Part shown: positions 1 to 64,000 of the stretch, one piece after another
How positions within the stretch are numbered: position 1 is the first letter of the stretch
Layout of the letters: each line of letters begins with the position of its first letter
Assembly (NCBI GenBank): GCA_905250025.1
Contig: CAJNOJ010000080.1
Span: forward strand, 1 to 64,000
DNA length: 64,000 nucleotides
Reading direction: 5' to 3'
Source of the DNA: Adineta ricciae
Lineage: Eukaryota > Rotifera > Eurotatoria > Adinetida > Adinetidae
Translations under genes and position numbers: made by a program
Notes under the pieces: generated by a model
Database searches by the model: none
Told to the model about the DNA's origin: nothing
Seen by the model: only the letters and a program-made list of their open reading frames with translations

Positions 1-155
1 TCTATCCACCGCCACCACTACCAGCCAATTTCCTTCATCACTTTGCTCAGACCCATCCAGTAGCTTTTGCAACGGCTTATGAAAAATTCTTTAAACGCCA
101 TCAACAAGAAGCCGCTGCAGCTGTACTAGCAACCAGCAAGACAGGAGATCGCTAA
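1..155 (+). CDS. 3' end of an unidentified gene (partial)
   Basis: This is the last coding piece of a gene whose body lies left of the window. The frame with codons starting at position 3 stays open until TAA at 153-155, giving about 50 residues. The piece starts with a proline-rich stretch (YPPPPLPANF), continues with a helical, alanine- and glutamine-rich segment (FFKRHQQEAAAA) and ends in KTGDR. Such a tail would suit a transcription factor or other regulatory protein, but no domain is visible and I do not recognise the family. The reading frame is chosen because the other two frames are interrupted and the codon use looks coding. Confidence 0.55.
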   Translation, partial: YPPPPLPANFLHHFAQTHPVAFATAYEKFFKRHQQEAAAAVLATSKTGDR

Positions 156-1343
156 CCTGAACACTTTATCTAACTGACATCTTATACAAAATATACATAC
201 ATGTGTTCGTCGTATTTTCTTGTTGTTTTTTTTTTTGTTTTAATGTCTCGTTTCTTTTTCTCTCACTTCTTTTTTGTAAACGTATACTCATATTCACTTT
301 TATAAAAGAAAGAAAGTCTAGATCTTTAACCAATATGAATATTCCACGGTCATTTGCCGCCTTTTTTTTCTTAACTATGCTAATTCTTTTTTCTTCACTG
401 CTAAATATAATCAATCGGTTGATTGATCGTCTGCAAGATAAGAATAATACTGACGGTGTCACTGGATCCGGATGTTTACACGAATCGTTTAGCTGATATA
501 TAAAACAATGTTTTTCTCGTCGTCGATGAATTAACGTCTCACTTTCTCTTAGATCGTGCGCCGGCTACTTTTCTTTTGATGCATAAAGCTTCTTGCTCTG
601 ATATCTTATAGCCTCGCAGTGATGTTCATTCATTAGTCGACGTGTTAGTACAAACTGTTAGCATTCATTGTCGTTAGTTTATTTATTCAATGAGGAAAAC
701 AGACGCAGCTCAATTATCGATATTTAGCCTTTTAGTCAAAATTAGTTGACAGTCATTTCGACGATTTCTTCTTCTTTATCGAATAACATGATATTGTTGA
801 TAATAATGATGATGATCTAATCGCATTAGTCTCACACTACGATTCCATCGATTTAATCACAAAGAGATGTTAGATGTGTGACATCAGACATCATGAGACA
901 TATTTGATTTCTAATAAACATTTGCAAGCGACTTAATCTGTTCGATTGTCGTTTTAACACGAACGACAGGAAGAATAGAAAAATGTTTTGTTAATAAAAA
1001 ATGCTTCTATCAATAAATATCAATTGATAAACACACTATCAATCAACTGAATACACCAATGAAGATTAACGTATGTGATAGATGTGTTCCGGAATTAATA
1101 ACATAAGAAAATAGAGGAAAGAACAAGTCGATAAAAAGGCAATGAGATGAATAAAACACGACAAGGCGGTTACTTTAAGCTGCAACTATAATTTTAATAT
1201 ACATTCATTGAAAATCTTTGTCCTGATTAATTTGATCAATATTTTTCCATTCACATGAAATTAACTTCACATGTTGTCTTTTCCTCTGTTCTAATCAATC
1301 ACGTTCGTTAACAATAGAGATAACGAATTCTATTGGTTGGATA
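156..1343. other. Intergenic, no gene seen
   Basis: Roughly 1.2 kb between two convergent genes, so it should hold two 3' UTRs. It is AT-rich with T-runs. The open frames near 170-500 run through homopolymers and look non-coding. AATAAA-like hexamers occur near 990-1020. Confidence 0.5.
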
Positions 1344-2122
1344 TCAGACTTTTCCTTCGAATTTTTTCTCAGCACATTGTTCCGTATGGATGTCAAATAT
1401 CTCAGCATCACGTTTCCAACATTCATGATAAAGATAAGCATCGAATAAATACACCAAATCACCCAAGATTTGTATCAAAAGTGCAGTATCCGAATTGAGA
1501 ATTTTATAGTTTCTATAACAATTGTAAGCGAATAGAATTGCACATAGATAAACGAGATTACCAAGAATATTGAACGCATGTGCCCATACATAGAGATTCT
1601 ATGTCAAAGAGTAAAATAACGAAAAGTGAAAGTCTCTTGCATTACTCGAAAAGTGCAACGGTCTTTTGAATAGTGGGAGAGTTTCTTTCCAAAGATAATG
1701 AACCAACCGAGTAGGACAAGAATGGATTCAATTAGAAAACACAGAATACCAAGGAAATTAAGTAAGAAAATATGATTTATCCATCGTGTTTTATCACAAG
1801 AGAGTACAGCACCAAAGAGATAGAAATAACTGCCAAGATTTTGAAAAATACAGGCAAAAAACTCGGAAGGATATTGAATAGATTTTTGACCTTCTGATGC
1901 TGGAAATTTCATGGCGTAAACATACCAATCAACTGTATATAAACTAGCATCAAGAACAAATAGAATAGCAAGTAATAAGTAAATAAGAAACGAAAGTGCA
2001 TTGTCAAATTTCGTAGAAGTATAACTAATGATATCAATTGTTAAATATCCTATCATACCAATGATATAGACAATATTGGCCCAATAACCCCAGAATAGAA
2101 TTGGTGAAGTTGATGAACACAT
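1344..2122 (-). CDS. Multi-pass membrane protein, family unknown
   Basis: Two exons, 2122-1646 and 1598-1344, joined in phase 0 across a 47-nt GT-AG intron, give about 243 residues. Around six hydrophobic segments are visible, rich in Ile, Leu, Tyr and Trp. Short polar loops separate them and the tail is charged, ending KKFEGKV. There is no signal peptide, and the N-terminus (MCSSTSPILFW) leads straight into a membrane segment. I chose the ATG at 2122 because the frame upstream has only non-ATG codons and an acceptor-like TTATCAG precedes it; an upstream exon is possible. I do not recognise the family. It resembles the many lineage-restricted four- to seven-pass proteins found in rotifer genomes, but that is an impression and not evidence of function. 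Confidence 0.65.
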
Positions 2123-3344
2123 TCTGATAAGATCATCAAGATAACGCACTTGTCAATACTAGTATATAAACAAAAGCAACGAAGAGATCTATTTAGATAT
2201 GAGAGATTCGATAACAAAAAAATAGGTTGTCAAGGAGGGAGATTAATTTTCTCCTGTTTTATCATGATTTACAAAAGAAAGCTGATCTTATTCCTTTTAG
2301 TTGTGCAGACAAGTCAGATTCAACTCTTCAATCGCTGTACAATCGAAGAGAAACAGCAAGTTCTTGTAACGATATGAGAAGTGCATATCCCTTGAGACAT
2401 TGATTTCAATGACTATGTATCGTACTAGATGGCGCCACATATGGTACCTTATTTGCAAGAAGCATTCGTTGTTATATGGTTGGTAGTTCTACGAAGTAAT
2501 CAAAATTTTACTTAATTTGTGTTGTATATACACTCTTACATGAATAAATTTTTTCCGACTATTGATATGAGTTGTAAAGTACTGCGAAGTTATGATTATG
2601 GCAATTTCAAACCAATGAAAACCTGCTGATATAGAAACCTATACTTGTTTCTTTCTTTTTTTGTAACAGTCATATTACGTTACATATCGATATAAAGCAT
2701 CATTTTTTTGTCAAGTCTTTGCGAATTATTTAGAAAGAAAAATTTTCCACGTTGCATCTATGGATTATTTGTTGTGAAAAAGTTTATATTGGAAGCATAT
2801 GCTAAATATTCATAAACGCCTAGTTCACTTCGTATCTATTAAATCATCTCGAAAAGAAAAGTCAGTAAGAGAAACGTGATGGGATGTAAGGATCTACTGT
2901 CCTTGATTCTACTTCCATTTGTATTAGATTTTTATATTCGAAGTTTCGAATGAATCTTGATCTTTGTTTTCCTTTCTTCATCTATTCGACTAACAAACTT
3001 GACCTTTCTCTCTGTTGTCTATTTCTAGATCCATACGTCCATTTTTTATCTGTTCCACTATTTGTCTTTTAAACGGATCGGCATGTATCGTATTGGAATA
3101 TGTTCTAAATGACAAAAAACAAGTAAATAAAACATAGCTCTGCAGGCAAAATTCTTGGAATACACATTTTCTTTCCTTTTCTTCGAAAACCATACCATGT
3201 GTATAACGTGAGAGTGTTGGCGAATGTAGCGAAAAAAGAAAAGAAAAATTGTGATGAGATATCATATTTGATATTTCCATTGATTTCGTGCTGTTTTTTT
3301 TTTCGTAGAGCGTATTTGCATCAACAAATTTATTCTATTTACAG
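2123..3344. other. Intergenic and probable 5' region, no clear gene
   Basis: This lies between two divergently transcribed genes, so promoters of both are expected here. The short open frames at 2150-2377 and 2990-3498 are in AT-rich sequence and show no domain. An acceptor-like TATTTACAG ends at 3344 just before the first visible exon of the phosphate carrier. Confidence 0.45.
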
Positions 3345-5002
3345 AACCTATCATCTTCCCAAATCTCGTTGGTTAACAATGAAATCCCAAGAAATTTTCG
3401 AATATCGATTTATAACTTATTTCGTCACACTAATTCGATTGGTGACCATTCTTCCATTCAAATGTGTTGTATGTATAGTAGAACTAGTTATCAATTAGAA
3501 ACATCCTCATCTACTTGTTTATTGATAGATGGGCATATTTCGTTCAATTGGTGACCTTTTTAACTTCTCTTCTTTTAATCATTCAGGTGGTAAAGGTGTG
3601 TAGAAGAGTTACATTGTTTCTTGATTAATTATCTGTTTTTATTTTATTTTAGAACATTATAGTTGTGAATATGGTTCAGTGAAGTATTATATTTATTGTG
3701 GGATTGGTGGAATGATCAGTTGTGGTATAACACATACAGCTCTTGTTCCATTGGTATGTGTTTTATTATCATAGTTAAATCAGAAATATGTAAAGCATCT
3801 ATGCTCTACTTGTGTGAATTTATCTTTTCAAAAATATTGACTGATAATTCAGTGAAGAAACTGAGGTACGGTGTAATACGGAGACTAATTTATTTTAGGA
3901 TCTAATCAAATGTCGATTACAAGTAAAACCTCAAAAATATGTGAATCTCATAAATGGCTTCAAAGTGACTATTGCGTATGTTTTCTGAGAAGAAGATTGT
4001 GTTTTGTATGATGAAATGCCATCGATTTAGAGAAGAAGGTTTCCTTGGTTTAACCAAAGGTTGGGCGCCGACGTTGATTGGTTATTCTTTCCAAGGTCTC
4101 GCAAAATTTGGTTTCTACGAACTTTTCAAAGTTTTCTATGGTGGTATTCTTGGAGAAGAAAACGCATATCTCTACCGAACATTATTGTATTTATTATCGA
4201 GTGCGTCGGCTGAATTTTTTGCTGACGTCGCTCTATCACCATGGGAAGCGACTAAAGTACGAATACAAACACAAGATAATTGGGCATCAACACTTAGACA
4301 GGGCTTGCCGAAACTTTATGGTAAGAAATGTTTTCTTGGAGAAATCTTTTGTATTGAATCTTCCTTTTCTATGTTTTTAGCGGAAGAAGGATTGTATGGG
4401 TAAGGAGAAGATCGAACGTATATTTTTCATATTGAAAATCAACACTTTCGACGATGATGTTTAGATTTTATAAAGGTATTGTACCACTTTGGCTTCGTCA
4501 AATACCTTATACAATGATGAAATTTGCCTGTTTTGAACGTACGGTTGAAGCTCTCTATAAATACGTTGTGCCTAAACCACGCGAACAATGTACGAAAACC
4601 GAACAACTAGGCGTCACATTTGTTGCTGGATATATTGCTGGAATATTTTGTGCTATCGTTAGCCATCCAGCTGATACGATTGTCTCAAAATTAAATAATG
4701 AAAAAGGTCTGAGTTTGTTTGAGGCCGTCCGTCGTGTTGGTTTTGCGGGTAAATCGAATCAATTAGTCATTTGAATAAAAGACTATTTTCGTCTTTATTT
4801 AGGCTTATGGAAAGGTCTTGGTCCCCGTATATTCATGATTGGAACGTTAACAGCTTTGCAATGGTTCATATACGACACTGTGAAAGTCGTTTTGGCACTA
4901 CCAAGACCACCGCCCCCGCAACCACCACTTTCACTACAGAAAAGATATGCTTTCAATAGTGACAAAGAACCGTTGATACGTGATTTGAGTGTTAAAAGTT
5001 GA
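3345..5002 (+). CDS. SLC25A3: Mitochondrial phosphate carrier
   Basis: Inner-membrane carrier that brings phosphate into the matrix for ATP synthesis. Exons: 3345-3468, 3587-3595, 3653-3753, 3899-3975, 4031-4320, 4381-4399, 4465-4748 and 4803-5002, all phase-consistent, about 367 residues. Three mitochondrial-carrier repeats are visible, with signatures PLDLIKCR, PWEATKVR and PADTIVSK. The stretch from CEYGS through the first repeat (GIGGMISCGITHTA) is diagnostic of the phosphate carrier and not of other SLC25 members. The C-terminus is polar with a PRPPPPQPP stretch. The conserved body from 3653 is certain. The N-terminal presequence is less so: exon 1 has no ATG at its start, so the true first exon may lie upstream, and the frame needs a 9-nt micro-exon (GTGGTAAAG). 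Confidence 0.93.
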
Positions 5003-5156
5003 ATAGGAGGTTTTATCATTAATCATTTTTTTAAACAACATTTTCTTTTGCTTCTCGTTTAATTCTGGTATAATCTTAATTTCGTTGACGCCTGCATTAT
5101 TATTTATGTGATATGTGTATATGAATTTTGTTAAATTCTGATATAAAAAAAAGAGA

Positions 5157-5162
5157 AATAAA
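5157..5162 (+). other. Polyadenylation signal of the phosphate carrier
   Basis: AATAAA about 155 nt after the stop codon at 5002 is the first canonical hexamer downstream of the gene. Inferred from position only. Confidence 0.5.
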
Positions 5163-5657
5163 TCACACGATCTTGTTGACACAAATCTAAAATACTCTAA
5201 TCAGTGAATAAGCAGCACGGCAAACGAAAAAAGAAAATCCATCAGCTAATTAGCAATCGAGGTCATGTGTTAAGGAAATTTATTTCATCACGCGTGCAAC
5301 AGTTAGTACATTTTCTATCGTTCCAGAAAGATTTATCATCAAATATCATCCTCTGAATAATTAACTATGACGAGCAGATCTCTACCTTGGTATTCCCTTA
5401 TTCGGTGGAAGGACAAATATACTTGATTAATTATTGATAGTTTTCTATACTTTATTGATCTACATTGTTTACGTTGACAAGAAACATAACTGTCTAATAC
5501 CATATATTGTTTACTAAAGATCTTCTCTGCACATAACAGAAGAGTGCATCGTCTATGATCATTCACGGTGTATATTCGTTCTTTTTCTCTGCTAAATAAT
5601 GTAAGTTAATATTCATTCGGATGGCAAATTGTCATTAAATTAGTTCTTCGAACAAAA

Positions 5658-5671
5658 TGGATTCGAATCCA
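5658..5671. repeat. 14-bp perfect palindrome
   Basis: TGGATTCGAATCCA is identical to its reverse complement. It lies alone in an intergenic stretch. It resembles the core of a tRNA T-arm but no cloverleaf can be built around it. Function unknown. Confidence 0.4.
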
Positions 5672-6183
5672 AAACAGAGACATCGATGACGTCTGTCAAA
5701 TATTCACATTAGTTCTGACATCAACAAGTCCTTTGTTGGTAAGCTTACATGTAGAGTACTTGAGAGAAAATGAACTCTACCAACTTCGCATCGGAAAACA
5801 AGAGATCTATTTATTTTCTAAAGCAATTTGTATTCATAAGAACATAAAAATATTAAATTGATGAATGAGAAGAATCTTTCAAAATCGAACACTGTTTATC
5901 TTCGTCAGAATACAAAAGAAAATCATTTTTAATTGATTCTTCGTTTTGTTTTCATCATATTTAATTAATATCTCATGGCCTTCTTGCAAATAATGAATTA
6001 TTTGATCTAGTCTCGTGCATAACTGAACAATTCTGTGTCAACTTCTCTGATGAATCAAAGACACGCTCTAGAAGACATTCAAGTTTTATTTGACACAATA
6101 CGAGCGCAGAAAAAGAAAACTTTAACATTTGTTGAAAAAGAACAGTATGTTTATGTATGAATTTGTCAAGGGATCGATGTTTT

Positions 6184-6601
6184 TCACATCAAATCGATTT
6201 TCTCAACTCGGATATCGACCAGATCGCCGTAGCCTTTTGTTAATACAGGAATGTTGCTACTGGTAATGAAACGTGTTTTTCCATCAGCGACGATTCGTAC
6301 GCGAATTGAGTAGTTCGATGTTTTTTCGATATCTTTTTCATCGTATTCAAGATTGAATGTTATCGGAAAAGTAAGAACTTGGTTTTCAAGGATTAATTTT
6401 GCAATTGTATGAAATTTACGAACATATGAACCATCTTGAGAACCAATGTCTGAGGAAAATGTCGGAATGAAAAAGAAAATCATCTTCTGTCATCTTACCT
6501 GTCAATGTCATATCGTCGAGATAAATCAAAACTTTATGATTATCATTGAGTATTTCGTTGTGTTTCTCGTAATCAATCGTACCTTCGATACGTCTGACCA
6601 T
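6184..6601 (-). CDS. YbaY/YscW-domain protein of bacterial lipoprotein type
   Basis: Two exons, 6601-6499 and 6449-6184, are joined across a 49-nt GT-AG intron and give 122 residues that are almost entirely one domain. It reads as a small all-beta fold: an opening VRRIEGTIDY strand, a YLDDMTLTG turn, then LTFPITFNLEYDEKDI, YSIRVRIVADGKTRF and IPVLTKGYGDLVDIRV. This order of motifs matches the YbaY/YscW family (Pfam PF09619), best known as bacterial periplasmic lipoproteins and type III secretion pilotins. Unlike those, there is no signal peptide or lipobox cysteine, so the product should be cytosolic. The intron and codon use match neighbouring genes, so it is a resident nuclear gene and not contamination. 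Its role is unknown. Family assignment is from recalled motif spacing. Confidence 0.78.
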
Positions 6602-8445
6602 TTTGATCGATGGAAACTAAATGAACAGGAATCTTGATAGAATATGTGTGTATTTATATTAGAGTGAGTTAAAATGCTTCGATGCCGAAAGATGTGTTAC
6701 GTACGTTTTTGGTATTTTCTTGTTTTAATGAAATGGTTTCTCGAAGCAAGTATAATTGATTGTATGAATGTAAAGTAACACACAATTTATACGTGGGATA
6801 ATGTAGTTGCCGGCTGAAGCTGACAAGGTGTACGTGTGAGCGTGTTTGTTAGCTGTAGAGCAAGTTCTAGAAGAAAAAAAGCGGAAATTCTTATTCATAC
6901 AAAGTGATTGTTTCTCTTTTTCCCTCTCTCTCTATTTCTACTCTCTGTTTCGATATTCGTCGATTGTCGGAAAAATCATGATTCTTTTTTTTTTCAGTTA
7001 TTTCTTCTTCTTTTCTTTCTCTCTACCATAGAAAACATTGAACTGCCCATACCGAGAATGTCTGACATCGCGTGCAGTGGAACATATCCCCTTGCTTAGT
7101 GAAATAAAGACAAAGAGAAGGGAACATGCTTGTATTATTAATGAAAGTTAAAATCAAGTAGAAAACAGAAAAAGAAAAGTTTAAGAAAGAAAAAAAAAGT
7201 TATAGTTTCTTCTTCTTATGCGACCTTTCCGACCAATAATGAATTTGTCATTACTGTCTGTCGATCCTTTAGAGAAAGAAATCTTGACGGATCAGAGAAC
7301 TAAACTATCCTAACAGGCGTTCACTGAAAAATCGATACATTTGAAATATGAATAGAGAACAAAAACAGAAAATTCTCGAAGTGACGCACATTAATTACTA
7401 CTCTCATTTGTTCTTCGTTATAGAATTTCTTTGTAGTGACGTACATATGGTGTGATAGTTAAGTCCAATATAATTGGTTTTTACTTGTTCGTAATGATTA
7501 GAAAAATACAACTGAGCAATACAATTAAATTTCTAGTAATTATTCATTAATCCATAAGTGCGTTCTTCCAGCGTAACAGAGAGAAATTTTATTTGTTGCA
7601 ATGATCAGTAGTTTGCAATAACGGGTTAGATCAAGATTTTTCTGGCATAGTGATATAACTAGTCTCAGTTTCTTTGGGAAATATATCTAAATTTTGTGAC
7701 ATCCTATACTTAAATATGATATACGATGATTATAATTTTTAAATTGATGTTAGAGCTCTCTTAGATGATTATTAATGAGAGCAAACACCGTCACAGAAAT
7801 CAATGGAATAGTCTGAACGGCTAAGATATGGTTTTTAGGGATTTGTTCTATGAAAATGTTAACTCTCTTCGTGAACAGTACATTTAAAATTTCGATGATA
7901 AGCTCTCAAAACGCCTAATGTATGTGTGTTTACATGAATCATCTAAGTATCGGTGAGATAACTTGAATAGATAAGGTGATCATGCCTGGCTTTATTTAGC
8001 AAAATGTTTATCTAAGAATTTCGGTGTTGCTTGTATGCGATTTCTGATATGAATCATTATCAAAGTCATTGAAATGAGAATAGCAAACGGAAGTATTAAA
8101 TATTGATGTCTAATGTTCCTCACTGTACATATTATAGATTATCTATATCTGTATGCATGGATTTACATACAGATGGCGCTGTTTTCATCTACTCTTTTCT
8201 AAATCTACACCTTCTCAAATATGATTGAGATTGACGAAAAGTCCAATAAACTCATCAAAAAACAAATTCTTGACGATCAGATACTCTTATCAGATTAAAA
8301 TTTGAATCGAAGATTGCTACGAATGAAATGATTGGTATGTATTACTCATCATTGCATTCATATGATTCAGCAGTTACTCTATGTTCTTATAAAAAAAGTG
8401 ACAAGTACACTGTTGACTTTAGTATTTCGTTTATCATTGTTGAAG
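6602..8445. other. Intergenic between divergent genes, no gene seen
   Basis: About 1.8 kb expected to carry the promoters of the YbaY-like gene (left) and the DD3-3-like gene (right). It contains C/T-rich and A/T-rich low-complexity patches near 6900-7020 and 7140-7200. The short open frames there are made of such repeats. Nothing coding is supported. Confidence 0.5.
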
Positions 8446-11400
8446 ATGTTTTCTCATATCCTTGTAACATGTTGTATCGTCTTCACAATCATCAATCCAA
8501 CATTAACAGATATTTATCTGCATAATCCACGGTAGTGAGATTTTCATGGTATTGATATTAATATTCAATTTTCTTCAGAGGTAGTAACAATCGACACAAT
8601 GAAAAGACTCGCCAGCGTAGCACTCCTACACTGTAAGCCATGTTTGATAAAGGTTTCACTTTCGCTATCATCATGTTTAGAAATTTTGATTCCCAAAATA
8701 ATGAACGAGGTGGGTATAATGTTGGTGACGATGGTGCCATATATTATTACGCAAATTCTATATTACCGATACAATGGTAATGTATAGTTAACACTTTGTA
8801 ATCACTTTTGTTTATAGAAAAAATTTCCTTCAGGACTAATCAACACTCATGCAATGATGTTAATAGCGATTGTACACTTCTACTTCAATATACGTGTGGT
8901 GATACACTTCGAGACGGTCAATCTACTGCGTAGGTTTTTCTGAGTACAAATTGGGAATAACTATTTTATTGTAATAATCTAGGAAAATTCCTGTGACTGT
9001 TGAAGGAGAAGCAAATGAAACTTACAGATTAACGGAAGATTTAGTATCGTATTTACATTGTCGCGTGCGAAGTCGTAACAAAAACTTATATACTGCTGGC
9101 CAAGTAATACAATAGTTAAAATAGCTTTGTGAAAAATTCTGTTTTCCTCACAGGGTCTTAAAGACTCATCGATTTCTACACGACAGAATCCTGCTGGTAC
9201 TCAAAACGGTTACGAATGTCCAGAAGAACGGGATTATTATCCATACTGGCAGCCAACAAATTGGATTGTATGTACAGTATCCTTATGTCTGTCATTGACT
9301 GAATGTTTTTGTCTAGGATATAGCAATACTAACCAATCGACAAGATCTCTGCTCGTACTATCGTCAAAATAGTCAAAATGTTCAATCGCGTTTTGCGTGT
9401 ACATTTGAAAATAAAGATGACTTGATTCAAGCAGATAAATTAAAAATTATCATACCAATAACAAAAGAACAGTGTCAAGTAAGATTTCACATCTGTTTCC
9501 GTACGAACACGATTACAAGAAATCTTTTCTAGGCATTTAACGATTCACGTCTGAATGGTGTCAAACCACGTTGGATAGAATATCCAAGTCATAACCAACC
9601 AGCTCCGGAATGCTATTCGCCTTCCTATACAAGAGAGAATCATCTTGGTGATATAGTTGGTTCTGATATGCCGGTCTTCAATTGGACTTTACCAAATATA
9701 AGTGCAAAGAAGTGTGTTTTACGTATTAGATACAATATTTCTACGGGTGATTATGATGGATGGAACACAAGTTCGAGAAGTGATGTTTACGTTATGAAAG
9801 AGTATGAGGAAAGATTGGGTGATGTTTGAAAGAAGTTAAGATTTCAAATTTTTAGACTTTTTGCAAATGAATCTGTTGCTGACAAACGAGGATATCGTTT
9901 TACAACCAATCCCGAAATTCAATTATTTGATAACTTGAATTTAACATTGAAACTTGCCATTAATACTCAGCAATATGGACGTGTTTTCCAAGACAGGTAT
10001 GTCAAAGAATCCGTTCATCCAAGTGAAATTTTGTTGCAAATATTTAGATCATATACATTTGAAATTCGACGACGTCCTGCCGAATTTCAAGACCGACCCA
10101 TTTATAACTTGAATGTACGAGGCAGACGTGGAAATATTGTTCAAGGTAGATAGAATCTTACTTTCAAAGTAATAATTGTGGTATTAACCAATCAATTGCT
10201 CTTCTTTATAGTATATCCAGCGCTTGAATACGATTTCGTTCCTAATCGATTAGAAATTCCTCCAAATTCTTATGTTCACATTCAGTGAGTTGATTCATTT
10301 GAGAAAATGCAATCTCGATTCGAGTTATTGTAGATGGATTGGTTCAAACACAACTCCACCAGGTGCTGGCCAAGGCAAAGCCGAAATCGACCGAAATAAT
10401 CTGCTACTTCTAACCGATCAAGTACAATTTGTTGCCCACAAGTAGACTTACTTCTGTGCTCTTCTTTCAGACAATAAATCCCAACTGGAATCCTTTCGGA
10501 TACTTAAATGCAACTGGTTTATACACTGCAAATATGCCAGAATATTTGAATCAAAGTACTTTTCTAAATTTACTTACGAGTGATCTTCGGTTATTAGCTG
10601 CTAGTGGACAAAGTAAGCAAACAATTGCGAATACCTTGTAATATGACGCAATCTGTTGTTTTAGACACCGATGTAGAGTTAGTCAACGCGTCAGCATATT
10701 TTGATCTTGGACCACGTTTGATAACAGTGGAATCCGCAGGCATCTATCAATATGTTTCTACGCGTAATAATGATTTTTCCAATCGTGATCAAAAAGGTCG
10801 GATTATTGTTCAACCATTCGCATTCAGATATCAAGTTATCGGTCAAAATAATTATACAGCTCAATTAGAGTAACGCATAGATTTGAAAAAAGGAAATTAT
10901 TATGTATTTGATGCTTTATTTAGAAACACTCTTGTTATATTTCCTGAAGGAAGTGTCAAAACAACAGTTCCAATCAAACTTGCTAAATTCACTCGTGATC
11001 AATTATCGAAAATTTTACCCGAAAACGGGCAAAACATAGTTGTACGTTTATTGAAATCTCGCTCGTCTACGAAAAACGTACTCTTCTCTTCGGTTTTGTA
11101 GAACAAAGAAAAGCTTTTTAATAGTGTCTATGTTCTTGAACCATACGATTTACAATTCACTTCAAACGTTCAATTTCAAATCCCATTTACTGAATACAAC
11201 AACGACGAGAAAAACGTCGATGTTTTACAATTCGAACCTCGGAATGGTGTTTACTTAAAACTACCAACTTCACTCGATCAATCCACACGCATGCTCAAAT
11301 TTCAATCGAATACGGCTGGTGTCTTCGCATTTGTTGAAAAGTCATCCAGTGTAAGTAGTATGACTGATTCATTCACTTTCATTTCTCTTTCTTCATAGCC

Positions 11401-11551
11401 TGTATGGATTGCTGGTGTAGTCGTACCTATTGTTTTGATTCTTATCATTGCCATATCGACAATCGTCTATTTTCGATTAAGTCCGCATCGATATTCCCAA
11501 GTGAAAGATCAAATTTCAAAAACGAAACGTTCGTTTTTTTCACGTGTATAA
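8446..11551 (+). CDS. DD3-3-like secreted/surface protein with C-terminal membrane anchor
   Basis: Seventeen phase-consistent exons: 8446-8531, 8579-8632, 8681-8776, 8834-8929, 8983-9103, 9154-9267, 9317-9478, 9533-9801, 9856-9996, 10048-10145, 10212-10284, 10334-10421, 10471-10612, 10665-10869, 10924-11041, 11102-11350 and 11399-11551, about 754 residues. The N-terminus is a clear signal peptide ([16 protein letters not shown]). Next comes RGSNNRHNE and [14 protein letters not shown], then an [11 protein letters not shown] block, [25 protein letters not shown] and [13 protein letters not shown]. These blocks match the family named after Dictyostelium DD3-3, scattered among protists and invertebrates; its function is unknown. 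The last exon encodes one transmembrane helix ([19 protein letters not shown]) and a short basic tail. The exon ending at 10869 runs into an in-frame TAA at 10871; I treat 10870-10923 as an intron, which needs checking. Confidence 0.85.
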
Positions 11552-12466
11552 CGAAACCGTGTTTACTTTCATCTTTTTCAAAATGTATATGAACAACATA
11601 ATATTGATTTTTATTTATGTATTTTTTTATCGAAATTATTAATCCAATAAAGTAATGTATAACAAAAAAGGCTACACCGATCTTTGGTACTGCAAAACTT
11701 GTGAATTCTAATGAGTGACATAAAGGTGTTCTAGTTCACACTCAGACATAGAATTATTCCCGATCCATACTCTGCTCTCAAGAGAACGTCTCATGCGTAG
11801 TTGTCGCTATTATTCCTAATAGTTATAGATATTCTATAAATTCATCCGAGGGCGCGATCGCCGAATTTCCGTTTGTTATATCTGATTCCTACTATAAGTC
11901 TAAAGAAAACTGTCCTGTATAGACATTGACATTAAGAAATTCTTCGACATAGAATTCTATAAATAGAGTGATATTGAATTGTATTCAATTAACTGGGAAT
12001 AAATTACCATTAATGCATAATTAAAATGTCTCTGCGAAACAACACGAGTAATCGTACCATCTGTTAGGAACTCGACCGTTAACCTATTCTATTGTTCTTC
12101 ATAGAATATATACGAAGACGTCAATACTCATTACGACCAATGTAAATAAAGCAGATTTATGTATATGTATATGTGAAGTAGAAAACAAAACGAAAAAAAG
12201 AACACATATTTTGAAAAGAAAAAAAAACGAAAAGATGCGTCTATTGTCTGATGTCTAACTGTTTTGATAAAACAATTTGATTGGCAGAAATCGGTTTTCT
12301 CGCCTAGAGATATCGACAATATCAACAGTCGCTGAAAATAGATACGAAAAATGAATTGAAAACAAAGAGAAAGCACCACATTATTGCACAATAAGATGAA
12401 AAATTTTCAAGAAGAAAAACGAAAAAAATTAAGAAAACGAAGAAGACCGGGTGTAGATATTCTCAG
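11552..12466. other. 3' regions of two convergent genes
   Basis: About 0.9 kb. The left part carries the DD3-3-like 3' UTR, with the signal at 11646-11651. The right part is A-rich on the plus strand and would be the 3' UTR of the BCH-domain gene. No gene seen. Confidence 0.5.
11646..11651 (+). other. Polyadenylation signal of the DD3-3-like gene
   Basis: AATAAA, 95 nt past the stop codon at 11551, in a T-rich then A-rich context typical of an animal poly(A) site. Confidence 0.55.
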
Positions 12467-12847
12467 TTAAGCAACTGATTCATTTCCGATTCCACTTGCC
12501 GAGCGTGATCTTGACTGTTCAATCGAACGTTTGATACTTGCATTTTGACGATCATATTTTTGAGAATAGAGCCAATCCGTTCTACAAATGACAAATAAAT
12601 ATGATCAAATCTGAATTTGACGTTCGCGCAAACAAAACAAGTTGGAAGGGGTACGCATGCAGACTTCAACCTTTTTACTTACAACAAGAAAAGCAAGAAA
12701 AACGGATTTTTCGAGGTAGGACAGTTGACCTGAATAAATATTGAAGAAATTCGCTATGAGAACAAATTGTTCATTAGTAGACAAGAAAAAAAAAAGCAAA
12801 GATGAAGATTGTTGTTTATACTCTCGATGGTAGTTCTTATCAGAATT

Positions 12848-12881
<34 letters not shown>

Positions 12882-15800
12882 GTAGAGAGACGATCACCAG
12901 TATGAAGAAAGCGAAAATGATAAACAACACCGAATGATGACTGTACTCGGACAATATTCTACCTTTGATTTTGTCTTAGAAAAAATCAGCATAAGTTACT
13001 GATGTATCGTGTCTAGAGAAAGAGAATTATTGTTCAATTTTCACATATGTCGAATGAAACAAGTTGGTTTTCAATGAAAAGAATGGGATTCAATTAATAC
13101 GTACTGTTCGATAACAACTGGAAGTTCGATATGATTATGAGGAAATTGTCGTTCAAGTTCCGCAATTGTGAATAGATAATTAACTTTATGATAAAATTTG
13201 TTACTAGAAGAGAATGAGAGAATAGGTCAAAGATGTGGTTTCGATTGGAGATTCTACCTGAAAAATGGTCGGGAAAATGCAATTAAAGTACGTAGCCATC
13301 GTGTTGGGTGGACAACATAAACCGCCCGAAGATTTTTTCGTAATCTACATTCGAAAGGAAAGAAAAGTAGGTCAATGATACTGAAGACATAGTAAATCTC
13401 ACCGAAAGTTTAACATTTGATAATATTTTCGAAGAATTTTAAAATCCGGTGTTCTATGTTTGGGTGTTGCTCCATGGAAATAAACCAGAATATAATCATT
13501 CGTAACTAGTTTATCTAATTGATGATAAACATAACTAAATAAAAGTCGAAATTTCATTCGAGATCAATTCAAACAGTGTAAACATACTAAAACAACTGAT
13601 CCATTATGTAACGATATTCTCTCAAGCGACGATCTGGTAGCCAGCAACCGTAAATAGCAATGACAGCTGTCTGGCTATCTTCCTGCAGTTGACCAGCTGA
13701 GCCAATGACACATTTAAACGGTGATATTGTTTTGACATCGATGGTAATTTGATTATTATCAATTACACATGATATAACGTTATTAACTTCATCCGGATCG
13801 ATATTCGTATTTTCTCTTGACACTGAACGAAGGATAGCTAAAAGAGAAAGATGAACATGTTTATTTTCGTTTGGCAGATCGAGTTTCGAAAAAAAAGTCT
13901 TCTCGGTTTTTTCTTTCATTTCAAGATATGATTTCTTAAGATAACAGATAAACAGATTATCCGTGCTTAGGAAGAAATCTTTCATGGTCGAAATTCTTCT
14001 TATAATTAATCGTCGAAGACATGTTTGTTTAGCTTGTTTTCGCTTCAGACGAGAATATTATTGAGGAAAATACGGATAATGTTGGCAAGTGTTTTTCAAT
14101 GAAAACGATTGTTTGAAAAGATAGAGATCACATCAGTCGAGAGTTTTGAAGAAGATATCATCGTTGATATTTGGATCTGGTAGGCGGAAGGAAATAGATG
14201 AGAATATTCTATATAACGCTTCTTTCTTGAGATATCTGTATGTATATGGGAATTATCAAACATGCGCTACTGTCCTGTACAATGTCTTTCTCCTGTTTAC
14301 TGAGTTCTCTTTGTTGTTGTTGTTGTTGTTATTCTTATTATTAATATCGCTTCTTTTCTTTTTGTGTCAACACTTCATTAAACGTCATCCTTTAGTTAGT
14401 CAAGTCAAAGAATTGTCCATCGTACACATGCTTTTATCAGAAAAAAAAGAAGAAAAAGCTTGGAATTCTCATCTCTTTATCGGATGATTGATGGATAGAA
14501 TAACTGTATAAGTAACTGAAAGATCTCTCCAACACTATGGAACACTCGTGTTCACGTCAATGTCTTCGTCGATCATTTTTCGCCGTTATGATTGGTGTCG
14601 CACCTGTTGCAATATGTTTAGTACTTATCGCTATCGTTCGATTAATTTTATATCGTCTCGAAATTGTATATCATCGTCGTAAGAACACAGCCGATCGTCG
14701 CTTATCGCTACTTAGCGCTCAAAGTGGTCGTTTAGCTCTCTCTTATACACCTGTATCGAACGCTGAGCTACAGCGTATTATTCTCGGGGAATATCAAAAT
14801 CAACAATCGAGCGATTTCTTAACTGTTCCACAGACAAACAGCAATGCTATACGCAAAGCACCACGATTCATCAAATCAATACTGACTCGACGTGAAATAC
14901 CAACATCAGCATCATCATCGAGCATTCTCGCTAATCTTGTTATACGCCATGATATAACCGACGTACTTCCTATGCCATCCATTCTTCAACCTATTGAAAC
15001 GCCATTACAACCTACATTTACTATCATCAATGAGCAAGATAGACAACGACGACCTAGTTTGATTACAATTACTAGGGAGCAAGTTGAAACGACGACATTA
15101 GCAGCGTTGAAAGCGAATAAAGGTGAAAATTCACCGAAAGGAACTGATATTGTCGATTTTGAATCTACGAAAAACGATCCTGTTTTATCAACAACAAAGA
15201 CAATGACGACAACAACGGTTGTTGTAGAAGAATTTCTCGACTTTCATTCAGTTAGTTCATTACCATGTGTACTAAGTCTACTTGATACAATTGCCGACAA
15301 TGACAGTGATCCAAATTTCGAAAGAAATAAAGATAACAATGATGATTAATGGATAAGTATTATTACCATATAAATATCTCGTTTACTCAATCTCTTGATG
15401 TTAATTGAAACGATAGAATGATAAATGTAAAATAGAACCTTTTTACCATCAAGGTTTCTCGGGTTTTTTGTTTATGTATATATATATATATCTATGATAC
15501 TCATTAATTATCTTTATCATAGTTATAAATTCAATTTTCATGAACATGTTCTTATTTCTCTTTTTACTCATACGACTCAGCTAAACTTATCATACTCAGC
15601 ATTGCTAATGGATACAGTCGTGTGAAAGCAAAGATATGGAAGAGGAAAACACTCCTACAATCTCCGACATAGATATCGATATCAGTGGATTTTAGACATC
15701 AATTTCCTCTCAATAACTAGCATACTATCTGTAACTGATATGATTAATAACACATTAGCAATAATCTTAACGTTGTCGATAGATAATAGTATGGATAATA

Positions 15801-18800
15801 CTCGAAAACAGTTTGTATATCGACAAAGAAAATCGATGGTAGCATCTCTCTTGGACTAAGTCTCATATTTTGATCAACTAGAAATTAGATTAGAATATTT
15901 CACAATACCTGAATCGAACGATCGAGTGGCTTGTGGATCGGGATTGTTGTGTAATTTCGCTTCTGTTGTTATTGTTTGTATTGTTGCAGTCGGTTCTGAT
16001 TCTGTTCGTGAATTTATATTACGTTTTAAATCTACGCTGGTTGACGATAATGACGATGACTTCGATGGAATGTTATCTGTCGATGAACCTAAAAATTCCA
16101 CGGAAATAAGTTGAATTACTTTCTAGGAAGAAAATTACCTGATTTCTTGTTCAATGGTGGCAATGGTGGTAACGGTGGTGGTAAATCTTCGCTATCTGCT
16201 AAAGATATTTCACTTTCTGGTCGTAGCACAGTTTTGTTCACAATTGCTTCAGCTGGTTTTTCTTCGTAGTTAATGTTATTATCATTCATATGATCCGTAA
16301 TTCGATCACTAGCCATACGAAGATTGATAGCTATATGTTCTTCGTCATCGTCATCATCATCATCTGAATCAGGCGGCGTTTGTGGTGTTTCGGATTCTTC
16401 GAGACTATCTTTCGGTGTTAGAACAGCCACATTCTCAATGTTGTTTTCATCGAATCGAACAGTTTTATTCGATGGTACTTCGTTTTCTCCCTTGACTTGA
16501 TTTTGATTAAAATAATCATCATAATTTTCTTCTTCGATCTCATCATCTGATCCTTCAGTTGTTGCTGGTAATGTCGTAGCAGTTGCTATTGCACTTGATT
16601 GTTGTTCCGAGAAGAAGTTATTATATGAATCATTTTTTTGCAAGATAGTTGTTGTCTGAATAGGTGTAATTTTCTCTTCACCACTATCATCAAGTTCCCA
16701 AGGTTCATTATCATTGTGACCACCATCGACAGATGTAATCATTTCAGATTGTCGATCTATCGATGTTGTTGATTCTTGCATTTGCGATGAGTCATTGAAT
16801 TCACTATCAATCTCTGCTACTATAGAACCAATACCAAGCGTTTTCAATGGTTGATCACTGGCATATGCTTCAAATTGAGAAAAACGGGATTTTTCATTGA
16901 AGAAATTCTCTTGTTTGTCGAATTTTAGATTATCATCATTTTCATTTTCGCTTGTTGGTTCTTCGGAAGTATCTGCATTTCTCGTTTCCTTAAAAAGAAA
17001 TCATAGAGTGGCTGTGGAGATTCTTAGGACTGATCTCACTGTTGAATTTTTTGTTTGCCATGCGCCGTCGTTAACTTGCTCATCCGTGGTTAAAGATGAT
17101 TCATTCTAAAAACATCACACCGACAGATTATTCAAGTATTCTTAAATAAATGAAATCAAGTGAAGAGTGCATGTGAGCATAGAAGCTTTGGCGGCAAAAT
17201 CAGTTTACCCATCGACTCGAACATAATCCAGAAGAAAAATACTCAGACACATACGCCGAAAATCAAATACCTGATATGACGCGAAATCATCTTGAAATTT
17301 ACAGCTTTGATTCATAGTAACATCTGAATGAAATGGATTTGTTAGTAACATTGATACCGTCATCAGTTGACTATGACTAGATGAGAATAGACTTGAAGTA
17401 TTATAGTTATCAAACTGTTCACTCCAAATAGTATTGAAGTTTTCATCAAATGGATCGCAAACCGATTTGTTTAATATCGTTTGTGTCTGCAGACCATCGT
17501 TTGTCGGAAGTTCTTTGGAAACTTCATCAATGGCATTAGATAAGATTTCTTTAACGACATGTTCGGTTTGACGATCCGTTTCACCAACTGCTGATTGATC
17601 TATGTTTGACACAAGACTTTCCGCAAGTGGCGGAACTTCCATATCTGAAGGTTGACAGAAATAATTAGTCAAATTATTTTCATCGATATTTGATGAGACG
17701 ATGTCATATGTTGACTGAGTCGACAAACTATCCCAATTAGAAATCATGTTTTCTTTTGTCATTTGTGCGAAAAGATCACCAGTATTTGTAGATGTGAATT
17801 GGACATCACCGCGTACTAATGGATTTAACGATTGTATTGAATCAGTAAATTCATTTGTCGACGATGATGATGATGATAAAGAGGAAGATGTATGAGAATT
17901 GAGATTCAAATCTGGAGAATGTGATTTCTGGTTTGTGAACGGATTCGTCGATAAGAAACGATCAGTTAAATGTTCATCGTTCTCATTTCTTGTTAGTAAA
18001 TTGTTGAATAAAGTCGGATTTTCTTCTTTATCGATCGACGATGTTGATAATAAATTCGAGATAAAATGATGTTTGTCATAATTATGACTTATATTATTAA
18101 ACGTTGAATGCGTTTCTGGCGATAAATTAGGTGCATGCACAATACCATGGAATTGAGCAAGGGTATTCAGTAACTCTAAATCATCATCATTATAATCGTT
18201 GTCGTCCTCGCCTGAATTCATTTCGTCTGATTTGTCAAGAGTTGTCAGTTGTTGAATATCGTTGTTAGGAAGAATAGTTTCTCTTGACTGTTGTTCTTCT
18301 GTTTGCTTTATACTAGTCCAATTACTAATACTAACATTTTCTTCTTCTTCTTCGTCTTTTTCTCTTTTTCTGATCAGAAGGTGATTGACAGAAGAAGAAG
18401 CAGAATAATTATTTGTTGTTGTTTGTTGCCAAGGTCTGCTCTCTTCGCTACTCGACGCCGTTGGTTCTATATTTTGGTATTGATCAACTGATTCACTTTC
18501 AAATTTATTATCACTTAACAGCCGTGGCGTTATCTGAGATGTACTCGAACGAACATTTGTTTGCTCGGTTAAATCCACTTGCTAAAAAAGAAATGATGAA
18601 CTAACACTCAACATTCCACTTTTTTCGCATCTTCTCATCTCTTCTGATTAACTGATAGTTGGATAATGATGACAGTATCTATCAATTTACCGTTATATAA
18701 TATCTATTCTGTTAGGGAAGATATATCATCTATAGTAAAGAGATAGAACCGATTTGATGAAGAAAAGAAAAACTAATATCCATCCATATGTGAATCCACA

Positions 18801-20430
18801 GAAATCATTTTGCCTTGACTTTTCTTCAAGGACTTATCGAAGATATCGTCTGAGTATGAAGTCAAGAATTTACCTGTTGTTCGTCTTTGTCGAGCAGTAC
18901 TTCTTCGAATACGGATGGATTGTGCATAACAGCTATAAATTCATCGTCACTATCGTGTTCATTTAAAATATGTCTCAGATTAATTATATCACGTACAATC
19001 TCATTTTGTCTTGTGTTGAATTTTAATTCCCACGGATTTCTCGGGATTATAATCGGTAATACTGGTTGATCAGAAGGAACTAATTCGTCATCATCATCAT
19101 TATCATCATCATCTGCGAGAGCAATAGGAGCCGTCTCGATCGGTTTTGTCTCAACTATATCGGCGTCCATGTCGACAATAGGTGTTTGATCAACGATAGG
19201 TGATGTTGAACGTGTACTACAGCTAGAGGAAGAATGCGAAGATGATGATTTGGAACGATGATAATCTAAATTAACTTGTAATGCAAGTTCTTCATCGGTA
19301 TCACAATTAGGTAAATCATTTTCCAAATCAATTTGAAGATTATCATCATCTTCACGTTCACTATCAGATTCCGATGAACTTTCCAATCCATCATGACCGT
19401 TGATAAATATTTGTGCTTGATCACCGTAGCCAACACTTAAACGAGATGATGCATTGGAACATCTTGAAGTACTACGTGAGGAATCGATGAAATCGACTTG
19501 ATCATGTGGATGAATATTTAAATTAATTGATGGTGGTAATGGAGCATTCGGACGATCATTTTGTGGAGTCGATTTCATATTTAGTATAAAGTCGTCATTC
19601 CATTGTGTGACATCATCATCATCATCATCTGCATCTTCATTAATATTCATCACTTGATCTCCAACATCAAGATCATCGTCATCATCGTCGTCACGCAAGT
19701 GTGATGATGATAGGACCGAGTCGGGTGATGATGAACGGATCGAATCGGATTGATCAAGCATATCCATATGATCAAATGGAATTCCATCTATGTCTTTGTC
19801 TTCATGTGCATTTAAGTCATCAATATCCGGAATATCTTTGAATAAGGAAGGAATCGCTTGTGATTCATATTGTTCTTGTTCGTCATCGTGAAAATCGTTT
19901 AGAATCGATTCAACATCGTCAATGTCATATTCATTGTTATTTTCAACATGATGAATAAATTCCTCGAGAGTGTTATCATGTTCAGAATGATTTATAAACG
20001 AATCCATATCACCATTATGCTTTGGTTTTATCAGCGGGGATGCGTGTTGAATGGGAATACCATCAAAATCATCCTCTTCTTCTTCTTCTTCTTCATCATC
20101 AATATCTTCGGGAAGTGCTAATGATGGGATTGATGTTGTCTGGATATTATTACTATTTGGAGAATTATTTGCTTGTGAAACAGTATTATTATCGAGTTGT
20201 TGTCGTCCTTCGGTGGGTGAAGATATAGACGGTTCGATAAAAGCCGCTCTGGTAAATGGTTCAGAGTCAGTAAATAGAAATGAGCCAAACATCGGCTGAT
20301 AAGGTTTTTCATTGTCAATCAGTGTTGTCGTTACATCGTTCGATTGTAGATTGGATATCGATGAATGTGACTCGAAAATCGAGGGTAAATTCGCATAAAA
20401 TGTACTGAGATCTTCGTCGTCAGTCGGCAT
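12467..20430 (-). CDS. Giant acidic protein with C-terminal BCH domain (PRUNE2/BNIP2-like)
   Basis: Ten phase-matched exons: 20430-18874, 18581-17271, 17105-17040, 16988-16139, 16088-15909, 13837-13588, 13534-13403, 13344-13258, 13203-13105 and 12581-12467, about 1,548 residues. The first 1,300 or so are low-complexity and very acidic (runs of D, E, S and N) and probably disordered. The C-terminus is a BCH domain (BNIP-2 and Cdc42GAP homology, CRAL-TRIO-like), seen in IYGCWLPD, YIMDQLF, DYILVYFHGATPKHRTP, RLRKNLRAVYVVHPTRW and LIAFSRPFFSNKFYHKV. A long acidic region before a BCH domain is the plan of PRUNE2/BMCC1; family members bind Rho regulators, kinesin light chain and membranes. Two tryptophan-acidic peptides occur (NPWELKF, EPWELDDSGEE). 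The 2.1-kb intron 15908-13838 contains an antisense gene. Alternatively the BCH part is separate and starts at ATG 13985, whose frame is open into the BCH exon, while the acidic part ends near 15870. Confidence 0.68.
12851..12878. repeat. (GA)n microsatellite
   Basis: About 14 uninterrupted AG units, inside the last intron (13104-12582) of the BCH-domain gene. On the transcribed strand it reads as TC repeats, a pyrimidine tract. Confidence 0.85.
14537..15349 (+). CDS. Single-exon single-pass membrane protein nested antisense in an intron
   Basis: An uninterrupted 270-residue frame from ATG 14537 to TAA 15349. After a short N-terminus (MEHSCSRQCLRRSFFAV) there is one hydrophobic helix (MIGVAPVAICLVLIAIV), followed by basic residues and a long polar tail rich in Ser, Thr and Pro. 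The tail ends acidic (DNDSDPNFERNKDNNDD). Length, codon use and the ordered change from membrane to basic to polar argue that it is real. No known domain is seen. The basic residues after the helix suggest a cytoplasmic C-terminal tail. It lies opposite to, and wholly inside, the 2.1-kb intron assigned to the BCH-domain gene. If that gene is really two genes, this one simply lies between them. Confidence 0.7.
   Translation: MEHSCSRQCLRRSFFAVMIGVAPVAICLVLIAIVRLILYRLEIVYHRRKNTADRRLSLLSAQSGRLALSYTPVSNAELQRIILGEYQNQQSSDFLTVPQTNSNAIRKAPRFIKSILTRREIPTSASSSSILANLVIRHDITDVLPMPSILQPIETPLQPTFTIINEQDRQRRPSLITITREQVETTTLAALKANKGENSPKGTDIVDFESTKNDPVLSTTKTMTTTTVVVEEFLDFHSVSSLPCVLSLLDTIADNDSDPNFERNKDNNDD
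15477..15491. repeat. Short (TA)n repeat
   Basis: Seven TA units just downstream of the nested gene. A simple repeat with no further evidence of function. Confidence 0.7.
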
Positions 20431-21619
20431 ATTGATTAGATGAGCATTTAACGCGAAAATGCGGAGAGAATCGACGGTAAGGAGAAAAGAAGGAGAAGAA
20501 AAGAACGAGAAAAAAAAAGAATGAAGAAAAAAAAACGAAGAAAAAAGTACCAAAGAATTGACAATAGTCGAAGAGGACCAAACAAGAAAAAAAGATGATG
20601 AGACGTCTAAAATACGGAAAAAACGCGAGCGAGCAAATATGCAAGCAAATCAAAAGAAAGAAGAAAGAATAAGAACAACAACAAACATATGAGTAAAAGC
20701 GTCCAAGACACTTTTTTTACTCTTTTTTTTTGCCCGACGTTGTCGTATATGTTTTTTTTTGCTTTTCATCAACATACAATACTTCTATGACTCGAACTGT
20801 CCTTCATATGCAGTACTGAGACAAATTATTTTTTCCATTCTCCTCATCTGTCAAAATATGTCTTTGATACAATAAGTACACATATATACATGCATAAATA
20901 TACTAAGGAAAAGCATAAGAAAGTCCTATTGATGTGGATATTTTCAATCATGGAAGATGTCGATACATTTACTACAGAGTAATCGAATTAACTAGGGTAA
21001 ATGTTGTCCTAAGGACAGATTTCTCTCTTTTTTTTTCTCACGTGTAATCGATATCAACTAAACAAGTGTATCCTTCACTTTCAATCTCTTACTTACTCAT
21101 TTCTCCTTCGTCTAGAAAGCTGACAGATACTTTACGGAGTTATTTGAAAACGAAACTAGACAATTTGACTTTCTTTGGCACGACGTGTCGACTTACTCAT
21201 CAAACTGAGTAATGAGAATAATTTATCGTGAGTTGTCACGCTTAGTTAATCGACGACACGTGAACATATCGGAAAATTCGCATTAAAATTGATGTCACAG
21301 GTTGAGAAAATCATGAGACAAAGAAGGATGTGACATTGAATAATGATAGACGATTGATAATTAGGTTATGTGAAGAAAATAATTCATTTTTCTTCTTTGT
21401 ATGGAGGCATGTGCGCATGTTTTTTTCGACATAAAAGGTCGACGACATCATTACTAAACATGATAGACGAATCTATCAAAGATTCAATTGAACTTCTTCT
21501 TACATAGAAGAGAAAGTTTCGTCAAGCATACACTTGTACTAAACAGCGAGTCATTCTTTTGCAATCAATGTGAATTATGATGTCAAGCAATCATATTCGA
21601 TCAGACTGAAGCAACTTAC
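20431..21619. other. Upstream region of the BCH-domain gene
   Basis: On the minus strand this is the 5' side of the ATG at 20430. The first 200 nt are strongly pyrimidine-rich on that strand (purine-rich on plus, 20460-20680) and contain no AG acceptor that would join an upstream coding exon in frame between 20431 and 20553. This supports 20430 as the start. No other gene is visible. Confidence 0.45.
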
Positions 21620-21973
21620 AGGATTTGTAATCGCTGAAGCATCGTCATCGGCATCATTTCTCTCGACAGCGACAAAATCGTTTTCAGATTCGGATGATGA
21701 CGAACTTGGGACAAATGTTGCACGTTTTGCTGGTCTTGTTGGTTGAGTAACATCTGTCGATTGATCATCTAAATCGTACACATTAACAATTCGAATATAA
21801 ATCAACATTTTGTTTTGCATACGTGAACGAGACGATTCCGCTTGAGTTGTATCTTCAACGGGAACTGCTGGTGTAGGTTCAACTGATTTGTCCTCTTCTT
21901 CTTCTTCTTCGTTTATACTGTTCGAACGACTTGTATCAGGTGTCGGAATATCATAATTGTCTTCTCTGTCCAT
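21620..21973 (-). CDS. Acidic/serine-rich first coding exons, possibly an alternative 5' end of the BCH-domain gene
   Basis: Exons 21973-21823 and 21768-21620, joined across a 54-nt intron, encode about 100 residues. They begin MDREDNYDIPTPDTSRS, contain a run of glutamates, then PAKRATFVPSSSSSESE and VERNDADDDAS. An acceptor-like CTTTGCAG lies shortly upstream of the ATG, so a non-coding exon probably precedes it. The second exon ends with a good donor (CCT|GTAAGT) in phase 0. The large acidic exons downstream at 18581 and 17105 also begin in phase 0, so splicing into them would skip the 20430 exon and give a second N-terminus. If it is not spliced, the frame ends 15 codons later at 21575. 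Composition matches the downstream gene. No domain is seen. Confidence 0.45.
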
Positions 21974-22673
21974 CGCTGACCGAGTTTTGTGCTATAATCT
22001 ATTCAGATGAATCGATCTGCAAAGAATTCGAAAGTAGTTTTCGTTTTTTTAGCAATAACAAATCGAATTTACGATGAAAATGTCCTTGACATGTTACATT
22101 TCAACAAAAATCTTTTCTACTTGACAATCAAAATGCATTACTCATTGAACGATCAATTGAAAAGAAAAAACAATCTTCGACTTACATAAAGATAAACATT
22201 GAAAAAGCGAAAAGTCTTTTTCACGGCCTTTATTTCGTCAGTTTAGTAACAAAAAAGAAAAAAAAAGCCTATATAAAACATGATGAATAACTATAAACAC
22301 CGACATGCAAACAAGACTCGTCTTATCAAATGACATTACACACTCCAATGTAGTGTGTTACCGTTTAAAGATAGTAAAACAACGAAAGAAGATGTAAATA
22401 AAAGGAAAGTAAAACGAATATTCAAATTTTTTTATTCTTTTTTCGCCTAAAAATAATACAAAAAAAAAGGAAAGTCTTTCTAATTATGGATAAACTAATC
22501 AAATGCTTTTCAGTGTAAATATTATTCTTTTCTAAAGTGATGACGACAAGTATGAAAAAACAGAAGCGAGAAAAAAGTGATTTTTTAAACATACGCCGTA
22601 GTCATAAGCAAATCAGCAGGAGAGGACAAACAAGTTTTTCAACAAAATACACCAATTCAACCAGTGAACAGCA
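21974..22673. other. Intergenic between divergent genes
   Basis: About 0.7 kb of AT-rich sequence with the promoters of the acidic exons (left) and the LRR gene (right). A 7-bp stem with 7-nt loop (ACACACT...AGTGTGT) lies at 22338-22358. No gene seen. Confidence 0.45.
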
Positions 22674-23599
22674 ATGGCTCGAATCCCGCTAGAGTTATCC
22701 GATTCCAGTGGCTATGATGTATCAGGTCTGTTGACGAATGAAAAGCAAATGTCAATGTTTTCTTTCAGACTCGATCATGGAATATGGTAAACAATTGCGA
22801 TTTCCCAAAACTCAAAATCGTTATCGATTATTAGTTGATCAATTACCAAATGGAATGAAAAAGTTGCACATCAAAGGTGAAAGACTGATGAAGAACAAGC
22901 GCGGAAATATTTTATCTTCGTTTAGGTACGGATGCTCTATCAATTCCCACAGAACTCTATGAAATAACCGATTTGGATATACTCGACATGACTCCCGAGT
23001 CGAAATCGGGCATGATGTACACATTGACACGTGTTCCGAGCAATCTCAGTGTTCTGATCAATCTGAAGTATTTGCATTTAGACAACAATGATATTGTCAC
23101 TATTCCCAGTGAAATCAGTCAACTGACATACTTAGAAGTGTTCACTGCAAGTAATAATCACATCAAAACATTACCGGATTCCATGAGACAACTACAACGG
23201 TTACAATCGTGTCATCTAGCAAATAATAACATTGAAGAAATGCCATTGTGTTTATGTTATTTATCAAAAAACTTATTATTTCTTGATTTATCTCATAATT
23301 ATATACGAGAATTACCGTCAAGTATTTATCATTTGAAAGAATTACGCACATTTTTATTGCTAGGAAATCAATTGAAAAGTCTGCCAGATTCATTGTGTCA
23401 ACTATCGAAATTGGAGACATTGTGGTTAGGCGATAATAAACTAAAAGAACTACCGAAGAATATCACTCAGTTGAAAAATCTTGATTGGTATCATCAATGG
23501 GAATTATCATCAAACTTCGAAGGCAATCCATTGGAACGACCGCCGATATTCATTTGTCGAGAAGGCATGGAAGCGATCGAGAATTATTTCAAAAAATAA
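22674..23599 (+). CDS. Leucine-rich-repeat protein
   Basis: Exons 22674-22725, 22769-22876 and 22926-23599 give 277 residues. About seven LRRs of the short intracellular (Shoc2/ERBIN/plant Ras-group) type follow one another with 22-23 residue spacing. Examples are LKYLHLDNNDIVTIPSEI, LEVFTASNNHIKTLPDSM, LLFLDLSHNYIRELPSSI and LETLWLGDNKLKELPKNI. There is no signal peptide or membrane helix, so it is cytosolic. The C-terminal cap (FEGNPLERPPIFICREGMEAIENYFKK) resembles caps of Ras-group LRR proteins. Such proteins are usually scaffolds in Ras/MAPK or actin regulation, but no partner domain is present and the specific orthologue cannot be named. The start is the first ATG of the frame, in context GCAATGG. 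The stop codon overlaps an AATAAA hexamer. Confidence 0.9.
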
Positions 23600-23600
23600 A
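23595..23600 (+). other. AATAAA overlapping the LRR gene stop codon
   Basis: The hexamer contains the TAA stop at 23597-23599. A second AATAAA follows at about 23629. The second is the more likely poly(A) signal because a site directed by the first would leave almost no 3' UTR. Confidence 0.4.
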
Positions 23601-24138
23601 ACTTCGCATTTAATTCTTCTTTCTCTCGAAATAAACGAAATCGAACGCGTTCGCTCCTATGAACGTTGATTTTTAATCAAAAGAATTCGACTAACTAGAG
23701 AATAAAAGAAGCAATTTTGTTCCTCGGAGATTTGTGGAAATAACATCGACCTACTTGATTAAATCGATCGATGCAGAATCTACTTATCTGATTGGCATTC
23801 TTCCGTTGAACCCTCCTCCTCCTCCTCCTACTCATTCAATCAATCGATAAAAATACTTCGGTAAAATCATTTCCTTTTACATTCATACAACAACCGGAAA
23901 GACATTCGCAATGTCGAATACTATTTAAGAAAGCTTTTAACCTATCAGAGCAATAGCACGATGAAATTGACTGTCGAAGATGGCTGAGATGGAAAGTTCT
24001 GCTTTTTTTGAATCGATTTGATTTATTCAATGCTTAAAATACAAAATGATCTGGCTGTGTGCGTGAAACAAATAAATGAAAAGAAAAGAAAACGTTCATA
24101 ATCATCAGAAGGAAAACCGGAGTTGTTTATTTTGTCTT
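23600..24138. other. 3' regions of two convergent genes
   Basis: About 540 nt with a (CCT)n run at 23812-23828. No gene seen. Confidence 0.5.
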
Positions 24139-25521
24139 TTAACTACTGGAAAGACCAAGAAATAGAGATCGTATTTGATCAATATGTAATTCTGTCAATA
24201 CAACTGTCGATATCAACCAAATCCACCATATAGTTTTTGTTTTTGTAATGAATTCCTGTTCAAATAGAACTTTCAACGAAATATCAATGATTTATGTCGA
24301 AATCTTACCCATGTTCGATCAATAAAAATCGCGAATTGAAGATAATCTTGAATACTAAGTGCACATAAATATCTCCAAAGATAAAAAATCAATATTGTTA
24401 ACGGAGAATGCAATATACTCAATTGCAAAGCCTAAAGCAGGAAAATCAGTAGTATAAAGTTGATCACAAAAGAAAACAAGACTTTGCATACTTTTTGTTG
24501 TGGAGTTTCCGCCGGTGAATCTAGTAAATCCTCATAAGCATGAACATCACGATCCCAAAACATCGCTGCTAGTGAATACCGTAACGAGAAGGAGGCTAAG
24601 GTTATAAATATAGTTTGCTTCGTTTCTAAAGTTTGACTTGTTGTTTCGTTATTTGTGGAAGGAGGTGGTGATGGTTGTATACGTGGAGAGGACTGTTCAT
24701 CTTCAAGATTAAGGATCATCATATCAGTTTCTTCGCTTCCGCCATCGCTTGCCGATGAACTTGTGTATCCATTTGTACGTGCCGGAATAGAACGAAATGG
24801 TCGTTGTTTATAAAAGTAAAGTAAACAACCGATGATTAAACATGTACCACCTAGAATATCGCTGACAACGTCAACATAATAACCGAAGTCTCCATAATAA
24901 GATTTATAACGCTTGTTATGTGAATGTGCGCGAAAAACGACCCCGTCAACACAATCAAGAAATGTTCGGAATTGAAAGATACACACACCTAAGCGTCGTC
25001 GAAATAACGATTCACTTGCAAGGAATTTAACTGATATCAACGACAGGAAACAATGAAAATACGATATCGCATTCGCTGATATGAATGGAAAATAGTACGT
25101 GAAATGTAACGTAGTTTCAACTTGTTCAGCTAATGGTGAACGAACATAATGAATCTATTTACAATAGAAAGAAACATAAGTTTTGACTTGACATGTCTAG
25201 ATTGCTTACTATAGGTTCAACCATGATTTTTTTCACTGGTAATGGATCGAAGATGTGAATTGAACTTGTTTGATTCGTTGATGTTTTCGTTGTAGTGAAA
25301 TCTAAGGATTCTCTTGAACGTATTTTGAAGTAAAGTTTTAAGTCCATCATTTGTAGATAAATTAGAAAGCACAGAAGTAGAGAGTAACCAGGATAGGATA
25401 GAATAAGATGAAACGCACGAACACAGAAATGTCCGTGTTGATAAACAGGTCGTGATGGATAGACACCATTACTCAATTTACGAACGTCGGCGATCAATTT
25501 CCTTTTCGTATTTGTATCCAT
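24139..25521 (-). CDS. CPES: Ceramide phosphoethanolamine synthase (CDP-alcohol phosphotransferase)
   Basis: Four exons, 25521-25210, 25154-24492, 24431-24309 and 24255-24139, all phase 0, give 404 residues. The enzyme transfers phosphoethanolamine from CDP-ethanolamine to ceramide, making the main sphingolipid of many invertebrates. The CDP-alcohol phosphotransferase signature is intact: Asp174-Gly175, Arg179, Gly195, Asp199 and Asp203, in DCVDGVVFR and GYYVDVVSD; these residues bind the divalent metal and the CDP moiety. The surrounding NKRYKSYYGDFGYYVD and DILGGTCL are characteristic of the insect-type enzyme and not of ethanolamine or choline phosphotransferases. Hydrophobic segments lie near residues 50-70, 120-145, 195-215 and in the C-terminal third. 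A polar Ser/Pro/Thr-rich loop separates two of them. By homology it acts at the Golgi lumen. Confidence 0.86.
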
Positions 25522-26580
25522 TACATAAACATAATCTGAAATTTTAAATTGAAAGTCAATAAAAAGTGTATTGATGTCATATGAACAAACAAAGAGTTTC
25601 TCGTCGGACCATTGTCGGCTGTTCTTTTCATGCTGATAAGCCGATCTTTTTACTTTTGGTTGACTACAAAATGATAATGATACAAAATCGAGTTTGTCCG
25701 TATTCAGTTATTTGTAATCTATAGGAACAGGAACGGTTTACTAATCATTATTGAATCATGCTGACTTTCATATCTGACAGGACAAAATGCGACAGAAGGA
25801 TAGTATTCACCAATCATAAAACTCAATTTTGCACTCTTTATCTGACTGTGGCAAACGTCCGGCAGTAAAAATTCGAAAAGTGTTTTCTAACATCTCTCGC
25901 TGTTATCACGGCAACTATACTCAACAATCTAGATTATTCGTTTAATCATTCGAACGCAACATGCAAAATAGCAGATCGTTTTATCTTCATTAAATTGACA
26001 GAGTGACAAATTTACATATAATCTCCGAAGAATATCAGTCATCCGTCGTATTATATTTCGCTCTGCATGGCACTAGAGATCGTTGGACGAAAGTCCTTGT
26101 ATACGTATGTAACACTTACTTTATTCAAATAGTATTATCAATACTTGCGCGCACTGATGAGATATATTTGAGTCACCTGTTGATGTGAAAGTAAGAAAAA
26201 ATAGGAGACACCGACTCAGTTGAAGATCAAACCATAATGAGTGCGCATGATTCTTATCTTTTCTTTTTTTTCTTTATGCTTTCATCTTAAATTTTTACTA
26301 AAGGAAAGAATGGAAGAAATATGACGAATCAACTTGTGTCTCAGTAGATAAGGAACTCAATATAAAAACTTTCTTTTCGCTGCTATAAATTAAAAGATTC
26401 GAAAACAGGACCGACTGGTAATCGGCGAACATCGTTGAAGAAAAAAGAAACGTTGTAAATCATCATCATGCATATTCTGGATTTTCTTTGACTTAAAACT
26501 TAGATGAAACAAAAATCAAGCAAAAAGAGAGAGAGAGAAAGAAGAAGAGAAATAATAAAATGTGATTTTTGTTTTAGCAA
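25522..26580. other. Intergenic, no gene seen
   Basis: About 1.06 kb between two genes on the minus strand. It carries the upstream region of the CPES gene (an acceptor-like ATTTCAG lies 17 nt before its ATG) and the 3' region of ADRM1, with a short GA-rich run near 26526-26550. Confidence 0.5.
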
Positions 26581-28241
26581 TTAACTTGTATCCATTGTAT
26601 TGTCTGATGGTTTTTTCTCATCATTATCCTTCTTGTAGTGTTTTTCCATTGCTTGTGCGAATGCTTGTATGTCACCTTGATTAGCAGCGGCAATCGCTTC
26701 TTCTGGTAGACCAAATTGAGCTAGAACTGGACCTAGTTGTCCTGTTTGTAAAGCAACACTAAATGAACAAAAAGAAAAGAAAGTTTTACAATTTAAAACG
26801 AGAGAAAACAAACCCAAATGTGCTAACAGCTTGTCGAAATTGTGGGGATTGAATAGAATCTCGCAATTCTTTCTCTGTACCTGGAATTGTACTTCCGTCT
26901 GGTAAATGAGATCGTAATGTTTCTTGAACTTCTTTTTTGCTCAAGATCGGAATTAAATTCTATAAGCATGACAAGAAAAACTCGTTTGTCTACAAGAATT
27001 CGATTGGTTTTACCTCTGTTGTCATAATATCATAGAGATCAATAGCAGGTTTAGATGCGGCAGCACTTTGTCCTGCTGCACCAGTACCACCTAAATTGGC
27101 TAGAATATTTGAGAGTGCGCTCATTTGGATAGGACCACCTTTTGGTCCACCAGATGTTGCTGAACTTGCTCCACCAGCGGTTGACGGTGAAGAGCTTGTT
27201 CCACCATTGCGAGGTTTCGATGATGAACCGCTGGGACGTGTGCTGGACGCTGCTGTTGCACTTGCTGTCGCTGTTGCCGCACCTGAACTACGTGTCGCAG
27301 CTGGTGCAGTATTAGGACGAGAATCAGGCGTCTGTTGTCCAAATGTATCTGAAATAAATAATATCAATCATGTAGAGGAGATCGGAAATATCCTACCACG
27401 GTGACTACCTTGCATTAGACCGGGAGCACCTCCACCACTTCCAACAGAAGACAACAGGGATGCTAAATCATTTGGATTCATGCCTGACGAAACCGAAAAA
27501 GAAATTTATAGATATTTTGTTAGTAACCAAAGAATTCCGTTTTACCACGTAGAACATTGGATAAATCGTTTGGATCGATACCACCTGCACCACTACCTCC
27601 TGTCATACGGTCCATAAGAGACTGTAGCGGATGAGCTCCACCTCCAAGTCCACTACCACTATTACTATCATCACCAAATCCTGGTGTTGGTGGATGATTA
27701 AGCTGTGAAAAATAGAACATATTTTCAAATCGATACTAAATCGAAAGCGACGCTTATTACCATTTCATTAATTTTCTTACACCATTCTTCATCTTTATCC
27801 TCTTTTGGTTCTTGCATCCAGAAGAACAATTTTCGAGCATTACTTCTCCATTTGAGTATATAGACTCGTCCTTGACAGATTCAAAATTATTGAAAATCTT
27901 GTCACTAGCAATCATTCCTTTTACCTGTTGTATTTTGTGTTACTTTTTTAAATTCGATTTCATCCGGAAATATGACAAGATCATCTTCGGCTGTGTTACT
28001 TGCTCGTTCTTTCCAACAGAAGTGCATCAACATATCATTGCCTTGATATAAATAAACGAGGCCTTTACGTTTATCAGGATGAACCTACAGCATCGGGCAA
28101 AAAAAGCAAATAAATCATTGAAAATGTATGCCGAAAATTAGAGCATCATACCATACTACCACGTAGATTCATTTTTCCTGCTTTGAATTCAACTAAATTT
28201 CGACTACGAGCTTGTGATGTCATTCCACCGAATAACGACAT
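26581..28241 (-). CDS. ADRM1: Proteasomal ubiquitin receptor ADRM1/Rpn13
   Basis: Eight exons: 28241-28152, 28084-27925, 27870-27761, 27702-27546, 27483-27409, 27348-27014, 26959-26814 and 26758-26581, 416 residues (human protein about 407). It is a subunit of the 26S proteasome lid/base that captures ubiquitin chains and recruits the deubiquitinase UCH37. The N-terminal Pru domain is clear: [34 protein letters not shown] and [10 protein letters not shown], with [21 protein letters not shown] close to other animals. The middle is a Gly/Ser/Ala-rich linker. The C-terminal DEUBAD domain ([54 protein letters not shown]) binds UCH37. The intron at 26813-26760 uses a GTTTGT donor. An acceptor-like TTTCTTTAG lies 34 nt before the ATG. 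Confidence 0.96.
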
Positions 28242-28542
28242 TTTGTAGTTTGTTTTAATCGATTAGACAAGAAATCTAAAGAAATATAAGACAGTAAATT
28301 TCATGAACTTTTCTTTTGATTGTAATAGAGAACAGAGGAGAGGGTAGACAAACAGACAGGACAGGAATAATTATATATCTATCATGAATCGGTATTTATA
28401 AACGAACCAATGGTATTCTGATCGATAGAGGTCATTACAGATTTATGATAGCTAGCAGTTTTATTGAAAAGAATTCTGATGCAAAGATTTAAAGTCAATC
28501 GATTTGATTGATAATCATACAAAATATCTTTTCAGATGTCAA

Positions 28543-29073
28543 TCATTTATTTCGTGTTCGACATCGGCATATGAGAATAATCCCAATAACAACAAAATAT
28601 ACACTTGCAAAACTAAATCCAACAATCAGCATGATCAGAAAAGGTGTAGCTAATGGTGGTTCGTCCCATTGAACATTTGTCAGATTATTTTTCTGATAAT
28701 AACACGTATAGTTTGTGTTAACTTGATATTCGTTCAATCGATTCAATGCGTCGACGGATTCTTGATAAATTTGTGTTATTGTTGAAAATACATAACTATC
28801 CGATGCAGAATTTGAAACAGTGTATTGAACTGACCACATTACCGAGAAACAACTTGTAGCTGATAGAGAAATTCCATGGCCGCAACTGTCATATTCGTGA
28901 TCAATTATTGTACATGTTGATTGGGCGTATGATTCGTAATTTTTTAAAGTGGGAATATAGAGACCTAAACCAATAAATCCGATGACGATTGATGCTGATC
29001 CAATGACTGTTAAAATAAGGACAGTTGTAAAATAGGCCGTATGAGAAAAAAATGTTCCGATTCGACTGGCCAT
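28543..29073 (-). CDS. Two-pass membrane protein with a cysteine-containing outer loop
   Basis: A single-exon frame of 176 residues (ATG 29073 to TAA/TGA at 28543). Two hydrophobic helices flank a loop of about 100 residues: one near residues 15-40 (TVLILTVIGSASIVIGFIG) and one near 145-168 (LIMLIVGFSFASVYFVVIG). The loop has five or so cysteines and NYT/NLT sites for N-glycosylation, and the C-terminus ends in a basic RCRTRNK. This layout (short cytosolic ends, large disulfide-bonded glycosylated loop) recalls auxiliary subunits such as BK-channel beta subunits or claudin/tetraspanin relatives, but no diagnostic motif is present. I do not assign a family. It lies between ADRM1 and APLF, on the same strand. 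Confidence 0.7.
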   Translation of the reverse strand: MASRIGTFFSHTAYFTTVLILTVIGSASIVIGFIGLGLYIPTLKNYESYAQSTCTIIDHEYDSCGHGISLSATSCFSVMWSVQYTVSNSASDSYVFSTITQIYQESVDALNRLNEYQVNTNYTCYYQKNNLTNVQWDEPPLATPFLIMLIVGFSFASVYFVVIGIILICRCRTRNK

Positions 29074-29430
29074 TTCAGAGATTTTTTGTGTTTTATTTGT
29101 TTAGAAAAGAAAAATGTATGTTTAGAATATAGAATAAGAAAAGAATAAAAGAAAAGAAATAAAAATGCAAACTTTCAAATTCGAATCGTGTAAATAAGGA
29201 CAACTAGAAAAGGAAAAGATGTGAAAGCCTATGAGAATTTTAAGAACATTTCAACGGTCAAATTTATCAACATAACAAATGAATGTATTCTAATAAATAT
29301 TCATCAAAGTAGAAAAATGTGTAAGATGAGTTCTTCAAAGTTATGTCATAGTATACAAATTTATTAATATTTAAACACAATTACAAATGATATACTAATA
29401 ATACTGCTTGTACAATTATAAAAAAAACAG
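29074..29430. other. Short intergenic, no gene seen
   Basis: About 360 nt of A-rich sequence between two minus-strand genes. It must hold the APLF 3' UTR and the upstream region of the two-pass protein. Confidence 0.5.
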
Positions 29431-30839
29431 TTAATCAGTATCATCGGCACTGTCATTCTGTATACGGGGCTTTTTGTTTACTGATTCGTCGTCAGTTGTG
29501 GACGAGTGTTTTATGAATCTTTCTGCTTCGTGATTCCTTAGTTCTCTTTCACTTTCATCTGATGAAGCATCATCGGTATCATCGAAATCTCGGGCATGTT
29601 TTTCTGGTTTCCATTCTATGTCTCCATCCGATTTTACACTATCTATAACAATACATATGTTGCAAATAGGCATCAAATGAATTGATTCATTCCTACCTTC
29701 TTCAGCATTGGTACTATCACTGTCAAGATCTTGATCATCAATGAAACTATCATTATAATTATATTCGTTAGGTAAACCATCGTCATCATCATCATCCTCA
29801 TCATCGACTAGAAGAACGAATATTAATATTTCTTTTAATAATACATTGGTAGATGCCTTACTTTTGCGTTTTGTCGAACGAGATTTTGTGTTAAGTTCGA
29901 TGCATTTCTTTTTCGGATGATTATATTCTTTGAGATGATCTGTATTTGTTCGATAGCATTCCCTACCATATGGACAGTCGGGTTTAGTTGTCTTCGATTC
30001 TTCATCTTTAACTTCCCAATCTGGATCACCAGTATGACTAGCTTCCTGTCGATGAAGCAGATTCTTTCTGTAACATGATGCACCATATGGACATCGATCT
30101 CGTTGTTTCGGATCAACACTGCCCGATGCTACTGCTGTTGAGCTACTACCATTATTCACTGCAGTGACAAGCTTAGGCTCGCTGCTCGACGGTCGCAAAT
30201 CGGACTCCTCGTCTGTATCATCATCATATACCAGCGCACTTGCTTTTTTCTCTCCGGGGTCTAAATAACGAAAATGATACGATGAAAAGAAAGATTTGAG
30301 AAAGAACCATTTGGCTACATACATATTCTCGATCTGATATGTGGAGTCGTTGTGAGTTTGTCTTCACTTGATTCTTTCTCATCAATTTTTGTTATAGATT
30401 GTGAACTATCTGGTATTGGATCAGATACTACTATTGCATTCGTATCACTCTCCAGTTGAGATTTTCCGTCGTCACTGTGAGTGTCAGTTTTTAATGCTTG
30501 ATTTTCTTTCTCTGTTGTTTCATTTTGTGGTTTAATCGATACTTGATAAAAGAACTCATCTGGTAAAAGACCAAACTGATCGTCCTGATGCAATTGATAT
30601 TTCTTGTTTTTTGTTAATCTAACAATTTGATTAGCTTTGGTTTTATAAAATGTTGGATTATGGTGAATAGCTTTGATCCATAGACTTCCATCTGGTTGAA
30701 GCCATAATTGTGCATGATTTCGAGAGATTTTGTTGTCTAAACAACCGATCGTTGGACTGCGGCCAATTATGATCAAGTTTGTGTCATTGAGAACCACTCT
30801 GTTTCCTTTATTCAATGGAATCAGTTCAACGATAGACAT
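29431..30839 (-). CDS. APLF: APLF, poly(ADP-ribose)-binding DNA break repair factor
   Basis: Four exons, 30839-30323, 30260-29862, 29807-29697 and 29642-29431, 412 residues (human 511). APLF is a histone chaperone and scaffold in non-homologous end joining and single-strand break repair. All expected parts are visible in order. An N-terminal FHA domain (about residues 1-100; IIGRSPTIGCLDNKISRNHA) binds phosphorylated XRCC1/XRCC4. Two PBZ zinc fingers bind poly(ADP-ribose): Cys229, Cys235, His242, His248 (CPYGASCYRKN) and Cys268, Cys274, His281, His287 (CPYGRECYRTN). A C-terminal acidic histone-binding tail has NDSFIDDQD, DIEWKPEKHA and HEAERFIKHSS, like the vertebrate acidic domain. Aspartate runs and a KRK stretch lie between. 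The start is the ATG following an in-frame non-ATG codon run. Confidence 0.94.
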
Positions 30840-31975
30840 ATCCAACAAATGAAATAGAGGTTTTTCGGTGAAAACCGTCTAGCATTTCAAAACCTGAATG
30901 CAATTACATAACTGATTCGTTGAGACGATGTTGAATCAAATTCAGCTTTTTCCAATCCAATTTGACAATCTTATTCAAACTGCATTAGAAAGAACCTCAT
31001 TTTAGATGAAACTCTAGCAGCAATCCTGATTTTTTAAATTTTTTCTCAAGACTTGCTTCCTGGTAAGACCTGCCATCTACTGTATTTATTTATATAAACG
31101 TTGGATGTAATGTACATTAACTGAAATTTGCATTGTATTTTTCAATTATTTGAGATAAAAATAACAATGCAAATACTTACAAAACGATAACATGGTTTCA
31201 GTCGTCTATCAACACATTCAACGAAATAATCTCACAGATACGATATATGGCATGTCGAACAGAATATTTCTCGCGTTTGTTTTTCAATGACGAAAATATT
31301 CCCCGACAAAAAAAAAGGAGTCGTCCACTATCATATCACAATCACGGAGTAAATCTTTTCAAACAAGTTCCTTTCCGTATATCTCATGACAGAAAAACGT
31401 CTATAGAAACATACATGCTAATCAAAGTCATCAAGTATCTATATCAATCATGTGCATACATCCTATAAGAATGTCTGTTGAGTCTTCAATTAACATCATC
31501 TTAATGCATGTCTTCTATCGGTATTTTTCTTCCTCTTTCTTCGTACTTTATTATGTATAGTAAGTATACGCACGTCAATGTAAAGATAAGAGAAAAGTAG
31601 AAGAATATTAACCTTCGACAAATAGTTGATCACGCATCATCAATCACACATAGTTTAGGGTTATCGACTTTCTCAGTTCGTTAATATCTTTTTCGTTGTG
31701 GCCTCTTTTTAGGCGATACTTTTTTGTCTCGATTAAATCATAACTTTCTTTGCATTCAATTGTGAGTAGAATGAATAATAAATGAGAGAACCCATTAAAA
31801 TGAATAAAAGCTATTTAGAGAGACAGGAAAAAAGAACCTCGAACATAGAGTTCGATTTTGTTTTGCGTCAAAGTGTAGGAGGGGAAAAAGAAATTAATAA
31901 ACCTATGTTCGTTTCTGTATGTAGTCAGACATATGTTATTCTCATCAAATTGAAAAGTGTTCCATTTGTTTCTAG
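30840..31975. other. Promoter region between divergent genes
   Basis: About 1.1 kb between APLF (left) and the pseudo-deacetylase gene (right). AT-rich. A good splice acceptor (TTGTTTCTAG) ends at 31975, immediately before the ATG of the right-hand gene. No other gene seen. Confidence 0.5.
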
Positions 31976-33625
31976 ATGAATTTTGAAAGTTTGGCACATA
32001 CTATAGATGACGATTTTGATTTGACCTCGGACTTAGATCACGGTGGTATTGTCATTCCTACGCAAACCTGTGAACATGTCCAATATGTCGAATTGCTCGA
32101 TACGATCGTTCGTATAACTCCAACGCAATGTGTCGATTGTGAAAGTACGACAGAAAATTGGTTATGTCTATCCTGCGGAGAAATTCATTGTAGTCGATAT
32201 GTAAACAATCATGGAGAAGGTCATTGGTTATTTACTCTACTTACTGATGAAAAGTACAATGTGGGACATTGTTTGACAATCGGTCTAGAAGATTTATCGG
32301 TTTGGTGTTATCCATGTAAATCGTATGTAAAAAACGTTCGACTCAATCCGTTGATAAAGTGTATTGAGTCAATTAAGTTTGGTTCCTCCAATGATTCGTT
32401 GGATCAATCATGTGACTGTGAAACACTCGATAATTTAATTCCAACAGTAGATAACCATAATCCATCGACAATCATTGCGATTCAAGAAGCCAGTTTGTTA
32501 AAAGAATTGACTAAAACTGATCTTTTATCCTTTTGCTACACGATGAAATTTCGTTCGGCGTCAATTGATGAATTAGTTCGCTTACATTCAAGTGATTATG
32601 TCAATATGATTGTTTCAGCTGAAAAGGTTCATTCGAAAATCTCAAGCAAACGTTTTCATATCTCATGGTTCGATACGGCATTGTCTACCGCACGTCTAAG
32701 TGCTGGAATGACCATCGATTTAATTCAAAATGTTGTAAACACAGATCATATCAATGGTTTTATACTTTCCACATCTCCAGGACATCGTGCTTTGAAAGAT
32801 CATGGAAATGGTACATCTATCTACAATAACATCGCGTTAGGAGTTAATTCCGTTCTAATGGACAAATCAACGAATAATCCAAGAAAATCTTCATTAGCAT
32901 TAATTGATTCGAATAATCATGTACACATGGAAGGTGCTACACCCATTGAAGATGCCATCTGTCATATGATAAACGTCTTGACTCCATCGTCTGTGTTCGA
33001 ACTGAAACAACCGGCAGCTAAAATTCCCGTAGTTACTGATAATAATAATAATAAAATTCAAATAGAACGTGCTTTCATTGTTGATCTAACATGTGAACAT
33101 GGAAGTGGAATTCAATCGGTCTATTATGAATCGAATCAAGTGTTTTATCTTTCGATACACAAAGAAGAACATCAACATCGATCGAGTTATCATGAATGTG
33201 GCAAAAATCAAGGTATTGGATATACCATGAACATTCCGTTGGCATGTTTCGATCGAGCTTATGACAAAGATTATGAAACGATAATGAAGGAGTTGATTCT
33301 TCCAATAGTAAAAGAATTTCAACCGGAGTTGATTGTTGTTTGTGTTGATTTCGAACTTCCACATATAACAGCGTCGTGTTATGCTTGGATTATTGAACAA
33401 TTCCGTCGCATCGATCAAAGTAAACTCGTCGTTGCTCTCGATGGTGATTTGTCGAACGTATCATCGAAATCAGCCTATGTACAAAAGGTACTCTCAGTTT
33501 TAATCGGAAAATCATCGGAAATATCCGATGACGAATGGAAAAATAGTGGTGTCAATAAAGATGTTCTTCACAAAATCGATTTAATCAAACAAAAACATCA
33601 ACACTATTGGTCTTGTTTTCAATAA
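31976..33625 (+). CDS. ZnF-UBP protein fused to a catalytically dead histone deacetylase domain
   Basis: One uninterrupted exon of 549 residues. Residues about 32-125 form a ubiquitin-binding zinc finger (ZnF-UBP) close to that of HDAC6: C32-x-H34, QCVDC, NWLCLSCGEIHCSRYVNNH, H83, LSVWCYPC. Residues about 180-545 follow a class IIb histone deacetylase throughout, ending like HDAC6 with a HQHYW peptide. Every catalytic block is altered. PGHHA is PGHR at 268-271, DxDxHHG is DLTCEHG at 370-376 (two zinc ligands lost), the GFDA block is DFEL at 458-461, and LEGGY is LDGDL. So it cannot deacetylate by the known mechanism. The finger is N-terminal, whereas in HDAC6 it is C-terminal. A likely role is ubiquitin-chain-end binding with a protein-binding pseudoenzyme, perhaps in aggresome or stress-granule biology; this is inference. 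The ATG directly follows a splice acceptor. Confidence 0.88.
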   Translation: MNFESLAHTIDDDFDLTSDLDHGGIVIPTQTCEHVQYVELLDTIVRITPTQCVDCESTTENWLCLSCGEIHCSRYVNNHGEGHWLFTLLTDEKYNVGHCLTIGLEDLSVWCYPCKSYVKNVRLNPLIKCIESIKFGSSNDSLDQSCDCETLDNLIPTVDNHNPSTIIAIQEASLLKELTKTDLLSFCYTMKFRSASIDELVRLHSSDYVNMIVSAEKVHSKISSKRFHISWFDTALSTARLSAGMTIDLIQNVVNTDHINGFILSTSPGHRALKDHGNGTSIYNNIALGVNSVLMDKSTNNPRKSSLALIDSNNHVHMEGATPIEDAICHMINVLTPSSVFELKQPAAKIPVVTDNNNNKIQIERAFIVDLTCEHGSGIQSVYYESNQVFYLSIHKEEHQHRSSYHECGKNQGIGYTMNIPLACFDRAYDKDYETIMKELILPIVKEFQPELIVVCVDFELPHITASCYAWIIEQFRRIDQSKLVVALDGDLSNVSSKSAYVQKVLSVLIGKSSEISDDEWKNSGVNKDVLHKIDLIKQKHQHYWSCFQ

Positions 33626-33987
33626 TATCATCTCTCTCTCTCTCGTTTTATTTTTTATTTTTTGTTATTATTTTACCAACTTGTTATTTCGAAATAGAAT
33701 TTCAATGAATTTATTAGTATTGATTAATGACTCTGTCAGACGAATATATCAACTGAACACATACGTCTAGAAAGACTCGAGCCACGTGTATATCTAGCTA
33801 TCATTTCTGTTAGTCCATCTGATTTCTATAGAGAGAAGTTCGTCAGAGAGAAACGTACGTTAAATATCGTACATATGCATCGTTTGTTTTCTTTTCTTTT
33901 TCGATATTCGTTGCGATCGTAAGAAGATTATTTATTAACAGTCGAAACGTATAGATTAGTTAGTTTACTAAATAGATAAGTTAGAAT
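33626..33987. other. Short intergenic, no gene seen
   Basis: About 360 nt between two plus-strand genes. A (TC)n run lies at 33631-33644, immediately after the stop codon of the left gene. The rest should be the promoter and 5' UTR of the Sox gene. Confidence 0.5.
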
Positions 33988-35372
33988 ATGTTGTCAACAT
34001 CAATCGATCCTCATAATAGTAGTCATGGACGACCATTAAGAATTGTTTCAACGAACCGACTCTTTACGAAAGTTAGAACTGAACAGCCAACAACGGAAAC
34101 AGGTTTGACTTCTGTTTATTTCAATTGGATTGAATTGAAAATACCGTTGCTGTTTTTGTTTCAGTATTACCATCAATAATCGATACGACAAGTTTATTTT
34201 CCGACCATCATCTAGATGTTTTTACAAAAGATGAAGCTATCCTCGATGAAACAACGATGATCACAACATCACCATCATCACCGGCACCATCATTCGTTGA
34301 TTTTCGTCATAATCTTTCATCATCTCGGTCAACGCCATCATCTCCGACATCATTCTCACCATTACAACATGACCATAGTTATGGTCTATCAACGAATTCA
34401 TCATCATTTCTACCATCGCCATCATCACCTGATTTAATTATTCATACTTCCGCAACAGTTAACTCATCTCCGAATGTCTCTTGGCCACAAATCAATTGTC
34501 GAGCATTAAGACCTGATGATTACCATATGTTATTGGAATTACTTTCATCGAATACGAATACTGATTCACCACCAGTTTTCTTTGGTTCAGCATTGATCGA
34601 TCCGTCCACACCGACGCCCTACTCCGATGCAACGCGTACACAGCCAAAGAAACGCATACGTCCCGGGCACGTCAAACGTCCAATGAACGCATTTATGGTT
34701 TTCTCACAAATTGAACGTCGAAAGATTGTCCAACTCGCACCGCATTTGCCTAATGCTGATATTAGCAAGTAAGGATCATCTAGAACGCGCTATCAACTTG
34801 ACTGGACTGACTTTTTCGAAGATGTTGTGGAGCCAAATGGAAACGAATGTCATTACGTGATCGACAACCATATATGGAAGAATCCGAACGATTAAAACAA
34901 CTTCATGCACGACAATATCCAACTTATAAAGTAATTCTATTTGAACTTTGTTCTGAATAAAACTGATCTGCCTGTTGATTAGTATCAACCACGAAAACGT
35001 AACAAGTCAACGTTATCATCGAGTACATCTGTTTCCTCATCAACAGCAACTGCTTCATCATCTTCGTCACCGCCGATTTTAACGACAAGTCCTGCACAAT
35101 CATCAACTATTTCCAAGAACCAACCGGAAACTCCACCACCTTCACTTCCTCAACCGACAACAGGATCGAATTCAAATGATCCGATCTCACTTTTAGTCAC
35201 CACACTATTCGATCAAAAACTATCAATGTTCGCTAGTAATCTTCAACATTTGAATCTCGATCAACTACAATATCATTTTACACCACCAAATGCTCAACTG
35301 TATTCCACAACATCCATGCCATTCGATCCGGTCACGTTCCTTGCTAAACAACAACAACATCGACTTGTTTAA
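33988..35372 (+). CDS. SoxC-like HMG-box transcription factor
   Basis: Four exons, 33988-34102, 34165-34768, 34822-34930 and 34983-35372, 405 residues. One HMG box, about residues 208-285, is split by two introns: [22 protein letters not shown], then [55 protein letters not shown] identifies the Sox family, and SQIERRKI resembles the SoxC (Sox4/11/12) group. The box binds the DNA minor groove at ATTGTT-like sites and bends it. Flanks are long, low-complexity Ser/Pro/Thr regions as in other Sox proteins; the C-terminus ([25 protein letters not shown]) may be the activation domain. Odd points: Phe replaces the usual Trp in AFMVW, and Cys-Cys replaces Arg-Leu after ISK at the splice junction at 34768/34822. 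Confidence 0.9.
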
Positions 35373-35914
35373 AAAGAATTTATACATATCTATACATATA
35401 TACATATATATATCTGCATATACATATTAGAGTAGACCTAGATGAAACAATTCAGGAAAACGAAAATTTTACTTTCATTTTTCACGTTTTATTTTATTTT
35501 TCTTGTGTTTGTATGATAGGTGATTTCTTCTTTTTTCTTTGCTTGTTTGTTTTTGCGCTATTTCACTTCCTACTTGCAACTTTGCCTCGCTATCCATATG
35601 AAAAAAAAGAGATTTTGCTGATCATTTCTTATTTTATAAATCTAATAAAATGAAAAAACCCTCGCCGTTTTCTTTGCCGAAGTCAAAACGAGGATCCAAG
35701 TGTTTCATGATTATCTCATTCGTCGTCAGTATTGATCCTATATACGAATAGGACTGAATCTAGCGAAAGAAAAAAGAAAGAAACTACGAGACGGAATCAT
35801 CCTTGCTACTTGGACTATATGTAGTTTATTCGTTCTCTTTCAACTTATGCACTTTCATTTTCATCTTTTGACTACACACATTCACATCTCCCGTTTATCC
35901 GTTCTGAAAAAGAA
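35373..35914. other. Intergenic, Sox gene 3' UTR
   Basis: About 540 nt with a short (TA)n patch at 35395-35413. An imperfect hairpin lies at about 35659-35692 (CCTCG...TTTT paired with AAAACGAGG). No gene seen. Confidence 0.45.
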
Positions 35915-37045
35915 ATGTTTGTATCAACAAATCATTCCAGCTTTAATCCGACCAAAAAATTGAATATTAATGCAACATCGTCATCAAATTCCCAAATAGC
36001 AACATGTAAATTATTCGTAGGCAACCTTGCCACGCACACGACAGGCGCACATCTGCAATCTATCTTTCATTCTTACGGGCAAGTTATTGAATGTGTTAAA
36101 GTACGAGAACGTTACGGTTTCGTTCGATTTGCAACAGGTGAAGAAGCACAACGTGCTCTGAATGCCTGTAATGGCATCCAGTTGAATGGTTATCCAATGA
36201 TTGTTGAATATGCTCAGAATGAAATTCTGATCAGTCCTCTATCGACACGTACGAACAATCCAACAGCACCTGCACCATTTCGTCCGCATTTGTATAACAC
36301 CGGGCGAGCCACAACAGCACATCAAGTAAATGAACTCTTGTTAGAAACCAAATGAAGATGTTTTCTTTTGTTTTGATTGTAGACGGATGTCAAATTAACA
36401 ACACCCATTACAATCAATACGACTTCATATCATCCAAAAAGCCACTCAACACGTGATGATATTCCATTGTTAACAACTGATACAACTAAATATGCAGCAT
36501 CAACATTGAATCCCGATGCATCGACATTTACTGTATCATTTTCACCGGCTAATCGTTATCAACAAATACCAATTGACCAGAAAAACTCTAATACCGAACA
36601 TGCCTGTTCAACTAGTGATTATCATTCTCAATCAGGTCTGCCATCAAGTGGCTCATCGTCAGTTCGATCAACTGATTCATTATCACCATCGATCCTTTCT
36701 GCTATTTCGCCCTCGATTCTTCTACCATGCGATTCACCGCATGAGGAACATGATAATCATCATCGTCGGATTCCCAAAGAAAAACGTCAATCAACAACTT
36801 CAACATTAAATCTGCATGTTGGCGATCGAATTCTCAATTTATACGGTTCATCGACGCAAGTTGAACCCAATAACAATGAAAATTGTGCTTCATCAGCATC
36901 ATTCGACTGTCGTGACATTGATCCACGTGATCCAGTCTTCATTTGGAATTTTGCCTTCTATCCCGATATATCAATGAGTCCATTCGTTAAACGTGGAGAT
37001 ATTAAAACTTTACTCGAACGTCGAGTCTCACTCTATTCACGATAG
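35915..37045 (+). CDS. Single-RRM RNA-binding protein (RBM4/lark-like RRM)
   Basis: Two exons, 35915-36325 and 36383-37045, 357 residues. One RNA-recognition motif occupies about residues 30-100. RNP2 is KLFVGNL and RNP1 is RYGFVRF; ECVKVRERYGFVRF and NGIQLNGYPMIVEYAQ are most like the RRMs of RBM4/lark and related splicing or translation regulators. The zinc knuckle that follows the RRMs in RBM4 is absent, so orthology is not claimed. After the RRM comes a 250-residue low-complexity Ser/Thr/Asn/His-rich region. The last 40 residues are ordered-looking (DPVFIWNFAFYPDISMSPFVKRGDIKTLLERR) and may be a short interaction module. Predicted nuclear or cytoplasmic mRNA regulator. Confidence 0.83.
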
Positions 37046-40000
37046 AGTTTCTTTCCCTTTTCGATAGAAGTCACTGCTGGTCAGTAAAACATTTCTCTCT
37101 TCTTGTCTTTCGTCTATTTATTTAGGAAAAATGTTGTTCATTTCGTTACTTTTTTTCTTTTTCCTTTGTTCAATCTTTCTATGTGTGCTGGTCCAATGTG
37201 TCCTGCAATATTTCGATGTTGAGTTTGCTCAACAGATTCCGCCGCCGTTCTCTTTCTCTTCAATATTTTCCTTAAATTATTCATTTATACAATTTCTTTT
37301 TTCGCAATATCAACACATAATAATCTCAATGAATTCTTCGTTCTATCTGTCTTGTCTTTTCCTCTCGTATGCCTTCCTTGTCCTCTTTTTTATGTTGTCA
37401 ATTGTCTGTGAAGATCTCTGAATAGAAAACTGTTCACTTCTTCTTTTTCTTCTTTTCTTCTTCGTAGATGGAATGATAAGACAATGTGTATTAAACTGAT
37501 TCTATTAAGAATATAACCTACATGTTCTTTTCAAAGTTAAAACAAACAATTGTTGATCTCTAATAGTACTGGTTCAGAAATTCTCGTTGGTACGAACAAA
37601 ACAAATCATCAAGTAAAATTAGTAAATGATGAACATCACTCGATTGCATTCTCTTTAACAGCATGTCATTCAACACGTTAAGTGTATCACTTCGATCAAT
37701 CATTGAGAGAGAAAGTACTAATAGGAATCGATTAATTACAGAGAATATATCATCGAACGTAATAAATAATTCAGAGAATATCAGTAAGATAATGACAAGG
37801 TGATTTACTAGTCAAAATGAGAACGCAAGACATTTTCGAAATAAAGACTAAAGTATAAAAATGATTGATAGATTTATACGTATCGAAATGAAATCAAATA
37901 AACATATCAAAATGATCTGATTCATCTTTTACTTCAAATAATCATTTTCTTGTGAGAAATTTCGATATCAACTGAAGTCTGTAATGAGAAAAACTTTATA
38001 AAGATTAATTTTGATGCGTTCGTTTTGAGCGTGATAATATATGTATGATCGATGAGTCGATTTTTAACTTTTTCACCTGTCATATTATGCTGATGACAAG
38101 TAACAAATGGTTGTTTTATGTAATAGATGATATTTCACGTCATTATTTTCATTCGTATATCGACGTGTCATCGTCGCCTTCCGTATTTTGCTTTTCGTAT
38201 CATTTAGTTATTAATTTCGTTGCTCATTTGACTTTACAAGCCAAATTTCGATTTTCTGAGAACGTTGCATCCATGTCATTACAATAACTTAACGCATAGA
38301 TGCATCCGTTTCATCATGATTATCTACTCATCGATATCATCATGAATATGATCATCATAATCGTTGTGAATGTAGAAGAAATATGAAAGAACACTCGCTT
38401 TTTGGCTGATTTGATTGAATAGAGCTTGCGTTGACTTGACAAGTAAGCGAGCAAGACAAGACGCATACAGAGAAGAGGCAGAGAGAAGAAGAATGAGAAA
38501 TCGCAGCGCGATCTGTCAACATCAATCAAACCTCGTTGTCATCTACTTGAGCTTGTATAGAGCAGACGGGCGAACAAAGCTCAAGTTAGCTAAAGCAGCC
38601 GATCATTTATAACCAAAGAGGAGGGAATGAGCTCTGTATAACTTGACATTTATCGTTCTGTTTCACGCACATATAGAACACAAATTCAACTTGTTGTGAT
38701 CCATCTTAATCTCTCGTTTTTCTTCTCTCTTTTATACTTGCCATTATAGGCCCAATGGTGTCAACTGAGCAATAGAGCGATGGCACTTTAATGTTTGAAG
38801 GCATGTTGTGTCTGATTTATTGCCTCTGAATCGTAATGATGGCTCATAAATCAAAAAAATCTCTCTTCACATTCATCGTCCAGTTTGATTTGTGCTTTTC
38901 ATTCTTTTTCTCGTTAGGAAAAGTCATCTCTCTTGTTGTTAACATGCGTTGGTGTTCGATTTGAAAATTTATGTCAACATCTTATTCGTCATTATTCATC
39001 ATTTATATATTTTGCCTACGTGCACCAGTCACATCTAATTGCCCATTCATTCTGCTTATATTGACGGGAGCTACAGGACGCATCTTTATGTCCGATAGAT
39101 GATAAAGTACTCATGTCATTCATACACAAATGATCTGTATGCGTGACGAAACAGAGAAGAAGAAAGACAGAAAGAAAAGTCACCAAAAGATGTAATGATA
39201 CGCTTCGTAAAAGCTTCGTCTTTTCTTTCTTTCTTTCTCTCTCTCTTCTTTTTTTCGCTCTCCAATCAATCGTCAAATATCTATCTGTCTGTATGTATAA
39301 TATTTGAAGACATAAAGCGAGAACGAACTAGTGACAATTGATCCAACAAGAGTATATACAGTGTCATCGAACGATCAATCTTCGAATGGTATATATCATA
39401 TAAAGTCATATTTAACCGTATGATTATTGACGTTTATTTTCTACATTTCTCTTTCTTCTTCCTCTAATGACATTGATGATAGAACTCACATACATGCAGA
39501 TATATATATATACATCTATCGATACATGGATACGATAATACTAATGAAAAATCGTCATATATGTATATCTGAGTATTTAGTTCTTTGGCAGCTAGAAAGA
39601 TGGATGCTGATCGTCGTTGTCATCCAACACTGTAGCTGTTGTTGAAACGAGTGACGTGTGTGCACTGCGCGACAAATCGAGCTCGTTTATCTTCATCAAC
39701 ATTTCTAGCAGGACAGGCAACTAACCTGTCAGTATCTGCAGTCGTTGTCGGATCTCACTCAAACATCATTCTATTACTTTCACAAGCTAATGATGTGCTG
39801 GATGCCAGTCTGAATAGATGGAAGAAAGGAAAACTACTAACACACACGCACTACTCGTCATCGAATCAATCCATCAAACAGTCACCTCATTTTCCTCCTC
39901 CTCCTCTTCTCCATTTCCATCTTATTTCTTCTTTTTTCATTCGCTCTCAAGCTTGCCTTCTCCCATTCGTACGAGCGACAGTCAAAATGATGACAATAAT

Positions 40001-40702
40001 AATAATCATATTCATGATATAGTTCATGAATGAATATCAGTAGTACCGGAGTCGATTCGCAACCGATTAACATCGACACGTTCGGATGTTGCTATTCGAT
40101 TTAGCTTTCGATTTTTTCTCGAATTTGTCTAAAACAAATAGCAATTAGTTCGTTCTACACTGCCTAACACATCAACATCACTATTTCCGATGATGACACT
40201 TGATTGACATTTCAAGTTAATCAAAGTGACGTGCAAGCCGTCATCCATTGTTTCTTTCTTCTTTTTCTTTTCTTCGACATTTTTCATTTTTTTGTTTTAC
40301 ATTATTATCGTTCGAAATTCATATGTTCAATCATATCTATGCACACAAGAACATCTATCATTATATGACTTTTTAAGATTGATAGACACTTCAACTTTTT
40401 TTCTCTCCTGCTCCCTTTCACATCACATTATACATATCTAATATATAGATTTGTCTATTCCTATCAATCAAAAAAAAACCTATACACTCTACTCGGTAAG
40501 CATTCCTTTTGTTCTCTCTCTTTCTCGTTCGCTCTTCTTTTCCGACATCAACTCATCCATCACTCATTCACTCACACGAATGATTTCTAAACAGAGAGAA
40601 TGAGAGAAGGTCCGTTTTTGTAATGTGTTTCTCAATTCTCGTTTTTTCTTCTTCTCGTCTCTCTTTCGCATTCACTCATTCATTTTGATAATTTTTTGTA
40701 GA
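37046..40702. other. Long gene-poor stretch upstream of the teashirt-like gene
   Basis: About 3.6 kb, the longest stretch without a recognised gene in this window. It starts with the 3' UTR of the RRM gene and ends with an acceptor at 40701, two nt before the teashirt-like ATG, so part of it is likely 5' UTR intron. Pyrimidine-rich runs occur at 37130-37300, 39222-39250 and 40250-40550. The open frames in it are low-complexity. It is a good candidate for enhancers of a developmental gene, by position only. Confidence 0.45.
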
Positions 40703-42314
40703 ATGACGGATCATAGCAGTGCACCGATCGATTTACGCATTAAACGTAAATGTGATGATATCGATGAAAACCGATCGACAAAGAAAAAGTCTCGCGCATA
40801 TCTCGATCCCGAGATTCCATTAGACTTATCCACCAAGTCACAATCGCAACAATCGTTACCACAACATTCAGTATTCAATCCATTAAATACAACATCATCA
40901 ACTGTACCTTTCTACGATCCATCAAATCTTCTCTTCAATTCCTCAACATTGCTCTATGACTTATTCTTAGCTAATCTGAATTCGTATTATCAACAACAAC
41001 AGCAGCAGCAGCCGCAACATCCGCATCAGAGTCAACGCGCAAAGCTTGATCTTTCAACTTCGACATCGAAATCTATTAAGCAGCAGCCATTAAACTCCAC
41101 TCGTATGATAAAAGATAATTTAGCAAGTAAACACGAGTCCTATGCTTGTTCATGTGGTGAAAAGTATTCCAATGTTGCTCATCTCGTGAGTCATTTGAAA
41201 AGCACCAACCACAGTGCACAGTTATCTTCTACACATGATGAAGTTGCTAAACTTGTTCGTGGACAAGACATTTGGCTTTCACGTGATACGAATCCAGCCA
41301 ACCAAATATTAAAATGTCTACGCTGCTCATTATCTTTTGAAACTCTACCTGATCTAACAGCGCATATGATGAAAACAAATCATTTCACACAACTTTTACC
41401 TTCGTCATCATCGTCTGTCTCTTCTTCTCTATCAACAACAACCTCGGCTACATCGTCTTTTCACCATTCCAATGCGAAACAACAACAACAACATTCGCCA
41501 ACAAAAACGTTGACATCTCCTTCTTTGACACGGTCGACATGTTTAGTATGCTCTCAGCAATTTATTCGAGAGGTTGATCTTATCGATCATATTCAACATC
41601 ATCATCAGATACGTTTCAATTGTACAACATGTGGAATGTATTTCGAAAATGAAAATCTCTATAAAGAACATATTTTGAAAGAAATGCATCATCGAAACGG
41701 CAAAGCAAATCGAAATCGCGATTATTTTCTTAATCAATGTAAAACATTACAAAAACGAACTCTAAATTTCAAGTAATTTTCGTTCGAATCAATCAAGAAT
41801 ATACTCGGAATCCTCTTATTTTAGATCAGAACAAATCAAGGCTCATTCAGCTGTCGATAAAGATGTGGAATCAGTTCTAATGGATTTACTCGAACGTATT
41901 GTCAAAAATGAAGATGACTCTCAAGAAACAACGGCAGGAGTAAACCCGCTTTCACTTTTACAAAGTTTTGTTACAAAACAAACATCGTCGACGGATCGAC
42001 ATTCGGACTTAAATAATAATTATGAAGATGAGAATAGTGATCACTCATCTCATGAAAAGTCGTTTCCATCAACTGTTTATCATCATGAGCAAATTTCAAA
42101 TAATTTATCGTCGAAATCCAATGAAAGTCCATTAGTTTCACTAGAAAAGATGCTGTCCTATCCAACAACAACGATTCAATCATTATCGTCGACTATAACT
42201 GATAATGGAACAGCGTTGAATCCATCGAATAATTCAATCATGACAATTAAAAAGAAAAAATTTGATAAATATCGATTATTTGCTGAAAAAATGCTTCGAT
42301 CAACTTTGTCATAA
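40703..42314 (+). CDS. Teashirt-like zinc-finger transcription factor
   Basis: Two exons, 40703-41772 and 41825-42314, 519 residues. The N-terminal part carries a CtBP-binding PxDLS motif (IPLDLSTKS) and a second LDLSTST. Widely spaced C2H2 fingers follow: CSCGEKYSNVAHLVSHLKSTNH, CLRCSLSFETLPDLTAHMMKTNH, CLVCSQQFIREVDLIDHIQHHH and CTTCGMYFENENLYKEH. The linker KLVRGQDIWLSRDTNPANQILKC before the second finger matches the teashirt/TSHZ family, where KLVRGQD-W-L precedes a finger ending in HM-x-T-x-H. Teashirt proteins are repressors in trunk and appendage patterning. A polyglutamine run lies near 40990-41015. The C-terminal exon is Ser/Asn-rich and ends in a basic helix (KKKKFDKYRLFAEKMLRSTLS). 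The ATG follows an acceptor directly. Confidence 0.88.
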
Positions 42315-42418
42315 TAATTCGAGTTCTGTCTCTCCTTTCCTTTCTCTGTTTCATATAAATGTTTTCCTCCTCTTTTTTTCTGCCTTATGAAACAAAACCA
42401 ATTTTTCTATCAAATCAA

Positions 42419-43337
42419 TCATAGTTCTAATCGACGATGGACACGCGGAGACATCAGCGTCTTTTTGCGCATGAGGTAATTCCAATAAGTATTGCTATAG
42501 ACATGAACGTTTTGTTCGGATCTGAATGACGACATTCTGTAAGGTTCGTAATCTATTAGCACATGTTGAGTATGATCAGTCCATGATGATGAATGTGCTC
42601 TGCATATGAATACTTGCCTTTTATCGAGTATCGTTTTAGTAGGCCGAGTGTTATGTTGATGGATTAATAGAGATTGATTTGCAACGTGTTGGCGGCTATG
42701 ACGGACAGGTATTGTATAGATCTGTGGATTCAATAAAGTAGTTGACATGGCAGTTTCCACCGTTGTATTCATATTTACATCAAGATTTGTCGTCTTTTTT
42801 TGAACGTTTTTCCTGACGATTTTCTCGCGAATAGGATTATAAATTACACCTGTAGCAATTGAGTATGTCCAATTAGGGATGAGTATTTCGTCATGTTGAG
42901 ATTGAATGCTGAGAATCTCTTTTGGCCTTTCTTTTGTCTTAATCGCTCTGCTATGTTCGAATGAAGAATTAGAGCCATTTATCATTGAATTTGGCTTTAA
43001 TTGATTGGTGATAGGTGTTGAAGTTTGCTGTTGTACTTTACTGATAGGACAATTCAAACCTTGGCTAAAAAATCGTTGGATTTTGTGCGAAAAGAGTGAT
43101 CAGAATCAATTACCGCAGATAGATGAATAATAGTTTTTCTCGAATAAATTTCTCTGCATTATTGAACAAATTCAAATAGATGGAGGATGAGTGCGTCTTA
43201 GAAGAATTGATTCGATTAGAAATAATTGGCACTGCATCTGCCGGGATATTGGTCTGCAAAAACAGATCATATTTAGAAGAAAAAACTCGTTTGTTTTTCT
43301 TTCTGAATACTTTAATAAGTGTTTCGGGTGTGGACAT
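42419..43337 (-). CDS. Unrecognised protein, two or three exons
   Basis: Exon 43337-43114 joins exon 43064-42419 across a 49-nt intron in good phase, giving about 289 residues. A further intron of 57 nt may be hidden in the first exon (GTATTC...TTTTTGCAG between codons 9 and 29), which would shorten it to about 270. No domain is recognised. The C-terminal exon has many basic and polar residues, several Trp/Tyr (IPNWTYSIATGVIYNP, YSNTYWNYLMRKK) and ends RVHRRLEL. The N-terminus (MSTPETLIK) has no signal peptide. It is convergent with the teashirt-like gene, only 105 bp away. It may be lineage-specific or a fast-evolving member of a known family. Confidence 0.6.
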
Positions 43338-43482
43338 GTATCGATCATAGATATAGATCGCTTTTAACTTTGCTAAACGAAATTCCTTGTTTTGCCAAGT
43401 AAAACCAAACGATATAAAAGTATTGAATACTTCGTGGTAACTGTGATAGAAACGTATTCTTTTCGAATAATATCAATGGATA

Positions 43483-43817
43483 CTAGAAATTCAATTCAAA
43501 CCGATCGACATCGTCGAGAAATAAAATATCTTCTCGAACTCTATTTGTTTGATAATCATTCAATTCCGTAAACGTACAATGATTTATAACATGGATAAAA
43601 CGCGCCCGAAATGTCGAGATTTTCATTAGTCGAAAGAATCGTACAATACGTTTCGCGACTTGAAACCAAATATCAAGCTGAACATACATAAAATTTCAGT
43701 TATAGTTCTTGACCACACAAATGTAATACGAACTTTCATAGTTGTATTACTGCTGGATTCATAGTTTGTTCTCAAAGATAATGAGTCTTTTTCTGAGGAG
43801 CCTAGCGTCGTTGACAT
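43483..43817 (-). CDS. Small unrecognised protein, two exons
   Basis: Exons 43817-43734 and 43677-43483 join in phase 0 across a 56-nt intron with a GTTCGT donor, giving 92 residues. The N-terminal exon is Ser/Thr-rich (MSTTLGSSEKDSLSLRTNYE). The second exon looks folded, with alternating basic and aromatic residues (FQVAKRIVRFFRLMKISTFRARF) and an acidic end (DILFLDDVDRFELNF). No family recognised. Its ATG is 25 bp from the stop codon of the next minus-strand coding chain, so both could belong to one gene whose middle I have mis-spliced, or to a decaying gene. Confidence 0.4.
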
Positions 43818-43841
43818 GAGTTGCAATAAAATCGAATAAAA

Positions 43842-44506
43842 TTAAGCGCAAAAATAGTTGAAAATCGGTATTTGTGCTGCGCCCCTATTCCGAGCAAATT
43901 CGATGATGTAGTTCTGACAAAAAAGATCGGAATAAATTCCAATTGATTACGAGCTAGACTGGTGCGATAGCTAACAACTGGCTTCCACAAATAACGAATT
44001 CATGTATTCGAGGCAAAATGATCTTATGGCAACTCTCGATGTGTGTTAACAATGAACTTCCGTGTAGCAATCCGTATGAGGATAAAAAGTGAAACAAATT
44101 GCACAATAACAGGATACATTTATTGATAAAAAAATTTACTTTTTTCTTCGATAATTTTCCCATGTCTTCGCCAACTTCTTCATCAACATTGTAATTCTAA
44201 AGAGTAAAAGTAAATGTTAATTTAGCGCTCAGAATAAGAAATTCTTCGAACAAGAACAGTTCGAGAGTGCGATCCATTAGGGTAACGGCAGCTTCGATGC
44301 GATTGAGTCTTATGGGAAAAACGAACTATTCGACGAGAGGTCGTGTCTGATGGACTACAAGTAAATGGGAAAACTTTGATCTCAGTCAGGGTATTATGTT
44401 GGAAAATGAAAATGGCTCTATCGAAGGTCGGAAGTGAAAGATGAAACGAAGTACGGATTAGTCCTACGAAGTAAATACGTATACTATCGAATAATTTCAC
44501 CGTTGC
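43842..44506 (-). CDS. Unrecognised coding chain, 5' end unresolved
   Basis: Three candidate exons, 44506-44258, 44196-44140 and 43913-43842, keep phase 0 through two introns and give about 125 residues. The pieces are ATVKLFDSIRIYFVGL and DRAIFIFQHNTLTEIK, then NYNVDEEVGEDMGKLSKKK, then NYIIEFARNRGAAQIPIFNYF before TAA. The first intron needs a GTTCTT donor and the second is unusually long for this genome (226 nt). No start codon can be placed; a frame starting near 44630 does not join in phase. It could be a genuine small gene, a degenerate copy, or the upstream part of the neighbouring 92-residue frame. Confidence 0.3.
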
Positions 44507-45380
44507 CTAATAATATCTTCTACCTATCAGTAGTGCTATATCTAAGAACTGACTTTTTCACTTATTCCATTATTAAAAAAAACTAACCTCAGATTCGTGA
44601 TCCTCGATCTCGAAAACCTTTCATCAATCATTTGCTAATGACCATGGTTAAGTTTTCATTCATTTATTGAATGCTGCAATCTAATTGGATTATGCAAACA
44701 GGCAAACTTTTTGCATTTCAACGACCAGATTTATGACGCTATAACCCTTTCTTTCAGAAAAGGGAAAAAACAACTGGATATGAAACTGATAAATTTGTGG
44801 TATTTTAGAACCGCCAAGACGATTAGTTGCCGTTCTCGGAGGTTCGGCATGCAACTGAAAAAATTTCAAGCAATGTGTGAATATTAAACAAAATGAGAAG
44901 ACTTTGGTAACTTGATGTAATTATGACATGAAACAATCATTTTCGAGAGTATCTGAAACATGTAAGTCGTTTCTTTGCCCTCTTACGCCTTGCCCACTAC
45001 ACGTTTGTTTAGGGAAACCATTCCGTTATTTGTTAGAGAATGGACCGATTAAAGCCAGTTCCTAATTATTTCCCTTTCTTCGTTCATATCTACATGTAAT
45101 CAGAGCGAATAAAATCAAACTCTGCAGTGTAACGCTTAATATATTGAAGAGATACTTTTATTAATATATGAGCAGTACATCATTAATTGTTTTCTCTCGT
45201 TCCATAGATCATATGAATTATTATGCATTTCATCACATTTACTTTCTTTATTTTTCTTTATCAAGGGCGCACTGTGAATACTCTGTTAATGAATGCAAAA
45301 AAAAAATTTACATTTTATAAAAATGGTTGGACGATAATAATTTCTTGTTGGTTTAACTGGAATAAAAGATAAAATAAATT
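44507..45380. other. Intergenic, no gene resolved
   Basis: About 870 nt. It should include the unresolved 5' end of the chain at 43.8-44.5 kb and the 3' region of HADHB. AT-rich, no supported coding sequence. Confidence 0.4.
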
Positions 45381-45385
45381 TTATT
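45380..45385 (-). other. AATAAA overlapping the HADHB stop codon
   Basis: The minus-strand hexamer overlaps the TAA stop at 45383-45381. Whether this or a later hexamer is used cannot be told from sequence. Confidence 0.35.
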
Positions 45386-47514
45386 GATACCGTTCAACTA
45401 ACATTGCATGCCCCTAAGCAAAGAGATATTTATAGAAAACGAAATCTTTTTCTATGCCGACTTACTTGACCGCCAGCTGCACAAGCAGCAACTAAAGCCA
45501 AACGTTTATTTTCTTTGATTAGTCGATTGGCTGCTGTGGTTACAAGTCGAACACCGGTTGCACCAAATGGATGTCCAAGACTTAATGATCCTAAAATCGA
45601 AGTGCACCAATCAGATCCGCATGTGCGTTTGTGAACAAAATGTGAGCATACCTCCCCATACATTGAATTTGTCGAGTGGAATTTCTCCAACCTATCAAGA
45701 TTTCAAGTTACGAAAGAAGGAAACAAGAAGGATTCAATACTTTTGAGGAACGATTAAGATATTTCTGTGCGAAATAGTCCGAATTGAGCGCTTTTAAGTT
45801 TGCCAAAATTTGACCAGCAAAAGCTTCATGAAATTCAAATACATCAATATCATTTAATGTTAAGCCAGCTTGTTCAAGTAGTTTAGCAGTTGCATACGTA
45901 GGTCTACAATTCAAATTGTCATTATTTTCTTCGGCGTTTCGTAGTCTTACCCAAGTAAAAGCTGATCTTTTGGATCTTGAGATGTGAATATATAACGTCT
46001 AAACATGAATGAATCAAACAATGATTTTGCCAATTATTTCTTGTCCTTTTTACCGAAGATAAGCTTTTGGTTTTAAACCAAGTTCTTTAGCTTTTTCAAC
46101 GGATGTAACTAACGACGCTGAAGCACCATCAGTGATGAACGATGAACTAGCTGCCGTTACTGTTCCATGTGGTTTGATGAAAGCTGGTTTTAGTTTGCTC
46201 ATTTGTTCTAGAGTTGACACACGAACACCGTTATCACGACTTACAACATCTTCTGCACCTGAAAAGATCAATTGATATCATGGAAATGATTTCGTTTAAT
46301 GTGAAATATGTTACCTGGAATATGCATTGGTACAATATCGTCCAAGTGTCCTTTTTCTGCAGCCTCTTGGGCTAATTTATGTGAACGTTGAGCATATTCA
46401 TCTTGTTCGCGACGTGTTACATTAAATGCTGCAGCTAAACGGTCTGCTGATTGGCCCATAATTTCACCTGTGGAGAATTCAGCGATCGCTGGTGCCTATT
46501 TGAAGAAAATATTTTCTCTTTCTACAGTTAAATGATCCATGAAGTGCTCTTACCTCTGGTGTAAAGTTTTTCACTGATAACATTTTCGTTATTAATCCAA
46601 GACGTTGTGGCGTTGACTTAGCTCGATTCAAACTCAGCATTAATTTTCGCATGGAACGTGGGTAACGAATTGGAACATCAGACATATATTCGACACCGCC
46701 AGCAATGACAGCTTCATTTTGACCAGTAGCAATATTATTAGCAGCTAAACATATACAGGTTACTTTTGGATGTTCGCCTTATTCTACACAGTACCTGAAG
46801 CTAAAGCGACGTTGGATGATATGCAAGCCATCGTCACTGTGTGTCCAGGAATACTTTCGGGAAATCCAGCACTAAGCAAAGCCTAAAGAAAGATCAACAT
46901 AGTCTAAGCAAATCTTGTAGACGAAGTCGCATACTTCTCGAGCAACGTTTGATGTTTTGACTTCTTGAATAACTGTACCCATAACACAATACTCCGGTGT
47001 TGACTTATCGATTTTTGTTCGTTTAACTAGACCGCTGAAGAGAAGGTTTTATTCAAAAGAAATCCTCTTCAAGAAAACTAACTTACAGAAGAGCATGTCG
47101 AGCTAAATGGTAACCCATTAAATCTTTATAGGAAGTAAAACTTGTTAAAAACGGTGTTCGAACACCATCAATAAAGACAACATCTCGACCAAGACCTTTT
47201 AAAGATTCTAAAACGAAAACATTTGACTTATGTTTCATTTCTTTTGTTTCTCTATGACTCACTCGTTTTGTTCGATGAACTTGTTCCGCTGGTTGGGCTG
47301 CTGGTTCGTTGCTGTTGCTGTTGTTGACCGCTAGGTTGGCTTTGTTTTTGTGCTGAAGACGATGCTAAGGTCGTTGTTTTTGTTGTCGCAAGACGAATAG
47401 AGCTTGTATTGCTTTGACGTAAATGGATCAATCCTACAAATTCGATTCCGATTATCTCACTTCAAGCAGATGCTAATCAAATGTACCTTTTTGAAAAGAA
47501 CAACGAAAAGCCAT
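45381..47514 (-). CDS. HADHB: Mitochondrial trifunctional enzyme beta subunit (3-ketoacyl-CoA thiolase)
   Basis: Thirteen exons: 47514-47487, 47433-47263, 47207-47087, 47034-46935, 46882-46795, 46744-46554, 46495-46315, 46258-46054, 45998-45951, 45903-45741, 45691-45652, 45590-45466 and 45413-45381, 497 residues. It catalyses the last step of long-chain fatty acid beta-oxidation, cleaving 3-ketoacyl-CoA to acetyl-CoA and a shortened acyl-CoA, on the inner mitochondrial membrane with HADHA. Thiolase residues are present: the nucleophilic Cys in [10 protein letters not shown], the His in [11 protein letters not shown] and the second Cys in [26 protein letters not shown] is the family signature. 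[13 protein letters not shown] opens the mature protein. The first 70 residues are a Ser/Thr/Gln-rich targeting region with a polyglutamine run, longer than usual. The stop codon overlaps an AATAAA. Confidence 0.96.
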
Positions 47515-49188
47515 TGCTATATTTTAATACGCAAGGGAAAAGGTGCAATTGGAACTGTTAGTTAGATTAGACGTGATCTTTTTGTGTAAGTGGTTAAACT
47601 ATGATATTGGATTGGAATTTGAACTACTCTTTCTATTGATATAAAGTCAATGACCAATAAATGTACATCGAAAGATGTCGTATACTTATGAAGACCGATC
47701 TATTTATTATATGTATATACAAGTTCTTTTCTATTCTTATAGTCGTAAAAACGACAAATACATTTTTTTGACATGAATCTTGGCATTGTTATCATTATTC
47801 TCAAATACAACTGCTATATTAACAATTGATTAGATCCTTCCGTTTCTTTTTTTTTTGAGTATAGAGAATAGAATAGAACTACTACATGGGGTATTCTCGT
47901 CGTTTTTCTTTGTCTATTACATCGACATTGCACATCATGAGTTCAATCTGTACAACATATATAGATTGCATGATTTATTATGTAATAGATCCATTTGCTC
48001 TTATTGCATTACAGAGGCTATGCGGGAAAACGGCTGTTTAGCTAAAAAAAATTTCTACATCTAAAAAAGTTATTAATCGTGTAGCAAATCGGAATTGTTC
48101 ACTGAAGCATGTTTCGAAATAGATTTTCCTTTGAACAATTAAAGATCAATGGACGAATTTGAAATAAGCGAAACATAAATTAAATTCATATACCGTATCA
48201 AGTGAAATACCGTCTATTTTCATATGTATGTTTATTAAAATTTGCGGAAAGAAAACATGAAAAATCACGTCCATCTTTTGAACAAAGAGCACGTCTAGGA
48301 ATTGCATGTCTAATGAGCTTAGCGGCTAAGAAAATAATTATTCGGAGAAAACTTATTTGTTTCTTTTATTGTCAACGTGTATTTTATATTCTCATCGTTA
48401 ATAGATTAGAACTGCGGCGCGTATACCGAATAGAATAAAACGTCCTTGTATATACATCTGTTTACTGTATTTAGCTCGCTCGTACTGAATGGAACTTTAT
48501 CGAGCGCTGAGTGTCGGTCAGGAGAAAGAATTTTGTAGTGCATTTGACCAATCGAGTAAGAGAAGAATATTGTTCATCAACGTTCTTCACGTCTTTTTCC
48601 TTTCTTCTCCCCTCCCCCGCTCTTCTCCTGACGTATGAGGAGAATGAGGGGGGAAAATCCTGTCGTCGCCCGTCGTTGCCGACGAGACGTGTATATATTT
48701 GTGCTAGCTGAACGAGAGTATATATATATTAAAAGAGAAGAGAAAAAGATGGATGGTAGCAGTTAGAGAAGAGAAGTAGAGAGACACAGCGAGAGTAAGG
48801 GAGATCGACCGACGCGTGCATAAAGAACATCAACCACATCTCTACAACTCCTTCACCGACAACAAATAATTCAACACAAGTTGCGGTTTGCGTTTAGATA
48901 TTTAACAGTCTAAGTAATCGAACAGCAAAAACAACTACATTACTAAAACTAACATTCATTCGTTTGCATTTGTTATGTATACGATGAGCAAATCCATTGA
49001 ATTAGACTATTAAAAGAAACAAACGATGCTTCCACTAGATCAATTCTAATATTCATATTATCCATCATAATCAATTCTTTGTTTGTTACTATTGAACAAC
49101 ACATTATCAAGTACTACGATGATTTGCAATTAAGTCATACGATTGATTTTCTTGTCGAAATTAACTGTACAAAATTCGCAAAAGCAAA
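47515..49188. other. Promoter region between divergent genes
   Basis: About 1.7 kb between HADHB (left) and MTSS1 (right). The 500 nt before MTSS1 hold C-rich and GA-rich patches (48600-48660, 48720-48800) that are less AT-rich than the surroundings, as expected of a promoter and 5' UTR. No gene seen. Confidence 0.5.
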
Positions 49189-52100
49189 ATGAACGTAATT
49201 GAAAATGCTGAAAAAGAATGTGCCGTATTGGGCTCTTTATTTCAAGACATCATCAATGAAATGAAGGTTAGTATTAATAAATCACAAGTTCTAATTTATG
49301 CTCGATAGATAAGAGAAGAAATGAAAATCACGTCTGTGTAATAAGACACACAGAACTACGAAGATCTTCAAATGCCAAGGTCTTCATCAGCATATATGAT
49401 TGAGCTACTGTATCTTTTTTCTTTTCTAAGCTCTAATGCAAACATATAAATTGATTGTATTTGAAAACTGTATATTAGATTGAAGGAGTCCGATCGTCTT
49501 ACTCTAACAACAATCTGCCTTTTGTTTCCACAGATGATGACGATATAAAACAAATAAGACAAAATCGAGGAATGTTGTTTACTATTTTTAGAACAGTTCA
49601 ACATTATGGGAAGATTTAACATGCAAAGCAAACAAAATGCATCTTCAATTGAAGTAAGTTTCTGTCTTCTAATTGTGTGTTATGAACCTTGAAGTAATGC
49701 ACTGAACTATTAATAGTAGAAAAAAAGAGAAATATATGCATGCACGAAACACTCATCTTGTTCGCCTGATCAAAGTGACAAAAAAAAACATTCACCAGGA
49801 GTACTTTTATAATAATAGACAAAGCTCATTCTTGTCTTCAAACTTATAAGAGACGTTAGTTTGCCTTCATTGATAAAAGCAAGAGATAATTGAATGAACC
49901 ATCGAAGAAAAGTCATGCTCGACGAACGACTTCGATCGGCAAGACGACAGAGAGAGAGAACAGATCGCTTCAGCTGTCATAATATTTCTCTTGAAATAAT
50001 TAGCAATTGAACTATTACTATTACTGGTAGACATTCATTAAGTGAGACGTAACTTACATACGAAAAAGAGAGAAGAAAGTGTTGCGGTTACTTTATTCTC
50101 TATATACCCTTCAGCTTAGGTGACACATTAGATAGATGAACGTGAGGATGTAAAAATAGTGCTTTTGACATTTATGTATTAAGTCTTTCTTATCTTTTTC
50201 TATTTTCTCGATACAACCCATAACGTCGAATGTTCATTGTCTAATGTATATTTGATCGTTTTCGTCAAATGTCAGTTACTTTTCTTTTATTTACAAACTT
50301 TGTCATGACAAGAATGAGTTCATCGCTCATTATTCGCGTTTCTCACACATATGTGTTCATTCATCATCGAACTCTAATCATTATTATTATCTTTCGCTTT
50401 TGTTTAGAACAACTATCACCACATTCAGTTTATTTCTCGATGCATTTCAACGTATTGCAGATTTGGCAACGAACACAAAAGGTGCAACACGAGATATCGG
50501 TACTGCATTAACACGTTTAATTCTACGTCATAAGTCAATTGAACAGAAATTGAAGTCATTTACAAGTTCGCTAGTTGATACATTCATTCAGCCGTTAAAT
50601 GAACGTATCGAGGAATGGAAGAAATCAACAAATACTTTAGATAAAGATCATGCGAAAGGTCTCAAAGGTATTTATTAATTAATTTTCCATCTGTCTCGTT
50701 CGCTCTCTCTCTCTCTCATCCTTTGCTTATTGTTTATATAATTCACTTTTTATGTAGATTACAAAAAATTACGTAATGAATTACGAAAGAAAGCACTCGA
50801 AACAACGAAATTACAGAAAAAATGTCAAAAATGTAATGTTAATTCGATAGTTTACGTCTAATCGTTCTTTTCGACTTCTTTGTAGTACCAAAACATGATA
50901 TACTACATAACAAATTGAATTCAACTATTCAAGAGGTCTCCAATTATTATGGAATGTTAGAAGAACGTGAAAAACAAGCGCTGAGAACAGCTATGATTGA
51001 AGAACGAAGTCGATTTTGTACATTATTTACATTATTAAAACCTGTTATGGTAAATAAAATCAAACTTGATTGAAAACTATTCAATTAAGATTTCCGATTA
51101 TCGGATGGAACAAGAAAAAGACAGATTTAGAAAGTCTCCTTCCGAATCCGAGCAATTTCCTTGAGGACGCAGAGGGTTTGTTATTTCCGGCAGGAAGAAA
51201 ACATTCTTTTTCTTTACAAAAGATTAATTTTCAAGGTTGCTTATCGTTCTTTATCTAGGAATTAGAAATATCGCTTGCATCAGAAATGAGCCACATCGAA
51301 GACTTAGTTCAATATTTAGCCAAACATACAGTCGATCCATATTGCCTACCAAATGCAAGCGAACAGGTGATTAAAGACATCAAAGGCATTGATTACAGTA
51401 CAATCGTTGCATTTAAGGTAGAAGAAGATATTTTTGATTGACGATATCATATAAAATGTTGATTTGTAGACACCACCGTCATCACCAGGATCGTTGAGTT
51501 CACGTAAATCCAGTGTATGTTCAATCAATAGTATTAGTAGTTCATCATCGAGTTCAACGAGTCATTCACGAAGTTCGAATCTAAAGCAAGTACAAATGCA
51601 ACAACAACCACAGTCACAAATACCGATACCGATACAGCATCAATTTTGTCATTCAAACAATACGAATCGATCATTGTCCATGCCTGTAAGAGCTTTTTTA
51701 AGAAAAAGAACAAAAATAAGGTATTTTCTCCATTCTCTCTTTGTAGTCAAATGTTGCTGTTAGCCGTCTATCGAGTGTCTCATCTCAAGATTCAGGATTT
51801 ACGTCTCAAGAACAGTTCTTTGCACGTCCACCCTCACCACTCGAAGAAGCAGAAGTAAACATTTTTCAAAAATACGTCGCTTTTCTCTACTACAATAAAT
51901 ATATATCTCGTTTAGCGTGAAGTTGATGGCAGTTCTAGTCCACTTCTAGTTGTTTGTTCAACATTGAATGCTTGGGCGAAACGCCCCGATCTTCCTCTCA
52001 ATGGAAAACATTCGGCAACAGTTACCGGTGCACCTGAACCAGTAAAAGCCTGTCGGCCAGCAATCACAGCGCACACGTTCGATCCACCATCGCCAAGTCT

Positions 52101-53389
52101 ATTCGAAAAACCCGCTTGGCAAATCTATGAAGAGCCAAGCTATCGATCCATGACAGTTTGTATTCTTCATTGTTAGTGATTACGAAAGCACGTAATGATA
52201 ATCATTTGAAATAGATTTCGGAGGATGGACCGTATGGAACAATATCTCGTCAACACTCGATCCCGTCGCGCCGTTGCCGTATACGTGATCTGAGCTTGGA
52301 AAGACATTCACCTATGCGTGAACAACATTACCAATCGACTATGAGTAATAATCTTGTCAATGGACGCGTTAAACCTACTCAACCACCAGTAGCACCTGCA
52401 GATTATTATGGTACAATGACTAATCGATTAAGCACTGGTAGGTTTCTACTTTTACTACTATTGATTGAAATTTAATTCTATTCAAAGATGAGCCTAATCA
52501 ACGTCTGCGAAGTTCTACACTACCTTCAGAAGTCATTGTAAGTACTAGGCTCACCTATTCACTGTATGAAATCAATGATGCTGTTTCTTGAAGGCATCCG
52601 ATGCACGAAACATTGTATGGCGTGATCGGATACGTCAGAGCGGTAGTGTTTCTTCATCTCAGTATGGAAGCTATTATGGTAGACCGTCATATGAATCTGC
52701 AGATGAAACTTTAGATGAGAGTGAGTTGTTTATTACTTATAAAGAGATCGTTTCTCGTAACATTATTCTTTTTATTAACGTTTAGTGTATGAATATTTAA
52801 CCAAAAGTATGTTCTACTTGTTCTGTCGCAAAGAAAATGATCTTCACATACGATTTATTACGAATTTTTAGGTAGTCATACGCCGATTCACCAACAAAAG
52901 AATGAAACACTTCGTCGAGGAATGTCTATCGCTCCGAATCCAAGTGAAAAGCCAGCACCACCCATACGTCGCACACCATCGATGAATACAAATTGCCAAC
53001 AACAGGTTAATAATGGTTATATTGAGCTACAATCACGATTAAAAGCGCGATTGAAACGTGCTGAAGAGATAGCTGGTCAAGCTGACTTAGTAAATTCACA
53101 ACAACAACAACAACAACATAAGATGATGACAGTTACCAAAGTAGTGACAAACAGAACAATTGATTCACGACCGAATCCTCCCGATGAAGAATTTCCTCCT
53201 CCACCTCCTGATTTTCTTGTCAACAACGATTCTAAACCACCGGCACCTCCTCCGCCTCCTTGTGCATCAACAATAACAAAACCGGCACCAATAGATGCTC
53301 ATTCATGTCTGCTTGCCGAGATCCAACGCGGCTTAACACTACGTAAAACGATGACTGATAGAGATCGATCCGCTCCACGCATCAAATAA
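49189..53389 (+). CDS. MTSS1: MTSS1/missing-in-metastasis, I-BAR and WH2 actin regulator
   Basis: Fourteen phase-checked exons: 49189-49266, 49592-49653, 50408-50667, 50758-50832, 50886-51049, 51259-51417, 51470-51685, 51747-51854, 51916-52155, 52215-52437, 52488-52537, 52594-52720, 52786-52806 and 52872-53389, 766 residues. The N-terminal IMD (I-BAR) domain, about 1-240, bends membranes into protrusions: ECAVLGSLFQDIINEMK, FLDAFQRIADLATNTKG, TRDIGTALTRLILRHKSIE, EEWKKSTNTLDKDHAK, MIEERSRFCTLF. Next is a Ser-rich region with TPPSSPGSLSSRKSSVCS and RLSSVSSQDSGF, conserved in animal MTSS1, then proline-rich stretches. The C-terminal WH2 motif (CLLAEIQRGLTLRKT) binds actin monomers, followed by DRSAPRIK as in vertebrates. 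Exon 52786-52806 is only 21 nt. Introns 1 and 2 (325 and 754 nt) are long for this genome and may hold regulatory sequence. Confidence 0.95.
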
Positions 53390-54194
53390 TTTTTCTTCTC
53401 AGGCACAAATTTCTTTCGACACTTTGTTCTATACTCACACGTGCAGATAGTCTTGTCCGTTTCATAAATCCTCAGTTATCGGCAAACAATGAAAATAAGC
53501 CTCAATGAATTCTGTTGTAAATATTTATAGATTTTCATAAATTAATACTATTACTCATGTAAGAAAACTTTTCTGGATTTTTTTGTGCAGTTATTACTGT
53601 TGTTATCAATGTTTAATTGTTGTGGATGTCAATTTTGTTTTTCCTTTTCGTTTTTCTTTCTCTGAAGACAAACACGATATTCGTCACGAACTTGCTGTCG
53701 TTTCCAGACGTCGATTGCTCGAACCAAACAGACAAGTTTATATTTCCGGCGTCTGACTACGTAGTTGCGTTTTTTTTACGTGAAAAAAAAACAAGTAAAT
53801 AGTCATTCCGGATATTATCAACGTTGACTGCACAAGGTCTCTCAATCAATATTCATATTTTACTCATAAGAAGGAACAAAAATTTATTATTGACACTTCT
53901 GTCAAGTAGGACGAGTGGAAGTGAAAAATGTAGCTTGAGACAAAAGAGAAAAACCGAAGATTAGTATTGATCTAACTATCGTTTTAAATGAAATGCTCGA
54001 CTTCTTGTTTATTTATTGTCCACATGCACTACAAAACATCGACAAAATAGTAAGTTAGATACGTATAAAGAATAGATTTAAAAAAAACGAACGATTGGAT
54101 TAAAAGAGAAATGAAACTGAGCATTTCATCTGACAACATAAATAAAACGAATTCAAGAAACTAGATTTCGCTAAAATCACTGTTTCGGTCAATA
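53390..54194. other. 3' regions of two convergent genes
   Basis: About 800 nt, AT-rich, with the MTSS1 3' UTR on the left and that of the SLC17 gene on the right. No gene seen. Confidence 0.5.
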
Positions 54195-56549
54195 TTAGAC
54201 GACTGGATTCTGTGTCGGAACCGTAGCCGAGTCCATTTCCATCAACTCTTTGTTGGCGTCAACATCATAATTAATCTTTTCATCATGGGCATCATCACGC
54301 GCCCATGCTTCCGTTTCACCACGCGCTAAGATGGAAAATGCGATGGCAGAAATAAGAAACGAGGCCGCATAGAGCATAAATGCAAATTTCCATTCAGCTG
54401 CTGTTTTCTACAAAGGAAAGAAATGAGAAAATGCTAAAGATGAACCTTATAGAATACAAACATGTTTTGTAATAATACTGGTTATATAAGGGCCGCAGAA
54501 GCCGCTGATACTCGCTAAAGAAAACGATTGTTATGCTTTAAGATTTTTGAAAGAAATGAATTTCTTACAGACTGTATTGCAAATACCAAAGACAACACCT
54601 GAGTGAACACCACTGAAATCACTGACATTAACAACATATCCTCCTGACATCATAAAACCACTAAAATAGACAAAGAAATGCAAAGTGCGACACTGTATCA
54701 CACATTCTTACTTCAAAGCGACGCCTATAACTAATAAGAAAACTGCTAAATATCGTCTTTCACAATCAAGGAATGAGATTAACAGAAGGCATATAGCTGG
54801 TGAGAGAGTTCCAATGCCATGGCATAATTTTCGTGTATTAACACGTGATAGAAACTTTCTCTGTATGATAAAGTCAGCTAGACCACCTGTTAATAGTACA
54901 ACAATAAAACTAGCCACATGTGGTAATGCGGATAGAAAGCCATTTTCTTCTATGCTAAATAGTAAAACTTCGTTCATATATTCTGGCACAACTGCCCAAA
55001 TAGCTAATTAAGAGGAAAGAAAGCATTTATTATTACGGTTGATGAAATCTATGAATGTACACATACCGTAAAGACCAAAGTCACAAGAAATCATTGCTAT
55101 TAATATACACCAAAAGCCTTGGGACTTGAGCATGGGTCCCCATGGAGTTTTCTAGAGACAAGCAAATGCAAGATGTGAAATGAACAATTTCCATTGCTTT
55201 ACTGTTCGTGAGTCTTGGATTTTTTCGGCAGCTTTACAAGCTCGAATATATTCTTTTTCGTTGTCAGATATGTGCTGATTATTCGAAGGTGTATCACTAG
55301 CAAAAATAAGCCATATGACAGACCAGATAATACCTAGGCCACCTGAATGATTCAACAAATCGGTTGTAAATATTTTATGAAATTTAATAATTCTTCTCGC
55401 TGCCTTACCAAGAATATAAAAGAAAAATGACCAACCATATCGGAATATAAATGGTATTGCATCATTGAGTGAAAACGTGCAAAAAAGACCACCAATTACC
55501 AATGAAACGATAGTACCCATTGCTGGTCCTAGGGAGACAAATTTCATTTCTTACAAAATACTAAGCGATTCACATAAACAGTCCATACCTGAAGATGCAA
55601 ATGACAAGAGAGTTGTTCGTTCGGAAGCGGGGGCCCATGATACCCAGAAGCGGAATATTGTTGGCCACAGACCACCCTTTTTTTTACAAACAAGAGAACC
55701 AAGACTCATTTATACGGTATTGAAATATAAAAGTTTACAAGATCAAATCATTAATGTTTCAACTGTGATTACTCAAGAGAGCGTCTACTTGAAACAAAAA
55801 TAGAATTGTGTAAGCGATCTCCTGAGAAAATAGATTCTATGCGCCGATTATAAAAGTAACTATACCTGTGCTGCACCAGCAACAACACGTAATAAGATGA
55901 CAATCGATGGATGAAATTTTGAGAAAATTGGCAAAAGCATTGTAGCCATTGACGAAAAAAAGATGAGTAATGCAAGAAAACGCTTTGGTCCAAATATGTT
56001 CACAGCCACTGATGATGCCACTTGTGTCAATGCATAGCCCCAATAAAACGAACCGAGGATAACACCACGTGTTTGTTTTGGCCATAAAAGTACTTGACTT
56101 GTCTACAAGACATGTCAATCGCATGAAAATAGCGCAAAATATCATCCAGTCAGTTAACCTTACCGATCGAGTTTTCTGTACTGTGTGCTGATGACATGCC
56201 GCTGGAATATTTCGATGATTAGTGGAGATTTCACTGCTTTGTGCTAAAGTTACGTTATCGGCATCGGGATTAACCATACAAACGATGCCAACTCTGGAGA
56301 AAGATATGAGAGATAATTGATGGTTTTAAAGATCGAGTAAATTCATACGCAAGTCCGTTTCGTTGAGCATAACAAATGAAAAAGCCGAGAAATGCCAAAC
56401 AAGCGAGAAGAAGACGTACTGAACATACCAATGGTGCTGTTATCGAAATAAAATTTCTTAGAATCCTTTTCAAACTCCATCAGAATGCTCCTACCTTTCT
56501 TCGGTTCGTCGCCTTCACCAACTACATAAACGTCTTTACTCTTTGCCAT
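54195..56549 (-). CDS. SLC17-family anion transporter (sialin/vesicular glutamate transporter-like)
   Basis: Twelve exons: 56549-56495, 56436-56349, 56293-56164, 56102-55866, 55676-55589, 55528-55409, 55342-55203, 55151-55067, 55003-54712, 54660-54569, 54514-54462 and 54407-54195, 530 residues. A major-facilitator transporter with about 12 membrane segments. SLC17 features are FICYAQRNGLAVGIVCMVN in helix 1, a glycosylatable loop before helix 2, RGVILGSFYWGYALTQV, and WVSWAPASERTTLLSFASSG as in sialin and VGLUTs. HISDNEKEYI and TPWGPMLKS follow the central loop, and GLADFIIQRKFLSRVNTRK is typical. Members move organic anions (sialic acid, glutamate, urate, phosphate) across lysosomal, vesicular or plasma membranes; the substrate cannot be read here. 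The C-terminal tail is acidic. The fifth exon is entered through an A-rich acceptor, unusual but required by frame. Confidence 0.9.
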
Positions 56550-58331
56550 GATGAAACTCAATCTACGAAATAAAATAAAATTTTGTCTTCAACATATACT
56601 TCTAAATATAAAATGATATTTTTATTCAATAAAATGATGCAATACTACAGCAAATGTACAGGATTGTATTTATACGTCATGCTCCCATTTAATGTTCTTC
56701 AGGCGATTTACGCGTGAAACACACTGGTTTTTATATAAATTGAAAAAAGCCATAGACATAACACACCATAAAAAGAGAACTAACAGAAAAAGGAAGGTTT
56801 CACTTCAATGACAAACTCGACCATCGTTTTATGCTGCGTCACATTAGAGTTAAACGATGTAAAACTAAAACAAGGCCATTTTCTTTTAGAACGACTCATA
56901 TATCTGTTGACATCGCGCTCTCGCATTCAAATGGTGAAAAACGAGAGTTTGCCTTTTTATGATTTCCGACAGAAAAATATGAGGAAAATTACTTATGCGT
57001 GACATGTAATGAAAAACAAGAGGCGTTTGATTATCATGATGATTATACAAAAGAAAGAAAAAGGCGATGTCCGTTTTCACTTATTGGATAGATTTCTTTT
57101 GTGTTTTTACTGATAAAATAGGACTGGTTTTCTTACCACTGATTATCTTTGTCGTTTGTGCGTTCAAAAGGAAAGAGCTCTTTTCCTATTCTTGAATGAA
57201 TGATTAATAGGCAAGTCAGTCAAAGATTAAGAATAATGATAATGATAAGAAATGAACGAGGGAAAAGAATGATGAAACGAACGTTGCTCTTTTCTTCAAC
57301 ATCAATCGGACGAGACCATAAATATTTACACGCATATATTTACGAAATCAAATGCTTTGCAATGCAGTCATGCGAGCGTATCCATTAAGAAATTGCAAAT
57401 AATCAGTTGATGACCTTCGTAAGATCTAAATTCTATTCTAATGTTAAACAGAAAATGAATTTTTTACTCTTGTACAAAAGAAAAACGAAGTACTGATATT
57501 TTTAATGATAAATTTCTTTCCCATGTCAGTGTTTTAGACAAGGATCTATTGACAAAACGAAAACAATACGAAAGGTGTCATCTTACTTGGCCAGGGATTA
57601 TTCGCAAACAATCCCCATATGTATTATGATCAAAAGACTATGTGATACAATGAAACAGGTGCATAACACAATGACTGATTACCGATAATGACATGCTATT
57701 CAACGAAACGTATCATCTTGAACGAACGCAATTTATCTTACTCGAAAATATGATTACGCATTGGATATTAAAATTAGCTAGCAAACAGAAAACAATGCCC
57801 CATGTTCTTTTGGAAATCACGCAGTATCATAATATTTCGATTATTATTGGGGAGATATGACACTACAACGGACAGATCGTTTGGAACGGATGACCTCATA
57901 TACAAAGAATAAATTAAGGGTTGATAACATTATCATGGAAGCAGATGAATTCGTCGTCTTCATATCTCCCGTAGCTTTCCTCTCTATCTATCTAGTTACT
58001 CCACACTTTCGAATTTTCCACCAATCATTAGCTAAGACGATAGAGGAGGATGAAAAGCAGAATTGTGAAACATACTGTATACGAGCCAGACATCATGTAA
58101 AAGATTCTGATAGTAACCAGAAGAATGAATATATGGAACGAGTGCTTTGGGGCACAAAATAACTTTCAACATGGGCCGTGTATACAGAGATATATATATA
58201 TTCTTTATTTTGAGTCTTATGTACGTACAAATACCACGCACAATTTAAAAAATAAGAGCACATGAAGAAACACACATACATTATACGCAAAAATAAACTC
58301 GTAGAAATCAAATGAGAGAGAAAGAAGAGTC
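56550..58331. other. Intergenic, no convincing gene
   Basis: About 1.8 kb between two minus-strand genes. It holds the SLC17 promoter (an acceptor-like TTTCGTAG lies just before the ATG at 56549) and the PCF11 3' region. A 101-codon frame on the plus strand at 57857-58162 has no recognisable features and is not called. Confidence 0.45.
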
Positions 58332-61177
58332 TCATTCCGATAAAGGTTCGATTTTATCGGTTGTTCTATCAATCAAGAATTCACAATCGTTTTCAGGTTT
58401 GATGGATAGAAATGGTATTTCTTCTGATATTGTTCCTGGATCCAGAAGTTCTTCTTTGACGTTCTTGCTGACAGATTCCAGATTTTCAATTGGTTTAAGA
58501 TCTTCTTTTTTAACAAATATTGTCTCAACAAGATTCACAAATGACATTGATGATGTGTACGTTGGTTTTGTTGATTCCTCTGGCAATGACGAAGAGTCTC
58601 TGTCGAATGTATCTTCACTTTCAGATTTGATATTCACAATAGCCATGGCATTATCGACCAGTTGAGAATCCGACGATTGATTACTAGTTTCGTCGATTAA
58701 CGATTCTGGTAATGTCAAAGAGTCCATAGTCGATGGTTTCTCATGAAGATCCTACCAAAAACAAAGCCACAGAGATCGAAATGAAAGCTCCTGACAAATC
58801 GTTGACTCACATGAGATTGTAAATCTTGATAGCAGATGGAATGATAAGTTTTATCATCGACTCTTATCGCATCTTTCAGACACCATTCTTCCAGATTATC
58901 ATCAAAGTAATTGTCAAATGGATCATGGCATACGTAACACCGCTAGAAATCAATGTGATTTATTTTCGAATGAGAAAAACATGTGCTGAACCAACTTACA
59001 TCATCGTCCATATCACCATTGGTTTTTGCTGTGCAAATGACCGCTTCGATCAATAGAGCCGATTTTTCGCCAAACTCTTTTTTATTTCGATTCTTCGATG
59101 ACATCTGATGATTTTTTCGTATTTGTTCGTCCAGATTTTCCTCATGTACTGTCCATTCTTGTAAAGATGGATACCAATCTCTACAGATTTCTAATACTGC
59201 TTGAGAATCTGTTGCTTGCCGATTTTGAAAGAAGTGCCAATCGAGATGATGATTATAAAGATGTTTTTGTTTGGAAGAAAAACGAAGACCGCAAAGAGCA
59301 CATTGATATTTGCCAATGTACAATTGCTGAATTACACCCAAGTATTTTCTACGATTGGAGAAAAGAGTCAAATGATTGAGATATTCTGGCTTTTTTCGAC
59401 ATACTTTTTCAATGTATTGATGTTTGCATCGATCAGTGATGGTACAGGTGCGATGTTTTCTTCATCGAAATTTCGTGATCGAGTGTTATGAGTAGAAGAT
59501 CGATCGTAACGTGCTCGTTTTGAATCATCATTAAGATCATCACTCGACGGTTCGTCGTGTGGACGTTTTGTGGATGGGCTAAGTCGTTCGGATGTTGTCG
59601 ACGAGGGAAATGTATTTGGAAGAAGAGGAAACGGAGGTGGAGCTGGTGGTAAGGGTGGAATATATGATAATATATTATAAGGTGCAGCTAATGATGACGA
59701 CGCGCTAACTGCAGCTAGAATTTGCATTGCATGACGTTGAGTATCGTTCGCGAAGCCAGAGAATGGAAATGTTGACAATGCTGGCGTTGCTGTAGCTGTG
59801 GTGGCCGTCGAAGGAAATTGAAGAGATGTTTGTGGAAATATACTGTTAGATGCTACCGTTGTCGGCACTTGATTATTGTTATTAATCACAGATGGAGTTG
59901 TACTAGACGAAAGCTTTATTTGATTGAATGGTAAGAAGAAATACTTACGTCGATGGTGCAGTCAGTCGTTGAACTTCGCTTTGAAGGAAAGTTTGAAGCA
60001 CTTTCAGTGTTGCTTGATATTCCTCGGAAGAGAGTTCTTTCGATTTGAATTTTTGTTCAGCCAACAGAAAGCACTCCGAATTCAATTCAAATAAACGATC
60101 AATATCAGCATTGCTCGTTGCTTTCTGTTGTGCCGTTAAATCCGTATCGCGATAATCGATATCCGAACCACCAAACAGCATTTCACTAAATATTCAAATG
60201 CTTGTCTCAACAAATACACTTCGAAGAAATCCTACTCATCAACTTGAGCATCCTTTGTATTGATATCATCCGCAGTAGATTTCGTTTTATCTGCTGTTGA
60301 ACTTTCCTTACTATTGTTTGTTACACTATTTCCTTCTTTTTTCGTTTTTGATTGCTGTTCACCATTTGTATCTTTGGGCAAGATTGAATCGACCTCCTTT
60401 CGATCAATTGGTATCATATGATAGCTGTCGTCTCTGGATGTCGATTCTGAACTTTTACCAACTGTTTGATTTCCAGTACGTGCATGATCATCTGACCTTG
60501 CAGGTAATTTCGGTTGATTAGCAGCTGCTGTTGGACTCTGAAAGAAAATCGTTTGAATACAAAAGTTTGAACCGATTTTTTGTTCGAATCGATTTACTCG
60601 TTGAATAAAATCTGGATTGATATGAATGGTAGGTGTGGACGGAGTTGCGTCGGGTACTCGAGCTGTAATTGGCCATGCCGGATCGATGTAATGTGTTCTC
60701 GTATCGAGGTTATGCAAGACCGCATTTGAAAAGTATGGTGGCCATGTTTGACGAAGTTTAAACATCGACAACCGTACGCGTTCATCAACCTAAACAACGC
60801 GATAGAATATATTCCATCTTCGATTTGGGACTTCAAACCTTATTGAAAGCACTGGCGAATACAACAGGTAGTTTATGTTCAAATAATGCTATATACGCTT
60901 TTGAACGTAGGTTTTTTACTATTGAATCAAGTACGTAGAGTACGGGGAGAATACAATCACCTTTCGCCTAGAAGAACGTGAAAATCTGAGATTTGACGAG
61001 ATGGATATTGTCGGTACATACTTCAAGTATACGATCCTCTATAGCGCGTACGATTTGAGGTGCATTTTGTATTTTTTCCTCGGCAAGTATGGTTAAAAAA
61101 TTGATTATTGGCTTACTATTCATTTTCAAATCATCTAATGCATTTTTGAAATCTTGATAATCATCTTTGACAGCCAT
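58332..61177 (-). CDS. PCF11: Pre-mRNA cleavage complex II factor PCF11
   Basis: Nine exons: 61177-61022, 60967-60839, 60789-60598, 60537-60236, 60185-59949, 59902-59405, 59348-59000, 58942-58811 and 58751-58332, 804 residues. PCF11 links the RNA polymerase II tail to mRNA cleavage, polyadenylation and termination. The N-terminal CID (about 1-130) shows FKNALDDLKMNSKPIINFLT, LPVLYLDSIVKN-like sequence (LPVLYVLDSIVKN) and RLSMFKLRQTWPPYF. Next are DPAWPI and low-complexity regions. The C-terminal module that binds CLP1 has two zinc motifs: CALCGLRF with YNHHLDWHFFQNR, then DWYPSLQEWT, and CYVCHDPFDNYF with LEEWCLKDAIRVDDKTYHSICYQDLQ. The last 140 residues are acidic with IKSESED-like repeats. 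It is about half the length of the human protein (roughly 1,550), mainly through shorter disordered regions. Confidence 0.95.
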
Positions 61178-62127
61178 TAGATTGAATTTTCTGTATAATG
61201 TATTGATGAATGTAGGGGAATGACTAAAACAGAGAAATTAAATCATGGATGATCACAGTCAAATGAATTTACCTCAATCGATATGAAAATACGAGTCAAA
61301 ATTAGGCCAATATACAACTATTCCCCTTTGAAAGACAGATAAATTGACAAGTCAAAATAGAAGAGAAAATCTTATCTTGAAGAAGAAACGAAAACGAAAA
61401 TATACAATTAGTTCGCACACAAACGATTTCATTTCAATCAAAAATGTTTACGAATTAATGATTCAACCCGTTCATTTCATATTATCTGACTCAGAGAGAG
61501 AAATTGACAGTTTGCTGAATCTGTCTCGCCGGTACATATACAACAGCTCTTCACATTTAGATAGAAACATTTATTTGATTGAAAAATGTAAAATCTTTGT
61601 ATAAAAACTTCAGAACAGTTAGTAGAACATTTCGTTGTTGTGAGAAGATAGAAAACCTATACTAAAATAAACCAAAAGGCACCAAATCCCATACTGAAGT
61701 TTCAAACCTAAAACGAAACGAACTTACTACAATTGCTTCACGAAATCTCCCATAACGAGTATCAATCTGAATGAAGAAAAGGAAAACAGAAATGTGACAA
61801 AAGCTTAACTTACCGAAGTACATTCTCCTTATGGATTTCTTGTCATTCAGTAGACAACTTTCTGAAATAAACAATCTTACCCTGAAGATTATTTTCTCGA
61901 GTTAGAATAGAAAGAGAGAAACGAGTGATACTCTCGATGCTTAGAATACAAGAACCATATGTGAAGCTTTACTCCTTTGTTTTTTCTTAAAAAAAAGAAC
62001 AATACAATAAAAGAATATATATATAACATCATCAGAACAGAATGAAAACCGATTGGAGAAAAAAAAACAAAATAGCACATTTATCAATTTTTCTGATTTC
62101 ACTGTACACAAAGATGCATTACCTTCC
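61178..62127. other. Intergenic, no gene seen
   Basis: About 950 nt between two minus-strand genes, with the PCF11 promoter on the left and the 3' region of the kinase gene on the right. AT-rich. The short open frames lack domains. Confidence 0.5.
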
Positions 62128-63765
62128 TTAATGGACAAGCCTTGCTCGCAATGTATCGATATCTTTTCTTAATTGTTCGTTTTCATCCAATAATTGCTCG
62201 TAATGATCGTGTTTCGCTTGTTTTTGTTTTAATTCACGAATATCCTTTTCAATTGCTAAAATTCGCTCCACAATTGTCAGATGCTCCTGATAAAGATTCA
62301 TTGACTGTTCATTCGTTACACGCGGTTCACTTGGAAGATATCTTTCCGAAAGATTATACTCGTTTATCCATTGATTATGAAGTTCACTTATAGTTTCTTC
62401 TGAATATTCTTCTTTCTTTTTCGGTAGTGTATTCAGTATCAACCAAAGGATCTTCTTTATAAGTAATAATGTTGGACGTTCATTCGGATCCGAATGCCAT
62501 GCGCGATACAACAGAGCGATGAACAATTCGGGACAATGATTTAGTTTCGGTGGGCGAAGTTTCTCTTGAACAATGGATATGAGAAACGCTATGTGGAAAA
62601 AGTTGCAAATATTTTTGGACGAAAGAATATGTGATTGATCGAAACATACCTTTGCCTTGGTTGCCATATGGTAATAATTGTTTGGATAACAATTGCCAGA
62701 AAACAATTGCCCACGAATAAGTATCACATTGCTCAGCATATTGATTATAAGCAAATACTTCAGGTGCCATCGTTACTAAATAGAGATTCCTGTTTATTAT
62801 TTATCTTTCATTCGATTGGCATTCTCGACAATGTACTCGTGGCTTTCGTTATTTGACTTCCACTATAGCGGAGATAAGATACGAATCAAAAATCAGATGG
62901 GAACCTATGTACAATACCGATGGAAAGGGATTTCCAGAAAACAAATATTCCAAAGTAAAGTATGTGATGTAACTATTTGCTATCTCTTTCACTGTCGAAT
63001 CAGAGTATCTCGAGAGTAGACATATACATACTTGGTGTTCCAACATTATCTGTCATCCAACTTTTTCCCAGTTGGGTAGCGGTACCATAGTCTGTAAGGA
63101 CAAGTGTTTGATAGTTATCTTTCAAGAGAATATTTTGCATTTTAACATCGCGATGAACTAGAAAGTATTCAAATTTGGTTTATAAAATAATTTGCAGAGA
63201 ACGATTCGACTTACTAATCTTTTTTGAATGCAAGAAGCTCAATGCATCTGCTAGTTGGTAGCCCCAATTCAGCGCATCAACTAACGTGTAATTAGAATGT
63301 TTTTCGCGAACAAAAACATCCAATGATCCATTGCTGCAATAATCAATCACAATGCCAAATGTTCGTAGATTAATGAAATTCAAATGTTGAATATTTCGAT
63401 GATATTCCGCTATGTCCGTTAGTTTAATTCCTTCATCGAGAATACTATTTCGTTGTTCACGGGTTGTCTGTCGTGCTCGTTTATGTGCATATAATTTCTT
63501 CTGATACCGTATCAATTCGACGATGCCGAACACTCCATAACCTAACGAACGAAGTGATTCAACTTCAGTTGTTGCTGGTATGAATGGAATCTGCCGTTCG
63601 ACTAATAATTTGCGCAATTTTTCTCGAAGAGCAACACCACTTTCTATTGAAAAACAAATGGCGAAATTTTCATATGATTAGTTGAATCAAGTGAGCATAT
63701 CACGAACCTTTCTGCGCTTTTTGTAGTACCTCACTGATAATCTGTTCTTTGTTTGCGACTTCCAT
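62128..63765 (-). CDS. TAK1-like protein kinase with C-terminal coiled coil
   Basis: Five exons, 63765-63708, 63643-63215, 63157-63032, 62775-62650 and 62588-62128, 399 residues. The kinase domain, about 45-300, has a Gly loop (G54-Y-G-V-F-G59), ATP lysine K74, catalytic H164-R165-D166, metal-binding D185-Y-G and A208-P-E. The activation segment DYGTATQLGKSWMTDNVGTPITMAPEVF follows TAK1 (MAP3K7), where DFGTA, MTNN and MAPEVF are conserved. The C-terminal 60 residues form a coiled coil (LYQEHLTIVERILAIEKDI, EQLLDENEQLRKDIDTLRARL) like the TAB2-binding end of TAK1. So it is probably a MAPK kinase kinase of stress and innate signalling. Differences: a 45-residue N-terminal extension, DYG for DFG, and the long linker of vertebrate TAK1 almost absent (399 against about 600 residues). 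RIP or other TKL kinases are less likely. Confidence 0.82.
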
Positions 63766-64000
63766 CAAATCGAATTCTCAAAAAAGTAAAGCGGGATATT
63801 TTTCAATGTTCTTCGTGATGGGAAAAAGACAAATAAAATAAGTAAGCAAACGCAAACATATGTTTTTCGACAGAATAACCAATAGAGGGATTCTTTACTG
63901 ATGTGAGTCATTTATTTATTTTTAATCAGAATAGATGGCGCGCGCTATCAGAGGCGGAGTTCGATGATGAAAGTACATATGACTTTCATTCGAATGGGTT
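63766..64000. other. Upstream region of the kinase gene
   Basis: The right edge of the window. A short GC-richer patch (GATGGCGCGCGCTATCAGAG, 63935-63954) may be promoter. Nothing else seen. Confidence 0.4.

Follow-up and report, generated by a model that had tools for sequence, protein, structure and literature searches.

We found that contig CAJNOJ010000080.1 (C80) of the bdelloid rotifer Adineta ricciae carries a genuine gene in which a ZnF-UBP finger stands in front of a class II deacetylase domain. The gene lies in the window, by which we mean the whole 64,000-nucleotide stretch of C80 that was analysed. We infer that it encodes a non-enzymatic ubiquitin-tail adaptor, with the finger on ubiquitin and the dead deacetylase domain docked on a partner, and we give this reading a probability of roughly one in two. 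The host would then have an HDAC6-type ubiquitin reader that is apparently set apart from the HDAC6/10-like chain in charge of catalysis.

The six-frame reading gave 549 codons plus a stop, and the first-pass annotation was right that neither stop nor frameshift interrupts them: a first-order Markov model of the window puts the chance of so long an open frame at about 4e-16. Over the same positions, stops number 44 and 49 in the other forward frames and 34, 37, and 22 in the three on the reverse strand. GC at the three codon positions was 0.45, 0.34, and 0.29. The comparison of codon usage with the neighbouring genes was set aside because a wrong frame scored above the ORF frame (0.76 vs. 0.64). 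Pfam identified zf-UBP at residues 52-120 (58.7 bits, 6.7e-16, cut-off 22.7) and Hist_deacetyl in two stretches on either side of an insert (124.4 bits, 7.9e-36, cut-off 27.9). When the whole protein was searched against solved structures, HDAC6 came top at 1.1e-50, summed over four stretches.

The true start may lie upstream, since a 59-bp intron-like stretch abuts the ATG (Table 1). One bdelloid table gives, in its four columns, median intron lengths of 55, 58, 67, and 61 bp (PMC5916493). No introns were seen inside the coding sequence. In-frame introns hidden in the ORF were considered and rejected, the donor patterns tried having matched twice, both times within the conserved finger.

Table 1. 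Features of the finger-deacetylase gene and of related host genes (positions refer to the window unless another contig is named)
Feature	Position	Strand	Basis
In-frame 39-codon exon, possible protein extension or 5' UTR	31800-31916	+	Sequence pattern
Putative 59-bp intron GTATGT...TTTCTAG, abutting the ATG	31917..31975	+	Sequence pattern
Single open frame, ZnF-UBP finger then class II pseudo-deacetylase domain	31976..33625	+	ORF reading, Pfam
HDAC6-type ZnF-UBP, residues about 30-137	32063..32386	+	Pfam, alignment with HDAC6
Class II deacetylase fold without zinc site, residues 159-549	32450..33622	+	Pfam, alignments, AlphaFold2, Foldseek
PGHRA (268-272) replacing PGHHA; second tandem His to Arg271	32777..32791	+	Alignment
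Insert, about 60 residues inside 295-361, modelled with low confidence	32858..33058	+	Alignment, model
DLTCEHG (370-376) replacing DxDxHHG; zinc ligands Asp to Thr372 and His to Glu374	33083..33103	+	Alignment
C-terminal helices and tail ending HYWSCFQ	33296..33622	+	End-to-end alignment with HDAC7 (KYWGCMQ) and Hda1 (KYWNCFR)
DFEL (458-461) replacing GFDA; third zinc ligand Asp to Glu460	33347..33358	+	Alignment
LDGDL (488-492) replacing LEGGY; catalytic Tyr to Leu492	33437..33451	+	Alignment
HDAC6/10-like gene, two domains, no ZnF-UBP	C46:409000-418900, 7551 down to 3810	-	Modelled exons, end by eye
Small HDAC6-like finger gene, CxxxxC spacing	C41 piece, 1296-1677	+	Finger scores best with HDAC6
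Small HDAC6-like finger gene, CxxxxC spacing	C112 piece, about 1260-1677	+	57% identical to C41 over 103 columns

The finger had been described as a well-kept one of HDAC6 type, and this description stood. Alone against solved structures, it matched HDAC6 best (1.6e-14, 57 bits), followed by the USP49 family (7e-11, 45 bits), with 42% identity to HDAC6 over 78 columns. The 12 zinc-ligand positions of a ZnF-UBP are all present (C32, H34, C52, C55, C64, C67, C72, H79, H83, H98, C111, and C114). Ten of the 12 aligned directly with HDAC6 letters; C32 and H34 fall outside the HDAC6 alignment pieces and match the CxH of the host C41 and C112 fingers. The alignment also placed the tail-pocket residues R74, W110, Y112, and Y117, which together with D106 are the counterparts of human HDAC6 R1155, W1182, Y1184, Y1189, and D1178, respectively. 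Ser73 stands where human HDAC6 has G1154, and an extra 9-residue loop lies between ligands H83 and H98. In the HDAC6 pocket that takes the RLRGG tail, ligands stack between R1155 and W1182 and their carboxylate bonds to G1154, Y1184, and R1155, and R1155A/Y1184A lowers the interaction of HDAC6 with ISG15 (PMC10424181). By these residues, the finger would bind the free C-terminal Gly-Gly of ubiquitin, as the HDAC6 finger does. Its integrity is read from the sequence, because the model of the finger is of low confidence (pLDDT < 50 almost throughout in the full-length model, mean 38 when modelled alone). Derivation of the finger from the small C41 and C112 genes was not favoured: these share 34-35% identity with it and have CxxxxC spacing, vs. 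42% and CxxC for HDAC6.

The deacetylase domain keeps its fold and has lost its zinc site. The first-pass annotation listed changes in all four catalytic blocks, and we found them as quoted. The blocks line up with PGHHA, DWDVHHG, GFDA, and LEGGY of the HDAC6 domains, and the same columns are changed with respect to prokaryotic deacetylases (the best 80 of 586 relatives); thus, the ligand positions are correctly placed and the possible mis-alignment of intact zinc ligands does not apply. Where an active zinc deacetylase has its Asp-His-Asp ligands, the second tandem His, and the catalytic Tyr, or His in class IIa, this protein has T372, E374, E460, R271, and L492. His270, Asp370, and His375 are kept; in HDAC8 numbering, the His142-Asp176 pair is retained and all three metal ligands are lost. 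With Glu374 and Glu460 as its neighbours, Arg271 could make a salt bridge at the former place of the zinc. From its residues, the domain is predicted to be unable to hold zinc or hydrolyse acetyl-lysine. The insert ALIDSNNHVHMEG was considered as a second, intact block and rejected, since 181 of 500 shuffles scored as well against nine HDAC rows.

The Pfam score and the modelled fold place the domain in the classical (class I/II/IV) HDAC superfamily. AlphaFold2, run with the 80 prokaryotic relatives, gave a mean pLDDT of at least 80 in 28 of the 33 ten-residue blocks of residues 161-549 minus 301-360. Over the full length, 301 of 549 residues reached at least 70, and the overall mean was 67.6 because the first 160 residues are essentially unmodelled. 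The top Foldseek match was zebrafish HDAC6 CD1 (TM 0.74 by target length, 22% identity), with HDAC7, HDAC4, and CD2 close behind. HDAC7 (2e-7, the best score) and Hda1 (4e-6) each align over the full length of the last 109 residues, YW.C tail included, which together with the high-confidence model bears out the earlier statement that the fold is kept to the C-terminal end. Bacterial transfer of the domain was not favoured, with 17-29% identity to the best 80 of 586 prokaryotic relatives vs. 30% to zebrafish CD1.

Half of the conserved columns are kept (35 of 70; at least 85% conserved in the best 80 of 586 prokaryotic relatives); the losses include the PGTG, SAGFD, and DPL loops. The active-site loops retain 9 of 38 columns vs. 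25 of 31 elsewhere (Fisher p 3e-6), a split that excludes one finger column and uses a loop set picked after the column list was seen. Losses in the active-site loops rather than elsewhere argue for selection on the gene and against decay, and it is from this pattern that we infer the selection proposed in the first-pass annotation.

Concerning the class, we built a maximum-likelihood tree of 23 rows: the window protein, 11 animal class II domains, eight of the 80 prokaryotic relatives, and three class I rows. The rows from C32, C54, and C64 had been left out beforehand as poor or redundant models. The window protein and the 19 other rows split from the three class I rows with 100/100 support, on a long window branch that the tool flagged as unsure. 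Its end branch measures 3.4 changes per site and that of a host HDAC on C72 measures 3.57, and the tree does not settle the positions of either within class II. The best pairwise score of the domain was with zebrafish CD1 (319; eight other rows 121-287), and the C-terminal 109 residues scored highest with the class IIa HDAC7. A protein search of the host genome matched, besides the gene itself, only an HDAC8-like gene on C122 (4e-5), and not the HDAC6/10-like gene on C46. The domain had been called class IIb. Class II held in the split from class I; the tree gave no placement for IIb and the tail is nearest to a class IIa protein. Class IIb is plausible and no more, because long branches leave the places within class II unsettled.

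We searched the host genome (130 Mb, 1033 contigs) with profiles, exon by exon, and counted the best candidates. Among these, PF00850 had 26 matches, grouped into 12 genes on 11 contigs, and PF02148 had 11 matches on 11 contigs. The window contig was the only one common to both sets. As the search ran exon by exon and covered best candidates, the pairing of finger and HDAC is likely, rather than proven, to be absent elsewhere. The small C41 and C112 genes code for little beyond the finger; by eye, no HDAC or USP domain was seen near them in frames within 1.5 kb, with Pfam run on the C41 frame only. We take the other zf-UBP rows to resemble the fingers of USP5/13 (C25, C117, and C21) and USP39 (C15 and C9).

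The C46 gene has two tandem class II catalytic domains and starts at a Met just before CD1. Both domains have intact RPPGHH, zinc ligands, and LEGGY; the first has GYDV for GFDA, and CD2 has DFDYHMGDG instead of DWDVHHGNG, with Met for the second His. No finger was found in this gene: its frame reaches a stop no more than about 100 residues past the modelled CD2, and the next frame is NDUFA12-like, both judged by eye. Its second domain totals 487 bits with HDAC6 (two stretches) vs. 266 with HDAC10, and by single-domain score HDAC6 CD2 (246), HDAC10 (244), and HDAC6 CD1 (240) are level. The tree puts the first domain together with zebrafish HDAC10 (92/84). For these two reasons –level scores and the grouping with HDAC10– we name the gene HDAC6/10-like, with the tandem layout of HDAC6. 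The two modelled domains contain 18 introns, 17 of them of 47-61 bp. Such short introns and a GC content of 35%, as found here, fit bdelloids (PMC5916493).

The locus itself points to a duplicated region. Identity between C84 and C110 is 94% over 9 kb, and in the four longest aligned pieces C80 matches both at 69-73%; by these identities, C84 and C110 appear to be alleles and C80 their ohnologue. The gene lies between an APLF-like gene, on the opposite strand and with its 5' end about 1.1 kb away, and an HMG-box (SOX-like) gene. Relatives of the APLF-like frame stand at 55-56% on C110 and C84 and at 39-42% on C79, C96, and C104. The degenerate tetraploid genome of Adineta vaga has two ohnologous APLF sets, which resembles this pattern (PMC6264785). 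At the same place, C84 and C110 lack the finger-deacetylase gene and carry HPF1, which has a PBZ finger, together with a weak 14-3-3-like gene. Thus, each ohnologue keeps what the other lacks. HPF1 was not found in the host genome outside C84 and C110, and it is missing from the ohnologous copy in the window. As a separate observation, this HPF1 has its PBZ finger at the N-terminus and adjoins the APLF-like gene, which also has PBZ (about 3550-5680 within the C84 and C110 pieces); the 14-3-3-like gene beside it is on the other strand and below the Pfam cut-off (0.0064).

Neither DNA nor protein searches of the host genome retrieved a second copy, allele, or paralogue, and the gene is apparently single-copy. 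The lack of visible introns in its coding sequence, compared with 18 in C46, suggests a retrocopy or cDNA-mediated intron loss. We speculate that the gene arose when the finger at the end of one HDAC6 copy was fused to CD1 at the start of the following copy, which would explain both the domain order and the similarity to CD1.

HDAC6, a class IIb enzyme laid out as CD1-CD2-ZnF-UBP, shares with the window protein the finger type and the tail-pocket residues, and its CD1 is the best match in sequence and fold. Its layout is different: here the finger comes first, as the first-pass annotation had noted, and there is one deacetylase domain, the only two HDAC matches on C80 being the two halves of the ORF. 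Moreover, all zinc ligands and the catalytic Tyr are lost, an insert of some 60 residues is present, and the coding sequence shows no intron. HDAC10 consists of an active polyamine deacetylase domain followed by a pseudo-deacetylase domain (psiDAC) in one chain, and the trypanosomatid prozymes have folds unrelated to the deacetylase fold. The ORF contains no active domain, and no other HDAC match was found on C80 that could supply the HDAC10 layout. The psiDAC resembles our domain in having a class II fold that lacks zinc ligands and catalytic residues and in diverging quickly; the interface helices of psiDAC are conserved, and the assembly of HDAC10 resembles that of HDAC6 and Clr3 (PMC5454378). 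The psiDAC differs in being smaller, without several helices and loops L1-L5, and in following an active domain within one chain that has no ubiquitin finger. The prozymes share with our proposal the logic of a dead partner acting on a live paralogue (PMC5201418, PMC3663545).

The architecture had been proposed as undescribed. We found no description of a finger joined to a dead deacetylase in the open-access literature searched, which is weak evidence, and the dead domain itself is not new, as the pseudo-domain of HDAC10 is a precedent (PMC5454378). For Brachionus, one paper reports the expression of an HDAC6/10 gene (PMC5333405) and the excerpt of another names HDAC6 in a reference only (PMC12571253), with domains mentioned in neither passage. 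The term zf-UBP is absent from the available portion of an annelid HDAC survey (PMC12153100), and a trypanosome paper considered as a precedent is not one, judging from its excerpt (PMC2941730). Among viral contigs, the P0001 search gave no relative, and the finger alone gave one 12-residue match.

In the adaptor reading, the N-terminal finger would capture free C-terminal Gly-Gly ends of ubiquitin in the manner of HDAC6, as its pocket residues suggest. The dead domain, whose fold comes from the model, would serve as a protein-protein scaffold, and the C-terminal helices and tail would dock onto another deacetylase domain through what we take to be the domain-pairing face of HDAC10 and HDAC6. 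The preferred partner would be the finger-less C46 enzyme, to which ubiquitin recognition would be supplied in trans. HDAC10 shows the principle of a dead domain as a docking part, because its pseudo-domain diverges and yet keeps the interface helices. Some findings count against the adaptor: the branch of 3.4 would also result from decay or relaxed constraint, half of the conserved columns are lost, the searches of the host genome found no second allele, paralogue, or orthologue, the model of the finger is of low confidence, and the protein search matched C122 rather than C46. Against the C46 partnership counts that the second domain of this enzyme scores level with HDAC10 and HDAC6. A stronger version is a split HDAC6: ubiquitin reading would have left the catalytic chain for a dead deacetylase of its own, which would pair with the live enzyme via the old domain-domain interface and thus bring it free-ubiquitin-tagged aggregates in trans. 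To our knowledge, a regulatory pseudoenzyme subunit of this kind is known for no other deacetylase. We consider this version distinctly unlikely, with odds lowered because single-domain scores put C46 no nearer to HDAC6 than to HDAC10.

The protein could also be a ubiquitin-reading adaptor that acts alone, apart from HDAC6 function, its shell binding another partner or, non-catalytically, an acetylated peptide. The C41 and C112 genes indicate that fingers apart from catalysis occur in this host, and the unsettled position within class II fits as well. However, HDAC6 is the best single relative of both parts and the finger has the CxxC spacing of HDAC6, not the CxxxxC of C41 and C112, and we consider this reading unlikely. 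Decay is unlikely: an intron-less HDAC6-derived copy or fusion would have lost catalysis and be drifting, with the frame as a remnant. The very long branch, a lone copy for which the assembly showed no allelic partner, the other genes at the ohnologous locus, and the absence of visible introns, compared with 18 in the modelled C46 domains, all speak for it. On the other side are the uninterrupted frame and its chance probability, all 12 ligand positions of the finger, the non-random losses in the active-site loops, and the high-confidence fold through the last residue.

The two remaining explanations concern the start of the protein and its chemistry. It is very improbable that upstream exons add a domain and that the ORF thus covers just the 3' part of a larger protein; the acceptor-like TTTCTAG at the ATG and the in-frame exon before it would agree with this, but no further HDAC or zf-UBP match was found on C80, and the APLF-like gene on the other strand begins close by. 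A domain that is catalytic because its metal or nucleophile site has been rebuilt (Glu374, Glu460, His270, Asp370, and His375) is scarcely credible. Despite the retained H270, D370, and H375 and two carboxylates in place of His and Asp, Arg271 replaces the second His and Leu492 the Tyr, none of the PGTG, SAGFD, and DPL loops is left, and an Arg beside two Glu suggests a salt bridge rather than a metal site.

HDAC6 takes aggregates to the aggresome by means of its finger. A finger on a dead deacetylase, together with a finger-less HDAC6/10-like enzyme, offers a natural separation-of-function case for asking whether ubiquitin reading and catalysis need to share a chain, in bdelloid rotifers that survive desiccation. 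Besides, a near-complete HDAC fold with its zinc site replaced is useful for learning what the shell does without chemistry.

Finally, some neighbouring and related genes deserve mention. The C-terminal UCH-binding domain of the proteasomal ubiquitin receptor RPN13/ADRM1 is encoded at 26584-26940 (-) of the window; that it lies some 5 kb away from the finger gene is probably a coincidence. The very divergent C72 gene (3982-5178 within its piece) is an intron-less class II HDAC with a frame of 398 aa, zinc ligands kept, and the blocks DWDVHRSGG and PAGHHS; by eye, it adjoins a frame resembling a TIR-domain protein. C83 carries two class IIa-like HDACs about 28 kb apart (159785-160531 and 188031-188735), which closely resemble one another, with end branches of 0.06 and 0.04.
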